A DNA stretch of 64,000 nt from Prochlorococcus sp. AG-412-J13. Lineage in GTDB: Bacteria; Cyanobacteriota; Cyanobacteriia; PCC-6307; Cyanobiaceae. Position 1 is the stretch's first letter. Each line of letters begins with the position of its first letter. The position numbers were made by a program, and so were the translations under genes. Under the pieces are notes generated by a model. It made no database searches. It was given only the letters and a program-made list of their open reading frames with translations, and was not told the DNA's origin. This document shows, piece after piece, positions 1-64,000 of this stretch. Location: NCBI GenBank assembly GCA_003214815.1, contig QCLE01000003.1, forward strand, positions 1 to 64,000, written 5' to 3'.

Positions 1-2
1 TC

Positions 3-1229
3 TCGATTACCCCTTCCTCTGCTCTTACAGATGGTCCTTATTCTTTAACCGCTAAAGCAACAGATTCCGCAGGAAACGTTTCACCCCTGTCTGTTGATTT
101 CTCTGTAATCATTGATACAGTTGCTCCAAATATTCCTTCTTCTCTATCTCATATTTCTAATAAAAATCAATCAAAGCCAACAATATCTGGAAAAGCAGAA
201 GCTAACTCTATTGTCACTCTATTATTAAATGAAAACGAAGTCTTAGGAACAACCCCTGCAGATAGTAAAGGTAATTTCTCTTATACTCATGACTCTGATC
301 TTGAAGACGGTACTTATTCTATAACTGCTACTTCAACTGATATAGCAGGAAATATTTCTTTAACTTCTTCAGCTCTGTCTCTAACAATTGATACAATTAC
401 TTCTGAAATTGTCCAAGATATTATTTCAACAATTGTCACCACCTCTGGAGATACAAGTGGAGCTTTAAACTTTAATCAACCTGACCAGACTACTACTACA
501 ATAACAAGTGGTAGTGGTGGAGAAGCCATAACAAGCGTTACTACTACTGCTTCTGGTGAAACCTTCACTTCAACTACTACTACTACTGAATCAGGAACTG
601 TTATTACTAATACTGTATCTGGAGAGTCTCAAGTTGGCACAACCCAAATTTCATTTGCTGCAAACGAATCAGTTACATTAACTATTTCTAATAGCAACTT
701 TTCTGCTGCCGAAAGCCAAGTAGTTATCACCTCAGTCTCAAATGCAAATGCAGAAGCATTTAATTCAATAGAAAGTGCCTTAGTAGGTTCAGGTTCACAA
801 GCATCATTATCAGATGCATTAGCCAATGCAGGCGTTAGTTCCGAAACTATCGCAACAATTAAATCTAGTCTCGGATCAGGGGCAGTGACAATTACACTTT
901 CACCTGTTGTTACTCAGGCAATGATTGAAAATATTTCTCAAGCATTCGCATCGCCTACCACTCAAATTACAACTGCAATCTCTAGTTTAAGTCCTACTGC
1001 TGCTGCTGCAATTGAAACATTAATTGCAGCCTCCTCTCTAACCCCTGAAGTTGCTACTACGATAGTTCCAACAGCGCTAAATGATGCTCTAGCTGCTATC
1101 ACTGCTGAAATACAAGAAATCATTACTCAAGGAGGAGACGTTCCAGCAGAATTAGAAGCATTAGCTAATAAATTATCAGAAATTAAAGCAAGTTCATTAC
1201 CCTCTCTTCAAGCTTCTGAATCATTTTAA
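3..1229 (+). CDS. C-terminal part of a large Ig-like, Thr/Ser-rich surface protein (5' truncated)
   Basis: The frame is open from the first bases of the window to the stop at 1227-1229, so this is the last ~408 residues of a longer protein. Two copies of an Ig-like motif of the form DGxYSxTAxxTDxAGNxS start near nucleotides 30 and 306, exactly 276 nt (92 residues) apart, as in tandem bacterial Ig-like domains of adhesins and other surface proteins. They are followed by a stretch very rich in Thr, Ser and Gly (about residues 140-215) and an Ala-rich, probably helical C-terminus without Cys, transmembrane segment or visible sorting signal. Extracellular or cell-surface location is an inference from the domain type. 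The N-terminus, any signal peptide and the total size lie outside the window. Ligand and function are unknown. Confidence 0.8.
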   Translation, partial: SITPSSALTDGPYSLTAKATDSAGNVSPLSVDFSVIIDTVAPNIPSSLSHISNKNQSKPTISGKAEANSIVTLLLNENEVLGTTPADSKGNFSYTHDSDLEDGTYSITATSTDIAGNISLTSSALSLTIDTITSEIVQDIISTIVTTSGDTSGALNFNQPDQTTTTITSGSGGEAITSVTTTASGETFTSTTTTTESGTVITNTVSGESQVGTTQISFAANESVTLTISNSNFSAAESQVVITSVSNANAEAFNSIESALVGSGSQASLSDALANAGVSSETIATIKSSLGSGAVTITLSPVVTQAMIENISQAFASPTTQITTAISSLSPTAAAAIETLIAASSLTPEVATTIVPTALNDALAAITAEIQEIITQGGDVPAELEALANKLSEIKASSLPSLQASESF

Positions 1230-1434
1230 TTCCAGAGCTATAAATAAATTTATACAAGCAATTTTAACCTTGTAAGCATGGCATGTATTTTCGTACAAAA
1301 TATTGAGATTATTTTCCTAGACTTGATTACTTATTTTGATCATTAAAGTAAAAATTGCAAAAACAATATAACTAGATCTTGAAAAAACCTTTCCATTAGT
1401 TGGTATCATAAATTGATGATTAATTAAATCAGAT

Positions 1435-2367
1435 TTGTTAGTGTATAAAAATTTATATAAAAAAAGCATATTTTATTTATTAAATATTTCCATTCTTCTT
1501 ATTAATGTCTATGCAGAAGAAATAAACCCAAAAAAAGAATATGAATTAAAACGATATCTTTCTCAAATTATTTGGGAAAAAGTAAAAGAAAAAAAAGAAA
1601 ATACTCAAAAGCCTTTAAAGTGGGAACTTTATAAAAATCAAACCCCCATCGATTTTGAAAATAATTTCAAAAAAAATACAAAAAATAAATCAAATAGTAT
1701 TAATAACAATAATGAAGTTTTGCAATCATCAACATTTTTTTTAAGCAGAGGCGAGAAAATTATTGATTATGGCCTAGTTAATGATAATTTTGATTTTTAC
1801 ATTCTAAAAATTGGACTAACGAGAGCATTTAATATTGATTTTTCAAGCGAATTAATTAACTCTAAAAATAATAGCCATAATCCAAACAAAATTAAAAACA
1901 TTTTCTTTGAAAAAGGTTTAAGAAATTTAAGAGGGGGAGCAACATTTCAAGTTTTTTCACAATCAAGGGGGAGACCTATCTCAACAAATATTAGATTAAG
2001 TTATGGAGAAAAATCAGGAGGTTTAAGGAATGGGTATATTTTTAGCGAGATAATAAATAAATATTCGATAAGCAATTGGTTATCCTTTAATCTTAATCCT
2101 AAATTTTCATTTACTAGTTTTGAAAATGTTTACAGTGTTAGCTCCAGTATTAATTTGAGATTAAATCCAAAATTTGAAATAATTCCTGAGGCAAATATTA
2201 ATTTAAAAAATGCCGAGAATAATTTTTCTTTTACTGGAAGGACTTATTTATCAAAAAATATAATTATTGATACTTTCGTTTCTAATTCTTTTGGGGTTAA
2301 TGATATGGCTAAACAATTTAAAACTGAAAGTACCAAATATGGGGTAAATCTTAAAATAAGACTTTGA
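1435..2367 (+). CDS. Secreted hypothetical protein, possibly an outer-membrane beta-barrel
   Basis: 310 residues if the TTG at 1435 is used; a GTG two codons later (1441) is an equally possible start, and there is no clear ribosome binding site. The N-terminus is Lys-rich followed by a hydrophobic segment ending in INVYA before EE, a good Sec signal peptide. The region up to about residue 100 is charged and Asn/Lys-rich. From about residue 100 on, short alternating polar/hydrophobic segments separated by turns run to a C-terminus ending in YGVNLKIRL, which looks like a small outer-membrane barrel. I do not recognise the family. It follows the Ig-like surface protein gene by about 200 bp, so both could contribute to the cell envelope. 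That link is inference only. Confidence 0.6.
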   Translation: MLVYKNLYKKSIFYLLNISILLINVYAEEINPKKEYELKRYLSQIIWEKVKEKKENTQKPLKWELYKNQTPIDFENNFKKNTKNKSNSINNNNEVLQSSTFFLSRGEKIIDYGLVNDNFDFYILKIGLTRAFNIDFSSELINSKNNSHNPNKIKNIFFEKGLRNLRGGATFQVFSQSRGRPISTNIRLSYGEKSGGLRNGYIFSEIINKYSISNWLSFNLNPKFSFTSFENVYSVSSSINLRLNPKFEIIPEANINLKNAENNFSFTGRTYLSKNIIIDTFVSNSFGVNDMAKQFKTESTKYGVNLKIRL

Positions 2368-2439
2368 TTTATTTCTAAAATTTTGGGAATTAAAAATAAT
2401 ATAAAAACTTCAATACAAAAATCATAATTAAAAATCAAT

Positions 2440-3057
2440 TTAAATTTTTCTCCAGACTGCTAGAAGTTTTCCTTGAAAAACAACTTCTTCCAAATTTAAT
2501 TCAATTGGTTCATAAGCTGAATTAGCTGCCTCTAAAAAAATTTTATTTTCTCTCTTAAAAAAATATTTAAGTGTTGTGCCCAATCCTGGCACCATAGCAC
2601 TGATAATTGTTCCATTTCTTAGAGAATATGAATCTTTTATAGGTTCCATCAAAACCATATCTCCATGAGCTATGCATGCATCAATCATGGAGTCACCATT
2701 TACGGTTAATGCAAAAATATCTTTCTTTTTAAGAACTTCAGAAATATCTAATTCTTCATTAACATCTGAAAAAGTCTCAATTAGACCTCCTGCTGCTACG
2801 GAACCCATAATAGGTACTCCTCCTAAGACATCATCTATAATTTGAAGTGTTCTAGCCTTACCTTCTTGCCAACTAATAAAGCCTTTTTGCTGAAGATGCT
2901 TAAGTCTACTTTGGATTGGTGCAGGAGATTTCAAACCCATTGCCTGCATCATTTGTCGTATTGAGGGACTATGGTGAAAATCTTTCATATAATTTTTTAT
3001 CCATTCATAAAGCTCTTTTTGAGCATCTGAAAGATTGTTGCTATCCGAAGAATTCAA
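2440..3057 (-). CDS. lexA: LexA repressor
   Basis: SOS-response repressor, S24 self-cleaving peptidase family, 205 residues (normal length). The N-terminal winged helix-turn-helix spans about residues 8-70 (segment SPSIRQMMQAMGLKS is the recognition region). The C-terminal catalytic domain has an Ala-Gly cleavage bond at 89-90 (VAAGG), the catalytic Ser123 in GDSMID and the general-base Lys164 in TTLKYF, so the machinery for RecA-stimulated self-cleavage is complete. This matters because some cyanobacterial LexA proteins have lost these residues. The start is preceded on its own strand by a perfect inverted repeat that is a plausible autoregulatory operator (see 3065-3088). The divergent neighbour set is metabolic; no other SOS gene is adjacent. 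Confidence 0.95.
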   Translation of the reverse strand: MNSSDSNNLSDAQKELYEWIKNYMKDFHHSPSIRQMMQAMGLKSPAPIQSRLKHLQQKGFISWQEGKARTLQIIDDVLGGVPIMGSVAAGGLIETFSDVNEELDISEVLKKKDIFALTVNGDSMIDACIAHGDMVLMEPIKDSYSLRNGTIISAMVPGLGTTLKYFFKRENKIFLEAANSAYEPIELNLEEVVFQGKLLAVWRKI

Positions 3058-3064
3058 AATTAAA

Positions 3065-3088
3065 ACAAATGTACTCTAATACATTTGT
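3065..3088 (-). promoter_or_regulatory. Candidate LexA operator upstream of lexA
   Basis: A perfect 9-bp inverted repeat, ACAAATGTA and TACATTTGT, separated by 6 bp, sits 8 bp upstream of the lexA start codon. On the lexA strand the flanking sequence gives two overlapping near-matches (one mismatch each) to the cyanobacterial LexA box as I remember it, RGTACNNNDGTWCB. Position over the start region of lexA fits autorepression. The consensus is recalled, not searched, and no binding is shown. Confidence 0.55.
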
Positions 3089-3121
3089 ACCTATAAAATC
3101 AGGTGAGCGCAAGTAAATTAA

Positions 3122-4045
3122 TTAAAGCATGCAAGCTAAAAGTGCTTGTTGTACATGCAATCTATTTTCTGCTTGTTCAAAGATTCTACTTCTTTTACTT
3201 TCAAAAACTTCATCAGTTATTTCTTTAGCTCTATAGGCAGGAAGACAATGAAGAATAATTGCATCTTTTTCAGCCTTGCTTACTAAATTATGATCAATAG
3301 TAAATCCAAAGAAATCTTTATCTTTCTCTTCTTTTTGATTTTCTTCCCCCATAGATGACCAAACATCAGTATATAAAACATTTGCTCCCTGTATTGCAGT
3401 AATAGGATCATTAGTGATTTTCAATAAATCCTTATTTTTATATATTTCATATGCTTTTTTAAGCACCAAAGAGTTCGGTTCATAACCTTTAGGACATGCA
3501 ATCCTAACTTCTACCCCTAATAATGCACCACATAAAATAAGAGAATTTGCGACATTATTGCCATCACCTATAAATGTTAAAATTACATCTTTAAAATCAA
3601 GAAATTCCTCATGAATTGTTAAAAAATCAGCTAGGGCCTGACATGGATGTTCTAAATCTGTAAGAGCATTAATAACTGGCTTTGTAGACCACTTTGCATA
3701 TTCTTCCAAATCTGAATGATCAAATGTTCTAATTGCCATAACATCGCAATATCTACTTAGAACTCTGGCAGTATCTTTAATAGGCTCGCCTCTTCCTATC
3801 TGTGATGTTGTAGGATTAAGGTCAATAGTAGTTCCACCAAGCCTTGTCATCGCAACTTGAAAACTAACTCTTGTACGTGTTGATGACTTATCAAAAATTA
3901 ATCCTAAAACTTTGCTATTAAGGTCAATATTTATTTTTTTATTTTTAAAATTATTTGCAATCTCTAGGATATGTAAAACTTCATCGGTTGATAAATCCAA
4001 GCTTGATAGAAAATTATTATTAGCAAGCTTATTAGGTTTTAACAT
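3122..4045 (-). CDS. argF: Ornithine carbamoyltransferase
   Basis: Condenses ornithine and carbamoyl phosphate to citrulline in arginine biosynthesis, as a cytosolic trimer. The 307-residue length fits the family. The carbamoyl-phosphate motif STRTR is at residues 55-59, HPCQ at 133-136, and the ornithine-side HCLPA motif near residue 265. All are intact. The gene lies between lexA and ftsH with only 28 bp to ftsH upstream on the same strand, so cotranscription after ftsH is possible. Another arginine gene, argD, is at 39.4 kb, so the pathway is dispersed as usual in this lineage. Confidence 0.97.
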   Translation of the reverse strand: MLKPNKLANNNFLSSLDLSTDEVLHILEIANNFKNKKINIDLNSKVLGLIFDKSSTRTRVSFQVAMTRLGGTTIDLNPTTSQIGRGEPIKDTARVLSRYCDVMAIRTFDHSDLEEYAKWSTKPVINALTDLEHPCQALADFLTIHEEFLDFKDVILTFIGDGNNVANSLILCGALLGVEVRIACPKGYEPNSLVLKKAYEIYKNKDLLKITNDPITAIQGANVLYTDVWSSMGEENQKEEKDKDFFGFTIDHNLVSKAEKDAIILHCLPAYRAKEITDEVFESKRSRIFEQAENRLHVQQALLACML

Positions 4046-4073
4046 GAATATTTCTCGTTAAATCTTGATTCTA

Positions 4074-5936
4074 CTATGCAGGCATTTTGCTCTCTTCCAA
4101 GAGAGTTTTGAGATCCTCCCCTTCAATAACTTCTTCTTGGAGGATTTTTTGAGAAATCGATTCAAGAAGAGGTAAATTATTCCTTAAAATTTTAAGTGCA
4201 GTTTCATGCGCATCATCAACTAAATCTCTCACTTCTTTGTCTATTGCTTGAGCAGTAGCATCACTGACAGATCTCCTAGGATTATTGCCATTTCCTAAAA
4301 ACTGACCCCCACCCTGTTTGTCGTAAGCAAGGGGGCCGAGAATATCACTCATCCCAAATGTACCAACCATTTGTTCGGCTATATCAGTTGCTCTTTGTAA
4401 ATCATTTGAAGCTCCTGTAGTGATCTTTCCAAAGACAACCTCTTCTGCAGATCTTCCTCCAAGAAGTGTAGCAATTTGTCCTTTTAATTCCTCTTTAGAA
4501 TTCAGGAATCTTTCTTCAGTTGGCAGTTGAAGAGTATAACCAAGTGCACTCATACCTCTTGGTACAATTGAAATCTTTGCGACTTTTGAACCTCCAGGCA
4601 TAAGATGACCAACAATTGCATGACCAACTTCGTGATAAGCAACGACTTTCTTTTCATCATCTTGCAAAACACGACTCTTCTTTTCCAAACCAGCCACTAC
4701 TCTCTCTATCGCTTCACTTAAATCTTGTTGTTCTACACTTTTTCTTTTAGCTCTGGCTGCAAGTAAAGCAGCTTCATTTACCATATTAGCTAGATCAGCT
4801 CCTGCAAATCCACTGGTGGCTTGGGCAATTGAATCTAAGTCTATTGATTCTGCAAGTTTAACTTTCTTTGTATATATCTCTAATATAGTTTTTCTACCTG
4901 ATAAATCTGGTCTATCAACTAATACTTGCCTATCAAATCTACCAGGCCTTAATAAAGCCGCGTCAAGTACCTCTGGTTGGTTCGTAGCCGCAAGTACTAT
5001 AACTGGCTTATCAGCTGAAGCGAAACCATCCATTTCGGTAAGTAATTGATTAAGAGTTTGCTCTCTTTCATCATTACCTCCAACAACCCCCATAGAACCA
5101 GATCGGCTCTTACCGATAGCATCTAATTCATCTATAAAAATAATACATGGTGCTTTTTTCTTTGCTTGTTCAAACAAATCTCTGACCCTAGCAGCACCTG
5201 CCCCTACAAAAAGTTCAACAAATTCAGAACCTGAAATTATGAAAAAAGGGACTTCTGCTTCTCCGGCAACAGCTTTAGAAAGTAGTGTTTTTCCTGTTCC
5301 TGGAGGTCCAACTAAAAGAACACCTTTAGGTATTCGCGCACCGATATCCGTATATCTCTCAGGTTTCTTTAAAAAATCGACTATTTCTGTTAATTCATCC
5401 TTGGCTTCATCAACTCCAGCCACATCAGCGAATGTTACTTTCGATTCGTCATCGGGAACATAAACTTTAGCTTTACTTTTGGTGAAACTAAGAGCTCCTT
5501 GAGCACCTCCGCCCCCCATGCTTCTTCTAGCAAAGAATTGTAAAACAAGAATAAAAATTAAAGGAGGGACAACCCAGCTCAAGATGGTTGAAAAGAAATT
5601 AGGTTTCTTAGGAGGAGCAGCAGCGAATTCCACCCCTTTACTTTCTAACCTTTGTGGAAGGTCCATATCAAAAATTGGGGTAGTTGCTAAAACAGAAGGG
5701 GCACCTTCTTCTGCTCCATTTAGTTCATATCTGATTTGTTCTTGTGTAATATATGCTCTTTTTACTTCCCCGTCATTAACCTGATCTATAAATAAAGAGT
5801 AGGGAACCCTTGGGATTTGCATGTTTTGATTTGGGAAAAGGCTACTAAATAAAAGTAGTGCGCCAACTCCTATTAAAATAATATTTACAATACCAAATCT
5901 TCTATTAGGTTGATTATCATCTTGTCTTATTGGCAT
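4074..5936 (-). CDS. ftsH: ATP-dependent zinc metalloprotease FtsH
   Basis: Membrane-anchored AAA+ protease, 620 residues. Two N-terminal transmembrane segments (about residues 15-33 and 118-136) bracket a short extracytoplasmic or lumenal domain. The AAA domain follows, with Walker A GPPGTGKT at 210-217, a Walker B ending [10 protein letters not shown] and the second-region-of-homology arginines. The zinc site HEVGH lies near residue 434. Cyanobacterial FtsH paralogues degrade damaged membrane proteins, including photosystem II D1, as homo- or hetero-hexamers. Which of the usual four paralogues this is cannot be settled from one sequence. A TATAAT at 5964-5959 (minus strand) would give a leader of about 15 nt and is a candidate -10 element. 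Confidence 0.96.
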
Positions 5937-6032
5937 GATTATAGGATAAATTAGACTTATTATAAACTAAACCAATATCTTCCGTATCTGTTGATTTTTT
6001 TTGGGTAAGAACCGAACGGTACTTTAACCCAT

Positions 6033-7145
6033 TTAATTTATTAGTGAATTTTGATTCGTTAATTTATTCTTAACACATATATCATTGCCAATCATACTAA
6101 CCATAGAATCTCTTAATTTAATAATTTCATGCATTTCTTTAAATTCAAAATCATCAAAGGGATTCATACTACTGTCTCCTCCTAAAATTTTTGGAGCAAT
6201 AAAAGTAATAATTTCTTGAATACAGTTAGATTTAATAGCTGCTGTAGCTAATCCAGGACCACATTCCCACAAAACTTTGTTGCACCCTCTTTTAGCTAAT
6301 ATTTTAGAAATCAACTCTGGATTGTCTGATGATACCTTTTCAACCTCCACACATTTCGGAATCCTTGTGAGGTAATTTTCATTTGCTGTAGAAAAATCAT
6401 AAATAACTAAAGTTTTTGCCTTAGTACAATCCCAAAGATGAGATTTTGAAGGCAGATCTAAACTTTTTGTGAAAACAACTCGCAAAGGCTCAGGTTTTTT
6501 TGAACCTCTAGTAGTCAAAAGTGGGTTATCTCTTCTTAATGTGTTTCCACCAATGATTATTGCATCAAATTCTGCTCTAAAAGAGTGCACTAATGACCTT
6601 GATTCTTCATTAGTAATCCATTTACTTTGTCCATTTTTTAAAGCTATTCTTCCATCAATACTCATTGCCCACTTAAGAACACCAAATGCCTTTTTGGTTA
6701 TATTTCTATGAATGAAAGCCTTATTCAAATTTAAGGATTCTTTTTTACATAATCCTAAGTGAACTTGTATTCCAGCTTCTCTTAGCAGCTTAATACCTTT
6801 ACCAGCGACTCTTTTATCAGGGTCTTCAATAGATATGTATACCTTTTTTATCCCAGAGGATATCACCTTATCTACACATGGAGGTGTTTTACCATGGTGA
6901 CAGCAAGGTTCGAGATTTACATACATTGATCCGCCTTTAGCATCCTTTTTTAAATTACTAAAAGCCATAGCCTCAGCATGGGGCATCCCTGCTTTATAGT
7001 GAAATCCTTCTGAAACAAGATTTCCATTTTTATCAAGTATTACTGCTCCCACCCTTGGATTAGGACTAGTTGTATTTTTGCCCAACGAAGCCAAAAAAAT
7101 TGCTCTCTTCATCCATTTTGTATGGCTTACATTTTTTCCAGACAT
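6033..7145 (-). CDS. ribD: Bifunctional diaminohydroxyphosphoribosylaminopyrimidine deaminase / reductase RibD
   Basis: Carries out the second and third steps of riboflavin synthesis. The N-terminal deaminase domain has the zinc-site signature HAEAMAF and EPCCHHGKTPPC. The C-terminal half is the reductase, with a WAMSIDGRIA segment and IIGGNTLRRDNPLLT near the nucleotide site. I prefer the ATG at 7145 (370 residues). A GTG at 7178 would add 11 residues and overlap the upstream gene by 19 bp. The partner enzyme RibF is at 12.7 kb. Upstream lie two small cyanobacteria-type genes on the same strand, probably one transcription unit. Confidence 0.93.
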   Translation of the reverse strand: MSGKNVSHTKWMKRAIFLASLGKNTTSPNPRVGAVILDKNGNLVSEGFHYKAGMPHAEAMAFSNLKKDAKGGSMYVNLEPCCHHGKTPPCVDKVISSGIKKVYISIEDPDKRVAGKGIKLLREAGIQVHLGLCKKESLNLNKAFIHRNITKKAFGVLKWAMSIDGRIALKNGQSKWITNEESRSLVHSFRAEFDAIIIGGNTLRRDNPLLTTRGSKKPEPLRVVFTKSLDLPSKSHLWDCTKAKTLVIYDFSTANENYLTRIPKCVEVEKVSSDNPELISKILAKRGCNKVLWECGPGLATAAIKSNCIQEIITFIAPKILGGDSSMNPFDDFEFKEMHEIIKLRDSMVSMIGNDICVKNKLTNQNSLIN

Positions 7146-7159
7146 CTCCAAAACAAAAT

Positions 7160-7660
7160 TCAGTTTATTGATCTCCACTCTTTAACAACAAAGGGAGGAA
7201 CAGGTAACTCAGAAAAAACTCCTGACAAAGATAATCTTAATGGTCTATTTTTATCTAAATTATTAATCAATTCATCAAGATCGAATTCTGCAGCAGCTTG
7301 TCTTCTATCATTTGCTAATTCCACATTAAGTAATGTTTTATCATCTAAAAGCCATTGTTTTCTCCCTGATTCAACCCTCAAGTCAGTGGGATGATCTATC
7401 CTAAGATTTCCTGGATATCCTATTACTCTCAAGATCAATTTATCTGCAAAAAGAGGTGATTTATAAGCTACTAATTGCCAAGTTTCGAAGTCCAAGTCTC
7501 TTAGAAACTCACTACTAGCATTTTTTAATTCCCCATTTATTTCTGTTTCTGCAACTTCTGCAGATACTTTTAATGGGTTAAAAATAAAGGATAGTAGTAA
7601 AAGTAAGGGTAAAATTCCTTTTAAAAAAATATTTTTATTTGATTTTGTAATTTTCTTCAT
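7160..7660 (-). CDS. DUF3122-like secreted protein
   Basis: 166 residues with a clear signal peptide: Lys-rich start, a long Leu/Ile-rich core, cleavage expected after KVSA. The mature part is a compact alpha/beta-looking domain with ELPVPPFVVKEW near the end. It resembles the cyanobacterial conserved family I know as DUF3122, of unknown function; that assignment is from memory. It overlaps the upstream small gene by 26 bp and precedes ribD by 14 bp, suggesting translational coupling in one operon. Periplasmic or lumenal location is inferred from the signal peptide. Confidence 0.72.
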   Translation of the reverse strand: MKKITKSNKNIFLKGILPLLLLLSFIFNPLKVSAEVAETEINGELKNASSEFLRDLDFETWQLVAYKSPLFADKLILRVIGYPGNLRIDHPTDLRVESGRKQWLLDDKTLLNVELANDRRQAAAEFDLDELINNLDKNRPLRLSLSGVFSELPVPPFVVKEWRSIN

Positions 7661-7886
7661 TTTCAGAATCCATTAGGGCATCTAGAGTTACAGCCGTTCT
7701 TACAATAGCTTGATACCTTTTTATTATATTACGATTTTTTTCTATAACTCGAGATAAATTTAAAGTGTCTTTTTCAGAATAGCTAGATGTTAAATCGTTA
7801 GTATCTTCTTCAATAAACTCAAATTCACTGTCTTTATTAATTAGAGTTAACAATAATTCATGTAATCTCTTTCTTCTTTCAGACAA
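7635..7886 (-). CDS. Small hypothetical protein, acidic, helical
   Basis: 83 residues, starting MSERRKRLHELLLTLI. It has no signal peptide or membrane segment. The N-terminus is basic and helical, the middle is acidic (EFEFIEEDTND), and a second helical basic stretch follows (VIEKNRNIIKRYQAIVRTA). I do not recognise a family beyond a likely conserved picocyanobacterial hypothetical. Its end overlaps the DUF3122-like gene by 26 bp in a different frame, which supports real coding and coupling of the two. Confidence 0.65.
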   Translation of the reverse strand: MSERRKRLHELLLTLINKDSEFEFIEEDTNDLTSSYSEKDTLNLSRVIEKNRNIIKRYQAIVRTAVTLDALMDSENEENYKIK

Positions 7887-7969
7887 TTAAAATATTATGA
7901 TAACTCCAACAATAATAAGATAATTTAATAAAACATTCAAACAGTTTAGTTCCTTTTCATTAATTATTG

Positions 7970-9250
7970 ATGACTGAAGTTAATAGAAAAATTCATGTGG
8001 TAGGTATTAATTCATATATATTTGAAGATTTACCTTCCAAATTACAAGATCTATTTATAGAGACAGGCAATATTGCAGTTCCCAGTTCATATTTTGAAGA
8101 AATTAAATCATGGAGCAAAAATGGTTTAGAAAAAAAGAAATCATTTTTTTCGAGCAACAGTAATAACGAACTTGTTAACTGGCTTAGATCTCAAAAAACT
8201 GATGTTATTTTAATTTCAAGAGGAGATCCTCTCTGGTTTGGAATTGGGAGAATATTACTAGAAAATTTTTCAAAAGATGAATTAAGTTTTTACCCTGCAA
8301 ATACTTGCATTCAATTAGCATTTAGTAAGTTAAAGATCCCATGGCAAGATACTGTTAATGTAAGTATTCACGGCAGAGATTCAACTAACTTAGTAGAATC
8401 TCTTAAATCAAAGCCTTCAAGTTTGGCTGTTATTACAGATTCAAATAACAAAAGTTTAGAAATAATCAAAAAAAACTTATCAGAATTAAATCTGATTGAC
8501 TTCTATGATTTTTGGCTCTGTGAAGAGATAGGCTTCGAAAATGAAAATATAAGAAAATTAAATCTTAAAAAGTCATTGCCCTCTGAGATATCAAGTTTGA
8601 ACATTGTTGTTCTTACAAAAACAAAGAAAAATTATTCAAATAATAATCTCCCTCTTTTCGGAATCAATGACAATGTTTTTAAAACTTTTGATGATAGACC
8701 AAATTTATTAACTAAAAGGGAGGTTCGCGTTCAAATCTTAGCTGATATAGAGCTCCCGAAAAATGGTGTAATTTGGGATATAGGAGCAGGTTGTGGGTCA
8801 ATTGGTTTAGAGGCATTAAAATTAAGGCCTAATTTAGATTTGTTTTGTATCGATAAAAGGATTGGATCAAAAGCATTAATACTAGAAAACTCAAAAAAGC
8901 TTGGTGTTAAACCAAAATTTATTTTTGAGGAAAACATAATTAATACCTTACAAACGAGAACTTTAAGTTCTTTTGAAAAACCTAATAGATTAGTAATTGG
9001 AGGATGTGATAAAAAGACTAAACTTCAAATTATTAATACCCTGGCTAAGGGAATGAGTATTGGAGATATTATCGTTATCCCAATAATTGACATTCAAGCT
9101 ATAGAAGAATTGAAACAGGAATTGGAAGATAAAAATTTCAAAACAAATTTAAATTTAATTCAGACCTATAAAAGCTTAACTATCGCAGAGGGATTAAGAT
9201 TAGAACCAAATAATCCTGTTTTTCTATTAAAAGGGAAAAAATATATTTAA
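7970..9250 (+). CDS. cobL: Precorrin-6Y C5,15-methyltransferase (decarboxylating), fused CbiE-CbiT type
   Basis: Corrinoid (cobalamin-type) biosynthesis enzyme that methylates C5 and C15 and decarboxylates precorrin-6/7. The N-terminal half (to about residue 210) is a CbiE-type tetrapyrrole methylase with VILISRGDPLWFGIG. The C-terminal half is a CbiT-type SAM methyltransferase with VIWDIGAGCGSIGLEAL. Full length at 426 residues. The ATG at 7970 is preferred over the TTG just before it. Prochlorococcus makes a B12-like corrinoid, and cobD/cbiB is also in this window (56.1 kb). It faces nadK tail to tail with 6 bp between stops. Confidence 0.92.
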   Translation: MTEVNRKIHVVGINSYIFEDLPSKLQDLFIETGNIAVPSSYFEEIKSWSKNGLEKKKSFFSSNSNNELVNWLRSQKTDVILISRGDPLWFGIGRILLENFSKDELSFYPANTCIQLAFSKLKIPWQDTVNVSIHGRDSTNLVESLKSKPSSLAVITDSNNKSLEIIKKNLSELNLIDFYDFWLCEEIGFENENIRKLNLKKSLPSEISSLNIVVLTKTKKNYSNNNLPLFGINDNVFKTFDDRPNLLTKREVRVQILADIELPKNGVIWDIGAGCGSIGLEALKLRPNLDLFCIDKRIGSKALILENSKKLGVKPKFIFEENIINTLQTRTLSSFEKPNRLVIGGCDKKTKLQIINTLAKGMSIGDIIVIPIIDIQAIEELKQELEDKNFKTNLNLIQTYKSLTIAEGLRLEPNNPVFLLKGKKYI

Positions 9251-9256
9251 ATAATG

Positions 9257-10165
9257 TTATTTGTTAGGTTTAGCCACATGTGGCAAACCCCAGCCTAGTT
9301 TATTTCTTAAAACTTGGAAAAATTCATGATCTTCAAGCCTAATAAACTTCACTGAGTGTTTACTTTTTCTTATTAAAACTCTATCTTCAGGCCAAACATA
9401 ACAGCCAGCATTTCCATCAACAACCATTACCAATCTTTCAGGAGTTGCGGGGAAAACAGTTACTGGCTCCGAATCATTAAAAACCAATGCCCTAGATGCT
9501 AATGAATGTGGAGCAATTGGAGTTAATTGCACTACTGGGCAATCAGGTGTAATAACTGGCCCTCCAGCACTTAGAGAATAGGCAGTAGATCCAGTTGGAG
9601 TAGATAAAATTACTCCATCAGCTGAAATATCCACAGGAGCATGTCGCCCTATAGAAATCTCAAAATGACACATACTTGTAAGAGGTTCTCTATGAAGAGC
9701 CATCTCATTAAGGCAAAGAGACTCCCATCTCCTCTGATCATTCCTCATTACACTAATAATAAAGCAGGTTCTTTCTTCAATATCCCAATTACCATCAATA
9801 ATTTTATCTATTGCTTCATCAAGATTAGATAAATAAGCTTCTGCAAGAAAACCTAAATGACCAGTATTTATTGTAAGGATTGGGATTTTAGCAGGTGCTG
9901 TTTGCCTTGCTGCAGAAAGCACGGTTCCATCTCCGCCAAGAACTATTGCAAATTCCATTGACGAATCAAATCCCTCAGGAACACAATTCGTATATCCCAA
10001 AGGACGAACATGTTGATCAGGATTGGCGAATCCAACCATTCCACCAGAGCTACTAACTCTTACAACTTCATAATTAGAATTTTCCAATTTTTTCTGAACA
10101 GAACTTGCAGTTTGAACAGCAAGTTCTTTCCCATCATTAACGATTAGCCCTGCTTTACGTAACAA
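9257..10165 (-). CDS. nadK: NAD kinase
   Basis: Phosphorylates NAD to NADP; important for supplying photosynthetic electron acceptor. 302 residues. The diagnostic GGDGT motif ([12 protein letters not shown]) lies around residue 77, and the conserved active-site stretch [23 protein letters not shown] is intact. The start is TTG at 10165, the only start giving the complete N-terminal beta strand (AGLIVNDGK). Cyanobacteria usually have two NAD kinases; this window shows one. Confidence 0.94.
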
Positions 10166-10235
10166 TCAAACAACTAAAACTATGACCATCTTAAACTAAT
10201 TTGATGGACAAACCTAATTTAAAATTTCAATTTTA

Positions 10236-11243
10236 TTAGAACTGTTCTAAGAATCTAAGATCATTTGTATAAAATTTTCTGATGTCGTCAATCCGATGTC
10301 TTACCATGCAAAATCTTTCAACTCCTAATCCAGCTGCGAATCCTGTCCATTTCTCAGAATCTATTCCTAATTTTTCTAAGACCTTCGGATCTACCATTCC
10401 ACAGCCCATTACTTCTAGCCATTTACCTTTCCATTGAACATCTACTTCTGCAGAAGGTTCAGTAAATGGGAAATAACTAGCTCTAAATCTTACAGGAATA
10501 TCTCCAAAAAAGGTCTTTAAAAATGTAAGAACTGTTCCTCTTAAATGACTAAAATTAATATCTTGATCGATACATAAAACCTCAACCTGATTAAATACAG
10601 GGGAATGAGTAGCATCTACAGCATCTCTCCTATATACTCTGCCAGGAGCAATAATTCTTACTGGAGGAGGATTTTTCTCTAAGTATCTTATCTGTACAGG
10701 AGAAGTATGGGTTCTTAAAAGTCGATTTTCATCTAAGTAGAAAGTATCCTGCATATCTCTCGCGGGATGATTTGGGGGGATATTTAGAGACTCAAAATTA
10801 TAAAAATCAGTTTCTATTTCAGGGCCACTTTCAACTGAGTATCCTAAACCACAAAAAATATCTATTATTTCGTCTTGAGTTGAATTTAAAGGATGTTTAT
10901 TCCCAGGGGGTATTCCGATTGAAGGGATAGTTACATCAATTTTTTCTTTTTTAATCTTTTTATATAAAGCTTCGCTGTTTAGTTGATTTTTTCTTTCAGT
11001 TATTAGTTCTTGCAAATTTATCTTTATTAAATTTGCCTTCTGGCCAATAATTGGTCTATCAGTAGCAGATAATTGACCCATTATTTTCAAGATAATTGAC
11101 AAATCACCTTTTTTTCCTAGCAAGGACACTCTCAATTGATCCAGTTCTTCATGAGTATTAGAATTAACTATATTATTTTTTGCTGTTAGAGAAAGATTAT
11201 TTAGTTTTTCCTCAATTTGACTTAATGATTCAATTTGACTCAC
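10236..11243 (-). CDS. pheS: Phenylalanine--tRNA ligase alpha subunit
   Basis: Catalytic alpha subunit of the class II alpha2beta2 PheRS, 335 residues, start GTG. The N-terminal coiled coil (about 1-90) contacts tRNA. Class II motif 2 appears as [19 protein letters not shown] and motif 3 as [29 protein letters not shown]-like substrate-site residues are present ([14 protein letters not shown]). pheT is not next to it, so the two subunits are unlinked here. Divergent from surE, with about 70 bp between. Confidence 0.96.
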
Positions 11244-11311
11244 TGATATAGTAAAAATAAGTATTGCTCTATCTTACTTAAATATTGTCCATAAATAAAA
11301 TGTATAGATTA

Positions 11312-12121
11312 ATGAAACCGTTAAATATATTAATTAGCAATGATGATGGCGTTTTTGCAGCGGGGATAAGAGCTTTAGCAAAATCAGCGCAAAAAAGAGG
11401 ACATAAGGTAAAAGTAGTATGTCCTGATCAAGAAAGATCAGCGACTGGTCATGGTCTTACTTTACAATCTCCATTAAGAGTAGAAAAAGCTGACGAATTA
11501 TTTGGGGAAGGTATTGAAGCTTGGGGATGTTCTGGCACACCCGCTGATTGCGTCAAATTAGCATTATCTGAACTCTTGGATCATAAACCTGATCTAGTAT
11601 TATCTGGAATAAATCACGGGCCCAATTTAGGGACAGATATTTTTTGTTCAGGTACAGTCGCTGCAGCCATGGAAGGCACTTTAGAAAATGTTCCCTCAAT
11701 GGCAATAAGTGTTGCTAGTTTTAAATGGAAGAATTTTGAATATGCTGGAGAAATTGCCATGAATATTGCCGAACAAGCAATTAACGATAGTTGGCCAACT
11801 TCACTTCTATTAAACTTGAATATACCCCCTTGCGAGAAAAGAAAAATAAAAGAATTATCCTGGACAAGATTGTCAGTAAGAAAATATAAAAATCAATTTT
11901 CCAAAAGAGAAGACCCAAGGGGTGATGATTATTATTGGCTGGCTGGTGAGGTAGTTTTAGATCTTAACTCTAAAGGTTATGGTCCAAAGAAATGGCCAAG
12001 TGACGTATCACAAATACAAGAAAATAAAATATCTCTTACACCCGTTGAACCAGATTTATTTTGGAGGGGTAATTTAGACAAATTACCTAAAATTAATAAT
12101 TCATTTATAAATCCTTCTTAA
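11312..12121 (+). CDS. surE: 5'/3'-nucleotidase SurE
   Basis: Metal-dependent nucleoside monophosphate phosphatase. The signature [12 protein letters not shown] is at the N-terminus, with the metal-binding Asp pair. [20 protein letters not shown] and [12 protein letters not shown] follow in family order. SurE proteins normally begin a few residues before the NDDG motif, so the ATG at 11312 (269 residues) is preferred over the TTG at 11285 or ATG at 11300. The 3' end overlaps the convergent DUF3611-like gene by 21 bp. Confidence 0.93.
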
Positions 12122-12634
12122 AAGCCATAAAGAAAAGCAAAGTCCAAAAAAATGAGCAGCAGTAACTTGTGTGTTACTGAGAACTGATAATATTTCAAGT
12201 CCAGTAATTGGGATGTCAGATGTCGCTGTTATCAATTGTCCAGTTGTTTGAGAAGATGCTTGGATAAATAAGGCACCCATAAGAGCTTGATATCCAATTA
12301 ATCCAAACAAAATTCCTAATAAATCAACTATTATTCCTCTTTTTATTAATTTACTGGTTTGTCCTCTTGAGGGTCTTGCGTTGCTTGCTATTGCTCTTCC
12401 TGTTCTAACTATTAACCAACCTTGCCAAAGACTAAAAAGTAGTAAAATCAAAGATATTGTTGTAAGTGATAGGCCAGGCGCTAAGCCTAGCTGTCCTTCG
12501 CTATTATTTACAACATTTGAAAAAAGCAAAACAGCTGAAACAACAACGCCTAAAATGGACTGAACCCAAAAGCGTATCCATCCAATGCGCCGCATTCCAA
12601 ATGAAAGGGACTGAAAATCAATTTTGTCAGACAT
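12101..12634 (-). CDS. DUF3611-family membrane protein
   Basis: 177 residues with about four hydrophobic segments (near residues 22-42, 55-75, 98-118 and 155-172) separated by short loops. One loop is basic ([24 protein letters not shown]). The start [19 protein letters not shown] and pattern match a conserved cyanobacterial and plastid family I know as DUF3611, of undetermined function, probably in thylakoid or plasma membrane. Converges on surE with a 21-bp overlap, so the two mRNAs are antisense at their ends. Confidence 0.75.
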
Positions 12635-12702
12635 TCATTTGATTGAATAAACTATAATCTATTCAAATTTGCCATCAAAATCATAAAATTGCACGTAATC
12701 TT

Positions 12703-13626
12703 TTGATCTCTTTAATATCGCCATCTGAAGTTAAGAATCCTACTTCAATAGCTATTGGAAGTTTTGATGGCCTTCATGCTGGCCACAGAAAATTAATTAA
12801 AAGTGTAGTTGAAGAAAATCAATATACCCCAACAATTGCGAGCTTCTGGCCTCATCCCAGAGAAGTTCTATACAAAGAGATGCGTCTTAGACTTGATCTC
12901 CCTTATGAAAAACTGCCTATTCTTGAAGATCTTGGGATTGAACAATTAGTTCTGATTCCTTTTGATAAGGAACTATCTCAACTAAGTGCAGAAAGATTCG
13001 TAAGAGATATTTTGATAAATAAATTACAAGCAAAAAACATTTCTGTAGGTGCTAATTTTAAATTTGGTTTCAGAAGAAGTGGAGACATAAATACTATAAA
13101 AAATACGATTAAAGATATGGACATAAAACTAAAAATTACTCCAATTTTAGAAGACAAAGAAGGTAGAATAAGCAGCAGCAGAATAAGAGATTTATTACAG
13201 AAAAGTGATCTGAAAAATGCTTTCAAAATTCTTAATAGGCCTTATAGTTTTAACGGAAAGGTTGTTAAAGGTAAAGGGATTGGGAAAAGTATCGGATGGC
13301 CCACCGCAAATCTTGAAATAGATGGCAGGAAATTTTTACCTGGAGAAGGTGTCTACGCAGCTTGGACAAAGTTAGAAAATTCCAACCAAAAAATTGAATC
13401 TGTAATGAATCTTGGCTCTCAACCAACAATAAATCCTTTATTGCCATCTGCAGTTGAAGTTCATTTGATAAATAAAGAAATCGATCTATATGGTTTAAAT
13501 CTATCTGTAGAACCAGTTGAAAAGCTTAGGTCTCAAATCAAGTTCAATAATATAGATCAACTTTCTAATCAAATTAAAAAAGATAGAGATAATGCCTTAA
13601 AAATTTTTAAAAACAACACAAAATAA
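12703..13626 (+). CDS. ribF: Bifunctional riboflavin kinase / FAD synthetase
   Basis: Converts riboflavin to FMN, then FAD. The N-terminal FAD synthetase domain has the nucleotidyltransferase signature SFDGLHAGHRKLI and ISSSRIRDLL near residue 150-165. The C-terminal kinase domain carries GKGIGKSIGWPTANLEI, whose PTAN motif binds Mg-ATP. Total 307 residues, normal. The start is TTG at 12703; no ATG exists upstream in frame. It is followed 8 bp later by thiE, so flavin and thiamine genes probably form one unit with thiS. Confidence 0.95.
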   Translation: MISLISPSEVKNPTSIAIGSFDGLHAGHRKLIKSVVEENQYTPTIASFWPHPREVLYKEMRLRLDLPYEKLPILEDLGIEQLVLIPFDKELSQLSAERFVRDILINKLQAKNISVGANFKFGFRRSGDINTIKNTIKDMDIKLKITPILEDKEGRISSSRIRDLLQKSDLKNAFKILNRPYSFNGKVVKGKGIGKSIGWPTANLEIDGRKFLPGEGVYAAWTKLENSNQKIESVMNLGSQPTINPLLPSAVEVHLINKEIDLYGLNLSVEPVEKLRSQIKFNNIDQLSNQIKKDRDNALKIFKNNTK

Positions 13627-13633
13627 GTCACAA

Positions 13634-14689
13634 ATGCTGAATTCAAATACAACCAACTCTGAAGATTTAAGAATTTATCAAATTATTGACGCTAATCTAG
13701 ATAGAGCTAGAGAAGGACTAAGAGTACTAGAGGATTGGGCTAGATTTGGTCTAGGCAAAAAAAAGTATGTTGAAAGAGTTAAAGATTTTAGACAAATTTT
13801 AGGAAAAAATCATTTAGAAGTTTATAAACAATCTAGAAATCATATTGAGGACAAATGCAAAGGATTGACTCATCAAGAGCAAATCAACAGGAAAACCTCT
13901 GAGCAAATTATAAGTTCTAATTCAGGAAGAGTTCAAGAAGCCTTAAGAGTCATAGAAGAATTCTCAAGGGTACATAATCATGAGCTTTCAAAAATCGCTT
14001 CCGAAATTAGATATGAAATTTATGCTATAGAGATAGACTTATTAAGTTTGAGCAAGTGTAAGAAGTCAGAGGAAATATTAAAAGAAAATGACTTATATGT
14101 AATCACAGATCAAAAGGACAATTTACTAGAAATAATAGAAGAGATTTTAATTGCGGGAGTAAGAATCATTCAACATAGATTTAAAACAGGAACTGATAAA
14201 GATCATCTTCAAGAAGCAATTCAAATTAAAAATCTATGTAAAAGATATAATTCTTTGTTCATCGTTAACAACCGACTTGATATAGCTCTAGCATCTAATG
14301 CGGATGGAATTCATCTTGGACAAGATGATTTAGACTTAAAAACTGCAAGAAAATTGTTGGGATATTCAAAAATTATTGGTACAAGCGCAAATAATGAAAT
14401 TGATATTTCTAATGCTCTTAAGGAGGGTTGTGATTATATAGGAATAGGACCAGTATTTGAAACTCCAACGAAAAAGAACAAAAAACCTATAGGGATTGAA
14501 AAACTCAAAACATTAACAAAAGATTTAAACATTCCTTGGTTTGCTATCGGAGGAATTAAGTCAAATAATATTTCATATTTAAAAAGAAATGGGTTTAAAA
14601 AAGTTGCTTTAGTTTCGCAATTAATGAATTCTGAAGATCCTAAAGAAGACGCTATTATGATTCTAAAAGAGTTGTCTCATGAAAATTAA
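13634..14689 (+). CDS. thiE: Thiamine-phosphate synthase with N-terminal ThiD2-like domain
   Basis: Couples HMP pyrophosphate and thiazole phosphate to thiamine phosphate. The synthase domain is residues ~140-351: LYVITDQKDN, the IIQHRFK strand, NNRLDIALASNADGIHLGQDDL, and the phosphate-binding AIGGI. An additional N-terminal domain of about 135 residues is typical of cyanobacterial ThiE and resembles the ThiD2 family as I recall it. It contains an internal near-repeat (AREGLRVLEDWARF and VQEALRVIEEFSRV), as if built from two similar helical halves. The stop overlaps thiS by 11 bp, a translational coupling typical of this pair. Confidence 0.94.
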   Translation: MLNSNTTNSEDLRIYQIIDANLDRAREGLRVLEDWARFGLGKKKYVERVKDFRQILGKNHLEVYKQSRNHIEDKCKGLTHQEQINRKTSEQIISSNSGRVQEALRVIEEFSRVHNHELSKIASEIRYEIYAIEIDLLSLSKCKKSEEILKENDLYVITDQKDNLLEIIEEILIAGVRIIQHRFKTGTDKDHLQEAIQIKNLCKRYNSLFIVNNRLDIALASNADGIHLGQDDLDLKTARKLLGYSKIIGTSANNEIDISNALKEGCDYIGIGPVFETPTKKNKKPIGIEKLKTLTKDLNIPWFAIGGIKSNNISYLKRNGFKKVALVSQLMNSEDPKEDAIMILKELSHEN

Positions 14690-14888
14690 AGTAAATGGAG
14701 AAGAAAAAAAAATAGAACTTGATCAAGAAAATGCTCTACTATCTACCGCTCTAAATTTAATGGGATATAAACCCAACACAATTGTTGTAGAATTAAATAA
14801 CTTGATTATTAATTCAATAAAATGGGAAAAAGTGAAACTTAAAGATGGGGATAATTTAGAAATCGTTTCAATAGTTGGTGGTGGTTAA
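14679..14888 (+). CDS. thiS: Sulfur carrier protein ThiS
   Basis: Ubiquitin-like sulfur carrier for thiazole formation, 69 residues. It begins MKIKVNGEEKKIEL and ends SIVGGG; the terminal Gly-Gly is the site of adenylation and thiocarboxylation. Overlaps the 3' end of thiE by 11 bp. Partner genes thiF/moeB and thiG are not in the window. Confidence 0.93.
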   Translation: MKIKVNGEEKKIELDQENALLSTALNLMGYKPNTIVVELNNLIINSIKWEKVKLKDGDNLEIVSIVGGG

Positions 14889-14999
14889 AAGATAAATTTT
14901 TCTATTTTAAAAATCTTCATAATTTTTTAAGTTTAGGCTTGAAACAATAACCGAATTTTTCCTGTTTTCGTTTTATATTTTTAATACTGAATTAGAACA

Positions 15000-15167
15000 A
15001 TGAAAGAAAAAATTGATAATAACTCTAGGTCCCTGAAATGGGAGCAAAATGGGGAGTTAGCACAGAAAGATCTCTCTGAATTAATTGAAAGATTAAAAAA
15101 TGTAGAAAGTGAACACACTTCATCTGAACTGTCTAGATTAGGTACAAAATCAAACATAAAAAATTAA
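15000..15167 (+). CDS. Small hypothetical protein (55 aa)
   Basis: ATG at 15000, 55 codons, stop TAA at 15165-15167. The product begins MKEKIDNNSRSLKWEQNGEL and is charged with a central amphipathic helix (DLSELIERLKNVES), no signal peptide and no Cys. It fills most of the otherwise empty space between thiS and the next small gene and has normal local codon use. I do not recognise a family. Picocyanobacteria carry many such small conserved genes; that it is one is inference. Confidence 0.5.
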   Translation: MKEKIDNNSRSLKWEQNGELAQKDLSELIERLKNVESEHTSSELSRLGTKSNIKN

Positions 15168-15234
15168 ATTTGTTACTTTTATCTTGTCTTTATAAAAATT
15201 TGTACCAAATTAAAGTTACTTAATTTAAAAGTAA

Positions 15235-15366
15235 ATGCCGAAAAGATTTCCAGAGTGGGTAAATACAGAAGTCGTTATAAAAGCAATAAAAATGAGAGAA
15301 GAAGGAATGCTTTCAAAACAACTTAATTTATGGATAGAAAACCTATTAGAACTTGAAAAAAAGTAA
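15235..15366 (+). CDS. Small hypothetical protein (43 aa)
   Basis: ATG at 15235, stop at 15364-15366, product beginning MPKRFPEWVNTEVV and ending LIENLL-like helix plus ELEKK. It is helical and charged, with two Trp. The sequence context KAIKMREEGMLSKQLNLWIE suggests an amphipathic helix pair. It ends 4 bp before the convergent larB stop. No family recognised; coding is supported by start, even codon use and the tight fit between neighbours, but it is short. Confidence 0.5.
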   Translation: MPKRFPEWVNTEVVIKAIKMREEGMLSKQLNLWIENLLELEKK

Positions 15367-15370
15367 CTAT

Positions 15371-16027
15371 TTAGGAAATACTTTTTATAATTCTTAGAGC
15401 CGCCATTGCTGCTCCGTAACCATTATCTATATTCATAACTGCAATACCGGGAGAACAACTTGACAACATACTGTACAAAGCAGTTTCTCCATCCTTGCTA
15501 ACGCCGTAGCCGACTGAGACAGGTACTGCAATTATCGGTTGTGCCAACAATCCTCCCACAACTGTTGCCAAAGCTCCTTCCATTCCAGCACAAACTATTA
15601 ATACATTATATTTATTAATTTCTTCTAACTGACTCATTAAGCGATGAAGTCCTGCTACTCCAACATCTATAAAAGATTGACAATTTACTCCATAAACTTC
15701 AAGCGCTAATTGTGCTTCAAGTGTTACGGCCAAATCACTTGACCCACCTGAAATTATGGCAACTTTTTTATTTGTATTTATTTTATTCAGATTTTTCCCA
15801 ATTATTAGGCAATTTGCTTCTTCAAAGAATCGTGCATCATCATACAAATCTAAAAGATAATTAGCCTTTTCATTATTAATTCTAGTAATGAAAACAACCT
15901 CATTTTTACTTAATACACTTTCAGATAATCTCTTTAATTGGTCGATACTCTTGTCTTGCCCCCAAATAGCCTCAATAAGTCCAAGCCTCTCTCTTCTTTG
16001 AAAATCAAACTTGATATCAAAATTCAT
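15371..16027 (-). CDS. larB: LarB-like protein (nickel pincer cofactor biosynthesis, PurE-related)
   Basis: 218 residues. The C-terminal two thirds is a PurE/AIR-carboxylase-like fold with ISGGSSDLAVTLEAQ, DVGVAGLHRL, CAGMEGALATVVGGL and VPVSVGYGV, as in LarB. LarB carboxylates and hydrolyses nicotinic acid adenine dinucleotide, the first step to the nickel-pincer nucleotide of lactate racemase. LarC and LarE are not nearby, and orphan larB-like genes are widespread in cyanobacteria. The actual substrate here is therefore uncertain. Lies 5 bp downstream of a secreted small protein gene on the same strand. Confidence 0.85.
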   Translation of the reverse strand: MNFDIKFDFQRRERLGLIEAIWGQDKSIDQLKRLSESVLSKNEVVFITRINNEKANYLLDLYDDARFFEEANCLIIGKNLNKINTNKKVAIISGGSSDLAVTLEAQLALEVYGVNCQSFIDVGVAGLHRLMSQLEEINKYNVLIVCAGMEGALATVVGGLLAQPIIAVPVSVGYGVSKDGETALYSMLSSCSPGIAVMNIDNGYGAAMAALRIIKSIS

Positions 16028-16032
16028 CTTTG

Positions 16033-16464
16033 CTACTCTAACTCTCCCTCATAAATTAATTCAAAAGGATTTTCTCCTACATTTAGCGCAGCTTTAACAT
16101 TATCTTCAAATTTTTGTTGGACTATATTTACTTCAGACATTGGTATGCTTTTCCATAATTTTTTACTTTTCCAAGTTACCAATATTAGAGCTTCTTCTTT
16201 TTCTTTATCCCAAAATAATTGTCGCCCCAAAAAACCATCTTGAGAAGATAACCATGGCTCCCATATTTCTTTTTCAGCATCCAACCATGCCGCTTTTGCA
16301 TCGATAGGGACTTTAAGTCTTAATTCCTCTATCACCATTTCACCTTGATAATTATCCATAGTAAGAGCTTTTAAATTGGGAATATCAGATTGAAAAATTA
16401 AAACTACTAAGCAAATTAGTACGAAACAAAATCTTTGAAATTTTTTTTTTAAATTTAATTTCAT
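16033..16464 (-). CDS. TIGR03792-type small secreted protein
   Basis: 143 residues. The hydrophobic N-terminal segment ([14 protein letters not shown]) is a signal peptide or anchor. The rest is a compact ferredoxin-like or ABM-like domain: [38 protein letters not shown] and [15 protein letters not shown]. It resembles the cyanobacterial family TIGR03792, of unknown function but similar to antibiotic-biosynthesis-monooxygenase-type dimeric alpha/beta barrels. It overlaps the stop of the trmD-ispF gene by 4 bp (ATGA type), so it is translationally coupled to it. Confidence 0.75.
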
Positions 16465-17681
16465 TTTTTTTCAAGTAGCACTACTGAATGGCAACTTATA
16501 CCCTCTTCTCTCCCTTCTGGACCCAATTTTTCATTCGTAGTTGCTTTAATCCCAATTAAATTTTCATCAATATTTAAGATTTCAGAAATGTTTTTTTTCA
16601 TTAGTTTTGTATGTGGCATGATTTTTGGCCTTTCAGCGACTAGAACACTATCAATATTATTTATTTCCCAACCATTTTGTCTTATCAAGTCAATTACTTT
16701 TGATAACAAAAACAAGCTATCAGCATTTTTCCATTTTTCATCAGATGGGGGGAAATACTTTCCTATGTCCCCCAGCGACAGTGCTCCTAATAATGCATCC
16801 ATTATTGAGTGACTTAAAACATCAGCATCACTATGCCCATCCAATCCTAAATTTTCAGGATGACACAATTTTACACCGCCAATAATTAAATCTCTATCCT
16901 TTACAAGTTTATGAATATCGTATCCATTACCTATTCGAAATTTCATGAATTTATTGTATTCTTTTATCATTCTCTTACTTTGTGGGGATTTTTTGTAGTT
17001 TTCATTTGAAAATAAGTCACTTCTTCTCTCTAATGTTCTTTCAATACTTTTTCGTCTTCTCCACGATTTAATCTCTTCATGATTACCACTCACTAAAATA
17101 TCTGGCACTTTCATATCTTTAAAAGTTAACGGCCTCGTGTACTGAGGATATTCTAATAAAGAAGCATTATGACTCTCATCAACTAAAGAGTCTGGATCAC
17201 CAAGAGTTCCTGGCAATAATCTAGTCAAACCGTTAATTATTGATATAGCGGGTATTTCACCTCCAGAAAGTATATAATCGCCTATAGATATCTCTTCATC
17301 AGCTAAATATCTAATCCTTTCATCAAAACCTTCATATTGACCACAAATAACTATTATTTGATCCAAAGTGGACCATCTCGCAAGATCCTTTTGCTTTAAG
17401 ACTTTACCCTGTGGGGTCATCAACAAAGTTTTACTTTTAGGTAATTTTCTAATTGATTCATATGCCTTATAAATAGGTTCAGGTTTTAATAGCATTCCTG
17501 CTCCTCCACCATAAGGCTTATCGTCTACTTGTCTGTAAGAACCTTCACCATATTCTCTTAAATCATGTAAATTTACATCGATCAAATTCTTATCTAGAGC
17601 TCTTGTTATGACCCCTAAATTATTTATTAATTCAAAAGATTTAGGGAACAATGTAATTACATCAAAATTAAAACTACTCAT
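16461..17681 (-). CDS. trmD-ispF: TrmD-IspF fusion: tRNA (guanine37-N1)-methyltransferase plus MEcPP synthase
   Basis: One uninterrupted frame of 406 residues encodes two enzymes normally separate. Residues 1-~228 are TrmD (DVITLFP start, [10 protein letters not shown], the trefoil-knot SAM site [12 protein letters not shown] and [11 protein letters not shown]), which makes m1G37 in tRNA. Residues ~246-406 are IspF (NGYDIHKL and [20 protein letters not shown] with zinc His/Asp, then [10 protein letters not shown]), the MEP-pathway cyclase for isoprenoids. The linker [19 protein letters not shown] has no stop, but an ATG at 16946 lies exactly where a free IspF would begin (residue 246). So separate translation of IspF from the same frame is possible. 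TrmD starts right after the era stop. Confidence 0.88.
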
Positions 17682-18593
17682 CTAGAAATCTTCCACATAA
17701 CCAAACTCAATTAACCTTGAATCTTTTTTTCTCCAATTTGGAACAACTTTCACAAACAACTCCAGGTGAATTGGATCATCAATCAATTTTGACATATTTG
17801 ATCTTGCTGACTGACCAATAGTTTTTAACATTGAACCTTTCTTTCCAATAAGAATTCCTTTTTGAGTTGATCTTTCAACAATAATGGTAGCCAAAATAGC
17901 TGTAAAACTTTTGCCATTTTTTCTTTTTATTTCCTCTATCTTTTCTACCTTGACTGCAACACTATGAGGTACTTCTTCTCTCGTATATATTAATACCTGC
18001 TCTCTTATTAAATCAGATAATAAATTATCTAATGGTTGGTCGCATATCGTATCTTCGCTATAAAGTTTTGGTCCCTCTGGAAGAAAATTAAGTGCCATAT
18101 CAACTAGTTCAGAACATCCTTCTCCTTGAGAAGCACTTACAATTTGAAAATTTCTATTAATTCCAAAAAATCTTCTATATTGATCTAATCGTAAATTCCT
18201 AAATTCTTTATTAACCAAATCCCACTTATTCAATGCAACAATAAACTCAGTTTTATTTGCGATTAAAAAGTTCAATATATATTCATCACCTCTACCAGGT
18301 TCTTCACTTGAATCAATTACAAAAATTACCATATCAACTCCATTAATTGCAGATTTTGCGTTTTTTACTAGTATCTCTCCAAGGCGATGATGAGGTTTAT
18401 GAACACCTGGTGTATCGACAAAAATTATTTGTCCATTGTTTGTAGTAAGTATTCCTTTTAATTTATTTCTAGTAGTTTGTGCTATTGGAGAAGTAATTGT
18501 TATTTTTTCTCCAATCAGTTTATTTATTAAAGTAGATTTACCCACATTTGGCCTTCCTAGTAAAGTTACAAACCCAGATCTATAATTAGTCAA
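17682..18593 (-). CDS. era: GTPase Era
   Basis: Ribosome-assembly GTPase acting on 16S rRNA and the 30S subunit. 303 residues. G1 is GRPNVGKST, G3 DTPGVHKPHHRL, and G4 NKWD. The C-terminal KH domain carries IVERSTQKGILIGKKGSMLK, the RNA-binding GxxG loop, and the ending is RLIEFGYVEDF. The stop is directly followed by the trmD-ispF ATG with no gap. Confidence 0.96.
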   Translation of the reverse strand: MTNYRSGFVTLLGRPNVGKSTLINKLIGEKITITSPIAQTTRNKLKGILTTNNGQIIFVDTPGVHKPHHRLGEILVKNAKSAINGVDMVIFVIDSSEEPGRGDEYILNFLIANKTEFIVALNKWDLVNKEFRNLRLDQYRRFFGINRNFQIVSASQGEGCSELVDMALNFLPEGPKLYSEDTICDQPLDNLLSDLIREQVLIYTREEVPHSVAVKVEKIEEIKRKNGKSFTAILATIIVERSTQKGILIGKKGSMLKTIGQSARSNMSKLIDDPIHLELFVKVVPNWRKKDSRLIEFGYVEDF

Positions 18594-18631
18594 AGACTTT
18601 TAATGCATCAATAATAAAATTCTGATCAAAA

Positions 18632-19159
18632 ATGAAAAAAAAAACCATAAATATAAAAGAAGCTTCGTTTACGCAAGCAATAAACATATCCGCACAATGG
18701 TGTAAAGAGTGGGGTGAAGATTTCCTCAGCGAAGAGGTTTTGGCAGACAGAATTGCAGAGCTAATTAAAACAAGAAATGGACTCAGAGGATTTTTTGCGT
18801 ACGCTTTATCAGATAAAGATTGTTTTTTGTTAGATAAACTTCCTTTTTCACTAATTTACAAACTGAACGAAGGTGGGGATGCCATAGCAGATTTAGTAGT
18901 AAAAAATTTAATAATGAGTTCGGCTCAAATTATTATTCATCGAAGAGATAATAATCATGAATATGAGATAACATCGGAAAACATTTCAGATAGATGTAAA
19001 GCTATTTTGAGACTGCTTGAAACTAAGTCAGTTACAAAGTCTGTAAATCAAGTCCTTAGAGAATTAGATGATATGGGAAATAGTTTTGATAATTCAGTAA
19101 AATATGACTCAGAGCAAAAGGAATTTATAAAAAAACAAATACTTGATATCGCACATTAA
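18632..19159 (+). CDS. Conserved cyanobacterial hypothetical protein
   Basis: 175 residues, start MKKKTINIKEASF. It has no signal peptide or membrane segment. The predicted mix is alpha-helical with a central segment RGFFAYALSDKDCFLLDKLP and an acidic C-terminus. Divergent from era with ~38 bp between starts, which makes a shared promoter region. It ends at a strong hairpin terminator shared with the convergent Bax-inhibitor gene. I recognise it only as a likely conserved picocyanobacterial unknown. Confidence 0.72.
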   Translation: MKKKTINIKEASFTQAINISAQWCKEWGEDFLSEEVLADRIAELIKTRNGLRGFFAYALSDKDCFLLDKLPFSLIYKLNEGGDAIADLVVKNLIMSSAQIIIHRRDNNHEYEITSENISDRCKAILRLLETKSVTKSVNQVLRELDDMGNSFDNSVKYDSEQKEFIKKQILDIAH

Positions 19160-19160
19160 A

Positions 19161-19186
19161 AAAGCGTAGAAACAAATCTACGCTTT
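19161..19186 (-). terminator. Intrinsic terminator between convergent genes
   Basis: Perfect 10-bp stem AAAGCGTAGA / TCTACGCTTT with loop AACAAA. On the minus strand it is followed by a run of T (TTTTTT counting the stem end), so it best terminates the Bax-inhibitor-like gene. The plus-strand copy for the 175-residue gene lacks a clear T tract. Confidence 0.8.
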
Positions 19187-19208
19187 AAGTTAGACAATAA
19201 AATAAATT

Positions 19209-19946
19209 TTAGTCTCTTCTTCCACCGCCTTGAAGTGCAATCATTAATCTCAAAATAAAAACAAAAAGATTTATGTAAGTTAGATACATTCCTAAAGCGC
19301 CTGCAAGGTACTGATCATCGTTATATCTTCTTGGCATTATATAGAAATCCACGAAAGACATTGCAACAAATAAGACAGTCCCAAATCCAGCAATTATTAA
19401 TTCAAGTCCTGAACCTCCAAAAACTCCTGGAGCAAAGAATCCTCCAATTAACTGAACAAACATTGCTATGAGCAATCCTATCAACCCAAGACCAACAACT
19501 CCACTTAGTGCTTGACCAACACTATCACTCATTCTTTGGCCAGTGTAAGAGGCAATAACGAAAGTTATACCTGTAGCTAAAGCAGCTGTTCCAACAGAAC
19601 CAATACCAATTGTTCCTATTGCTAAAGCGACTATTCCACTTAAGGTGAATCCAGTTAACAAGCTAAATCCTGTTAAAAGAGGCAGGGCCTTTGCATTATT
19701 TGCATTATTTGCAGCGCTTGTGGCTATAAAAAACAAAATCAATTCTGCAATTAAAGCAATTATTGAGAGAGGCTGGAAAAGACCAGGATTTGAAGCTATA
19801 AGTGAGATACCTGCTAAAACGCCTAAAGAGGTTAAAACCATACCTCCACCAACATAGGGTAGAGCTTTTTGAACAACATTAGGGCCAACTATTGAACTAG
19901 TTTGTGCTTCACGAATAGCTTGATTGAAATTACTACTTGCTGGCAT
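19209..19946 (-). CDS. Bax inhibitor-1 / YccA family membrane protein
   Basis: 245 residues with about seven hydrophobic segments from residue 32 to 238. It ends with an amphipathic segment and GGGRRD. Recognisable BI-1 features are the multi-helix arrangement, the FVDFYIMPRRYNDDQYLAGALGMYLTYINLFVFILRL end, and the paired acidic residues (NDD) that form a calcium/pH-sensing site in family members. Family roles are calcium leak and membrane stress; the role here is unknown. Upstream lies phoH on the same strand. Confidence 0.85.
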   Translation of the reverse strand: MPASSNFNQAIREAQTSSIVGPNVVQKALPYVGGGMVLTSLGVLAGISLIASNPGLFQPLSIIALIAELILFFIATSAANNANNAKALPLLTGFSLLTGFTLSGIVALAIGTIGIGSVGTAALATGITFVIASYTGQRMSDSVGQALSGVVGLGLIGLLIAMFVQLIGGFFAPGVFGGSGLELIIAGFGTVLFVAMSFVDFYIMPRRYNDDQYLAGALGMYLTYINLFVFILRLMIALQGGGRRD

Positions 19947-20020
19947 TTTTTTTATTAAATATGATCTTATTCTACTTGATTTTTAAAATTTCAGGGTACG
20001 GATCTCCAGAGTTATCAATA

Positions 20021-20977
20021 TTATTGATAAGCCTCAATCATTTTCTGAACTAAAGGATGACGAACTACATCTTCAATAGTCAAATAACAAAATTTTATAC
20101 CTTCAGTTACAGAAAATATTCTTGATGCTTCTATAAGGCCGCTTTCCTCATCTTTTTCTAAATCAATTTGTGTAATATCGCCGTTTACAACCATTTTAGA
20201 TCTATCTCCTAATCTGGTTAAAAACATTCTCATTTGAGAGCAAGTTGTGTTTTGTGCTTCATCCAAGATAATCAAAGAATTATCTAAGGTTCTTCCTCTC
20301 ATAAATGCTAGAGGAGCAACTTCAATAATTCCTTTATCGATTAACGAATTCGTTCTATCAAATCCGAAAATACTATGTAAAGAATCAAATAGGGGTCTTA
20401 AGTATGGATCTACTTTTTGTTGCAAATCACCAGGCAGAAATCCTAAACTTTCCCCAGCTTCTACAGCTGGTCTTGTTAAGATAATTTTTTCAATTTTTTT
20501 CTCGTTCAATAGTCTTGCTGCGCAAACAGTTGCTAAAAATGTCTTGCCAGTTCCAGCTGGACCAATTGCAAACGTAAGATCAAATTTTTCAATTGATTCA
20601 ACATATTCTTTTTGCCTTATAGTTCTTGGTCTTAAATATCTTCCTTCTTTGGAACGGGCAAGTACTTTTTTCCCAAGTTCAGCATGTGAAGACGACTCTC
20701 CAATATTTAGAGAACTTAAAGCCGCTTTAAGATCTACCTCTGGAACTTCTAACCCTTGTTCCCAAATTGGTCTTGTCAGCTCTACTAATGCTGACGCTCT
20801 TTCAATCTTGGATATGACACCGTTCATCTCAAGTTGTAAACCTCTTATAGTTAAAGAAACTCCTGTAAGAGACTCAAACTTTTTTAAAAAAGAATTACCA
20901 GGTCCAGATAATGCTGTAGCAGCATCAGAGCTTGGCAAATCTATTGTGAAGTGACCAGTTTTGGAAACTTCCTTCAT
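20021..20977 (-). CDS. phoH: PhoH family P-loop ATPase
   Basis: 318 residues. The N-terminal ~100 residues include a KH-like segment. The ATPase core has Walker A GPAGTGKT at about residue 139 and Walker B LIILDEAQN near 236. VNGDITQIDL and EDVVRHPLVQKM follow in family order. PhoH-like proteins are linked to RNA metabolism and, in some bacteria, to phosphate stress. No Pho-box was identified here. Next downstream is the convergent-facing Bax inhibitor gene and upstream rpsP, so it is probably cotranscribed with ffh-rpsP. Confidence 0.93.
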   Translation of the reverse strand: MKEVSKTGHFTIDLPSSDAATALSGPGNSFLKKFESLTGVSLTIRGLQLEMNGVISKIERASALVELTRPIWEQGLEVPEVDLKAALSSLNIGESSSHAELGKKVLARSKEGRYLRPRTIRQKEYVESIEKFDLTFAIGPAGTGKTFLATVCAARLLNEKKIEKIILTRPAVEAGESLGFLPGDLQQKVDPYLRPLFDSLHSIFGFDRTNSLIDKGIIEVAPLAFMRGRTLDNSLIILDEAQNTTCSQMRMFLTRLGDRSKMVVNGDITQIDLEKDEESGLIEASRIFSVTEGIKFCYLTIEDVVRHPLVQKMIEAYQ

Positions 20978-21013
20978 CTAGTTATTGTATAAAAATAAAA
21001 ATTGATCAAACCA

Positions 21014-21358
21014 CTAGCTTTTAGCTTCACTACTATCATTTTCTTCGTCTTTATTTTTGGCTTTAGCAACTTTTTCCTTTTCTATCTTAGCCTTACCTAT
21101 AGCGATAGAAGGTCTCTCTTTTTTTTCTAATAAACCGCCTTTTTCTAATAAAGATCTTACAACATCAGTTGGCTGAGCACCCTGAGTAAGTCTTGTTCGT
21201 AAAGCTTCTGTGTCAAGCCTAGTTTCTTTAGTTCTTGGGTTATAAAAACCTAGTTCTTGTAGAGGTCTACCATCTCTTCTGGAAGTACTATTGCATGCAA
21301 CAATTCTGAAACTTGCCTCTTTTTTCTTTCCAAAGCGCTTTAGGCGCAATTTAATCAT
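21014..21358 (-). CDS. rpsP: 30S ribosomal protein S16
   Basis: 114 residues. The core (1-~80) shows the S16 signature [20 protein letters not shown] and [13 protein letters not shown]. The C-terminal ~35 residues are a Lys/Glu/Asp-rich extension typical of cyanobacterial S16. It lies 54 bp downstream of ffh and 36 bp upstream of phoH, the common ffh-rpsP linkage. Confidence 0.97.
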
Positions 21359-21412
21359 CTTAAATTAATGCGTTTTTAATAATAATATCACTTAAAGGTA
21401 AAAATTTAGAAA

Positions 21413-23017
21413 CTATAAATCTGCAAAACCTTTTTTCTTTTTATTATTTTTTTGTTTTTTTATTGGTTTGTTACTACTCATTCCTCCCATTCCTGGCATT
21501 CCTCCCATTCCTGGCATTCCTCCCATTCCTGGCATTCCTCCCATTCCTGGCATTCCTCCCATTCCTGGCATTCCTCCCATTCCTGGCATTCCTCCCATTC
21601 CTGGCATTCCTCCCATTCCTGGCATTCCTCCCATTCCTGGCATTCCTCCCATTCCTGGCATTCCTCCCATTCCTGGCATTCCTCCCATTCCTGGCATTCC
21701 TCCCATTCCTGGCATTCCTCCATTGGACATTTGTTTCATGAAACCTCTCATTCTTTGAAAATCGGCTAAGACTTTATCCACATCTTTTGCTTCATAGCCA
21801 CTACCCTGAGCAATTCTTTGTCTTCTTGACGGCTGAGCGGCGAGAACCTCAGGTTTTTGTTTCTCTTCAAGAGTCATAGAAGAGATCATAGATTCTATTT
21901 TCTTGAGTTGATCTTCTCCATCTTTTATCATCCCATCATCAATTTTATTCATACCAGGTATTAATTTTATCAACCCACCGAGTGATCCCATCCTTTTAAT
22001 TAATCTCATTTGCTTAACAAAATCATTAAAGTCAAAAGTTGCTTCTTGCAGTTTCTTTTGCATAGCTTCTGCATCAGCAAGCTCAACTTCCTTTTGGGCT
22101 TTTTCAACAAGTGTCAATACATCACCCATACCTAAAATTCTGCTAGCCATTCTTTCTGGATGGAATGGTTGTAGCGCCTCTATTTTTTCCCCTACACCAA
22201 TAAATTTGATAGGTTTACCACTTATTTTTCTTATTGATAAAGCAGCTCCTCCTCTTGAATCGCCATCCAACTTAGTTAGTATCGCCCCTGAAATTCCTAC
22301 TTTTTCATGAAATGACTTTGTCAAGTCAGCAGCTTCTTGCCCAATCATAGAGTCAACAACCAGTAAAACCTCATCAGGATTAGACACTTCTTTTATCCGA
22401 ACCATTTCACTCATCATTGAATCATCAATTTGCAATCTTCCTGCTGTGTCAATAATGATCGAGTTAAAATTATTTTGATTTGCATAATTCAATGCGTTCT
22501 TCGTTATCTCTTCTGGTTTGCTATTTTTTTCTTTAGCTGAAAAAACTTCCAAGTCATATTGACTTCCTAATGTTTTAAGTTGTTCTACAGCGGCTGGTCG
22601 ATAAATATCTGCAGCCACCAAAAGAACCTTTTTTTCTTTTTCCTTTAAATAAAGGCCTAATTTTCCTGTTGCAGTTGTTTTACCAGCTCCCTGAAGTCCT
22701 GCCATTAAAATAACAGTGGGACTCTTTTCATTTTCGTTTAATGGAGAATTTTCATTCCCCATTATGTTAATCAATTCTTTATTTACAACTTCAATAAATT
22801 TTTGACCAGGGTTTACACCCCTAACTACTTCTTCTCCAATAGCTTTATCTTTAACATCTGTTATAAACTCTTTTACTACAGATAAACTAACATCGGCATC
22901 TAGAAGTGCTCTTTTTACCTGAATCAAGGCATCATTGATATTATTTTCACTAATTTTTGCTTCGCCTCTTAAACCTTTTACTGCGTCTTCAAAGCGTGAT
23001 GAGAGTTCATCAAACAT
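21413..23017 (-). CDS. ffh: Signal recognition particle protein Ffh with expanded GGMPGM repeat tail
   Basis: SRP54 GTPase that binds signal sequences and SRP RNA. The N and G domains (1-~300) carry GLQGAGKTTATGKLG, DTAGRLQ and TKLDGD. The Met-rich M domain follows (QMRLIKRMGSLGGLIKLIPGM and SRRQRIAQGSGY for RNA binding). The C-terminus has a run of 13 identical six-residue units (GGMPGM) encoded by a perfect 18-bp tandem repeat, then a Lys-rich tail ending KKGFADL. Total 534 residues, longer than typical (~450-490) because of the repeat. Its RNA partner is encoded at 49.6 kb in this window. Confidence 0.96.
   Translation of the reverse strand: MFDELSSRFEDAVKGLRGEAKISENNINDALIQVKRALLDADVSLSVVKEFITDVKDKAIGEEVVRGVNPGQKFIEVVNKELINIMGNENSPLNENEKSPTVILMAGLQGAGKTTATGKLGLYLKEKEKKVLLVAADIYRPAAVEQLKTLGSQYDLEVFSAKEKNSKPEEITKNALNYANQNNFNSIIIDTAGRLQIDDSMMSEMVRIKEVSNPDEVLLVVDSMIGQEAADLTKSFHEKVGISGAILTKLDGDSRGGAALSIRKISGKPIKFIGVGEKIEALQPFHPERMASRILGMGDVLTLVEKAQKEVELADAEAMQKKLQEATFDFNDFVKQMRLIKRMGSLGGLIKLIPGMNKIDDGMIKDGEDQLKKIESMISSMTLEEKQKPEVLAAQPSRRQRIAQGSGYEAKDVDKVLADFQRMRGFMKQMSNGGMPGMGGMPGMGGMPGMGGMPGMGGMPGMGGMPGMGGMPGMGGMPGMGGMPGMGGMPGMGGMPGMGGMPGMGGMPGMGGMSSNKPIKKQKNNKKKKGFADL
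21483..21716. repeat. 13 perfect tandem copies of an 18-bp unit inside ffh
   Basis: Unit on the plus strand is CCTCCCATTCCTGGCATT; 234 bp = 13 x 18 with no mismatch that I can see. On the coding (minus) strand it encodes GGMPGM. The unit has no stop in several frames, which makes long meaningless open frames on both strands. Flanks are CATTCCT-like partial units at each end. Such a homogeneous array suggests recent slippage expansion. Confidence 0.97.
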
Positions 23018-23064
23018 TATTAAAAAGAATTTTTAAATATTATAGATGATCTCGAAGTTTATAC

Positions 23065-25170
23065 TCACAAACCGCTCACGAAATCAACCAATTTCCATGA
23101 TTTATTTGAAAAACCCAAAATATATTTAACTTTAAGGGGAGTCAATGATGTTTCATTAACAAATTCTCCAGAATTCTTTACTATTCTCTCTAGATAGTTT
23201 AATTCAACTAAAACAACTATCCGAGATGAAGTTTGCGATTCCAAATCAATCTTAAGTATTTGGGAATTAATTTCTTTATAAATTCCCTTCTTGATATCGT
23301 TCTGTCTTTCTTCGATTGTTCGATCAATCAGACCTTTACTAACAATCTTAGAAAGATTAATTTCACTCTTTCCCGCTAAGTAATTACTTTTACTTAGAAG
23401 CCATCCTTTAATTAAACTCCTGATATCTTCCAAAGAAGGTGAAGGGGTATTAAGTTCTTTGAATTCATAGGAAATAATTGAAGTAGATTTCTTAGGAATA
23501 GAATTCAATTTGCTTGAAGAATTTTTTTTTATTTCTTGAATAATATCTTTCTCACTAAGCTTTTGATTTTTTTCTATGGCAATTAAAGGTTTTTCAGCAA
23601 TAGCTTCTTCCTGAATGGATTTTTTTAAATTATTTCTTAAAAATCCAATACCAATACCAAATGCAAATAAGATCAAGAACGCATAAATATAAATTAAATA
23701 AGGTGACCGATTAATAATCTCATTATCCTTCAAGAATTCCCCAAAACTAAACTTTAATTCGGCAATTTTTTCAATTAAAAAATTATAAAACTCTATTGGT
23801 TTTTTCTGAAAGTATTCCTCATTGAATTCGTTTTCTTTGATCTTAATCTTTTCATAATCTTGTTTTATACCACCAGGCCAAGGTAATCTCCTTTCATCAA
23901 TATTGCCTAATAAATTATCAAGATCTTCAGTAGTTTTTGTGGAAGACTCCTTATCAATTTGTTGGTTCTGAAGATTTGATCTAATTGCAATTTTATTTGA
24001 TTTCTTTTCTACTTTTTCAATAAATTCCTGAATTTCCCTATCTTCAAACCAAGAATCTAAATCCACCTCATTTGAGTCAATATCTCTATACCCAACTAAA
24101 ACATCATTCTCTAACCAATTTTTACAGAAAATACATATCGCTTCTAACTTATTTCCAGGATAATTATTAAGCCAAGCTCGTAATTTTTCATCAGAACTAC
24201 TTGAAAATCTTGCAGAGGCCTGGTCAACATCAGCCAAAAGCAAGTCTAAACAACCAACTAGAGGCATTGAATCAAGACCGGATAAATTTAGTTTCTTTAA
24301 AATTCTCCTCGCTTCAAATAATTTTTCCGGCTTTCTTCTGGAGAAACCAATAGCTGTTAAGGATAGAAAAGCTAAAAATCCCGCTTCTAATGAGCCTCTT
24401 TTTTGTAATTCAAGAAACAAATCAATCTGTTCTTGCACTGTCAAAAATGGCTTAATTTGTTGAAAAAAAGCTTCAAATTCTTGCTGATTTAAATAATCTT
24501 TATATTCAGATTTATTATTACCTTCCAATCCACCTCTTTTGATTATTAAATTTTCCAACATACTTAAGCCTTTTTTATGAGACTCTTTATCATTTAAATC
24601 CCTACTAAGAAGATCTAGGATTCTGTAAGGAAGGAGAGCAACCAAGTCTTCTTCAAGTTCTTTTCTTATGTCTCCAAGCTTTCCCATTCTTTGCAGAAGT
24701 TGTATACCTTCATGTAAAAAGTCTGCCGCGTTCGAATAGGATCTAAGCTGTTGTTCTTGAATTGCAGAATCTCTAGCTGTTAAAGCAGCCAATAATGTTA
24801 AATCAGCTTCTCTACTACTTCCTAAAGCTGGAGTTTGTGGGGGCTGCAATGCTTTTCTCGTGATTTTAAAAGCTTCTTTTGGTGAACCCGATTCCCAAAG
24901 AAGTATTAATCCTGCTACTTCTCTATTTGAGGAAAACTCTAATCCAGATTTCCCATTTAATAACAAATTTTCGTACTCTCTTCTGCTTTCTGGATCTGTA
25001 AGTAGATCGGCAGTGAGGCGAAGCAATTCAGATCTTTGGGTTAAAACTTCATAAGTAAAACCTTCATCGGGTGTTTTATCTAACCGCAATTGAAACGCCC
25101 TTAATATTTCCTCAGAAGTTGCAGAGGGGCTTACGCCAATTAAACGAAAATGGTCTAAAGGAAGTTCCAA
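23065..25170 (-). CDS. ftn2: Ftn2/ZipN (ARC6 homologue) cell division protein
   Basis: 701 residues. The N-terminus (MELPLDHFRLIGVSPSA, then SEEILRAFQLRL and DPESRREYENLLL) is the DnaJ-like domain of cyanobacterial Ftn2/plastid ARC6. A long helical repeat region follows to ~430. One transmembrane segment lies near residues 490-510 (YIYAFLILFAFGIGIGFL). The C-terminal domain (about 590-701) is the IMS/ARC6-like domain (LIKGWLLSKSNYLAG, NYLERIVKNSGEF and LGFSNKSWKLVDFVSGL). Ftn2 anchors and stabilises the FtsZ ring at the membrane; ftsZ is at 48.5 kb. Divergent from pdhA. Confidence 0.9.
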   Translation of the reverse strand: MELPLDHFRLIGVSPSATSEEILRAFQLRLDKTPDEGFTYEVLTQRSELLRLTADLLTDPESRREYENLLLNGKSGLEFSSNREVAGLILLWESGSPKEAFKITRKALQPPQTPALGSSREADLTLLAALTARDSAIQEQQLRSYSNAADFLHEGIQLLQRMGKLGDIRKELEEDLVALLPYRILDLLSRDLNDKESHKKGLSMLENLIIKRGGLEGNNKSEYKDYLNQQEFEAFFQQIKPFLTVQEQIDLFLELQKRGSLEAGFLAFLSLTAIGFSRRKPEKLFEARRILKKLNLSGLDSMPLVGCLDLLLADVDQASARFSSSSDEKLRAWLNNYPGNKLEAICIFCKNWLENDVLVGYRDIDSNEVDLDSWFEDREIQEFIEKVEKKSNKIAIRSNLQNQQIDKESSTKTTEDLDNLLGNIDERRLPWPGGIKQDYEKIKIKENEFNEEYFQKKPIEFYNFLIEKIAELKFSFGEFLKDNEIINRSPYLIYIYAFLILFAFGIGIGFLRNNLKKSIQEEAIAEKPLIAIEKNQKLSEKDIIQEIKKNSSSKLNSIPKKSTSIISYEFKELNTPSPSLEDIRSLIKGWLLSKSNYLAGKSEINLSKIVSKGLIDRTIEERQNDIKKGIYKEINSQILKIDLESQTSSRIVVLVELNYLERIVKNSGEFVNETSLTPLKVKYILGFSNKSWKLVDFVSGL

Positions 25171-25284
25171 ACAAATATCCTATTGAAAAATTCTTAGACA
25201 AATTTTATCAAGTTAAAAATTTTTTTCACAAGGTCTTACAGAGTTATTAAAAAAAATCATGAAAATCGTCCATCACACCTTAGA

Positions 25285-26358
25285 ATGTTAACAAATCAAA
25301 ACTTCGTTAAGGTATTTTTCTTGGAAACACATGTAGAGAGAATCTCAAATCTCCATGATATAAAAAAAGCCGAATTAGATCGAGAAACCGGATTATTTCT
25401 TTATGAAGACATGACGCTTGGCCGTAGGTTCGAAGATAAGTGTGCAGAAATGTATTACAGGGGGAAAATGTTTGGTTTCGTTCATTTATATAACGGTCAA
25501 GAGGCTATAAGCACGGGAGTAATTGGCGCCATGAAAAAGAAACATGATTGGTTTTGTAGTACCTATCGCGATCATGTTCATGCACTAAGTGCGGGTGTTC
25601 CCTCATTTGAAGTAATGAGTGAACTTTTTGGTAAAGCTACTGGTTGTAGCAAAGGCCGAGGTGGATCCATGCACTTATTTTCAAGAGAGCATCACTTACT
25701 CGGAGGATATGCATTTATTGGAGAGGGAATTCCAGTTGCTTTAGGGGCAGCCTTTTCAAGTAAATACAAAAAGGAAGTTGTTGGTAATAGTACTAGTGAT
25801 GCAGTCACTGCAGCATTCTTTGGGGATGGGACTTGCAATAATGGGCAGTTTTTTGAATGTTTAAATATGGCCCAGTTATGGAAATTACCCATAATTTTTG
25901 TTGTTGAAAATAATAAATGGGCTATTGGTATGGCTCACGATAGAGCTACTAGCAATCCTGAAATCTGGAGAAAAGCATCTGCTTTTGGTATGCACGGCGA
26001 GGAAGTTGATGGGATGGATGTATTAGCAGTTAGAGGGGCCGCACAAAGAGCAATTGAGCGAGCTAGAGCAGGTGAAGGACCTACACTTTTAGAATGTCTG
26101 ACTTATAGATACAGAGGTCATTCTCTTGCAGATCCAGATGAATTAAGGTCTGAAAAAGAGAAGAATTTTTGGAGCAAAAGAGATCCTATTAAGAAATTAG
26201 CTCAAGAAATTATTGATGGTCAATTTGCAACAGAAGAAGAATTAAAAATTATTGAAAAGAAAATTGATACAGAGATATCTGATTCAGTTAAAAATGCTAT
26301 TGAAGCTCCCGAACCACCTTCACAAGAATTAACTAAATATATTTGGGCAGAAGATTAG
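25285..26358 (+). CDS. pdhA: Pyruvate dehydrogenase E1 component, alpha subunit
   Basis: Thiamine-diphosphate enzyme subunit that decarboxylates pyruvate. The TPP-binding motif [20 protein letters not shown]...VVENN is intact (from about residue 180), as are the family start [20 protein letters not shown] and phosphorylation-loop-like [13 protein letters not shown]. 357 residues from ATG 25285. A TTG at 25321 has a better-placed AAGG about 8 nt upstream and would give 345 residues, closer to relatives; both are possible. The E3 subunit gene lpdA is at 34.9 kb. Confidence 0.94.
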
Positions 26359-26359
26359 A

Positions 26360-27301
26360 TTAAATACCGCTAGGTAATTTTCTGGTTAAATTTCTTAATT
26401 TTCTGAGTGCTTTAAGTTCAACTTGTCTCACTCTTTCTCGAGAGACTTCTAATAATCTTCCAATTTCAGCAAGCGTATGTCTCTCATTTGCATCAAGTCC
26501 AAATCTTAATTTGAGAACATGTTGTTCTTGCTCACTTAAATGACTTAACCACTTACCAAGTTGCTCTTGATGCATTTTTTGTTCAACTTGATCTAATGGT
26601 TCTTCATTATTACTATCTGCAATCAAATCACCTAAAAAGCTCCTGCCATCATCACCATTTACTGGAGCATCTAAACTACTTGTCGATAAGGCTTGTCTCA
26701 AAACAGAATCCAATTCTTCTACATCAATTTCCATCGCCTCTGCAATTTCAATTCTGCTTGGCATAGCACCAAGTTTATGAGCCAAATCTCTACTAATTTT
26801 TCTAATAGAAGCTAACCTTTCACTTAAATGAACAGGTAAACGGATTGTTCTTGATTGACAAGCAATTGCTCTTGTCATACTCTGTCTAATCCACCAAAAA
26901 GCATATGTAGAAAACTTATATCCCCTTGTCGGATCAAATTTCTCAACAGCCCTCTCCAAACCAAGAGAACCTTCTTGTACTAAATCAAGAAGTTCTAGTC
27001 CTTTACCTTGATATTTTTTTGCCACACTAACAACTAATCTTAAATTAGCTTTCATCATTCTTTCTTTAGCTCTTCGACCAATTTTTATTATTCTTTTTTG
27101 CTGAGTTGTAAATTCATTAGTCTTTTCATTTAATTGTCCATCTTCTGTAAGAATCATCATTTTCTGGACTTGATTACCCAATTCAATCTCCTCAGCTGGT
27201 GTTAATAAAGGAACTCTTCCAATGTTTTGCAAATACCAACTTATTGGATCATTACTCCTTCTTTTAGGTTGTTCTGCTTGAGTTGGTAAAGATGAAACCA
27301 T
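26360..27301 (-). CDS. Group 2 sigma-70 factor
   Basis: 313 residues, no region 1.1. Region 1.2 is DPISWYLQNIGRVPLLTPAEE. Region 2 includes NLRLVVSVAKKY, DLVQEGSLGL and the -10 recognition helix YKFSTYAFWWIRQ. Region 3 follows (RLPVHLSERL). Region 4.2 is TLAEIGRLLEVSRERVRQVE. This is a non-essential RpoD-like (group 2) factor of the cyanobacterial SigB/C/D/E set, used for stress, light or diel responses; which one cannot be told here. The stop is 1 bp from the pdhA stop (convergent). Confidence 0.93.
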   Translation of the reverse strand: MVSSLPTQAEQPKRRSNDPISWYLQNIGRVPLLTPAEEIELGNQVQKMMILTEDGQLNEKTNEFTTQQKRIIKIGRRAKERMMKANLRLVVSVAKKYQGKGLELLDLVQEGSLGLERAVEKFDPTRGYKFSTYAFWWIRQSMTRAIACQSRTIRLPVHLSERLASIRKISRDLAHKLGAMPSRIEIAEAMEIDVEELDSVLRQALSTSSLDAPVNGDDGRSFLGDLIADSNNEEPLDQVEQKMHQEQLGKWLSHLSEQEQHVLKLRFGLDANERHTLAEIGRLLEVSRERVRQVELKALRKLRNLTRKLPSGI

Positions 27302-27440
27302 TTGTTGACCTAATTAGGTATTAAAACTTTCCTACACTTTTCAAGAAATAGCCAAATATTTAATGCGCGCTTCAGATTTCAAGTAATATTTGTACACTTA
27401 TGTGTTTAAAGCTGAAAATAACTCTCAGAAATTGTTTCTT

Positions 27441-29006
27441 TCAAGATATTTGTCTCATTTTTATATTTCTCATTAATTTCGACAATTCGTCACCAATAGC
27501 AGAAGCATTTGACCCTTTTTTGCACTTTGATGCAGCAAATGAATGCAAAAGTACGTATTTAGCAAAAAAATCTGTTGTTATATGTCTACAAAAGGTTAAA
27601 TCAATCGCAGAACTGCCAGCTATAAATCCAGATAAAAGATCACCTAGTCCAGCGCGTGCTGTCTGAGAATCGGTTCCAAAAAGTTGCCATACTTTTTGCT
27701 TATCAGCAACTATGCTGTTAGCTCCCTTTAATAAAATACTAATGTTAAATTCTTTTGCTGCTTCAAAAGCTAGCCCTACATTTGTCTCAGATTTGATATT
27801 AGGGAATAACCTTCGAAATTCTTTGCTATGTGGTGTAATCCATGTTTTAAATTTTCTCTCTAAAAAAAAATTTGCCCCTAACTTAGATTCCGAAATTCTG
27901 TTAAGTGCATCTGCATCCAAGATTAATAATCCTTCAAAAGTAATAAGAAAGTCTTTTGATTTTTGCCAATCATCATTATCAATTCCTATTCCTGGGCCGA
28001 CAGCTAATGAATCAAATGCACTTAAATCAATATTCTTTAATGCACTAAATAAAGATGCATTTCCACTTTGATTAGATTGCATAGTTTCTTTTAAAACTAT
28101 TTCTGGGGCAATTTGCCAAATAGATTCAGCAACTATCTCAGGCAGGACCGCAGAGATAAAGCCTGCTCCACTTGATACGGCCCCTTTTAATGCTAAGTAT
28201 GCAGCGCCAGGATATTTTTCACTTCCGGTTATTAGTAATGTTCTACCTCTTTTATATTTGTTGGAATTTTTTGGTAATGAAGGTAAATCAATATTTTTTA
28301 AATCTTTGTAAGTAATCTTAAAAATCTTTTTATCAACTTTGGACAGTTTACTAATAGGCACACCAACATCTATATAATGCAATTCTCCAACAAAAGGTAA
28401 AGCAGAATCTTGCGTTAATCCAATCTTATGAAGACCAATGACCAAGGTATAGTCTGCCTTTACTGCATTATCTAAAAAAGGCTCTCCTTTATTAGGACAT
28501 AATCCTGTTGGAATATCAATACTTATTACCTTGCCATATTTGTTATGAAATTTTTGATTAAACAGTTTAATTAATTTATCATCAACTTTTCTTGTTTGAT
28601 TATTACCAAAAACCGCATCAATCCAGAGTTCTTTCCCACTTGCATCAGGGGGCTCTACTAATTTTGTTACACCAAGAGATGTAAGATAATTAAGGTGGTT
28701 ATTTGTTAATGTTTTTTTAATCGGGAATGGACACCATACCTGGACTAAAAAACCCTTCAAAAAAAGCTCTCGTGCTATTACTGCACCATCCCCACCATTA
28801 TGCCCAGGACCTATTAAAACAGTTATTCCATGCTTTAAAAGAGGTTTCCTTTTCAAGAGCCATCTACTAATTTGGATACCAGCTTTTTCCATCAATGCTT
28901 CTTGTGGCATTCCATCAGAAAACATTTCTTTCTCTAATATCAACATTTGCTTTGAATCAACAATTAAATGTTTAGAGTCAATTGTTGGCCATACAATTTC
29001 GTTCAT
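27441..29006 (-). CDS. nnr: Bifunctional NAD(P)HX epimerase / dehydratase
   Basis: Repairs hydrated nicotinamide cofactors. The N-terminal YjeF_N epimerase domain (to about residue 210) has IGPGHNGGDGAVIAREL and SIDIPTGL. The C-terminal carbohydrate-kinase-like dehydratase has GSEKYPGAAYLALKGAVSSG, AVGPGIG, LLKGANSIV and ARAGLGDLLSGFIAGS. 521 residues, the normal two-domain form (NnrE-NnrD). Divergent from mnmA with 46 bp between starts. Confidence 0.95.
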   Translation of the reverse strand: MNEIVWPTIDSKHLIVDSKQMLILEKEMFSDGMPQEALMEKAGIQISRWLLKRKPLLKHGITVLIGPGHNGGDGAVIARELFLKGFLVQVWCPFPIKKTLTNNHLNYLTSLGVTKLVEPPDASGKELWIDAVFGNNQTRKVDDKLIKLFNQKFHNKYGKVISIDIPTGLCPNKGEPFLDNAVKADYTLVIGLHKIGLTQDSALPFVGELHYIDVGVPISKLSKVDKKIFKITYKDLKNIDLPSLPKNSNKYKRGRTLLITGSEKYPGAAYLALKGAVSSGAGFISAVLPEIVAESIWQIAPEIVLKETMQSNQSGNASLFSALKNIDLSAFDSLAVGPGIGIDNDDWQKSKDFLITFEGLLILDADALNRISESKLGANFFLERKFKTWITPHSKEFRRLFPNIKSETNVGLAFEAAKEFNISILLKGANSIVADKQKVWQLFGTDSQTARAGLGDLLSGFIAGSSAIDLTFCRHITTDFFAKYVLLHSFAASKCKKGSNASAIGDELSKLMRNIKMRQIS

Positions 29007-29052
29007 AATTAGTACAAAGCAATTGAAGTACTGTTCAAAAATTTAAACTTCC

Positions 29053-30210
29053 ATGTTAAAGACACAAAAGGATAAAAAATTAGAGAACTATTTTTCTACT
29101 AATAATAAAACTAAAAAGAAGAAAAATATTATTGTAGGTCTTTCTGGTGGCGTAGATAGTTCCCTTTCAGCTGCTCTTCTTGTTGAAAGAGGCTGGAATG
29201 TTGAGGGACTAACTCTTTGGCTAATGAAAGGAGAAGGCTCCTGTTGTTCTGAAGGATTAGTAGATGCTGCTGGCCTTTGTGAAGATTTAGGAATTAATCA
29301 TAAAATAATAGATTCAAGAGAAATTTTCGAAAGAGAGGTAATTAAAAAAACTACTGAAAGCTACGAGAAAGGAATCACTCCACTTCCATGTTCGATGTGC
29401 AACAAGAATGTGAAGTTTGAAGAGATGCTTAATTATGCAATAAACAAAAAAGTCTTTACTCATATTGCGACCGGACATTACGCAAGGATAAAAAAATCAT
29501 CATATGCTGATAAAGTTGATCGCAAGAGCTTTGTATTTAGGGACTTCCTTCTTCTAAGAGGTGCTGACGAGAACAAAGACCAAAGTTATTTTCTTTATTC
29601 TCTTTCACAAGAATTACTAAGCAGATTAGAATTTCCTCTAGGTGAAATGAAAAAAGAAGAAACAAGAAAGGAAGCCCTGAGATTAGGCCTTAGAACTGCT
29701 CAAAAACCAGAAAGTCAAGATTTATGTTTAGTTGAGCATTATGGATCAATGCAGAGATTTATCGACAAACACATTGAACCCAAAGAAGGAGAAATTATTC
29801 ATGTAAATGGTAAAGTCCTAGGAAATCACAATGGTATTCAGCACTTTACGGTAGGTCAAAGAAAAGGCTTGGGCATTGCTTGGCCGGAACCATTATATGT
29901 AAAAAGTTTAGACAGGGAAAAAAACATAGTCTACGTAGCAGATAAAAGAGGCCTTTTTAGTAGAGAAGTAATAATTAGTAAGGTTAACTGGGTTTCAATA
30001 GAAGAACCCGAGCAAGAGATAGAAGTAGAAGCACAAATCAGATATAGAAGTCATGCAGTAAAAGGCACTTTAATTCCTTTGAAAAATTTAGATAATCTAC
30101 CTAAATCATTTAAATTAATTTTTGAAGAAAGTCAAAGTTCGGTAACGCCTGGACAAGCTGCAGTTTTTTATAAAGGAGAAATTTTATTAGGTGGCGGATT
30201 AATTAATTAA
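29053..30210 (+). CDS. mnmA: tRNA-specific 2-thiouridylase MnmA
   Basis: Thiolates U34 in tRNAs for Lys, Glu and Gln. 385 residues. The PP-loop [15 protein letters not shown] is near residue 29. The catalytic cysteines are in [10 protein letters not shown] and SQDLCLV, and the C-terminal region includes [11 protein letters not shown]. The N-terminal ~25 residues are Lys-rich and may be shortened. The 3' end overlaps lnt by 8 bp (convergent). Confidence 0.96.
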
Positions 30211-31690
30211 TTTTCCAAAAGAAATTTAATCCCATAAAAAATATAAACAACAACAAAATAGGTTTATCTCCAAATTTTGTATAGAAGGTCTTGTCGGATG
30301 AAAAATTAGGGAATACTATTTTATTTTGCTCCACATTTAAATCTAGAAGTTGAATTATTTTTCCATCATCTTTAACTAAACCCGAAGGACCGGTGTTTGA
30401 TACGAGTAGATTATCTTTTTTATTTTCAATACTTCTCAATCTTGCCAAAGACAGGAATTGATTATAAAGCTTAGTTGGATAGGGATCTAAATTTGCTGTA
30501 GTTATTATTAGTTTTGCACCGCTATTAATAGCCTTTCTTATTTTCAATCCATCACTAATTTCATAACAGATAGCCACTGCTAGAGGTTGTGTAAATTTAG
30601 GATCAAAAAATCTTGAATCAGATCCTGGTTGAATTCCTCCTACTGCAGATAATCCTCTTGAAAAACTATTTAAAAATCTAGGTATTTTTTCACCTAATGG
30701 AACAAGTCTATTTTTATCTATGAAAGAGGTAAAAGATTTATCTCCAATTTGAAATCCGAGTAAAGAACTTCTTAACTCATTATCGTAATTTCTGAAACCT
30801 CCTGCCAAAGTATTAACCTTAATGCCTTTAGATAAATAAAAATTATTAGATAGAGTTCCTTCAGGAGCAACAAGAAGTTTTGCTTGATTGTCTAAAGCAT
30901 ATTCTTGAGCGAGAGATTGTTTTTCTTTAATAAACTTATCATCAATTTTTAATTTTTCTCTTGTTGGGATATTTGTTTGCCAAATAGCCACAGGAAATTC
31001 AGAATCTCTTTTTGTTGGATTTGTTAGGCCCCCAAATAAATGTAAGAAAACAATTATCAAAATTCCAAAAATAAATATTTTTTTAAAATGAAGTTTTCTT
31101 CTCCATCTACCGTGAATAAAAAAAATCCAAAATCCAATTAATATTTGTAATACGCATAAACCACTTGCGCCAATCCATCTTGCCAAACCAGCAAGATAAA
31201 TATCACCTGGGACTAGACTTTCACCTAAACCTATCCAGAAAAAAGGTGTTTGAGAAAGTATCAATTCACCAATCCCCCAAGTCAAAGATAAAAAAAATAC
31301 TTTTATGATTAAAGGCATAATTTTCATTTTAAAAACATCCTCTTTCCAGAGAATCCTTTCAACTAAAAGCCCCCATAAATAAACTAATAAACCACCCCAA
31401 AAAGCACAAAATAATAATATTGAAATGACAATTGTTAAACTTGCAACCCATGAAAATCCCAGCCATGTCAATGGATGAAGATCATATAACCATGAATGAC
31501 TTATTAAAACAAAGAAAAAGCCCCACCAAAAATTTGCTATTTTTCTTTCACTTCCCTCCCATAAAATAAATAAAGATATCGGCATAAAAATCAGCCAAAA
31601 GTGAGTTGAGACTGAAATTCCACCTAAAATTCCACCTAAACAAGGGTAAAAATATTGTCTTAAACTTTTAATTTGAGACGGGATTAACAA
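30203..31690 (-). CDS. lnt: Apolipoprotein N-acyltransferase
   Basis: Membrane enzyme that adds the third acyl chain to lipoproteins. About six transmembrane segments in residues 1-220 plus one at the C-terminus ([15 protein letters not shown]). The nitrilase-like domain between them keeps the catalytic residues: Glu in VAPEGTLS, Lys in VPLGEKIP and Cys in VAICYEISD. 495 residues. This implies lipoproteins are triacylated in this organism. The degraded gene at 50.8 kb also looks like a former lipoprotein. Confidence 0.92.
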
Positions 31691-31776
31691 TCTAAAATTA
31701 CGAAATTAAATTTATAAACACGCATTTATTGTACCTTTATTCTGTAAAATTAGTTTTAGTAACTTTCAAAATTTTA

Positions 31777-32349
31777 GTGAGAGAAGTCTTTATTAGTTTT
31801 GCAGTTTTTGTTTTTTGTGTTTCATTGACTCTTTTCAGTCAATTTAATTCACCACAAGTTGTTAATGCTGCCGAGTCAGAAACTCAATTAATTCAAAAAA
31901 CACCTGTTGCAAAATCATCAAATGTTTCAAATAATAATTTATTTGAGCTAGACCCATCAGATCCAAATCCTACACTTTTCGCTATGGCAGAAGAAACACA
32001 ATCAGAAAGCAATTCAAGGACTACAGAAAGTGGTCTAATTATTTCGGATATCGTAAATGGGGAAGGAGATGAAGCTAGTGCTGGGCAAACAGTTACTGTA
32101 AATTACACAGGAACTCTAGAAGACGGAACACAATTTGATACAAGTATCGGTAGAGCTCCATTCAGCTTTCCCTTAGGTGCTGGACGAGTAATAAAAGGTT
32201 GGGACGAAGGTGTCGCAGGCATGAAAGTTGGAGGTAAAAGAAAATTAACAATACCTCCGGAACTGGGATATGGATCAAGAGGGGCAGGAAATGTTATACC
32301 CGCAAATGCGACTTTGATATTTGAAGTTGAATTATTAAAAGTCAATTAA
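31777..32349 (+). CDS. FKBP-type peptidyl-prolyl isomerase, exported
   Basis: The C-terminal ~110 residues are a complete FKBP domain: [22 protein letters not shown], the [26 protein letters not shown] stretch split by short loops, and [15 protein letters not shown]. It is preceded by a signal peptide ([13 protein letters not shown], cleavage after VVNA) and a ~50-residue Ser/Asn-rich linker. I chose the GTG at 31777, which gives a normal-length signal peptide; a TTG at 31729 would add 16 residues. Expected in periplasm or lumen as a folding helper. Confidence 0.9.
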
Positions 32350-32427
32350 ATTAAGTAAGAAAAATATCTAAGACTTTTCAATTTAGTTAATCTCCAAGTA
32401 ATATATATACAACACACTATATTTGAA

Positions 32428-32901
32428 ATGTTAAGTAAATTCATCAATCCTTTTTTAGATAAAAAATCCCCAATACCAGTACATGCTCACTGTGATGGTC
32501 CTTGTGGTGTTTATGATCCAGCATCTACAAGAGTTGCTGCTGAAGCAGTTTTATCAATGACAAAAAAACTTATTGCACTAGAAGCTCCTTCTAGCACTGA
32601 TTCAGCAGAGTGGGCTGCTTACAGCAATACATTTTCTAGATTTGTTGCAGTTAAAGAAGAGCAAGCAAAAGAAACAAAGAAAGAAATTCTAATTTTGTGG
32701 ACAGATTACTTTAAACCAGTTCACTTAGAAACTTATCCAGACTTACATGAAACCATTTGGAAGGCGGCCAAATTATGCAGTGCATGCAAAGTTAATATTG
32801 ATTTAGCTCAAGCTGAAGAACTCATGAGTTATGTAGAAAAAATTCATAATATTTTCTGGGCATCAAAAGGAAGATCAGACGCTTTTGTAAAAGCTAGTTA
32901 A
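32428..32901 (+). CDS. sodN: Nickel superoxide dismutase precursor
   Basis: 157 residues. A 20-residue propeptide ending PVHA precedes the mature N-terminus HCDGPCGVY, the nickel hook in which His1, Cys2 and Cys6 (residues 21, 22 and 26 of the precursor) surround Ni. The rest is the four-helix-bundle body of the homohexamer. This enzyme replaces Fe/Mn-SOD in open-ocean Prochlorococcus. It needs propeptide removal by the protease encoded directly downstream and Ni import, probably by the convergent His-rich transporter. Confidence 0.97.
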   Translation: MLSKFINPFLDKKSPIPVHAHCDGPCGVYDPASTRVAAEAVLSMTKKLIALEAPSSTDSAEWAAYSNTFSRFVAVKEEQAKETKKEILILWTDYFKPVHLETYPDLHETIWKAAKLCSACKVNIDLAQAEELMSYVEKIHNIFWASKGRSDAFVKAS

Positions 32902-32909
32902 TCAGAATT

Positions 32910-33302
32910 ATTCTAAAAAGTTTTTTAGATTTTATTTTATTTTTTTTAGGTTTAAGAAAAACCGCCATTATTAGTGGTGAGTCGATGTTACCTTACCTAA
33001 AAGAAGGGGATATTGTATTTTTTAAAAAATATAAAAAGAATAAATCAATACTAAAAAATCGACAAATAGTTATTTTTAATCATCCACTTAAAAATAAAAA
33101 ATTAATAAAAAGGATCAACTCAGTGAATCAAAATAATATTGAGGTTCTTGGCGACAATATTGAATTTAGCGAAGATAGTAATAAATTTGGATTAATAAAT
33201 AACGAGAAAATAATTGGGATTGTCACCTCTAAATTAATTATTCCTAAATTAAAAAATTTTTTAATTCAAAAAAACAGAAGCACTTCTTTGAATCCAAAAT
33301 AA
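32910..33302 (+). CDS. sodX: Nickel-type SOD maturation protease (SodX-like), apparent ATT start
   Basis: S26 (signal-peptidase-like) protease that removes the NiSOD propeptide. The catalytic Ser lies in the conserved stretch SGESMLPYLKEGD and the base Lys in KLIKRIN. The only ATG/GTG/TTG in this frame before the domain is the ATG at 32985, which is the Met right after the catalytic Ser and so cannot be the real start. The frame is open back to a TAG at 32895. An ATT at 32910 gives 130 residues with a hydrophobic N-terminal segment (LKSFLDFILFFLGLRK) expected for the family; ATT 32907 is an alternative. Coupled to sodN 8 bp upstream; overlaps the convergent transporter gene by 42 bp. Confidence 0.8.
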   Translation: MLKSFLDFILFFLGLRKTAIISGESMLPYLKEGDIVFFKKYKKNKSILKNRQIVIFNHPLKNKKLIKRINSVNQNNIEVLGDNIEFSEDSNKFGLINNEKIIGIVTSKLIIPKLKNFLIQKNRSTSLNPK

Positions 33303-33932
33303 TCCCAAAGAAAAGGAAAGCCCTCCTGCTAAAGCTATTAATCTTTTAATAAATTTTTGACTTGCTTTAAGGGTGGTAAAAGATATTAAACAAGTAAAAA
33401 GATTCATACTTGTTAGTGACCCAATCAAATATGAAATCAAATATAAGCAAGCGCTGGTTAAAGGTAGTGCTAAAGCAGGAAGAACTGCAAGAAAATGCGA
33501 ACCTCCAGCTATACCGTGTAGCAAGCCTAAACCTGTCAAAGCATGTGAGTGCTTATTATTATTTTTTTGCTCCTTAACATGAAAGTGAAAGTGACGATGG
33601 GCAATTCCATTCTCATGCTTATGGGAATGCGAGTGGATACTTAATTGAAAAGAATTTTTTATAGCAAATACTCCAACAATTAGAAGAGAAATTCCGACTA
33701 GGAATTCGGCAATATTGGAAAATTTGTTTAATGGCGTAATATCCTTAATAAAAATCGCTAGGAAAGCTAACAAAAGGACACCTGAAGAGTGTCCCAAGCC
33801 CCATGAGAAACTATTTTTAAGAGCTTTTGGGGGATTATTAATCGCTGCTGGTGCCATTGCAATTAGATGATCAGCGCCACTAATAACATGCACAAATCCT
33901 GCAACTACACCTGTTAAAATTACAGCCTGCAT
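33261..33932 (-). CDS. His-rich membrane transporter, probably nickel
   Basis: 223 residues, about six transmembrane helices. The first contains HVISGADHLIAM, similar to the metal-site motif of NicO/NiCoT- and HupE-type Ni/Co transporters. A cytosolic His-rich loop (HSHSHKHENGIAHRHFHFH) follows, then HALTGLGLLHGIAGGSHFLAVLPAL, a second His/Gly-rich helix. Position head to tail against sodN-sodX and the metal-binding residues make nickel supply to NiSOD the best guess, as in other marine NiSOD loci. Substrate is inferred. Its last 42 bp overlap the sodX end on the other strand. Confidence 0.8.
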   Translation of the reverse strand: MQAVILTGVVAGFVHVISGADHLIAMAPAAINNPPKALKNSFSWGLGHSSGVLLLAFLAIFIKDITPLNKFSNIAEFLVGISLLIVGVFAIKNSFQLSIHSHSHKHENGIAHRHFHFHVKEQKNNNKHSHALTGLGLLHGIAGGSHFLAVLPALALPLTSACLYLISYLIGSLTSMNLFTCLISFTTLKASQKFIKRLIALAGGLSFSLGLFWIQRSASVFLN

Positions 33933-33985
33933 ATATTTTCAGTACAACTCTTTATTAAATTTTATAGCACGATTTGAAGTCAAAA

Positions 33986-34873
33986 TTAAATAGAGTTAAA
34001 TAATTTCTTGAAAGATTGTTCAATATCACTTTCTCTCATAAAAGTTTCACCAATTAATACTCCCTTGATTCCAATTGATTTAAGCGATTCTAAATCTTCG
34101 GCACAATTAATTCCGGATTCACTAATGGGGAGAATATTTTGTTTTAAAAATATATCAGCATATGTAAGCATCAATTCTATTGATGTTTTTAAATCCGTTT
34201 TAAAAGTCTTTAAGTCCCTATTATTTATTCCAATCAAATTAAAAGATTTTAACTTTAAAATCCTTTCTAATTCATTATCGTTATGGACTTCAACAAGAAC
34301 ACTCATCTTTAAATTGTCAGCTATTTTCTTTAGATAAATTAAATCGTCATCACTTAAAATCGCAGCAATTAATAATATTGCATCAGCACCAGATACCCTT
34401 GCTTTATAAATCTGATAAGCAGAAATAATAAAATCTTTGCAGAGTAGAGGGAGATTAGTTGATTTCCTTACAGTTTCGAGTATTTCATAACTACCTTGAA
34501 AAAATCTTTTATCGGTAAGTACTGAGATACATGATGCACCTAATCCTTCATAACAAATTGCTATGTCTTCAGGCTTAAAATCTTTTCTAATAACTCCTTT
34601 ACTCGGACTAGCTTTTTTTATTTCAGCAATTACTCCTGGTTTTATTTTTGACTCCAAAATATTTTTATAAAAATCTTTTGGAGCAGGAAGGTTTTCAATC
34701 TTTTTAATGAGATCTTCTAAAGAAACTATTTTTTTAAAATTCTTAATTTCAATGTCCTTGTGCCATAAAATTTCTTCCAGAATATTTTTTGCTTGTGCTT
34801 CTCTATGAGGTACAGCGTATTCTAAATTTTCTACCCTTACTGTTGGATTTGGTGGCCTGCGTCTTATCTCCAT
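33986..34873 (-). CDS. trpC: Indole-3-glycerol phosphate synthase
   Basis: Tryptophan biosynthesis, (beta/alpha)8 barrel, 295 residues with the ~35-residue N-terminal extension usual in cyanobacteria. Family motifs: [15 protein letters not shown] with the catalytic Lys, [57 protein letters not shown] and VLIGETFMR. Downstream of lpdA on the same strand with 13 bp between. Confidence 0.96.
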
Positions 34874-34886
34874 TTAATTTAAGATA

Positions 34887-36326
34887 TTATTTTATTTGAG
34901 AAGCCGCTTGTTTATATGCTACCTCAACTACTTCACTAAGAGTGGGATGAGTATGAACTTCTTTAGATAATTCAATTACATCTTGGTTCCTTGAAATGGC
35001 GTTCGAAATTTCTTGAATTAAATCAGCTGCATGTAACCCAAAAATATGAGCCCCTAATACTTTCCCATTATCTTTATTGAAAATCAACTTTAGCAATCCA
35101 TCACTTTCCAATTCAGCCAATGCTTTTGAATTAGCCTTAAAGAAACTTTTGACAACTCCCAAAGTAAAATTTTCTGCTAAAGATATCTCCTTAGCTTCAG
35201 CTTCAGATAGACCAACTGAACTTATCTCTGGGTGAGTAAAGGTTGCTGCAGGGATACAGTTATAGTTTATTTCGATATTACCACCGCAAATATTATCAAC
35301 AGCAATAGTACCCTGCGCTGCAGCTGTATGGGCAAGCATTAGTTTGCCCGTTACATCTCCAACAGCCCAAATATTAGGTATTATTTTATCGCCATTCTTA
35401 ACTCTCATTTGAGCATCTACAGGAATGAAACCTTTTACTGTTTCGATACCAACCGACTCAAGATTTAAGTTATTACTATTAGGACTTCTGCCAGTTGCAA
35501 CTAGTACAGCGTCAACTTCTAAAGTTTCTACAACTTCCTTAGATTTTGCATCTGTCAGCTCTATTTTTACAGGGCATCCTGGTGTTATTTTTGTCGCAAA
35601 GACATTTGATTTTGTTTCTATATCTCTTGCTTGAATAAGATTCTTCTTAGCAATTTTAGTGATGTCTGGATCAAATGTTGGCATGATATTCTCCAAAGCC
35701 TCGATCATGGTAACTTCACAACCAAGTGCGGTATAAACATCAGCAAATTCTAGTCCTATATATCCGCTTCCAATAATTGCTATCCATCTTGGAAGCCACT
35801 CAAGTTTAACCGCATCATCACTAGTAAATACAGTCCTATTATCCAAAGTTATTCCACGGGGCACAAAAGGAGAAGAACCAGTTGCTATAACAATATTCTT
35901 ACATGTAAAAATTTTATTGATTCCGTTTTTATCTCTTACACTTACTTTTTGATTTCCTTCAATTCTGCCAATGCCCAAAATAATTTCAACTCCACTCCTT
36001 TTAAGAGTTTTTGTTAAATTTTCTCTAACATTTAAAACTAAATTATTTGCATGATCTGCAATTTTTGATCTCTCGAACCTTACTGGGGAAGCATGGATAC
36101 CAAATTTAGCTAAATGTACATAATCAGCTATTTCTCTGACTTTTCCACTTGCAGCCAAAAGAGCTTTAGAGGGGACACAACCCTTGTTAACACAAGTGCC
36201 TCCCATATCAGAAGATTCTACTATTGCGACTTTCAGCCCCTTACCAGCGGCATGTTTAGCGGCATCAAAACCTCCATATCCTGCTCCTATTACGATTAAA
36301 TCAAAATCAAAAGTTGAATCAGTCAC
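34887..36326 (-). CDS. lpdA: Dihydrolipoyl dehydrogenase (E3)
   Basis: FAD-dependent disulfide oxidoreductase serving pyruvate dehydrogenase and glycine cleavage. 479 residues. FAD-binding GAGYGGFDAAKHAA, the redox-active disulfide GGTCVNKGCVPSK, NAD-binding GSGYIGLEFADVYTALG, and the C-terminal His-Glu pair in THPTLSEVVEVA. The E1 alpha gene is at 25.3 kb. It lies 7 bp downstream of the TrmH-family gene, suggesting one operon with trpC. Confidence 0.96.
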   Translation of the reverse strand: MTDSTFDFDLIVIGAGYGGFDAAKHAAGKGLKVAIVESSDMGGTCVNKGCVPSKALLAASGKVREIADYVHLAKFGIHASPVRFERSKIADHANNLVLNVRENLTKTLKRSGVEIILGIGRIEGNQKVSVRDKNGINKIFTCKNIVIATGSSPFVPRGITLDNRTVFTSDDAVKLEWLPRWIAIIGSGYIGLEFADVYTALGCEVTMIEALENIMPTFDPDITKIAKKNLIQARDIETKSNVFATKITPGCPVKIELTDAKSKEVVETLEVDAVLVATGRSPNSNNLNLESVGIETVKGFIPVDAQMRVKNGDKIIPNIWAVGDVTGKLMLAHTAAAQGTIAVDNICGGNIEINYNCIPAATFTHPEISSVGLSEAEAKEISLAENFTLGVVKSFFKANSKALAELESDGLLKLIFNKDNGKVLGAHIFGLHAADLIQEISNAISRNQDVIELSKEVHTHPTLSEVVEVAYKQAASQIK

Positions 36327-36333
36327 TTTTTAT

Positions 36334-37158
36334 TTACTTATTAGAGATGTATGCGACTCTTTTTCGTTCTAGTAATAATGGAACTGCAACACAAGCCACA
36401 TTCAATGATTCTACAAGCTCACTATGCGGAATTGTAATTGTTTCATTAAAAGCTTCTTGAATTTTTTTATGAATACCTTGACCTTCATTGCCCAAAATTA
36501 ATGCGGTACGTTGAGACCAATCAATTTCCCAGTAGGGTTTTAAAGGTTTTTTTGAACTTTTATTATGGCTACTAGTAGAGAAAATCTTAAATCCTACATT
36601 TGACAATTCAGACAAAGACTTAAATAAAGAATTTAATATTTCTTCTTCAGTTCCATCAAACCTTAAAAATGGCAGATGAAAAACTGCACCAGAGGATGCC
36701 CTTAATACCTTTTGGCCTAATGGGTGTGCACCTCCAGCTAAAAAAATTGCATCAACACCAGCAGCTAAAGCAGTTCTAAAAAGATTACCCATATTCCCAG
36801 GATCTTGAATCCTGTAGAGCACAAGAACGAAATCATCTTTACTATTAAATTGATAATTAGGTATTGCTGAAATCTCTACTAAAGCTGCTATCCCATCTGG
36901 ATTAATTGTTGAAATCGCAGATGCCAAAACTTCCTCTGAGACAATATTTATTAATGACTGATGAAATTTTTTGCTTAGATTTTGATTCTTTCTTAGCCAT
37001 TTTTCGGTGACTAAAATTTTAGAGGGATTTTTTCCAGACTTCAACAATTCTTCAATGAGATGTGTGCCCTCTATGCAAAAAAAGTCTTGATCTTTTGAAG
37101 ATGATCCTCTTTTAAATGATCTAAATCTTTTAACTAGATTATTGTTTTTACTAGTTAT
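36334..37158 (-). CDS. TrmH/SpoU family RNA methyltransferase, no canonical start codon
   Basis: Ribose 2'-O-methyltransferase with the trefoil-knot fold: motif RIQDPGNMGNLFRTALAAG, ALILGNEGQGI and IPHSELVESLNVACVAVPLLLER. The first TTG/ATG in frame is at 37047, but the same frame upstream encodes a typical substrate-binding N-domain: ITSKNNNLVKRFRSFKRG then DFFCIEGTHLIEELLKSG. Coding therefore extends at least to an ATA at 37158 (274 residues), or another ATA at 37179; the next in-frame stop is at 37200-37198. Either a non-canonical start is used or one base is gained or lost in the T6/A5 run at about 37160-37170. The target RNA is unknown. Confidence 0.82.
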   Translation of the reverse strand: MTSKNNNLVKRFRSFKRGSSSKDQDFFCIEGTHLIEELLKSGKNPSKILVTEKWLRKNQNLSKKFHQSLINIVSEEVLASAISTINPDGIAALVEISAIPNYQFNSKDDFVLVLYRIQDPGNMGNLFRTALAAGVDAIFLAGGAHPLGQKVLRASSGAVFHLPFLRFDGTEEEILNSLFKSLSELSNVGFKIFSTSSHNKSSKKPLKPYWEIDWSQRTALILGNEGQGIHKKIQEAFNETITIPHSELVESLNVACVAVPLLLERKRVAYISNK

Positions 37159-37369
37159 TTTTAAAAAAGTATTTTCTATGAGAAATTTGAAAAATTTTTA
37201 TCAACTATATTTTAATTAAATAAATATTTTGATCAATTGTTTATTAAATTTTTATTTCCTAAGAAATTTAATAAATACATTTTCACTTTTTATTAATATT
37301 CATGACGTTACATAGGGGTGGACTTAATATTATTAGTTTGTCATTATTAACCTAATACATTAAGTCTTA

Positions 37370-38740
37370 ATGATTTGCGGAAGCAAAAAGAAGGCATATC
37401 TTAAATCGCAAAATTTAAAGATTCTTGGCCAAGGCAAATTAAATGGAATAGTTGATATAAGTGGTGCGAAGAATTCGGCCTTAGTTTTATTGGCTTCATC
37501 ATTGCTAACTAATGAAAAAATAATTCTTGAAAATGTACCTTTTCTTACTGATATTGAAAAAATGGGTAATATCCTAAAAAATTTAGGAGTGAATTTAGTT
37601 CATAAAAACAACCAACTAGAAATAGATCCAAAAACTATTTCCATTAAAGAACTTCCATATGAACTTGTTAACGGATTAAGAGCAAGTTTCTTTTGCATAG
37701 GTGCACTATTAACTAAATTTGGAGAAGCTCAAGTACCCTTACCAGGTGGATGCAATATTGGCTCAAGGCCAATAGACGAGCATATTAATGGACTAATCGC
37801 ATTAGGAGCAGACATTATTATTGAAGAGGGGATTGTCAAGGCAAAAATAAGGGGAAACAAAAATAAACTTCATGGCACTCATATTAAATTAAATTGTCCA
37901 AGTGTAGGTGCAACTGAAACTTTAATAATGGCAGCATCTTTAGCCAAAGGAAGAACTACTATTAAAAATGCTGCTAGAGAGCCTGAAGTTCAGGATTTAT
38001 GCCAAATGCTTAATAAAATGGGGGCAAAAATTTATGACTCCGGTAAAGAAACAATAATTATTGATGGTGTTAATAAGCTAGGCGGTTGTACTCATAAAGT
38101 AATTCCAGACCGAATAGAAGCTGGAACTTTTCTAATAGCTGCGGCTGCAACTTCCTCTTCAATAACAATTTCTCCAGTGATCCCTCATCATCTTGAAGCT
38201 GTTACTAATAAGCTTAAAGAGAGTGGGAGTAAAATTACGATTAAAGGTAATTCAATTTCAATCAAGAGTAAAGAGATTAAAGGAGTAGATATTGAAACAG
38301 CTCCTTTCCCTGGATTTCCTACTGATTTGCAGGCACCATTTACAGTTCTAATGACAATCGCAAATGGTGAATCAAAGATAACCGAAACAATTTTCGAAAA
38401 CAGAATGAATCATATTCATTTACTTAATAAAATGGGTGCCCGTATAAAATTAAACAAAAACGTAGCTCATATAAAAGGTGTTAAAACAATTAGTGGGATG
38501 AATCTAGTGGGCTCAGATTTAAGGTCATCAGCTGCATTAATAATTGCAGGAATAATCGCAAAAGGTAGTAGTAAGATCTATGGATTAGAACATTTAGATA
38601 GAGGTTATGAAAATTTTGAATTAAAACTAAAAAGTTTAGGTATTAAAATAATTAGAGAAATTAATAAAAGTACTTTTGAGGAGAATAAATATAAAATTAA
38701 ACCTAAATCTGAAGACATTTCAAAGCTCGAAGCAGCTTAG
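37370..38740 (+). CDS. murA: UDP-N-acetylglucosamine 1-carboxyvinyltransferase
   Basis: First committed step of peptidoglycan synthesis. 456 residues, somewhat long because of N- and C-terminal extensions. Motifs: GAKNSALVLLAS, NGLRASFFCIGALL, LPGGCNIGSRPIDEH containing the Cys that fosfomycin attacks, and FPGFPTDLQAPF. The C-terminal ~25 residues after GIKII are charged and not part of the usual core. Divergent from the TrmH-family gene across ~210 bp with no further gene that I can see. Confidence 0.96.
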   Translation: MICGSKKKAYLKSQNLKILGQGKLNGIVDISGAKNSALVLLASSLLTNEKIILENVPFLTDIEKMGNILKNLGVNLVHKNNQLEIDPKTISIKELPYELVNGLRASFFCIGALLTKFGEAQVPLPGGCNIGSRPIDEHINGLIALGADIIIEEGIVKAKIRGNKNKLHGTHIKLNCPSVGATETLIMAASLAKGRTTIKNAAREPEVQDLCQMLNKMGAKIYDSGKETIIIDGVNKLGGCTHKVIPDRIEAGTFLIAAAATSSSITISPVIPHHLEAVTNKLKESGSKITIKGNSISIKSKEIKGVDIETAPFPGFPTDLQAPFTVLMTIANGESKITETIFENRMNHIHLLNKMGARIKLNKNVAHIKGVKTISGMNLVGSDLRSSAALIIAGIIAKGSSKIYGLEHLDRGYENFELKLKSLGIKIIREINKSTFEENKYKIKPKSEDISKLEAA

Positions 38741-38778
38741 TCTTTTACTAAGAAATTCTTAAAATCAAAAAAATTAAT

Positions 38779-38889
38779 TCAAACGTAAGCAACATTAATT
38801 AGTGAAATACAACCGAAAAATAGTAACAACAGCACTAAAAAGCGATTAGACCAAACTTTATTCAAACCATTAAACTTAGATACATTCAT
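38779..38889 (-). CDS. Very small membrane protein (36 aa), second of an overlapping pair
   Basis: ATG at 38889, stop TGA at 38781-38779. Starts MNVSKFNGLNKVWSNR, followed by one hydrophobic helix (FLVLLLLFFGCISLINVAYV), so a single-pass, N-in membrane protein by the positive-inside rule. Its ATG overlaps the TGA of the gene before it by 4 bp (ATGA), the usual signature of translational coupling. No family recognised. Ends 38 bp from the convergent murA stop. Confidence 0.45.
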   Translation of the reverse strand: MNVSKFNGLNKVWSNRFLVLLLLFFGCISLINVAYV

Positions 38890-38993
38890 ACCCAGATTCC
38901 CCTATTAGAGCCAAATGCTGTCAATATAGTGACCGCAACAAAGAAATAAGGGACGAACTTTAAGGATAATTTTTTAGCTTGAGTTTTTGACAT
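38886..38993 (-). CDS. Very small membrane protein (35 aa), first of an overlapping pair
   Basis: ATG at 38993, stop TGA at 38888-38886. Starts MSKTQAKKLSLKF, then a hydrophobic segment (VPYFFVAVTILTAFG) and ends SNRGIWV. Basic N-terminus and one helix imply a single-pass membrane protein, about the size of small photosystem or cytochrome complex subunits, but I cannot match it to any of them. Upstream on its strand an AT-rich stretch contains TATATT about 15-20 nt before the ATG, a possible -10. Confidence 0.45.
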   Translation of the reverse strand: MSKTQAKKLSLKFVPYFFVAVTILTAFGSNRGIWV

Positions 38994-39240
38994 TAATTTT
39001 TTTCTTACAATATAACGCAATATTACAAATAATGAAGCTAATTCATAAAAAAAAAGACTTTACTGGCGATAAATCACAAAACTGTATCAAAAATGTTCAA
39101 AGTTTACTTTGTTATCATATTTATTGTCAGGAAATCCAATAAATATGAATTTATATTTTCTCAAAAAGATTAACTATTAACAAACGTTATCTTGATCACT
39201 GTTCCTTAACCAAAACAATAGTCAATAAAATCATTTTTGT

Positions 39241-39246
39241 TATAAT
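39241..39246 (+). promoter_or_regulatory. Putative -10 element for tRNA-Leu/argD
   Basis: A perfect TATAAT, 27 bp upstream of the mature tRNA 5' end and preceded by TGT. No convincing -35 hexamer at 17 bp. Transcription from here would include the tRNA and, without a terminator between them, argD. Confidence 0.5.
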
Positions 39247-39273
39247 GAAAAAGTTCATTTTTTCAAAAGCCTT

Positions 39274-39355
39274 GGGAGCGTGGTGGAATTGGTAGACGCA
39301 CCGCACTCAAAATGCGGCACCTTCGGGTATGTCGGTTCAAGTCCGACCGCTCCCA
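39274..39355 (+). tRNA. trnL-CAA: tRNA-Leu (anticodon CAA)
   Basis: 82 nt. Acceptor GGGAGCG pairs with CGCTCCC, discriminator A as in tRNA-Leu. Anticodon arm CCGCA-CTCAAAA-TGCGG gives anticodon CAA, reading TTG. A short variable arm (ACCTTCGGGT) and T arm with GGTTCAAGTCC are present. CCA is not encoded. argD begins 5 nt after the mature 3' end. Confidence 0.96.
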
Positions 39356-39360
39356 CTTTA

Positions 39361-40536
39361 ATGAATACTTATAGTCGATTCGATATATCTTTCAAAAAAG
39401 GAAAGGGTTGCTGGTTATGGGATAAAACAGGTAAAAAGTATCTTGATGCAGTCGCTGGAATAGCAACTTGTAGTCTTGGCCATAGCGATACAGTTTTAAG
39501 AAGAAGGCTATCAATTCAACTAAAAAAGATTCAACACATTTCAAATCTCTACAACATTGAAGAACAAGAACAATTAAGCAGAACTTTAACGAATATGAGT
39601 TGTGCTAAAAGCGTCTTCTTCTGCAATAGTGGAGCGGAAGCAAATGAATCAGCAATTAAATTAATTAAAAAATATGGTAATACAACAAATAAAGGTAAAG
39701 AATCAATTATTCTCGCAGCAGAATCCAGCTTTCATGGAAGGACGCTGGCAGCCTTGAGTGCTACTGGACAGCCCAAATATCAAAAAGGTTTCGAACCAAT
39801 GATTCAAGGGTTCAAATTTTTTAAATTTAACAATTTTTATTCGGTAAAAAAATTATTTGAAGAGTGTGAAAATAATGATCAAAAAATTTCCGGCGTTTTA
39901 GTTGAACCAATACAAGGAGAAGGCGGAGTAATTCCTGGAAGTAAAATATTTTTTAAAAGCCTGAGAGATATATGTGATAAATATAATTCTCTTCTCATTT
40001 TAGATGAGGTCCAAAGTGGAGTAGGTCGAACTGGGAAAATGTGGGGTTATGAGAATTTAGGAATTGAACCTGATGGATTCACCCTTGCTAAAGGATTAGG
40101 AGGAGGTCATGCAATTGGAGCATTATTGGTAAAAGAAAAAGCCAACATTTTTTCTCCAGGAGATCATGCAAGCACTTTTGGAGGGAACCCATTCGCCTGT
40201 AAAGCTGCCCTAACAGTATTAGAAGAAATAAATAGAAGAAATATTATCAATAATGTTTATCTAAGAGGGGAACAATTAAGTGCTGGGTTTGAAGAATTGT
40301 CAAAAAAATTTCCAAATATTATTTGCGGGAAAAGAGGTTTGGGTCTAATACAAGGTCTTGTGATCAATGATGATTATGCTGAGGCAAAAAAAATTACATT
40401 AAAAGCTTTTGATAAAGGATTACTGGTAGTTCCTGCAGGAGGAAATGTTGTAAGAATTGTCCCACCATTAGTTATATCTCGAAGAGAAATTAATATTCTT
40501 TTGGATAAGCTAAATTCAATTTTTGAAGAACTATAG
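39361..40536 (+). CDS. argD: Acetylornithine aminotransferase
   Basis: PLP-dependent class III aminotransferase of arginine synthesis, 391 residues. FCNSGAEANESAIKL, ESSFHGRTLAALSATGQPKYQ, the LDEVQSGVGRTG Asp, and the PLP Lys in TLAKGLGGG. The start is ATG at 39361, giving the expected N-terminus MNTYSRFDISF. The frame is open further upstream but only because it runs through the tRNA-Leu gene. With 5 nt after the tRNA there is no room for a Shine-Dalgarno outside the tRNA body. Confidence 0.95.
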   Translation: MNTYSRFDISFKKGKGCWLWDKTGKKYLDAVAGIATCSLGHSDTVLRRRLSIQLKKIQHISNLYNIEEQEQLSRTLTNMSCAKSVFFCNSGAEANESAIKLIKKYGNTTNKGKESIILAAESSFHGRTLAALSATGQPKYQKGFEPMIQGFKFFKFNNFYSVKKLFEECENNDQKISGVLVEPIQGEGGVIPGSKIFFKSLRDICDKYNSLLILDEVQSGVGRTGKMWGYENLGIEPDGFTLAKGLGGGHAIGALLVKEKANIFSPGDHASTFGGNPFACKAALTVLEEINRRNIINNVYLRGEQLSAGFEELSKKFPNIICGKRGLGLIQGLVINDDYAEAKKITLKAFDKGLLVVPAGGNVVRIVPPLVISRREINILLDKLNSIFEEL

Positions 40537-40547
40537 CAATTTAAATT

Positions 40548-41780
40548 TTGAAAAATGCAAATTTAAAAATTTTTGAATTATTATCACCTAAACATGAAAG
40601 GGATAATATCAAGTTAGGTTTATCAAGAATTAAAAAAGCACTTCAAGAACTTGGTAATCCTTGCAAGAATATCCCTGCGATACAGATTATTGGAACCAAT
40701 GGGAAAGGATCAATCGCGGCATATTTAGAAAGTATACTTTTTGAGGCTAAAAGGAATTTTGGTGTAACGACATCTCCTCATCTTTTGGATGTATGCGAGA
40801 GGATTAGAGTTAATAAAAAAAATATTAATAAAACTGATTTTGAAAAAATCTATAGATTAATAGAAAAAAATTTTTCAACATTTGAATTAACTCCTTTCGA
40901 AAAAATCATTTGCTGCGCACTAAATTTTTTTGACTATAAAAAAGTTGAATTACTCATTCTTGAAGCTGGCTTAGGGGGACGATTAGACGCGACAACAGCC
41001 CATAAATCTAGACCAATAATTGCTATTGGGAATATTGGCTTAGACCATAAAGAATTTCTTGGAGATACGATTGAAAAAATTGCCGAAGAAAAATTAGCAG
41101 TTATTGAAAAAAACTCAATTGTCATCTCATGCAATCAAAATAGTCAAGTTGAAAATTTAATAACCAAAAAAGTTAAAGAGGTAGGAGCAGAAATTATCTG
41201 GAAAGATTCAATTTCAAACAGCTATAAGCTTGGATTAAAAGGAATTTTTCAAAAGCAAAATGCTTCAGTAGCTGTTGGAGCAATTGAAGCGCTGAATAAT
41301 TTGGGATTTAATATAAAAGAAAAACACATAGCTGAAGGTCTTAAAAAGACAACTTGGAACGGAAGGCTAGAAATAATAAATTATTTCAACAAAGAAATTC
41401 TTGTAGATTGTGCGCATAATTATCCTGCTGCAAAAGCACTCTCTAATGAGCGAATTAATTGGGAGAATGAAGATAAAGGAATTTATTGGATTTTAGGTGT
41501 CCAAAGACAAAAAGATATTTACGCAATATTAAAAACACTTCTAAAGAAAAATGATCACTTATTACTTGTGCCAGTCCCAAACCAACCTAGTTGGCAATTA
41601 AATGATTTCTCTCAGATTAAAGAAATTGACGTTCAAAAAACAATTGAATTTAAAACATTTGAACTTGCCATTGAGTATTTATTTTCCCTAGAAAAATGGC
41701 CACCTAATCATCCTGTTATAACAGGTTCTATTTTTTTAGTTGCTGAATTTATTAAACTTGCGAATAAACAGAAATGTTAA
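40548..41780 (+). CDS. folC: Folylpolyglutamate synthase / dihydrofolate synthase
   Basis: Mur-ligase-like enzyme adding glutamate to folates. 410 residues, start TTG at 40548. P-loop IIGTNGKGSIAAYLESIL, TSPHL, LEAGLGGRLDATTAH, IGLDHKEFLGDTIEKIAEEKL and DCAHNYPAAKAL. Follows argD by 11 bp. Its stop overlaps the convergent oxidase gene by 4 bp. Confidence 0.95.
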   Translation: MKNANLKIFELLSPKHERDNIKLGLSRIKKALQELGNPCKNIPAIQIIGTNGKGSIAAYLESILFEAKRNFGVTTSPHLLDVCERIRVNKKNINKTDFEKIYRLIEKNFSTFELTPFEKIICCALNFFDYKKVELLILEAGLGGRLDATTAHKSRPIIAIGNIGLDHKEFLGDTIEKIAEEKLAVIEKNSIVISCNQNSQVENLITKKVKEVGAEIIWKDSISNSYKLGLKGIFQKQNASVAVGAIEALNNLGFNIKEKHIAEGLKKTTWNGRLEIINYFNKEILVDCAHNYPAAKALSNERINWENEDKGIYWILGVQRQKDIYAILKTLLKKNDHLLLVPVPNQPSWQLNDFSQIKEIDVQKTIEFKTFELAIEYLFSLEKWPPNHPVITGSIFLVAEFIKLANKQKC

Positions 41781-43132
41781 ATTTTAAATTGTTCTTTTAC
41801 TTCCCAACCTTCCAATTTTCCTGGATTTAATAGCCCTTTAGGATCAAATCTTAATTTCGCTTTTACTTGATCTGCATCCACCACTCCGAGACCTCCGCCT
41901 TCAACTGTTAAAACATGAGGATTAAAAATAAACGCACCAAGTTTCTTGCAATCTTCCATTATTTCATTTAATTCTTCTGCCCCATTCCACTTTAATACAG
42001 GCAAAGCCGCTAATCGCGGTGATCCTTGTTGAGAAACTGCCTCTAAATGCCAAAGAACTTTTTTACCCCATTTTTTTTTCAAAAAATTAATTAATTCTAG
42101 TTCATTATTAAGTGGCAAAAGCATCTGTAAATAAGTCCAATTTTTATCCCTAGACCTCATATGAAGAGTTGTATGATTCCATACGATTTCAGAAATTCCA
42201 TTGACGAGCTTTTCTTCTTCCCCAAGGAGGGTAGATTCAACTTTGAACTTTTTACAAATTAGCTCGATGGTTTTTATTCCTCCAAGAGTAGATTGAATTA
42301 ATATCTTGTGACTTCTAGATTTACTTTTAAACCATTTTGGCATTTGATCTACAATTTCTTCTTCAAGAATTGCTCCTAATTTCAGATCAATTGCTGCGCT
42401 CGTAAAAGTTTTTAATATTTTTATTGTTTTTTCAAATTCAATACAGTCGATAACTAATGAGTACCATTTACGTTTGATATCAGTAGCAAGTAATAAAGAA
42501 GTAATTATTCCATTAGTCCCATAAGCATGATTTAGAGGTTCTGATTCTTCAGCATCAAATTTTAATAATGCAGGTTTTTCATTCATCGTTACTGCCTCTA
42601 AACCTATAAGATTACCAGGATCTCTTAAAAATCCCCACCTAATGGAACCAATACCTCCTGATCCACCTGCAATAAAACCTCCAATTGTTGCAGTTTTCCA
42701 AGTACTAGGAAGTAACCTCAATTCCCTCCCATATTGCTCTAATTGTTTATTCAAATCTCCCATAACACAGCCAGACTGTACTTTTACAAAACCTGTATCT
42801 GGATCAAATTCTTCTAACTTATTAAATTGACTCATTTGCATTACAACTCCTTTAAATAATGGGACCGCTTGTCCATAATTACCTGTACCTGAACCCCTTA
42901 AAGTAAGTGGGATAGAAAATTCCCAACAAATTTCTGCTACTTCCTTTACCGCTTTGTGATCATTAGGTCTTACCACCAAATCAGCAATACATTCGTCTAA
43001 TACTTCAGTAAGGATTGGAGAGTAATTATAAAAATCTTTTGAAAGTCTTTTTACATCGAATTTATTTTCAATAATCTCTAAGTTTTTGACTTCTCTAAAT
43101 TTGTCTATAAATTTAAGTTTATTTGATATCAT
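41777..43132 (-). CDS. FAD-binding oxidoreductase, GlcD-like
   Basis: 451 residues. The N-terminal FAD-binding (PCMH) domain shows VRPNDHKAVKEVAEICWEF, LTLRGSGTGNYGQAVP and GGFIAGGSGGIGSIRWG. The C-terminal FAD-oxidase cap ends with the usual LRFDPKGLLNPGKL. This is the glycolate/D-lactate dehydrogenase GlcD-type family. Glycolate from photorespiration is a plausible substrate, but GlcE/GlcF partners are not present in the window and the substrate is not shown. Next upstream is the deaminase-like gene on the same strand (38 bp). Confidence 0.85.
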   Translation of the reverse strand: MISNKLKFIDKFREVKNLEIIENKFDVKRLSKDFYNYSPILTEVLDECIADLVVRPNDHKAVKEVAEICWEFSIPLTLRGSGTGNYGQAVPLFKGVVMQMSQFNKLEEFDPDTGFVKVQSGCVMGDLNKQLEQYGRELRLLPSTWKTATIGGFIAGGSGGIGSIRWGFLRDPGNLIGLEAVTMNEKPALLKFDAEESEPLNHAYGTNGIITSLLLATDIKRKWYSLVIDCIEFEKTIKILKTFTSAAIDLKLGAILEEEIVDQMPKWFKSKSRSHKILIQSTLGGIKTIELICKKFKVESTLLGEEEKLVNGISEIVWNHTTLHMRSRDKNWTYLQMLLPLNNELELINFLKKKWGKKVLWHLEAVSQQGSPRLAALPVLKWNGAEELNEIMEDCKKLGAFIFNPHVLTVEGGGLGVVDADQVKAKLRFDPKGLLNPGKLEGWEVKEQFKI

Positions 43133-43170
43133 TAATAAAATTTTTTATGATTTGTATATAAATTAGCCAA

Positions 43171-44406
43171 TTAGCAATATAAATCGCCCTTTATGAATAC
43201 TTTTCTCTTTAAAGTACTCGAAAAAACATCTGCCCATCTTTGTGCATCTAAAATCACAAAATCAGCAGGACAACCTTTTTTAATTAAACCATCCCATTTT
43301 AAATTTAATAATCTGCTTGGAGCTAAAAAAATAGAAGATAGAGTCATTCTCTCCCAGGGATTTAGTTGAAGCATAGGCATCGAGCAAGACAACATATAAA
43401 AAGGGTCAAAATTACCAAATGGGTACCAAGGATCTTGAACATTATCACTACCAAGAGATACATCCACATGTGATTTTTGTAATTGCTTTATTGGCGCAAC
43501 TGGTCTTTTTAATGAAGTAGTTTTATTACTTCGATTGAGCAGCCAAAAATTTGTTAGGGGTAAAGCTATAACATTAATATTTTTCTCAGCCATTTTTTCT
43601 CCTAAATTTAAAATCTCTCTATTACTTAGAGAAATAAGACTACTCAAATGACTACAAGTGATCGGAATACTATTAATTTCTAAATTTTCGATTGTTTCTA
43701 ATAAAACTTTTATTCCCGCTCCAGGTTCAATAATTGACTCATCTATATGCAAATCAATTTCTAATTTATATTTACTCGCAAGAAGAAGCATCTTTGCTAG
43801 TAATTTGCTTGTATTTTTTTTATTGAAAGGGGGTACAATAACACCTCCTAAAATGCCTCCATTAGAGGAAAAAATTTTTGCCAAATCTTCTCCATTATTT
43901 GTATCCCAGAATTCCAATGGAGCTAGAGCAACGAATTGTAAAGTCAACTCAGATGAAAATTTTTTTTGTAATTTAAAAAGTTCAATCCAAATATCAATAG
44001 ATTGACTGTTGTATGTATCAATATGACTTCTAATAGCTCGGTATCCATTTTGTATGGCAAGTTTTAATGATTTCTCAACTCTTTCAAGAACCTTATCTGT
44101 AGTTCTAGTTTTATGTTCTTCAAGATTTACTGATAATGCTCCTCCATAGTTTGATTCCAGATTAGGAAAGTCTGCCCATGTAAAAGATTTATCAAAATGC
44201 GAATGCGTTTCAACAAATCTTGGGAATAAAATATTTTTTGGTTTTGTAACTTTATTTTTTAAAGGCTTTAACTCAGAAACAAATCCATCCTCCCAACTAA
44301 TGGAAACTGAACATAAATCCTCTACATCGATAATGAGGTTATCTATATCTTCTATTAAACAAAGGCTTCTGGGAATAAGAACCTCAGCTTTGCCAGAATT
44401 ACTCAA
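43171..44406 (-). CDS. Amidohydrolase, cytosine-deaminase-like
   Basis: 411 residues of the metal-dependent amidohydrolase superfamily. HxH metal site in FVETHSHFDKS, DLHIDES, CSHLSSL and GSDNVQDPWYPFGNFDP match the CodA (cytosine deaminase) subgroup in order. HCDE of E. coli CodA is replaced by HIDE. The C-terminal beta sandwich ends with GCPADFVILDAQRW and RKVFIKG. Substrate could be cytosine, creatinine, an isocytosine or another cyclic amidine; not decidable here. Confidence 0.82.
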   Translation of the reverse strand: MSNSGKAEVLIPRSLCLIEDIDNLIIDVEDLCSVSISWEDGFVSELKPLKNKVTKPKNILFPRFVETHSHFDKSFTWADFPNLESNYGGALSVNLEEHKTRTTDKVLERVEKSLKLAIQNGYRAIRSHIDTYNSQSIDIWIELFKLQKKFSSELTLQFVALAPLEFWDTNNGEDLAKIFSSNGGILGGVIVPPFNKKNTSKLLAKMLLLASKYKLEIDLHIDESIIEPGAGIKVLLETIENLEINSIPITCSHLSSLISLSNREILNLGEKMAEKNINVIALPLTNFWLLNRSNKTTSLKRPVAPIKQLQKSHVDVSLGSDNVQDPWYPFGNFDPFYMLSCSMPMLQLNPWERMTLSSIFLAPSRLLNLKWDGLIKKGCPADFVILDAQRWADVFSSTLKRKVFIKGDLYC

Positions 44407-44534
44407 ATTTTTAAATTTTCTTTTATTTTAAATCATAAGAAAACTTTACTGAATTAGAAAATAATTCAAATTTCTCTAAAAGATAAAAATAACTATGAAA
44501 AATTACCCTTGAGTTGTTAAATTTATAAATGTGA

Positions 44535-44608
44535 GGCGGGCGTCGCCAAGTGGTTAAGGCAGCGGCTTGTGGCGCCGCTATTCGGGGGTTCGAATCCCCT
44601 CGCTCGCC
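44535..44608 (+). tRNA. trnH-GUG: tRNA-His (anticodon GTG)
   Basis: 74 nt counting the encoded G-1 at 44535, which faces the discriminator C at 44608, the identity pair of tRNA-His. Acceptor GCGGGCG / CGCTCGC (one G-T pair). Anticodon arm GCGGC-TTGTGGC-GCCGC gives GTG. T arm GGGGTTCGAATCCCC. CCA is not encoded. Confidence 0.96.
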
Positions 44609-44680
44609 CTCAAAAATATTGCAGCAAAATTATTTAACTTGTAATTTTGAATTATAGAATCATAAAAAATTCCTAGCAAA

Positions 44681-46075
44681 GTGCTAACAAAAACAAAATC
44701 AGACGAAAAAAAATCTCAAAAGAATTCAACTACTGGCAGTTATTGGATAACCACATTTGGATGCCAAATGAACAAGGCTGATTCTGAGAGAATGGCTGGG
44801 ACATTGGAGAAGATGGGATATACCAGAGCAGATAATGAATTAAATGCCGATTTGGTCTTGTACAATACATGCACAATCAGAGATAATGCAGAGCAAAAAG
44901 TTTATAGCTTTCTAGGAAGACAAGCAAAAAGAAAGCACAAAAACCCTAACTTAAAACTTGTTGTTGCAGGTTGCCTTGCGCAGCAAGAGGGAGAGTCCTT
45001 ATTAAGAAGAGTGCCAGAACTTGATCTGGTTATGGGGCCTCAACACGTAAATAATCTTGAGAATCTTCTGGGGAAAGTTGATTTAGGAAATCAAGTTGCT
45101 GCCACAGAAGAAAACTTCATTTCTGAAGACATAACAAGTGCCAGAAGAGAAAGCTCTATTTGTGGCTGGGTTAATATCATTTATGGATGTAATGAAAGAT
45201 GTTCATATTGTGTAGTCCCCTCTGTAAGAGGAAAAGAGCAATCAAGATATCCAAATGCGATAAAAAGTGAGATCCAAAAATTAGCTGATGATAATTATAA
45301 AGAAATTACTCTTTTGGGTCAGAATATTGATGCTTATGGTAGAGACCTTCCAGGAACTACAAAAGAGGGGAGAAAAGAGAATACTCTAACTGATCTTTTA
45401 TATTATATTCATGATGTTAAAGGAATTCGCAGAATAAGATTTGCTACTAGTCATCCAAGATATTTTTCAAAAAGGTTGATTCAAGCTTGTTATGAACTTG
45501 ATAAAGTCTGTGAACATTTCCATATTCCCTTCCAAAGTGGAAATGATGAAATCTTAAAACAAATGTCAAGAGGATATTCTATTAAAAAGTATAAAAATAT
45601 TATCGAGAATATAAGGTCATTAATACCAGATGCATCAATCACTGCTGACGCAATAGTTGCCTTCCCAGGAGAAACCGAACAACAATATCAAGATACATTA
45701 AAGCTAATATCAGAAATTGGTTTTGATCAAGTAAATACGGCAGCATATTCTCCAAGACCAAATACGCCTGCAGCAGTTTGGTCGAATCAACTTTCTGAAG
45801 TGGTAAAAAAAGCTAGATTACAAGAAATTAATGATTTAGTCGAAAAAACTGCTAGGAGCAGAAATCAAAGATACATCAAAAATATTGAAAGCGTTTTAAT
45901 TGAGGGTTTAAATCCAAAAAATTCCTCGCAAATTATGGGTAGAACTAGAACAAATAGATTAACTTTCGTGGAGATTCCCAAAAACATTAATTTTCATTTT
46001 TCATTGGGAGATGAGATAAATGTCAGAATAAATGAAGCAAGACCTTTTTCTCTAACAGGTGAACTTTATTTATGA
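44681..46075 (+). CDS. miaB: tRNA-2-methylthio-N6-dimethylallyladenosine synthase
   Basis: Radical SAM methylthiotransferase acting on A37 of tRNA. 464 residues. The UPF0004 domain has [26 protein letters not shown] and VVAGCLAQQ with the three auxiliary-cluster Cys. The radical SAM cluster is [15 protein letters not shown]. The C-terminal TRAM domain has [12 protein letters not shown]. Directly followed (11 bp) by ddl. Confidence 0.97.
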
Positions 46076-46086
46076 TTTTTTTCTAA

Positions 46087-47154
46087 ATGATCAGGGGTAA
46101 GAAAAAATGTATTGGGTTAATATTTGGCGGGAATTCCAATGAACATGAAGTATCTATATCCTCTGCGAAAACAGTTTACCAAGCATTTAATTCAGAAATA
46201 AACAATGAACGCTTTACGGTTAAAGCCTTTTACATAAACAAATATGGAGATTGGCTTGATAGTGATAGTTCAGAAAAAATCCTAATTGGTAAAATTGAAA
46301 ACAATAGAACAAAAAAACAAGAAATTTTAAATCAAGAGAGAATTAACTTCCTTGACGGAATTGAATTTCAAAATATTGATGTTTGGTTTCCTCTTTTGCA
46401 TGGATTTAATGGTGAAGACGGATCAATTCATGGCTTACTGAGATTTACAAAGAAACCTTTAGTCGGATGTGGAATTATAGGCTCTGCGCTTGGAATGGAT
46501 AAAATTTTGATGAAAACAATTTTCTCATATCTTAAACTTCCACAAGTTAACTATCTAGTTTTTCAAAATGAAGATCTAAACGATAAGGAAGTAAAAAAAA
46601 AGTTAATTAATGAAATTTTAAAAAAATTAAATTTTCCTATTTTTGTTAAACCATCGAACTCTGGATCATCTCTTGGCATCTCCAAAGTCATAAGTGAATC
46701 AGAAACATTACAAGCATTAGAAAAGGCTTGGGAAATAGATCAGAGGATAATAATAGAGGAAGGTTTAGAAGTTAGGGAGATTGAATGCGGAATAATTGGT
46801 AATTCAAAACTCTTAGCCTCCGAGATAGGCGAAGTAAATTACGAAAGTGATTGGTATGATTACGATTCAAAATATTATTCAAATAATAAAATAATTATAC
46901 CAGCCGAAATAGATTCTAAAATCACAAAAGAAATTAAAGAAATTGCTATTAAAAGTTGTAGAGCACTAAATATCTTCGGTTTTGCAAGAGTAGATTTCTT
47001 TTTAGAAAAATCTTCAAATAAAATTTTGTTAAATGAAATAAATACAATTCCTGGCTTTACAAAAAACAGTATGTTTCCAATGCTTTGGAAAGCTTCAGGT
47101 TTAAAAATTGAACAACTTGTGGCTAAACTGGTAGATATATCTCTAGATTCTTAG
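46087..47154 (+). CDS. ddl: D-alanine--D-alanine ligase
   Basis: ATP-grasp ligase making D-Ala-D-Ala for peptidoglycan. 355 residues. GLIFGGNSNEHEVSISSAK at the start, PLLHGFNGEDGSIHGLL, FVKPSNSGSSLGISKV, and the metal-binding LLNEINTIPGFTKNSMFPM. First gene of the reduced division cluster ddl - unknown - ftsQ - ftsZ. Confidence 0.97.
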   Translation: MIRGKKKCIGLIFGGNSNEHEVSISSAKTVYQAFNSEINNERFTVKAFYINKYGDWLDSDSSEKILIGKIENNRTKKQEILNQERINFLDGIEFQNIDVWFPLLHGFNGEDGSIHGLLRFTKKPLVGCGIIGSALGMDKILMKTIFSYLKLPQVNYLVFQNEDLNDKEVKKKLINEILKKLNFPIFVKPSNSGSSLGISKVISESETLQALEKAWEIDQRIIIEEGLEVREIECGIIGNSKLLASEIGEVNYESDWYDYDSKYYSNNKIIIPAEIDSKITKEIKEIAIKSCRALNIFGFARVDFFLEKSSNKILLNEINTIPGFTKNSMFPMLWKASGLKIEQLVAKLVDISLDS

Positions 47155-47164
47155 TTTAAATCAA

Positions 47165-47575
47165 ATGTTGCATGGACTTCTTTGGTTACCATTACTTTTA
47201 ATCTTCATTTTATTAACTGCACTTGGATGGTTAGAAAGAAGAAGGCAAAATCTTTTTAGAAGTTGGGCGAGTGATTCTGAACTGTGCAAGTTAGATAGTT
47301 CAAGCGCAGCTTCCTTAAAAGATGGGGAGTTAAAGTGGAGCGCATTTGAAGCTGGTAAATTTGAAGAAAAAGATAGTTTTACAATCAAAAAACTAGAATT
47401 AGTTGAATTAATGGCACTAACTTCAGGAGAAGCGCCTTTAACAAGTGAATCTCAAGGTAAATGCAGGTTGAGATTAGTAGGTGATGGAAAAGAGATGGAT
47501 GTACCATTTTCAGATGCAGAGCAAGCGAGAGAATGGATGGACCAATTGATGGAAAAAGCTCGATGTGATTTGTGA
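47165..47575 (+). CDS. Conserved hypothetical membrane-anchored protein
   Basis: 136 residues. One N-terminal membrane helix (LLWLPLLLIFILLTALGWL) followed by a soluble, acidic domain (ELMALTSGEAPLT, RLRLVGDGKEMDVPFSDAEQAREWMDQLMEKA). The second half reads like a small PH-like or beta domain plus a helix. It sits between ddl and ftsQ, and its end overlaps ftsQ by 11 bp, so a role linked to division or cell wall is a reasonable but untested idea. Confidence 0.78.
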   Translation: MLHGLLWLPLLLIFILLTALGWLERRRQNLFRSWASDSELCKLDSSSAASLKDGELKWSAFEAGKFEEKDSFTIKKLELVELMALTSGEAPLTSESQGKCRLRLVGDGKEMDVPFSDAEQAREWMDQLMEKARCDL

Positions 47576-48296
47576 AAAACCAAAAAAAATCAATAATAGA
47601 AGCTTTTTTTTTCTAATTACATTTTTATTTTTAACAAGCTTTTTAAGCATAAAAACTCTTAAAAAAGTTGATCTACAGGACATTAGAATTTCTGGTAGTG
47701 AATTATTTTCGCAGAATGATGTTGTAAATAATTCATCTTTAAAATTCCCGATCCGATTATTTTTTGTAAAAACTAAGTTGTTAGAAAAAGAGTTAAAACA
47801 AAATTTGTCTCTCAAGAATGTCTCAGTAAACAGAGAATTATTTCCTTTTGGTTTGAAGGTTCATATGAATACAAGAATTCCAATAGCTTACGGTGAGAGA
47901 ATATTAAACCAAGAGAAAATATTAGGCTTAATTGATAAAGATGGAATTTTTATAAATAAACAAAATACGGATGAAAAAAATTTAAAAAAATTAACAATTC
48001 AAGTTTTTGGATGGAAAGAAAAATTTAAAAAAATATTATCTGAAATTTTCATAGCTTTAGAAAATTATGAATTTGAGATAGTAAAAATAACTTTTTCACC
48101 CGATGGGTTTTTAACTGTTGAGGAAAAAGATTTAAAAACAATATTCTTAGGATTTAACCCAAATCTAATCAACTATCAATTACAAATAATCAATGATATA
48201 AAAAATGAATTTAAGAAAAATAGCTTTTCAATAAAAGTAGATAACATTGATCTTACTAATCCCAATAAACCAAAAATAAAAGTGTTCAAACCCTAA
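47565..48296 (+). CDS. ftsQ: Cell division protein FtsQ-like
   Basis: 243 residues. A single N-terminal membrane helix (FFFLITFLFLTSFLSI), then a POTRA-like domain (VDLQDIRISGSELFSQNDVV) and the FtsQ beta domain with VSVNRELFPFGLKVHMNTRIPIAYG and LGLIDKDGIF. Sequence is divergent, but position between ddl and ftsZ supports the call. The start is GTG at 47565; no ATG is near. FtsQ links FtsZ-ring assembly to septal wall synthesis. Confidence 0.85.
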   Translation: MICEKPKKINNRSFFFLITFLFLTSFLSIKTLKKVDLQDIRISGSELFSQNDVVNNSSLKFPIRLFFVKTKLLEKELKQNLSLKNVSVNRELFPFGLKVHMNTRIPIAYGERILNQEKILGLIDKDGIFINKQNTDEKNLKKLTIQVFGWKEKFKKILSEIFIALENYEFEIVKITFSPDGFLTVEEKDLKTIFLGFNPNLINYQLQIINDIKNEFKKNSFSIKVDNIDLTNPNKPKIKVFKP

Positions 48297-48474
48297 TATT
48301 TGAAAAAGGATTTTGAATAATTTTTTTTAATTATTGTAGTGTTGATATGGGTTTTGCATTCAAAACAAAATATTTAATAAAAAAATATTTTTAGGATTTT
48401 CCTCAACAAATTCCTACAGATGAGCTCAGTAAGTTCATAATGCACCCAATACTAGTATTAGATCCTATTAAGAG

Positions 48475-49590
48475 ATGAGCTTCGGTAACAATCCAAACTT
48501 TGATCAATCGAGAGAAATCCTTCCAAGCCAAAACGCCAAAATAGAAGTTATTGGTGTAGGTGGTGGTGGAAGTAATGCAGTCAATAGAATGATAAATAGT
48601 TATTTAGAAGGAGTCTCATTTCGAGTCCTCAATACCGACGCACAAGCCCTACTTCAGTCTTCTGCAGAACGTAGGGTTCAACTTGGTCAAAACCTTACTA
48701 GAGGATTAGGTGCAGGAGGAAATCCAAGTATTGGTCAAAAAGCTGCCGAAGAATCTAAAGAAGAGCTTCAACAAGCTTTAGAGGGATCTGATTTAGTTTT
48801 TATAGCTGCTGGAATGGGTGGGGGAACTGGTACAGGAGCAGCTCCGGTAGTTGCAGAAGTAGCTAAACAAAGTGGTGCTTTAACTGTAGGTATAGTAACC
48901 AAACCATTTTCTTTTGAAGGGAAAAGAAGAATGCGTCAAGCAGAAGAAGGAATCTCAAGACTAGCTGAAAACGTTGATACTCTCATAGTTATTCCAAATG
49001 ACCGATTAAAAGACGTTATAGCAGGAGCGCCCCTTCAAGAAGCATTTAGAAATGCTGATGATGTTTTAAGGATGGGTGTTAAAGGTATCAGTGACATCAT
49101 TACTTGTCCAGGATTAGTTAATGTTGATTTCGCAGATGTAAGATCAGTTATGACTGAAGCAGGCACTGCTCTTCTCGGAATAGGTATTGGTTCAGGAAGA
49201 TCGAGAGCTTTAGAGGCAGCACAGGCAGCAATGAACAGTCCTTTACTAGAAGCAGCTAGAATTGATGGAGCTAAAGGCTGCGTTATAAATATTACTGGTG
49301 GTAAAGATATGACTTTGGAAGATATGACCTCCGCATCTGAAATTATCTATGATGTTGTTGACCAAGAAGCAAATATCATTGTTGGTGCAGTGGTCGATGA
49401 AGCAATGGAAGGAGAGATACAAGTTACTGTAATTGCTACAGGATTTGAAACTAATCAACCATTAAACCAACAAAGCATAAAAAACAGATTATCAAATCAA
49501 CCCTTATATAATTTTTCAAATAATAAAGAATCGGGAGCTAGTATTCCTGAGTTTTTAAGATTAAGGCAAAATAAAAAAGATATAAGCTAA
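48475..49590 (+). CDS. ftsZ: Cell division protein FtsZ
   Basis: Tubulin-like GTPase forming the division ring. 371 residues, with a short N-terminal extension of ~20 residues as in picocyanobacteria. [14 protein letters not shown], the tubulin signature [17 protein letters not shown], and the T7 region [11 protein letters not shown] are intact. The C-terminus ends [10 protein letters not shown]; the linker-plus-tail [12 protein letters not shown] is the conserved peptide that binds partners such as Ftn2. An upstream gap of 178 bp probably holds its own promoter. Confidence 0.98.
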
Positions 49591-49604
49591 AAGTTAAAAT
49601 GGAG

Positions 49605-49700
49605 TGACTCGGTTATCTCGCCTGCTTCAAGCATCCCTTTTGGCTGCTACCTTCCGGTCCTGACCAGGTTTAGGTGTTAAAACTGCGAAAGGCCGAGTCA
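49605..49700 (-). ncRNA. ffs: Signal recognition particle 4.5S RNA
   Basis: On the minus strand, CCTGGTCAGGACCGGAAGG followed by TAGCAGCC is the conserved SRP RNA hairpin (GGAA tetraloop and symmetric loop that bind Ffh). The outer ends TGACTCGG and CCGAGTCA pair perfectly (49693-49700 with 49605-49612), which fixes a length of about 96 nt. Located between ftsZ and panB on the opposite strand. Its protein partner Ffh is at 21.4 kb. Confidence 0.95.
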
Positions 49701-49746
49701 GATGCATACTAGCAATTCTTGATTAAAAAAGATACATAAATTTATT

Positions 49747-50520
49747 ATGTTACCTTCAGACTTGGTTAATTATAAAAAAAAATCTCAGAAAATCATTGCA
49801 TTAACTGCATGGGACTCTATATCAGGATCCATTGCAGAACAAGCCAATGTTGATCTCGTCCTGGTAGGAGATTCCTTAGCAATGGTCTGCTTAGGATACA
49901 AATCGACATTGCCATTAACTTTAGAAAACATCATTTATCATACTAATGCTGTTTCGAGAGGATTTAAAAAGAAAATTGATGATCAACCTTTGATCGTTTC
50001 AGATATGCCTTTTCTGACTTACCAATGTGGAGAGGATAAAGCTGTTGAGTATGCAGGGAAAATTATTCAGAGCACTTATGCAAAAGCTGTAAAGGTAGAG
50101 GGAGCTCAACCAGAAATACAAAAAGTTATTTCTAGATTAATAAGAATGGGAATCCCTGTTATGGGTCATATAGGTCTTACACCCCAAAGCTATCTAAATC
50201 TTGGATTAAAGAAACAAGGAGAAAGCTTAGAAAGCCAAGAAAAAATCAAGAAAGAGGCTTCTATACTTGAAAAATTAGGATGTTTTTCAATAGTTGTTGA
50301 ACATATTCCTGATATGCTTGCTAAAGAAATACAAAATACTTTAAAAATTCCCATAATTGGTATCGGTGCAGGTAATTATTGCGATGGGCAAGTAAGAGTT
50401 ACTGCAGATTTGTTAGGCCTCAATGATAATCAACCACCATTTTGCCAACCGATTATTCAAGGGAAGAAATTATTTAAGGATAAATTAAAAGAATGGGTAA
50501 ACTCTGAAAGACTTAACTAA
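49747..50520 (+). CDS. panB: 3-methyl-2-oxobutanoate hydroxymethyltransferase
   Basis: First step of pantothenate (CoA) synthesis. 257 residues. LTAWDSISGSIAEQANVDLVLVGDSLAMV at the start split by loops, then SDMPFLTY, AVKVEGA, PVMGHIGLTPQS, and GIGAGNYCDGQVRVTADLLGL. A clean ATG start 46 bp after the end of the SRP RNA gene region. Confidence 0.96.
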   Translation: MLPSDLVNYKKKSQKIIALTAWDSISGSIAEQANVDLVLVGDSLAMVCLGYKSTLPLTLENIIYHTNAVSRGFKKKIDDQPLIVSDMPFLTYQCGEDKAVEYAGKIIQSTYAKAVKVEGAQPEIQKVISRLIRMGIPVMGHIGLTPQSYLNLGLKKQGESLESQEKIKKEASILEKLGCFSIVVEHIPDMLAKEIQNTLKIPIIGIGAGNYCDGQVRVTADLLGLNDNQPPFCQPIIQGKKLFKDKLKEWVNSERLN

Positions 50521-50817
50521 CCCAATACATTTTGTCATTCAGTCTAATTCCCTAAGAACATAGTATTAGAAATGGTTTACGGCCATATATAATCCTGAAA
50601 AAGTTTCATATTTACTATCTTTATTATTTAAAAATAATTTTGTGTAGTTTGCAATAACTAATAACAGCAAAAGGAATGTATTAATAGATATAAAAAAGAG
50701 GGGTCGTTATACCCTTTAATTTAGATCGAATGTCAATCAGTAGATTTTTTTTAGAATTTATTTTTTAAAAATATCAAAGGAAATTAAATACTATATTCAC
50801 TTAAATAAAAATTTATT
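50521..50817. other. Non-coding stretch, nothing supported
   Basis: About 300 bp of very AT-rich sequence after panB. I see no convincing open frame, RNA gene or strong terminator. A weak GGGT/ACCC hairpin near 50700-50718 lacks a T tract. It may be the remains of older genes, like the degraded gene that follows it. Confidence 0.4.
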
Positions 50818-51022
50818 TTGAAAAACTTTAATTCTCTTATTCCTTTTCTTTCCATGACAATTCTTAAAATTGGGATGTTCAAATAAACCAGTAGAAAAAG
50901 AGATAAAAATGCCAATATTATTTGATGCCAAAAAACAAGCAGAAAAAGAAGCCTACAAGTTTGGTTGCTAAGGAGCTGATGAAATGGGTAATAAATGGAT
51001 GCTATGAAGTATGCACAAATAT
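50818..51022 (+). pseudogene. Decayed DUF3721-like small lipoprotein
   Basis: TTG at 50818 opens KNFNSLIPFLSMTIL, a signal-peptide-like start. One frameshift near 50868 joins it to LGCSNKPVEKEIK, a lipobox followed by a polar linker. The same frame continues MPILFDAKKQAEKEAYKFGC, stop, GADEMGNKWML, stop, SMHKY. The pattern EAE...FGC.GAH.MG..WMPC..H is that of the DUF3721 family as I recall it, and both in-frame stops (TAA 50969, TGA 51005) replace positions within it. A frameshift plus two nonsense codons indicates a broken gene. The 20-residue open part (50909-50971) is unlikely to be a product on its own. Confidence 0.65.
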
Positions 51023-51205
51023 AACGACTTAAAACTAGGCTTTTTATCTCTTCTATTTTTAATCAACTATAAATCATTTTTATTACCGATATTTACCTTA
51101 CCTTTTGTTAAAGAAGTTTTGCCGCAATTTATAAAATTTATTTAAAATCAACCTAATAGATTTACACCAGTGGTTTTAGCTATGACAAAAAGTTTGTAAT
51201 TAGTC

Positions 51206-52429
51206 TTAATTAATCTTATCCCACCACTTAAACATAGAAACAAGAACTTGATTGCTTAGTTCCATTCCTTTAGGCTCGCTTAAAAAGAATCTATTACCTT
51301 TTCTTACTAATAGTCCACTTTCAAGAAATCTTTCCCATTCTTCAAGCAATTTACTTAAGTTGCTTTCAAATTTTTTGTTTTCCCAGTTTTGTTCTTTAAA
51401 CAATTGTTTAATATCTATACCCTCTTTGAGTCTTAATCCCAACATTATTTTCTCATCAAGTTCTTTGTATACAAAATCCTTATTAATTAGGGATGTATCT
51501 AAATTAATTTCATTTTGTTTAACTACCCATTCTTTATATTCTTTACTCACTCTTGGTCTAGTTAACTTTTCCCCCCAAGGAGAACTAGTGGAACTTTGAC
51601 CAAAACTCCACCAGCCTAAACCGCTCCAATAAACTCTATTATGTCTCGATTGATGCCGCGGTAGGCAATAGTTTGAGATTTCATATCTTGAATACCCTGA
51701 GTTTTTTAAAATTAAATGAGTTGATTCACTATTTCTAAAAGCTTCTTCATCACTTGGAAGTTTTAATTTTCCTAAATCAACTAATTTTTTAAAAACAGTG
51801 CCATTTTCAATATTCAAATCGTAAATAGATATATGTGGTGGTGAAAAAGTTATTGCTTTTTTTAAGTCATCTTGCCATTCTATAAATCCACTAAGTGGCA
51901 AATTTTGAATTAGATCTAAGCTCCAGCTTTTTATTAACCCAGAATCATAAACTCTCTTTAACCATAAACAAGATTGTTCAGCATCTTCTCTCAAATGCCG
52001 CCTTCCCGACTTTTGCAGTATCTGATTATTAAAACTTTGTACTCCGAGACTAAATCTATTTATCCCAGCATTTATGAATCCATAAAGATCATCTTGATTA
52101 AAGCTAGCTGGGTCAACCTCCATAGTAATTTCAGCACCATAGTCAATTCCATAATTCTCTTTAAAAAGATCAATTAATTCTTTGATTTGTTTAGGATCCA
52201 AAATTGATGGAGTACCACCACCTACATAAATTGTCGAAAGAGGTGATTTATGCTTAATTGACAATATTTCTTTGTATAGAAAGTATAAATATTCTTTAAC
52301 AGTTTTACTTCCATAACCTTGTAGTGTTTCAACTTTGTTTCCTAGTGGAATAACAGCAAAATCACAATAAAAGCACCTTCTATAGCAAAAAGGGATGTGT
52401 ACATAAGCACTTCTTGGATACTTATTCAT
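51206..52429 (-). CDS. hemW: HemW-like radical SAM protein (oxygen-independent coproporphyrinogen oxidase family)
   Basis: 407 residues. The radical SAM triad is CYRRCFYCDF (CxxxCxxC). VGGGTPSIL, FSLGVQSFNNQIL and ISIYDLNIENGT follow. The HNRVYW motif is the HemW signature, and the extra fourth-Cys feature of true HemN is not seen. HemW is a haem chaperone in other bacteria rather than a coproporphyrinogen dehydrogenase, so the haem-insertion role is more likely. Confidence 0.88.
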   Translation of the reverse strand: MNKYPRSAYVHIPFCYRRCFYCDFAVIPLGNKVETLQGYGSKTVKEYLYFLYKEILSIKHKSPLSTIYVGGGTPSILDPKQIKELIDLFKENYGIDYGAEITMEVDPASFNQDDLYGFINAGINRFSLGVQSFNNQILQKSGRRHLREDAEQSCLWLKRVYDSGLIKSWSLDLIQNLPLSGFIEWQDDLKKAITFSPPHISIYDLNIENGTVFKKLVDLGKLKLPSDEEAFRNSESTHLILKNSGYSRYEISNYCLPRHQSRHNRVYWSGLGWWSFGQSSTSSPWGEKLTRPRVSKEYKEWVVKQNEINLDTSLINKDFVYKELDEKIMLGLRLKEGIDIKQLFKEQNWENKKFESNLSKLLEEWERFLESGLLVRKGNRFFLSEPKGMELSNQVLVSMFKWWDKIN

Positions 52430-52525
52430 AATCTAAATACATTTTTAAGCTCCAAAAAAGTATTAAGGATCGAAAAAAATCAGATCCTTATTTACTCAAT
52501 TAATAAATCCTAGTAGATTATAGAT

Positions 52526-53635
52526 ATGACAGATATCTTAGTATTAATATTATTTGTATTGTCTGGGGCTGCTTCAGGATGGCTTGGAGTTGATTTATTG
52601 CCAGTAGACATACTTAAACAGGTGTCTAATGTAGAAGGTTTTAGAATTGTTTTAGCAATAATAGGTTTTTTTATAGGATTAGCAGCTGGTTTTGTATTTC
52701 TTAAACTTAGAAAAACCTTTCTTGATCAAATAAGGACAATGCCTACGGATTTATTAATCAGTAGGTCAATTGGATTAATTTTAGGGTTACTTGTTGCTAA
52801 TCTCCTTCTTGCTCCAATATTGTTGATTCCATTCCCTAGAGAAGTCTTTTTTGCAAAACCTTTGGCAGCTATATTAAGCAATATTTTCTTTGGTGTACTT
52901 GGTTATAAGTTAGCAGATACCCATGGAAGGACATTATTAAGATTATTCAATCCAAATAATACTGATGCATATCTAGTTAATGAAGGAATACTACCTGCTG
53001 CAAGTCCAAAAATTCTAGATACCAGTGTAATTATTGATGGCAGAATAAATGGCCTTTTAAGTTGCGGCTTGCTGGAAGGACAATTGATTGTTGCTCAAAG
53101 TGTAATGGATGAACTACAAACTTTAGCTGACTCAAGCAGCAATGAAAAAAGATCTAAGGGCAGAAGAGGTCTAAAATTGCTAAAAGAATTAAGAGAGTTA
53201 TACGGAAGAAGACTGGTAATCAACCCAACAAAGTATGAAGGGAAGGGGGTAGATGAAAAACTCTTGAAAATTACTGAGGATATGACAGGAACTTTAATCA
53301 CGGCTGATTATAATCTCTCTCAGATTGCAGAAGTCAAAGAATTACAAGTTATGAATTTGAGTGATCTGGTTATTGCTTTAAGACCAGAAGTACAACCAGG
53401 AGAATCACTTAATATAAAAATCGTAAGGGAGGGTAAAGAAAAAATGCAAGGTATAGGATATTTAGATGATGGAACAATGGTTGTTATTGATGAAGCGAAA
53501 AATTTTGTCGGAAGCAGATTAGATATTGTAATAACAGGAGCACTGCAAACTCCTACAGGAAGAATGGTCTTTGGAAAACTGATAAATAATCCTGAGTCAA
53601 ACAAATCTTTTAAATCACCAGCGACACAGGGCTAA
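52526..53635 (+). CDS. PIN-TRAM domain membrane protein (YacL-like)
   Basis: 369 residues. About four transmembrane helices in residues 1-135. The PIN nuclease-like domain (~155-280) has acidic metal residues: ILDTSVIIDGRI, DELQTLAD, LITADYNLSQIA. The C-terminal TRAM domain follows (GIGYLDDGTMVVIDEAKNFVG). Resembles Bacillus YacL and widespread cyanobacterial proteins, possibly membrane-bound RNases. Ahead of clpR with ~40 bp between. Confidence 0.9.
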   Translation: MTDILVLILFVLSGAASGWLGVDLLPVDILKQVSNVEGFRIVLAIIGFFIGLAAGFVFLKLRKTFLDQIRTMPTDLLISRSIGLILGLLVANLLLAPILLIPFPREVFFAKPLAAILSNIFFGVLGYKLADTHGRTLLRLFNPNNTDAYLVNEGILPAASPKILDTSVIIDGRINGLLSCGLLEGQLIVAQSVMDELQTLADSSSNEKRSKGRRGLKLLKELRELYGRRLVINPTKYEGKGVDEKLLKITEDMTGTLITADYNLSQIAEVKELQVMNLSDLVIALRPEVQPGESLNIKIVREGKEKMQGIGYLDDGTMVVIDEAKNFVGSRLDIVITGALQTPTGRMVFGKLINNPESNKSFKSPATQG

Positions 53636-53675
53636 ATCTAGCTAGAATCAAATCAATCTTATTTTTGTGATACAA

Positions 53676-54338
53676 ATGACTGTATCTGCTCCTTATTACG
53701 GCGAAAACACCGTTATGAGGACTCCGCCCCCTGATCTACCCTCTCTTTTACTGAAAGAGAGAATTGTTTACCTCGGTTTACCATTATTTTCAGATGATGA
53801 TGCTAAAAGACAATTAGGGATGGATGTTACTGAGCTAATAATTGCTCAACTCCTTTATCTTGAGTTTGAGGATCCAGAAAAACCGATCTATTTCTATATC
53901 AATTCAACTGGGACAAGTTGGTACACTGGTGACGCTGTTGGTTTCGAAACAGAAGCTTTCGCTATCTGCGATACGATAAGCTATATTAAGCCTCCAGTAC
54001 ATACAATCTGTATCGGACAAGCAATGGGTACTGCTGCAGTTATTCTTTCTTCTGGTACAAAGGGGCATAGAGCCGCTCTTCCACACGCCTCTATTGTTTT
54101 ACATCAACCTATAAGCGGAGCAAGAGGTCAAGCAACCGATATCCAAATAAGAGCTGAGGAAGTTTTGAAAAATAAAAAATCAATGTTAGAGATTCTCTCA
54201 CGTAATACTGGGAAGACTATAGAAGAACTATCTAAAGACTCGGACAGAATGAGTTATCTAAACCCTCAAGAAGCCCTAGATTATGGAGTTATCGATAGAA
54301 TACTCACAAGTCAAAAAGATTTACCAAATAAAATTTAA
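53676..54338 (+). CDS. clpR: ClpR, catalytically inactive ClpP paralogue
   Basis: 220 residues from ATG 53676 (a GTG at 53667 would add three). ClpP fold, but the active-site serine is lost: the region aligned to GLAASMGA reads GQAMGTAA, with Gly at the Ser position. An insertion near STGTSWYTGDAVGFETEAF is typical of cyanobacterial ClpR. It forms the mixed ClpP3/R protease core with the next gene (27 bp downstream). Confidence 0.93.
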   Translation: MTVSAPYYGENTVMRTPPPDLPSLLLKERIVYLGLPLFSDDDAKRQLGMDVTELIIAQLLYLEFEDPEKPIYFYINSTGTSWYTGDAVGFETEAFAICDTISYIKPPVHTICIGQAMGTAAVILSSGTKGHRAALPHASIVLHQPISGARGQATDIQIRAEEVLKNKKSMLEILSRNTGKTIEELSKDSDRMSYLNPQEALDYGVIDRILTSQKDLPNKI

Positions 54339-54364
54339 TTCTCACAAACAACTAACTTAAAATC

Positions 54365-54976
54365 ATGCCAATAGGAACTCCAAGCGTGCCTTACAGACTT
54401 CCCGGAAGTCAATACGAAAGATGGGTTGATATATATACAAGACTAGGTGTTGAAAGAATTCTTTTTCTTGGACAAGAAGTAAATGATGGTATTGCTAATA
54501 GCCTTGTTGCACAAATGCTTTATCTGGATTCTGATGACAATTCCAAACCTATCTATCTATACATAAATAGCCCGGGAGGATCCGTAACTGCTGGATTGGC
54601 TATTTACGATACTATTAAATACGTAAAAAGTGATGTAGTGACCATATGCGTAGGCCTTGCTGCCTCCATGGGAGCATTCCTATTGGCCGCCGGTACAAAA
54701 GGTAAAAGAGTTGCTTTGCCTCACAGCAGAATAATGATTCATCAACCCCTCGGAGGAACATCTCAACGCCAAGCAAGTGATATTGAAATAGAAGCTAAGG
54801 AAATTTTAAGAATTAAAGACATGTTAAATATGTCTATGGCAGATATGACAGGCCAATCATTCGAGAAAATAGAAAAGGATACAGATAGAGATTATTTTCT
54901 AAGTGCTGAAGAGGCAAAAAACTATGGCTTGATTGATAGAGTAATAACACATCCAAGCGAAGCAAATCAGTCTTAA
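54365..54976 (+). CDS. clpP: ATP-dependent Clp protease proteolytic subunit (ClpP3 type)
   Basis: 203 residues. Catalytic Ser in [14 protein letters not shown], His in [10 protein letters not shown], Asp in [29 protein letters not shown] is the substrate-strand motif. Paired with the inactive ClpR just upstream, the arrangement of the essential cyanobacterial ClpP3/R complex that works with ClpC. Called ClpP3 type from this pairing. Confidence 0.95.
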
Positions 54977-55086
54977 ATTTTCTAGGTAAATAATTTAATT
55001 TTAATTTTTAAATTAATAATTTTTTGGTTTATTTACTCATTTAATGTCTAAAATATTAATTATCAAATGCAAAGAAGCTACAACTA

Positions 55087-56076
55087 ATGACCCAACTCTT
55101 TTACGACACAGATGCAGATCTAAGTCTTTTAAATAATAAAACAATAGCGATTATTGGATATGGTTCACAAGGTCACGCACATGCCCTAAACCTTAAAGAT
55201 AGCGGCATGGATGTAATTGTAGGATTATATAAAGGAAGTAAGTCTGAGAGTAAAGCTATTAGCGATGGTCTACAAGTGTTTAGTGTTTCTGAAGCTTGCG
55301 AAAAAGCAGACTGGATTATGATTCTCCTCCCAGACGAGTTTCAGAAAGATGTTTACCTTAAAGAAATAGAACCAAACTTAAAAGAAGGCAAGATATTAAG
55401 TTTTGCTCATGGCTTTAATATTAGATTCGGGCTTATCAAACCTCCAAGTTTTGTGGATGTTGTTATGGTCGCCCCAAAAGGACCTGGACACACTGTTCGT
55501 TGGGAATATCAGAATGGTCAAGGTGTTCCTGCATTGTTCGCAGTAGAGCAGGATTCTTCTGGAAATGCAAGATCATTGGCGATGGCTTACGCTAAAGGGA
55601 TTGGAGGAACGCGAGCTGGGATACTTGAAACAAATTTTAAGGAAGAGACAGAAACTGATTTATTTGGCGAACAAGCCGTTTTATGCGGAGGATTATCAGA
55701 ACTCGTTAAATCGGGCTTCGAAACTCTTGTAGAAGCAGGATATCAACCAGAACTTGCATACTTCGAATGTTTACATGAAGTTAAACTGATTGTTGATCTC
55801 ATGGTGAAGGGTGGCTTATCTCAAATGAGAGACTCCATTTCCAATACTGCAGAATATGGAGATTATGTAAGTGGCAAAAGACTTATCAATAATGATACAA
55901 AGAAAGAAATGCATAAGATTCTAAAAGATATTCAAGATGGTACTTTCGCTAAGAATTTTGTAGAAGAATGCGATAAAAATAAACCATTAATGACAAAATT
56001 AAGAGAAGAAAACTCAAAACATGAAATTGAAAAAGTAGGTAAAGGTTTACGCTCGATGTTCAGTTGGCTGAAATAA
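55087..56076 (+). CDS. ilvC: Ketol-acid reductoisomerase
   Basis: Branched-chain amino acid synthesis (valine, isoleucine), class I, 329 residues. NADPH-binding [19 protein letters not shown], the DE-rich metal site ([26 protein letters not shown]) and [10 protein letters not shown]. The stop lies within the cobD/cbiB start region: the two genes overlap by 13 bp. Confidence 0.98.
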
Positions 56077-57089
56077 ATTTATTTTTAATATTTCTTGGAT
56101 CAATTGGTTTTGATTTGTTAATAGGTGATCCAAGATTTTTGATCCACCCTGTTCAAGTAATTGGCTTTTATATAAAAAAAATATCTGATTACCTTATAAA
56201 TAATATTGGAGAAAATAAAAATATATTGTTTTGGGGAGGCCTCATCATAGCTATATCTACTATTGGAATGAGTTTTAGTTTAGGAAAATTGATAGAACTT
56301 AGTTATATGCAATCAAGAAATAATTTTTTTAGTGGTTTATTAATTTTTCTGGGACTTTCAAGTTGTATTGCCACTAAAGGACTTATTTCAAGTGTGAAAG
56401 AGATTGCAGAGCTAATAGAACGCAAAGAAATTAATGAACAAAATAAGAGAATAATCAAAGAGAAGGTACAAAGGATAGTAAGTAGGGATGTAAGCTCATC
56501 TTCTATAGAACATCTTTTGAGATCAAGTACAGAGAGTCTTACCGAAAATTCTGTTGATGGAATATTTGGGCCATTATTTTGGATTTTTATTGGAATTATT
56601 TTTATGAAATTTTCAATTTTTCTACCAGGACCTTTGTCACTTGGTTTTTCTTATAAAGCCATTAGTACTTTGGATTCAATGATAGGTTACAAATATGATT
56701 ATTTTATATATTTAGGTTTTTTTAGTGCAAAAATCGAGGATTTTTTTACGTTTATTCCTTCAAGATTAGTTTTAATCACATTACCTTTAGTCAGTTCCAA
56801 AGTTAAAGAATATGGATCAATTATAAAAAAAAGCTATCTTGATGGTAAAAAATATGATTCGCCTAATGCTGGGATTTCAGAAGCTATATTTGCTTATATT
56901 TCTGGTATTAAATTGGGTGGAAAAAGTAAATATAAAAATGAGCTTATTGAAAAGCCAATGATCAATGTCAATGGAGATAATTGCAATGGAGAGAAAATTA
57001 AATTTATTTGTCAATTAATTTTGAGATTACAATCTTTATGGATAATAATTTTTGTCTTAATTTTTTTTATAATTTCGAATTTAATTTGA
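56064..57089 (+). CDS. cobD: Adenosylcobinamide-phosphate synthase (CobD/CbiB)
   Basis: Membrane enzyme attaching aminopropanol to the corrin ring. 341 residues, ~5-6 membrane helices. Motifs: [58 protein letters not shown] and [21 protein letters not shown]. Start TTG at 56064, within the ilvC end. CobL for the same pathway is at 8 kb. Confidence 0.93.
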
Positions 57090-57134
57090 TACTAAATTAG
57101 TTTTAAAATTATTAATATAGACAATAAAGATTCT

Positions 57135-57380
57135 ATGCAAGAAAACAGCTCTCCAATGGAAAATCAAAATGATGATTTTACTAATACATCATCGACTGAT
57201 AATGAAGACTCAAAATGGGTAGACAATCAAGGAGATGAAGTAAAGAATGTTTTTGGATTTAATAGCAGTGCTGAACTCGTAAATGGTAGAGCAGCAATGA
57301 TAGGATTCTTAATGCTCATATTAACCGAATTAGTTTTTCGCGGCAGGCCTGTGACGTCTTCAATTTTTGGTATTAATTAA
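57135..57380 (+). CDS. hli: High-light-inducible protein (Hli)
   Basis: 81 residues. The acidic, Asn-rich N-terminal half is followed by the chlorophyll-a/b-binding motif FGFNSSAELVNGRAAMIGFL and one membrane helix ending LTELVFRG. Hli proteins bind chlorophyll and carotenoid and protect photosystem II under high light and other stresses. The motif is complete (ExxNGRxAMxGF). Followed 2 bp later by a small membrane protein gene. Confidence 0.95.
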   Translation: MQENSSPMENQNDDFTNTSSTDNEDSKWVDNQGDEVKNVFGFNSSAELVNGRAAMIGFLMLILTELVFRGRPVTSSIFGIN

Positions 57381-57381
57381 A

Positions 57382-57594
57382 ATGGAAACAAGAAAATCTA
57401 ATCCCATAAAAGTATTCTTATACATATCTGTATGGGTAATAATTTGGGGCACTTTAGGATCTTTTATCGATTATCCACTATATAAAAATAAAATTTATTT
57501 AGAAGGAAGCATATATCAGTATCTTACTTTCACATTTACAGCAATGATTGCCATTATATCTGCAAAGTTTTTATATAAAAAAATTGATTTATAA
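57382..57594 (+). CDS. Small membrane protein (70 aa)
   Basis: ATG at 57382, right after the hli stop. Two hydrophobic helices (VFLYISVWVIIWGTLGSFI and YLTFTFTAMIAIISAKFL) with a short tail YKKIDL. Cotranscribed with hli in all likelihood. A role near the thylakoid is suggested by the neighbour only. No family recognised. Confidence 0.65.
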   Translation: METRKSNPIKVFLYISVWVIIWGTLGSFIDYPLYKNKIYLEGSIYQYLTFTFTAMIAIISAKFLYKKIDL

Positions 57595-57846
57595 AAACTT
57601 GTACCTAAATTTCTTAATTATTTTTGCTGGTTCTTTGCTGTAATTGGACTCGTAAAGTATCCACTGATGTGTTTCAGTATCATGATCACAATCATAATTA
57701 CCAGATAAGTTATCGTAGCTTGATAGAGCTGAGTGACAATATTGATCTGCCTCAAACGCAGAGTCATAACCTGTTAAAAAATATATCAAGAATACAACAG
57801 TAATTAAGAAAAAAAATACTTGAGAAACTAAATTAACTTCTTTCAT
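57589..57846 (-). CDS. Small exported or membrane-anchored protein with Cys pair (85 aa)
   Basis: N-terminal hydrophobic helix (VFFFLITVVFLIYFL) then a polar domain with two Cys (DQYCHSALSSYD, NYDCDHDTETHQW) that could form a disulfide outside the cytoplasm. C-terminus basic. Its 3' end overlaps the plus-strand neighbour by 6 bp. No family recognised. Confidence 0.55.
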   Translation of the reverse strand: MKEVNLVSQVFFFLITVVFLIYFLTGYDSAFEADQYCHSALSSYDNLSGNYDCDHDTETHQWILYESNYSKEPAKIIKKFRYKFL

Positions 57847-57904
57847 AAGAGATTTTAAAATTTCAATATATCATCTAATAAAATTTTTCGATTTAAAAAT
57901 ATAG

Positions 57905-58150
57905 CTAACGACCAATATTAAAAACAAAGTCATGGAATTCTTGATTATTCAGATACAAAACTACTAAAAGTATTAGAATTATGTTCAAACCTAGGACTAT
58001 AGATCCAAAAATATTAATTTGTTTTTTACCTGGCAAAGTGTAAGTAAATTTCTTGCCTTTAAGAAAAGCAGCTAACCCTTTTTTTTCTTTTTTTGAATCT
58101 TTTATTTCCGCATCATTCTTAAATTCATTATCAGAGAAACCTTTTACCAT
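57905..58150 (-). CDS. Small membrane protein (81 aa)
   Basis: The N-terminal ~45 residues are charged and Lys-rich (KDSKKEKKGLAAFLKGKKF). One transmembrane helix follows (IFGSIVLGLNIILILLVVLYL) and a short tail. Probably N-in. No family recognised; the charged head could bind nucleic acid or lipid. Confidence 0.6.
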   Translation of the reverse strand: MVKGFSDNEFKNDAEIKDSKKEKKGLAAFLKGKKFTYTLPGKKQINIFGSIVLGLNIILILLVVLYLNNQEFHDFVFNIGR

Positions 58151-58204
58151 TACAAATTAAATAATAAGTTAATAATATTCCAAAAAAATAAATTATTTTA
58201 ATAA

Positions 58205-58516
58205 TTAACAATTTTTAATCACATACGGGATCATAAATGAAATTCTCTTATTTAAGAAATTTTTCAAATAATAAGCTTCAATAATTTCAGACTGCAAACC
58301 CAATAAACTAGATTGACATTTGAATCTATTTTGATCAAATACTACTAATTGAAGTTTTTCTATTTCAGAAACTAACTCTTTACAAACTTGGGTTTGAGAA
58401 TCTTTAATACAATCACTAGATTGTTTTAAAATCTTAGATTTTGTTGGTATTGTTTCTGCTATAACAAAATTAGATAACAACAAAAATTTCAAGAATAAAA
58501 TAGTTGAACATTTCAT
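58205..58516 (-). CDS. Small secreted protein with four Cys (103 aa)
   Basis: Signal peptide MKCSTILFLKFLLLSNFVIA, cleavage likely before ETIP. The mature part contains Cys in SSDCIKDS, TQVCKEL, RFKCQSS and the final residue (VIKNC), giving two possible disulfides. Helical otherwise. No family recognised. On the same strand as the preceding small genes. Confidence 0.6.
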   Translation of the reverse strand: MKCSTILFLKFLLLSNFVIAETIPTKSKILKQSSDCIKDSQTQVCKELVSEIEKLQLVVFDQNRFKCQSSLLGLQSEIIEAYYLKNFLNKRISFMIPYVIKNC

Positions 58517-58600
58517 TAATTCTTAAAATTTCTAAATTTTGGATGGCTTGTTATGTTGTAAATTCTAGTCATTGAGCTATATTATAATTTTTGGCAATTA

Positions 58601-58625
58601 AAAAAAGATGCCCTAAAAGAGCACC
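58601..58625 (-). terminator. Intrinsic terminator downstream of hupB
   Basis: On the minus strand GGTGCTC pairs with GGGCATC (five Watson-Crick and two G-T pairs) around loop TTTTA and is followed by a run of at least six T. It lies 33 bp after the HU gene stop. Confidence 0.75.
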
Positions 58626-58657
58626 TTGGAATTAAGGGAAGAAATAGATTAATAAGA

Positions 58658-58933
58658 TTACCCTTGAACTCTATCCTTGAAAAGTTTACCAGCAGAGAAT
58701 GTTGGGACTCTTTTAGCAGGTATTGCTATTTTTTCGCCTGTCTTAGGGTTTAATCCCTGTCTTGCAGAACGATCTCTTGGCTCAAAAGAACCAAATCCTA
58801 GTAAGGAGACTTTTTTGCCTTCCACTACTGAGTCAACAATAGTTTCAATAGCTGCATCAACAACTAAAGAAACATCCGTTTTTGTGAGCTCTGTACGAGC
58901 AGCAACAAGATTTACTAAATCAGCTTTGTTCAT
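58658..58933 (-). CDS. hupB: DNA-binding protein HU
   Basis: 91 residues starting MNKADLVNLVAARTELTK (ATG at 58933); an upstream ATG at 58966 would add 11 residues not typical of HU. GFGSFEPRDRSARQGLNPKTG is the DNA-binding arm region, then PAKRVPTFSAGKLFKDRV. Histone-like, nucleoid architecture. Confidence 0.97.
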   Translation of the reverse strand: MNKADLVNLVAARTELTKTDVSLVVDAAIETIVDSVVEGKKVSLLGFGSFEPRDRSARQGLNPKTGEKIAIPAKRVPTFSAGKLFKDRVQG

Positions 58934-59008
58934 TGAATTGTTTGTAAAGCAGAGATTTAAAGACAAGTGTTTTAATCAAGCCTAAAAAACCTCGAACTTG
59001 CATATCAT

Positions 59009-59299
59009 ATGGAGCAAATACAAATACGGCAACTGAAAATGCCGGCGGCGCAAAGCTTTATACAAATCTTAGGGACATTTTTAGCTACATTATTTATTTT
59101 TATAGCCTCACATTTTTCTTATATAAAATTAGACTCTTTAACTATAAAACAGTTAAAACCACTGGTAGGACTTGATTTAACCTTAAAAATTCTAAATTCA
59201 TTTATCAAAGAAAATATATCAAAGAGAAATAAAGTTAAGAATTTGAGCTATTTATTATGTTTTATTAATTTTCAGATATATTTCCTTCTCATCACATGA
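59009..59299 (+). CDS. Doubtful small membrane protein
   Basis: 96 codons from ATG 59009 (or ATG 59039). One hydrophobic segment (ILGTFLATLFIFIASHF) and a second near the end (LLCFINFQIYFLLI). No ribosome binding site or neighbour support, and composition is close to that of random AT-rich sequence. May not be a gene; a remnant is possible. The following ~260 bp to glgX hold nothing I can support. Confidence 0.3.
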   Translation: MEQIQIRQLKMPAAQSFIQILGTFLATLFIFIASHFSYIKLDSLTIKQLKPLVGLDLTLKILNSFIKENISKRNKVKNLSYLLCFINFQIYFLLIT

Positions 59300-59560
59300 A
59301 ACAGCATGATTTTTATTTTGATTACAACAAAAATCTGGTTTTATCATTATTAAACTTTATCTATAAATCGTTTGATTCACTGAGTAAATGGATAGATAAA
59401 TTGCGATGATTTAGAAAATTAATATCATCCAAGATTTAATGAAGTTGATTAATGAAACCTTAAAATTGAGTTTTTTTTTTCAAATTTTGCATCTATTATT
59501 CAATTAGTAGTATTTTTGAAAAATTATCTCAATATTTAATTTATCAATGATAAAGAGACA

Positions 59561-61594
59561 GTGACTCATATCAATAAAGGTAAACCATTTCCCTTAGGAA
59601 GTTCTCTAACTACCCAAGGAGTTAATTTTTCCCTAATAGCTACGAATGCAGAATATGTAGAAATCTTATTGTTTGAAAAAGAGGACTCTATTTACCCAAA
59701 AACTATACTGAAACTTGATCAGAATCATAATACTGGTTCTTACTGGCATGCTGAAATAAGCAATCTAAATGAAGGATGTATTTATGCTTTTAGAATAAAA
59801 CAAAAAAATAATGGGATTAATAATAATTACGAAAAAAAAGTTTTACTTGATCCGTGTTCAAGAGGTATTACTGGATGGGGATGTTATAGAAGAGAGAATG
59901 CATTAAAAACGCACGACAATACCAATACTTGTCTTAAAAGCGTTGTTTGCGATAGAGAATTGTTTAATTTTAAAGATTATCCAAGACCAAAACATTCTTG
60001 GGAAGAAACAATTATTTATGAACTCCATATCAAAGCCTTCACTGAATCAATTGATAAAGATGATAGTTGTTTTAAGAAATTTTTAGAAAAAATTCCTTAT
60101 CTCAAGGAACTTGGTATTACAACAATAGAATTTCTTCCAATTTTTTGTTTTGATCCAACTGATGCACCAAATGGTTTAGAAAATTTTTGGGGTTATAGTC
60201 CAATTAATTGGTTTACGCCGCATTTTGAATACCTTTCGAATGAATCAGCTGAAAAAAACAGAAAGGAATTCAGGAAATTAGTAGAGGAATGTCATAAGGC
60301 AGACATTGAAGTTATTTTAGATGTTGTATACAATCATACTTCTGAAGGAGATTCAAAAGGACCCGCGATATCTTGGAAAGGTATAGATGAAAATCTTTAT
60401 TATTTTATTGGGAAAGATAAAAATTATCAGGACGTATCTGGTTGTGGTAATACTATTGCAGCAAACAGAGGATTAGTTAGGAAACTAATAATTGAATCAT
60501 TAAAGTGTTGGGCAAGTGAATTTGGGATTGATGGTTTTAGATTTGATTTAGGTATTGCCTTATCAAGAGGAGAAAATCTCTCGCCACTCGATAATCCTCC
60601 AATTTTCGAAGACATAGAATGTGAACCAGAACTTGTTGATCTAAAGTTTATAAGTGAACCATGGGATTGTGGAGGTTTATATAAATTAGGTGATTTCCCA
60701 TCTAATAATACTTTCACTTGGAATGGTCATTTTAGAGATGACTTGCGAAGATTTTGGAAAGGAGATAAAGATACAGCTTGGAATATGAGCGATAAAATTA
60801 AAGGTAGTCCATCAATTTATAAAGAAGATAATATTTTCCCTAAATCAATAAATTTTATTACTTCTCATGATGGTTTCACCCTAAAAGATTTAGTAACTTT
60901 CAATAGAAAACATAATTTTGCTAATAAAGAACAAGATAGAGATGGTGATAACCATAACAATTCTTGGAATCATGGGATAGAGGGTCCAACTACAAACTTG
61001 TTAATAAAAAATTTAAGAAAAAGACAACAAAAAAATCTTCTTCTTAGTTTACTTATCTCTAGAGGTGTTCCAATGTTACTTATGGGTGATGAAATAGGTA
61101 GGTCACAAGGAGGTAACAATAATTCTTGGTGCCAAAACAATTTATTGGGTTGGATGAATTGGGATGATGCTCAACAAGATTTAGAATTATTAGATTATTT
61201 AAAATACGTCATAAAAATTCGAAAAAAACTTAGAAACGTTTTTAATCCATCATTCTTTCCTAGCAATGCTAAACAAGAAAATATCCCAAGATATCAATGG
61301 CATGGAATAAATTTAGATAACCCCGATTGGAGTAGTTGGTCACATACAGTTGCCTTTAGCATTAATAAAGGGAAAACTAATCCTCTGGTCTGGATAGGTT
61401 TAAATGCTTATTCAAAAAGCATCGATTTCCCCTTGCCAAAATGTAAATGTAACTGGTTAAAAGTAATTGATACTAGCAAGTCTGCGATTTTTAAACCCTT
61501 TACTATTAATGAAAATTCTGTTTTATTAGAAAGTAGAAGCTCTCTATTAATTATTTCAGAAGAAGTATTTGGGGCAAAAAATAATATATTCTAA
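59561..61594 (+). CDS. glgX: Glycogen debranching enzyme (GlgX / isoamylase type)
   Basis: GH13 alpha-1,6-glucosidase that trims glycogen branch points. 677 residues, start GTG at 59561. The N-terminal CBM48-like domain (QGVNFSLIATNAEYVEILLFE) is followed by the catalytic barrel with DVVYNHTSEG, GFRFDLGIAL (nucleophile Asp), FISEPWDCGG (acid/base Glu) and FITSHDGFTL. The C-terminal beta domain ends VLLESRSSLLII. Two bp after the stop begins the tRNA-Gly gene on the other strand. Confidence 0.95.
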   Translation: MTHINKGKPFPLGSSLTTQGVNFSLIATNAEYVEILLFEKEDSIYPKTILKLDQNHNTGSYWHAEISNLNEGCIYAFRIKQKNNGINNNYEKKVLLDPCSRGITGWGCYRRENALKTHDNTNTCLKSVVCDRELFNFKDYPRPKHSWEETIIYELHIKAFTESIDKDDSCFKKFLEKIPYLKELGITTIEFLPIFCFDPTDAPNGLENFWGYSPINWFTPHFEYLSNESAEKNRKEFRKLVEECHKADIEVILDVVYNHTSEGDSKGPAISWKGIDENLYYFIGKDKNYQDVSGCGNTIAANRGLVRKLIIESLKCWASEFGIDGFRFDLGIALSRGENLSPLDNPPIFEDIECEPELVDLKFISEPWDCGGLYKLGDFPSNNTFTWNGHFRDDLRRFWKGDKDTAWNMSDKIKGSPSIYKEDNIFPKSINFITSHDGFTLKDLVTFNRKHNFANKEQDRDGDNHNNSWNHGIEGPTTNLLIKNLRKRQQKNLLLSLLISRGVPMLLMGDEIGRSQGGNNNSWCQNNLLGWMNWDDAQQDLELLDYLKYVIKIRKKLRNVFNPSFFPSNAKQENIPRYQWHGINLDNPDWSSWSHTVAFSINKGKTNPLVWIGLNAYSKSIDFPLPKCKCNWLKVIDTSKSAIFKPFTINENSVLLESRSSLLIISEEVFGAKNNIF

Positions 61595-61595
61595 A

Positions 61596-61666
61596 AGCGG
61601 GCGGCGGGAATCGAACCCGCATCTTCAGCTTGGAAGGCTGAGGTTTTACCACTAAACCACGCCCGC
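61596..61666 (-). tRNA. trnG-UCC: tRNA-Gly (anticodon TCC)
   Basis: 71 nt on the minus strand. Acceptor GCGGGCG / CGCCCGC, discriminator T as in tRNA-Gly. Anticodon loop CTTCCAA gives TCC. T arm GCGGGTTCGATTCCCGC. CCA is not encoded. It lies 2 bp downstream of the convergent glgX stop. Confidence 0.96.
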
Positions 61667-61727
61667 ATTAAGTAATAGAATTACCATTGCAATAATACAT
61701 TATCAAACAATCAACAAAGTAAAAAGA

Positions 61728-63125
61728 TTGGAAAATTCACACTCGAAAAAAAATATTACTAGATCAACAACAAGATTAATGTTCTCTTATGGGCTAGGAG
61801 ATGCAGGCACAGGTTTAGTCGCGACGCAATTTGGTTTTTTTCTTTTCAAATTCTTTATTTCTGCTGGTTTACCAGTAATAATTGCAGGTTCATTATTAAT
61901 GTTAATAAAGATATGGGATGCAGTAAATGATCCATTAATTGGATGGTTAAGTGATCGTACCAAATCAAGATGGGGGCCTAGAATACCTTGGATGGTAGCA
62001 GCATCTGTTCCTCTTGGTTTCTCTTTAGCTGCGATATGGTGGACACCCACTGGTTCCGTGCTAACCAAGACTATTTACTATGCCATAATTTCTATAGTCG
62101 TAATGACTACTTATACAAGTATTAATCTTCCTTTTGCAGCTCTATCTACTGAAATTTCTGAAAAAACAGCAATAAGAACAAAACTAAACGCATCTAGATT
62201 TACTGGCTCAATAATTGCAGGACTAACTGGTTTAATAATTGCTGGAGTTGTATTAGGTTCTGAAGGATCAGCAAATAATGAATATTTTTTAATGGGTAAA
62301 ATAAGTGGATGTATTGCAGTAGCTGCAACATTAATTTCTTGTTGGGGCTTGGCTCCATTCGCAAAAAAAGCAAGAAGGCCTTCAGGAAAAGTCGAAGCTA
62401 TAACACTTCAATTCAAAAGGATCTTCAGAAATAAAAAATTTCTAAAAGTTATTACGCTTTATATTCTTCTCTGGTGCGCCTTACAATTGATGCAAACAGT
62501 AGCATTAATCTATGTAGAGGATGTACTGAATGTACCAACATATATTGCAAAGTGGATCCCGATACCTTTCCAAATTAGCGCTTTAGTGGGTTTACAAATA
62601 TGGACCAAAGTATCAAATAAATTGAATAGGATTTCAGCTTTAAACTATGGAGCGATTATTTGGATTATTTCATGTACGTTAGCTTTATTTTTACCTTCAT
62701 TATCAAAAATTTCAGGAGTTGGAGATAGTTTATTCATAAATGCCGGTAACATATTTCTGTTCATTCTTTTAATTTTCATAATCTGTCTTATTGGCATTGG
62801 AGCTTCAACCGCTTTTCTTATCCCTTGGTCACTACTTCCTGATGCAATAGATGAAGATCCAGAGAAACCAGCAGGATTATATACTGCTTGGATGGTCCTT
62901 ATTCAGAAGATTGGGATCGCGTTTAGTGTTCAATTATTAGGATTTTTGTTGTATTTATCTGGTTATCAATCATGCTTTGTTGATAAAGACAGTCTATATA
63001 TTATAGAACAATGCTTCTCAGCACAATTAACTATTAGATTATGTATTGGTTTTATACCCTCAATAATGGTAATAATTGGTCTTTTAATAATGAGAAAATG
63101 GGATCGAAAATTAATTACAAACTAA
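61728..63125 (+). CDS. GPH-family (MFS) sugar/sodium symporter
   Basis: 465 residues, about 12 membrane helices. The first cytoplasmic loop has the family motif DAVNDPLIGWLSDRTKSRWGPRIPW, like melibiose carriers and other glycoside-pentoside-hexuronide symporters. Start TTG at 61728. Position after glgX suggests carbohydrate transport but the substrate is unknown; export or uptake of a small sugar or osmolyte are both possible. Confidence 0.88.
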   Translation: MENSHSKKNITRSTTRLMFSYGLGDAGTGLVATQFGFFLFKFFISAGLPVIIAGSLLMLIKIWDAVNDPLIGWLSDRTKSRWGPRIPWMVAASVPLGFSLAAIWWTPTGSVLTKTIYYAIISIVVMTTYTSINLPFAALSTEISEKTAIRTKLNASRFTGSIIAGLTGLIIAGVVLGSEGSANNEYFLMGKISGCIAVAATLISCWGLAPFAKKARRPSGKVEAITLQFKRIFRNKKFLKVITLYILLWCALQLMQTVALIYVEDVLNVPTYIAKWIPIPFQISALVGLQIWTKVSNKLNRISALNYGAIIWIISCTLALFLPSLSKISGVGDSLFINAGNIFLFILLIFIICLIGIGASTAFLIPWSLLPDAIDEDPEKPAGLYTAWMVLIQKIGIAFSVQLLGFLLYLSGYQSCFVDKDSLYIIEQCFSAQLTIRLCIGFIPSIMVIIGLLIMRKWDRKLITN

Positions 63126-63134
63126 TATAAAGAT

Positions 63135-63890
63135 ATGTATTACCCTAATTTTTTTAAAAGACTTCTAAGCAGCTTAATCATTGGTGGGCAAGCAATTAAT
63201 TTTATCTTTAGAGGTAAAATATCCAAAAATGATCTCTTTGACCAACTTATGGAGTCAGGTCCTGAAAGTTTGTTAATTGTACTAATTACAGGAATTGCCG
63301 CAGGTACAGTTTTTAATATTCAAGTTGCATCCCAACTTACCAGTATGGGGGTTTCAAGTGAAATTGGAGGTTTATTAGCAGTAGGCATGGCGAGAGAAAT
63401 GGCTCCTCTTCTAACTGCTACTTTAATGACTGGAAAGGTTGCCACAGCATATGCTGCTCAACTGGGTACTATGAAAGTTACGGAACAAATTGAAGCAATA
63501 ACCATGTTAAGGACCGAACCAGTTCAATATTTAGTGGTCCCAAGGTTACTATCTATGGTAATAATGTCTCCAATACAGTGTCTTTTGTTTTTATCTGTAG
63601 CTTTATGGAGTGGACAAATTTGGAGCACAATTTTTTATAAAGTTCCTCCAATAGTTTTTTGGACATCTGTAAGATCAGGTAATGTGAGTTTAACCAGTAC
63701 AGACTTAACTTCAATGTTAATAAAATCTGTAGTTTTCGGATTACTTATTTCAATCATTGCGTGTGGATATGGACTCACAACTAAAGGTGGTCCAAAAGAA
63801 GTTGGAACAAGTACAACAGGTGCAGTTGTAATGACTCTCGTTACTGTATCTTTAATGGATGTATTACTAACACAAATTTTATTTGGATGA
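63135..63890 (+). CDS. MlaE/YrbE-type ABC transporter permease
   Basis: 251 residues, five to six hydrophobic helices. The signature RLLSSLIIGGQAINFIF start, MAREMAPLLTATLMTGKVATAYAAQLGTMKVTEQIEAI (the coupling region, in pieces) and GPKEVGTSTTGAVV are typical of MlaE permeases that move phospholipids or, in chloroplasts (TGD1), trafficked lipids between membranes. ATPase and MCE-domain partners are not in this window. Confidence 0.93.
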   Translation: MYYPNFFKRLLSSLIIGGQAINFIFRGKISKNDLFDQLMESGPESLLIVLITGIAAGTVFNIQVASQLTSMGVSSEIGGLLAVGMAREMAPLLTATLMTGKVATAYAAQLGTMKVTEQIEAITMLRTEPVQYLVVPRLLSMVIMSPIQCLLFLSVALWSGQIWSTIFYKVPPIVFWTSVRSGNVSLTSTDLTSMLIKSVVFGLLISIIACGYGLTTKGGPKEVGTSTTGAVVMTLVTVSLMDVLLTQILFG

Positions 63891-63894
63891 TTCT

Positions 63895-64000
63895 ATGTTT
63901 AACACTAAATCAAAAAAAGAGGAACCAGTAATAATATCTCCATCATTTAAGTTGCCAATCATTCTAATAGTTTTAAGTTTTATGCTTTTGTTTTTGAATA
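63895..64000 (+). CDS. N-terminus of a downstream membrane protein (truncated by window), possibly DUF3119
   Basis: ATG at 63895, 4 bp after the permease stop; the frame stays open to the window end (35 codons). MFNTKSKKEEPVIISPSF is polar, then a membrane helix starts (LPIILIVLSFMLLFLN). Position after a MlaE-type permease fits the cyanobacterial DUF3119 family as I remember it. Too little is visible to be sure. Confidence 0.6.
   Translation, partial: MFNTKSKKEEPVIISPSFKLPIILIVLSFMLLFLN

What the first reader, a model, noticed from the sequence alone, without database searches (positions are those of the whole stretch)
16461..17681. In-frame fusion of TrmD (tRNA m1G37) and IspF (isoprenoid MEP pathway)
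Two essential, unrelated enzymes share one uninterrupted frame with a 17-residue polar linker. A Met codon sits exactly at the normal IspF start, so the frame may yield a fusion, separate IspF by internal initiation, or both. TrmD is a dimer and IspF a trimer, so a stable fusion would build unusual higher-order assemblies.
Basis: seen in the sequence. Interest (0 to 1): 0.7.

Follow-up and report, generated by a model that had tools for sequence, protein, structure and literature searches.

The report
Fused TrmD-IspF gene, an insertion site
In this ocean cyanobacterium two essential enzymes, one that modifies transfer RNA and one that makes isoprenoids, really are encoded as a single gene, and in many relatives that gene has been cut apart at one exact spot by small inserted DNA elements, so the fusion looks like the empty form of an insertion site.

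Summary
In detail: window 16461-17681, minus strand, is one open frame of 406 aa with complete TrmD (aa 5-231) and IspF (249-405) matches. It is neither a private mutation nor an error: of 147 genomes of the window's genus (80% or more complete) 91 hold the fusion, and other genera of the family have it too. 117 fused loci of the genus keep a 20-codon linker without stop or indel; linker dN/dS is 0.43.

The larger result lies at the junction. In 38 of the 147 genomes trmD and ispF are apart; in the loci measured, 0.7-9.4 kb of varied cargo separates them. In 29 of 53 split loci (20 by a strict criterion) the TrmD tail still holds an in-frame remnant of the IspF start, often as ...NEYDIYPDW*, while ispF has a new start; joining the flanks in silico gives a stop-free fusion in all 29. 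Three genomes carry a tyrosine recombinase at the junction (two intact, one decayed), and copies of the element end punctuate cargo arrays. I conclude that the IspF start codons are an attachment site for site-specific elements and that the fusion is the empty site. Recombination activity, and whether the fused protein is made, are untested.

The parts
16461..17681 (-). Fused trmD-ispF open frame, 406 aa, stop codon at 16461-16463
16989..17669 (-). TrmD domain, aa 5-231
   Evidence: TIGR00088 match aa 5-231
16941..17000 (-). Linker as I define it, aa 228-247 (20 codons), same length in 117 fused loci of the genus
16944..16946 (-). Internal ATG (Met246) at the usual IspF start; present in 96 of 96 unique fused sequences of the genus
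16467..16937 (-). IspF domain, aa 249-405
   Evidence: TIGR00151 match aa 249-405
16911..16931 (-). Codons 251-257 (GNGYDIH), the proposed empty attachment core (GGTAATGGATACGATATTCAT in the window)
   Evidence: position at which split loci leave the fused sequence; function inferred
17682..18593 (-). era, GTPase gene directly upstream
16033..16464 (-). TIGR03792 family gene; its ATG overlaps the stop of the fusion
15371..16027 (-). larB, next gene downstream

Best explanation
The gene encodes a real TrmD-IspF fusion, inherited in this lineage and probably formed by loss of a single in-frame stop of an older adjacent trmD-ispF pair (inferred). The first codons of IspF inside it (GNGYDIH) are the chromosomal attachment site of small mobile elements moved by a tyrosine recombinase. 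Integration puts a short new tail and stop on TrmD (often ending EYDIYPDW) and supplies ispF with a new start codon, so that two separate enzymes are encoded, one on each side of the element; excision would restore the fusion. Repeated insertion builds arrays of cargo genes, many of them methyltransferase or sugar genes. Shown: the sequences, the fixed boundary, the remnants, the recombinase genes at the site. Inferred: recombination activity, reversibility, and that the fusion is translated as one protein.
For: Fusion: one stop-free frame with both curated models above cut-off; 91 of 147 genus genomes; 117 fused loci with an unchanged linker length, linker dN/dS 0.43 against 0.13 (TrmD) and 0.09 (IspF). 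Site: core remnant in the TrmD tail with at most 1 mismatch in 20 of 53 split loci (shuffled mean 0.135, maximum 2), in frame in 29 of 29 at up to 3 mismatches (shuffled in-frame mean 4.0, maximum 8); longer end pattern 31 times in the 53 loci, 8 of them inside cargo arrays, none reversed (shuffled mean 0.97, maximum 5); in 37 chosen whole genomes 8 hits, all at this locus, reversed control 0. Recombinase between trmD and ispF in G304 and G247 and decayed directly behind TrmD ...NEYGIYPDW in G549.
Against: Only three junction loci show a recombinase; in Pfam the two intact ones score 20.0 and 25.2 bits, under the cut-off of 27.1, and no solved structure matches at E 0.01. 15 of 53 split loci have TrmD tails of no recognised type and 24 of 53 have no core remnant even at 3 mismatches. 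At 3 mismatches the remnant count is weak without the frame (29 against shuffled mean 12, maximum 22), and 1 of 7 adjacent genomes reaches it too. A first, shorter scan for inner core copies was no better than shuffles (16 against 13.3). Fused and split states are clustered on the tree (19 changes against 27 for shuffled labels), so much of the pattern is inherited. No excised form was seen.
Confidence: 0.78

Rival explanations
1. One reading frame but mainly two products: IspF is made by internal initiation at Met246 (or GTG/TTG in relatives) and the fused chain is minor or cleaved. This concerns the product and can be true together with the attachment-site reading.
For: ATG at the IspF start in 96 of 96 unique fused sequences of the genus; GTG near the place in L166, L167, L170 and TTG in L190; split relatives manage with separate enzymes.
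Against: No stop or indel in the linker of 117 loci, and purifying selection on it (dN/dS 0.43), which separate products would not need. The 15 bases upstream of the internal ATG show no ribosome-binding sequence to the eye.
Confidence: 0.3
2. The split loci arose by ordinary homologous recombination at a variable locus, with one ancient insertion whose ends were then shared; no site-specific recombinase acts now.
For: Cargo is varied while both flanks are conserved genes; recombinases are rare (10 of 266 genus genomes hold a relative, three matches at the junction); states are clustered on the tree.
Against: Recombinase genes sit next to the ends; end copies lie between cargo genes in one orientation only; remnants occur at 1 mismatch or less in loci of four genus codes with their own genus's linker in front.
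Confidence: 0.17
3. Separate genes are ancestral for the genus and the fusion arose repeatedly by deletion of the material between them.
For: In the class outside the family the genes are separate or adjacent with a stop in the cases read; the tree cannot give the direction of change.
Against: TrmD tails of split loci hold IspF codons in frame in loci of four genus codes at 1 mismatch or less, which calls for a fused ancestor of those loci; independent deletions would not be expected to give one linker length in 117 loci.
Confidence: 0.06
4. Sequencing or assembly artefact.
For: None found beyond one frameshifted genome (G261, L154).
Against: Many separately sequenced genomes, single-cell and cultured, hold the same frame.
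Confidence: 0.01

Closest known systems
IspD/IspF bifunctional enzyme
   Same: IspF as the C-terminal half of a natural fusion; solved examples 1w55 and 8xhu align to the IspF part
   Different: Partner here is TrmD, a tRNA enzyme outside the pathway; the IspDF model NF006899 scores 207.6 bits under its cut-off of 417 and covers only the IspF part
TrmD-Tm1570 fusion of Calditerrivibrio nitroreducens (PMC11187310; listing and start of abstract seen)
   Same: TrmD with a second domain in one chain
   Different: The second domain is another knotted protein, not IspF; no insertion site is mentioned in what I saw
Tycheposons (as described in passages of PMC10187409 and PMC10872708; the original 2023 paper is not held)
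   Same: Cargo-bearing integrative elements with a tyrosine recombinase, described in Prochlorococcus
   Different: They are tied to tRNA genes; here the target is the start of ispF and no tRNA lies in the 11 recombinase loci of 3.5-4.6 kb
Picocyanobacterial integrase family upstream of tRNA-Phe or tRNA-Cys (PMC10187409, passages)
   Same: Divergent tyrosine integrase in variable islands of Prochlorococcus and Synechococcus
   Different: Target is a tRNA; I did not compare the sequences, so kinship is untested
Integrons (recalled)
   Same: Short site copies between cargo genes at one locus
   Different: Cargo runs both ways (62 with trmD, 35 against) and the site is inside coding sequence; attC and IntI were not tested

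Membership tests
TrmD (tRNA m1G37 methyltransferase) | Equivalog model NF000648 above its curated cut-off | tested here: met
   284.1 bits, cut-off 220
TrmD (tRNA m1G37 methyltransferase) | Methylates G37 of tRNA | not testable with these tools
   needs an assay
IspF (MEcDP synthase) | Model TIGR00151 above its curated cut-off over the whole domain | tested here: met
   203.1 bits, cut-off 116.45, profile 1-155 of 155
IspD/IspF bifunctional enzyme | IspD domain in front of IspF (NF006899) | tested here: not met
   207.6 bits, cut-off 417, match starts at aa 240
Tyrosine-recombinase integrative element | Tyrosine recombinase gene inside the element | tested here: inconclusive
   Met in G304 and G247 (PHROG 1e-20 and 2.4e-13), decayed in G549; not seen in the other split loci examined, and Pfam scores are under cut-off
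Tyrosine-recombinase integrative element | Both ends meet the chromosome at one fixed core that the empty site also holds | tested here: met
   20 of 53 split loci at 1 mismatch or less, flanks rejoin stop-free in 29 of 29; 24 of 53 show no core remnant
Tyrosine-recombinase integrative element | Recombination at the site | not testable with these tools
   needs an assay
Tycheposon | Attached to a tRNA gene | tested here: not met
   Insertion in ispF; no tRNA in 11 recombinase loci
Integron | IntI integrase and attC hairpins | not tested
   no such scan was run

The most novel reading that the evidence does not exclude
An active, integron-like cassette system of picocyanobacteria uses the start of an essential gene as its attachment site and, by integrating and excising, reversibly splits and re-fuses a two-pathway enzyme, so that cells of one population alternate between a TrmD-IspF fusion and two free enzymes while exchanging surface-sugar genes.
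Probability: 0.38. Interest if true: 0.85.

Novelty: new variant of a known kind. Interest (0 to 1): 0.62.

Why it matters
It gives one locus where close relatives hold either a fused or a split form of two essential enzymes, so that the worth of a gene fusion can be compared directly. It also points to a protein gene as insertion site for cargo elements in a very abundant phototroph, where the sites described in the papers I could read passages of are tRNA genes.

Tried and rejected
Artefact or private mutation: rejected, many separately sequenced genomes. Phage origin: recombinase against 50,697 phage records, no match; against IMG/VR, 47 pattern stretches, none confirmed; end pattern in IMG/VR, exact matches only, 0; the fused gene against phages gave a 76-base match at 77.6% in two unannotated records labelled Listeria phage, not followed. 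tRNA target: none in the 11 recombinase loci. Solved relatives of the recombinase: none at E 0.01. NCBIfam names for the two junction recombinases: none at E 0.01. A first, shorter scan for inner core copies was no better than shuffles (16 against mean 13.3); the longer pattern separated. Structure of the fusion: AlphaFold2 on 17 near-identical sequences failed (mean pLDDT 41.3), so nothing is read from it and no fold search was made. Fusions outside the family: open-frame lengths suggested them in G073 and G083, but both hold stops between the genes; other genomes of the class were not read at this level.

Loci were chosen, not sampled at random: of 190, 128 were classed fused (the frameshifted L154 among them), 53 split, 7 adjacent, 2 incomplete. 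L007 and L035 were dropped from the tree as too short. 61 of 97 does not apply anywhere; cargo counts include the two recombinases.

Papers: no paper of the held open-access library holds trmD, ispF, fusion and cyanobacteria together. The 15 papers listed and the 10 of 35 listed showed none that looked like a report of this fusion, judged by titles and starts of abstracts. One search (10 of 131 listed) showed none on an ispF insertion site. The 2023 paper on tycheposons is not held; searches list papers that name or cite it.

Full report
WHAT IS THERE. The frame at 16461-17681 lies on the minus strand and codes for 406 residues. TrmD and IspF models both match above their curated cut-offs, and solved TrmD and IspF chains match the two halves separately. 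era ends directly upstream (17682) and the ATG of a TIGR03792 gene overlaps the stop of the fusion (16464), followed by larB.

HOW WIDESPREAD. The own genome has one copy. Related contigs are titled Prochlorococcus or uncultured Synechococcaceae. One search covered 392 genomes of the family, 80% or more complete. I transcribed by hand the 147 rows of the window's genus: 91 have the fusion as one stop-free match (one, G049, is cut at aa 359), 38 have the two domains as separate matches (in two of these, G016 and G319, on different contigs), 7 are unclear (contig ends, partial matches, or the frameshifted G261), and 11 have no match. Of the 24 genomes at 99% or more on at most six contigs, 13 are fused and 11 split. 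Outside the genus, (69 chosen genomes) lists 11 single matches over essentially the whole query without a stop (G134, G145, G182, G203, G218, G219, G221, G224, G242, G397, G402), one stop-free match cut at aa 344 (G133), and 15 family genomes with one in-frame stop between the domains. Seven adjacent pairs that I read are in frame with gaps of 52-154 bases, so loss of one stop is the simplest origin of the fusion (inference).

IS THE FUSED FRAME SELECTED. 117 fused loci of the genus have a 20-codon linker and no stop; in 96 unique sequences dN/dS (Nei-Gojobori counts summed over pairs, Jukes-Cantor correction) is 0.43 in the linker, 0.13 in TrmD, 0.09 in IspF. The linker is loosely but measurably constrained. 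ATG stands at the IspF start in 96 of 96. In other genera the place has ATG (L168, L169, L178-L181), GTG a few codons before the core (L166, L167, L170) or TTG (L190). Sequence therefore cannot decide between one product and two.

THE JUNCTION IN SPLIT GENOMES. I fetched 80 regions in four calls of 20, the first two of split genus genomes, the others mixed. In the 53 loci classed as split the distance between the domains is 301-9411 bases, in the genus 749-9411. The TrmD tails end in YPDW or YPNW (21 of 53), W.W[DN]x (12), DPW plus 1-3 residues (5) or something else (15). Many tails first run through the IspF start: fused [14 protein letters not shown] against split MKFRIGNEYDIYPDW-stop. The 14-base core pattern GGNAAYGRNTAYGA occurs in the tail with at most one mismatch in 20 of 53 loci (200 shuffles: mean 0.135, maximum 2) and with at most three in 29 of 53 (mean 12, maximum 22; in frame mean 4.0, maximum 8; observed in frame 29 of 29). 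The three-mismatch count alone is weak, and 1 of 7 adjacent genomes reaches it; frame and the stricter class carry the argument. Loci at one mismatch or less come from four genus codes (g1, g61, g63, g39). Downstream, ispF has a new start, often MT...[12 protein letters not shown], and its domain is whole. Joining the flanks at the core gives a stop-free frame in 29 of 29.

ENDS AND ARRAYS. The longer pattern GGNAAYGANTAYGANATTYAYCCNGAYTGGTAR (at most 8 mismatches) has 31 hits in the 53 loci, 23 at the TrmD stop and 8 further inside, all in the trmD direction; 30 shuffles gave a mean of 0.97, maximum 5. Inner copies lie between cargo frames in L035, L044, L047, L150, L151 and L152, one more stands 50 bases after the TrmD stop in L152, and one 133 bases before ispF in L131. 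In L131, L047 and L152 they read, by eye, as short frames such as MTRKSPQLRIGNEYDIYPDW, which look like the joint of two elements in tandem. A palindrome-like TAGTTATAACTAG follows the TrmD stop with at most 3 mismatches in 11 of 53 loci (shuffled mean 0.34, maximum 2). ACAGAT / TTACAG words are enriched on both flanks. In 37 chosen whole genomes the end pattern (31 bases, up to 3 mismatches) occurs 8 times, each at the coordinates of the trmD-ispF locus, and the reversed control never.

RECOMBINASES. A search for PF00589 in 61 chosen genomes placed matches between trmD and ispF in G304 and G247. The proteins (505 and 524 aa, 47% identical) score below Pfam's cut-off (20.0 and 25.2 against 27.1) but match PHROG integrase families at 1e-20 and 2.4e-13. 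In G304 the gene begins about 80 bases after the TrmD stop; in G247 about 60 bases after the start of an inner end copy. A profile search over 266 genomes of the genus found relatives in 10, with 11 matches. G549 has TrmD ending FRLSNEYGIYPDW-stop followed directly by a decayed copy. Seven matches lie beside a 370- or 371-aa gene (L193-L197, L199, L201), which in L201, the one scanned, matches flavorubredoxin and flavin-reductase models far below cut-off. One lies beside a gene that I take from memory for argJ (L200). None of the 11 loci, 3.5-4.6 kb each, holds a tRNA gene.

CARGO. 97 frames of 90 aa or more, the two recombinases among them, fall into 76 clusters, 67 of them singletons; 62 run with trmD, 35 against; four of the 53 loci have none. 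The commonest cluster, in 12 loci, is a polysaccharide export protein (PF02563 in the one member scanned, L038). Of 82 frames scanned, the families with most members are methyltransferases (8 for PF13489), then glycosyltransferase 2 (3); epimerase, acetyltransferase, FkbM methyltransferase and formyltransferase have 2 each. A role in cell-surface variation is plausible; one in phage resistance is a guess.

HISTORY. On a tree of era plus part of trmD (81 loci, 5 of them from another genus) fused and split states need 19 changes, at least 9 forced by starred branches, against 27 for shuffled labels. The state changes often but is also inherited, and the tree gives no direction. The IspF remnants say that, for the loci that carry them, the fusion came first.

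HOW IT PROBABLY WORKS. A tyrosine recombinase joins an element end that resembles the IspF start to the chromosomal IspF start. The left joint puts a new short tail and stop on TrmD; the right joint gives ispF a start. Excision would restore the fusion. Most loci seen have lost the recombinase, are old, or are moved in trans. Each step of activity is inference.

KNOWN AND NEW. Fusions of IspF (IspDF) and of TrmD (TrmD-Tm1570) with other partners are known, and integrative elements with tyrosine recombinases are known in Prochlorococcus at tRNA genes (passages). The pairing TrmD-IspF and the ispF-start target were not met in my searches, which cover open-access papers only.

LIMITS. 

Noticed in passing
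window 21479-21721, inside the frame 21413-23017 (minus strand): A perfect tandem array, 18 bases x 13.5 copies at 100% match, codes for a Gly-Met-rich repeat near the C-terminus of a protein that I take by eye for the signal-recognition particle protein Ffh.
   Followed up: partly
L193-L197, L199, L201: Relatives of the junction recombinase lie beside a 370- or 371-aa flavodiiron-like gene in other genomes, which suggests a second protein-gene insertion site.
   Followed up: partly
L150, about 2662 bases after the TrmD stop: A broken extra copy of part of ispF lies inside the cargo array (third match of G298, with stops), perhaps left by an earlier insertion.
   Followed up: no
G002, G317 and nine other genus genomes: 11 of 147 genomes give no match to either domain, two of them rated 99% complete; a contig break at the locus seems likelier than loss of both genes.
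   Followed up: no
window 13634-14689, plus strand: A 351-aa frame that looks by eye like a thiamine-phosphate synthase with an extra N-terminal domain (not searched).
   Followed up: no
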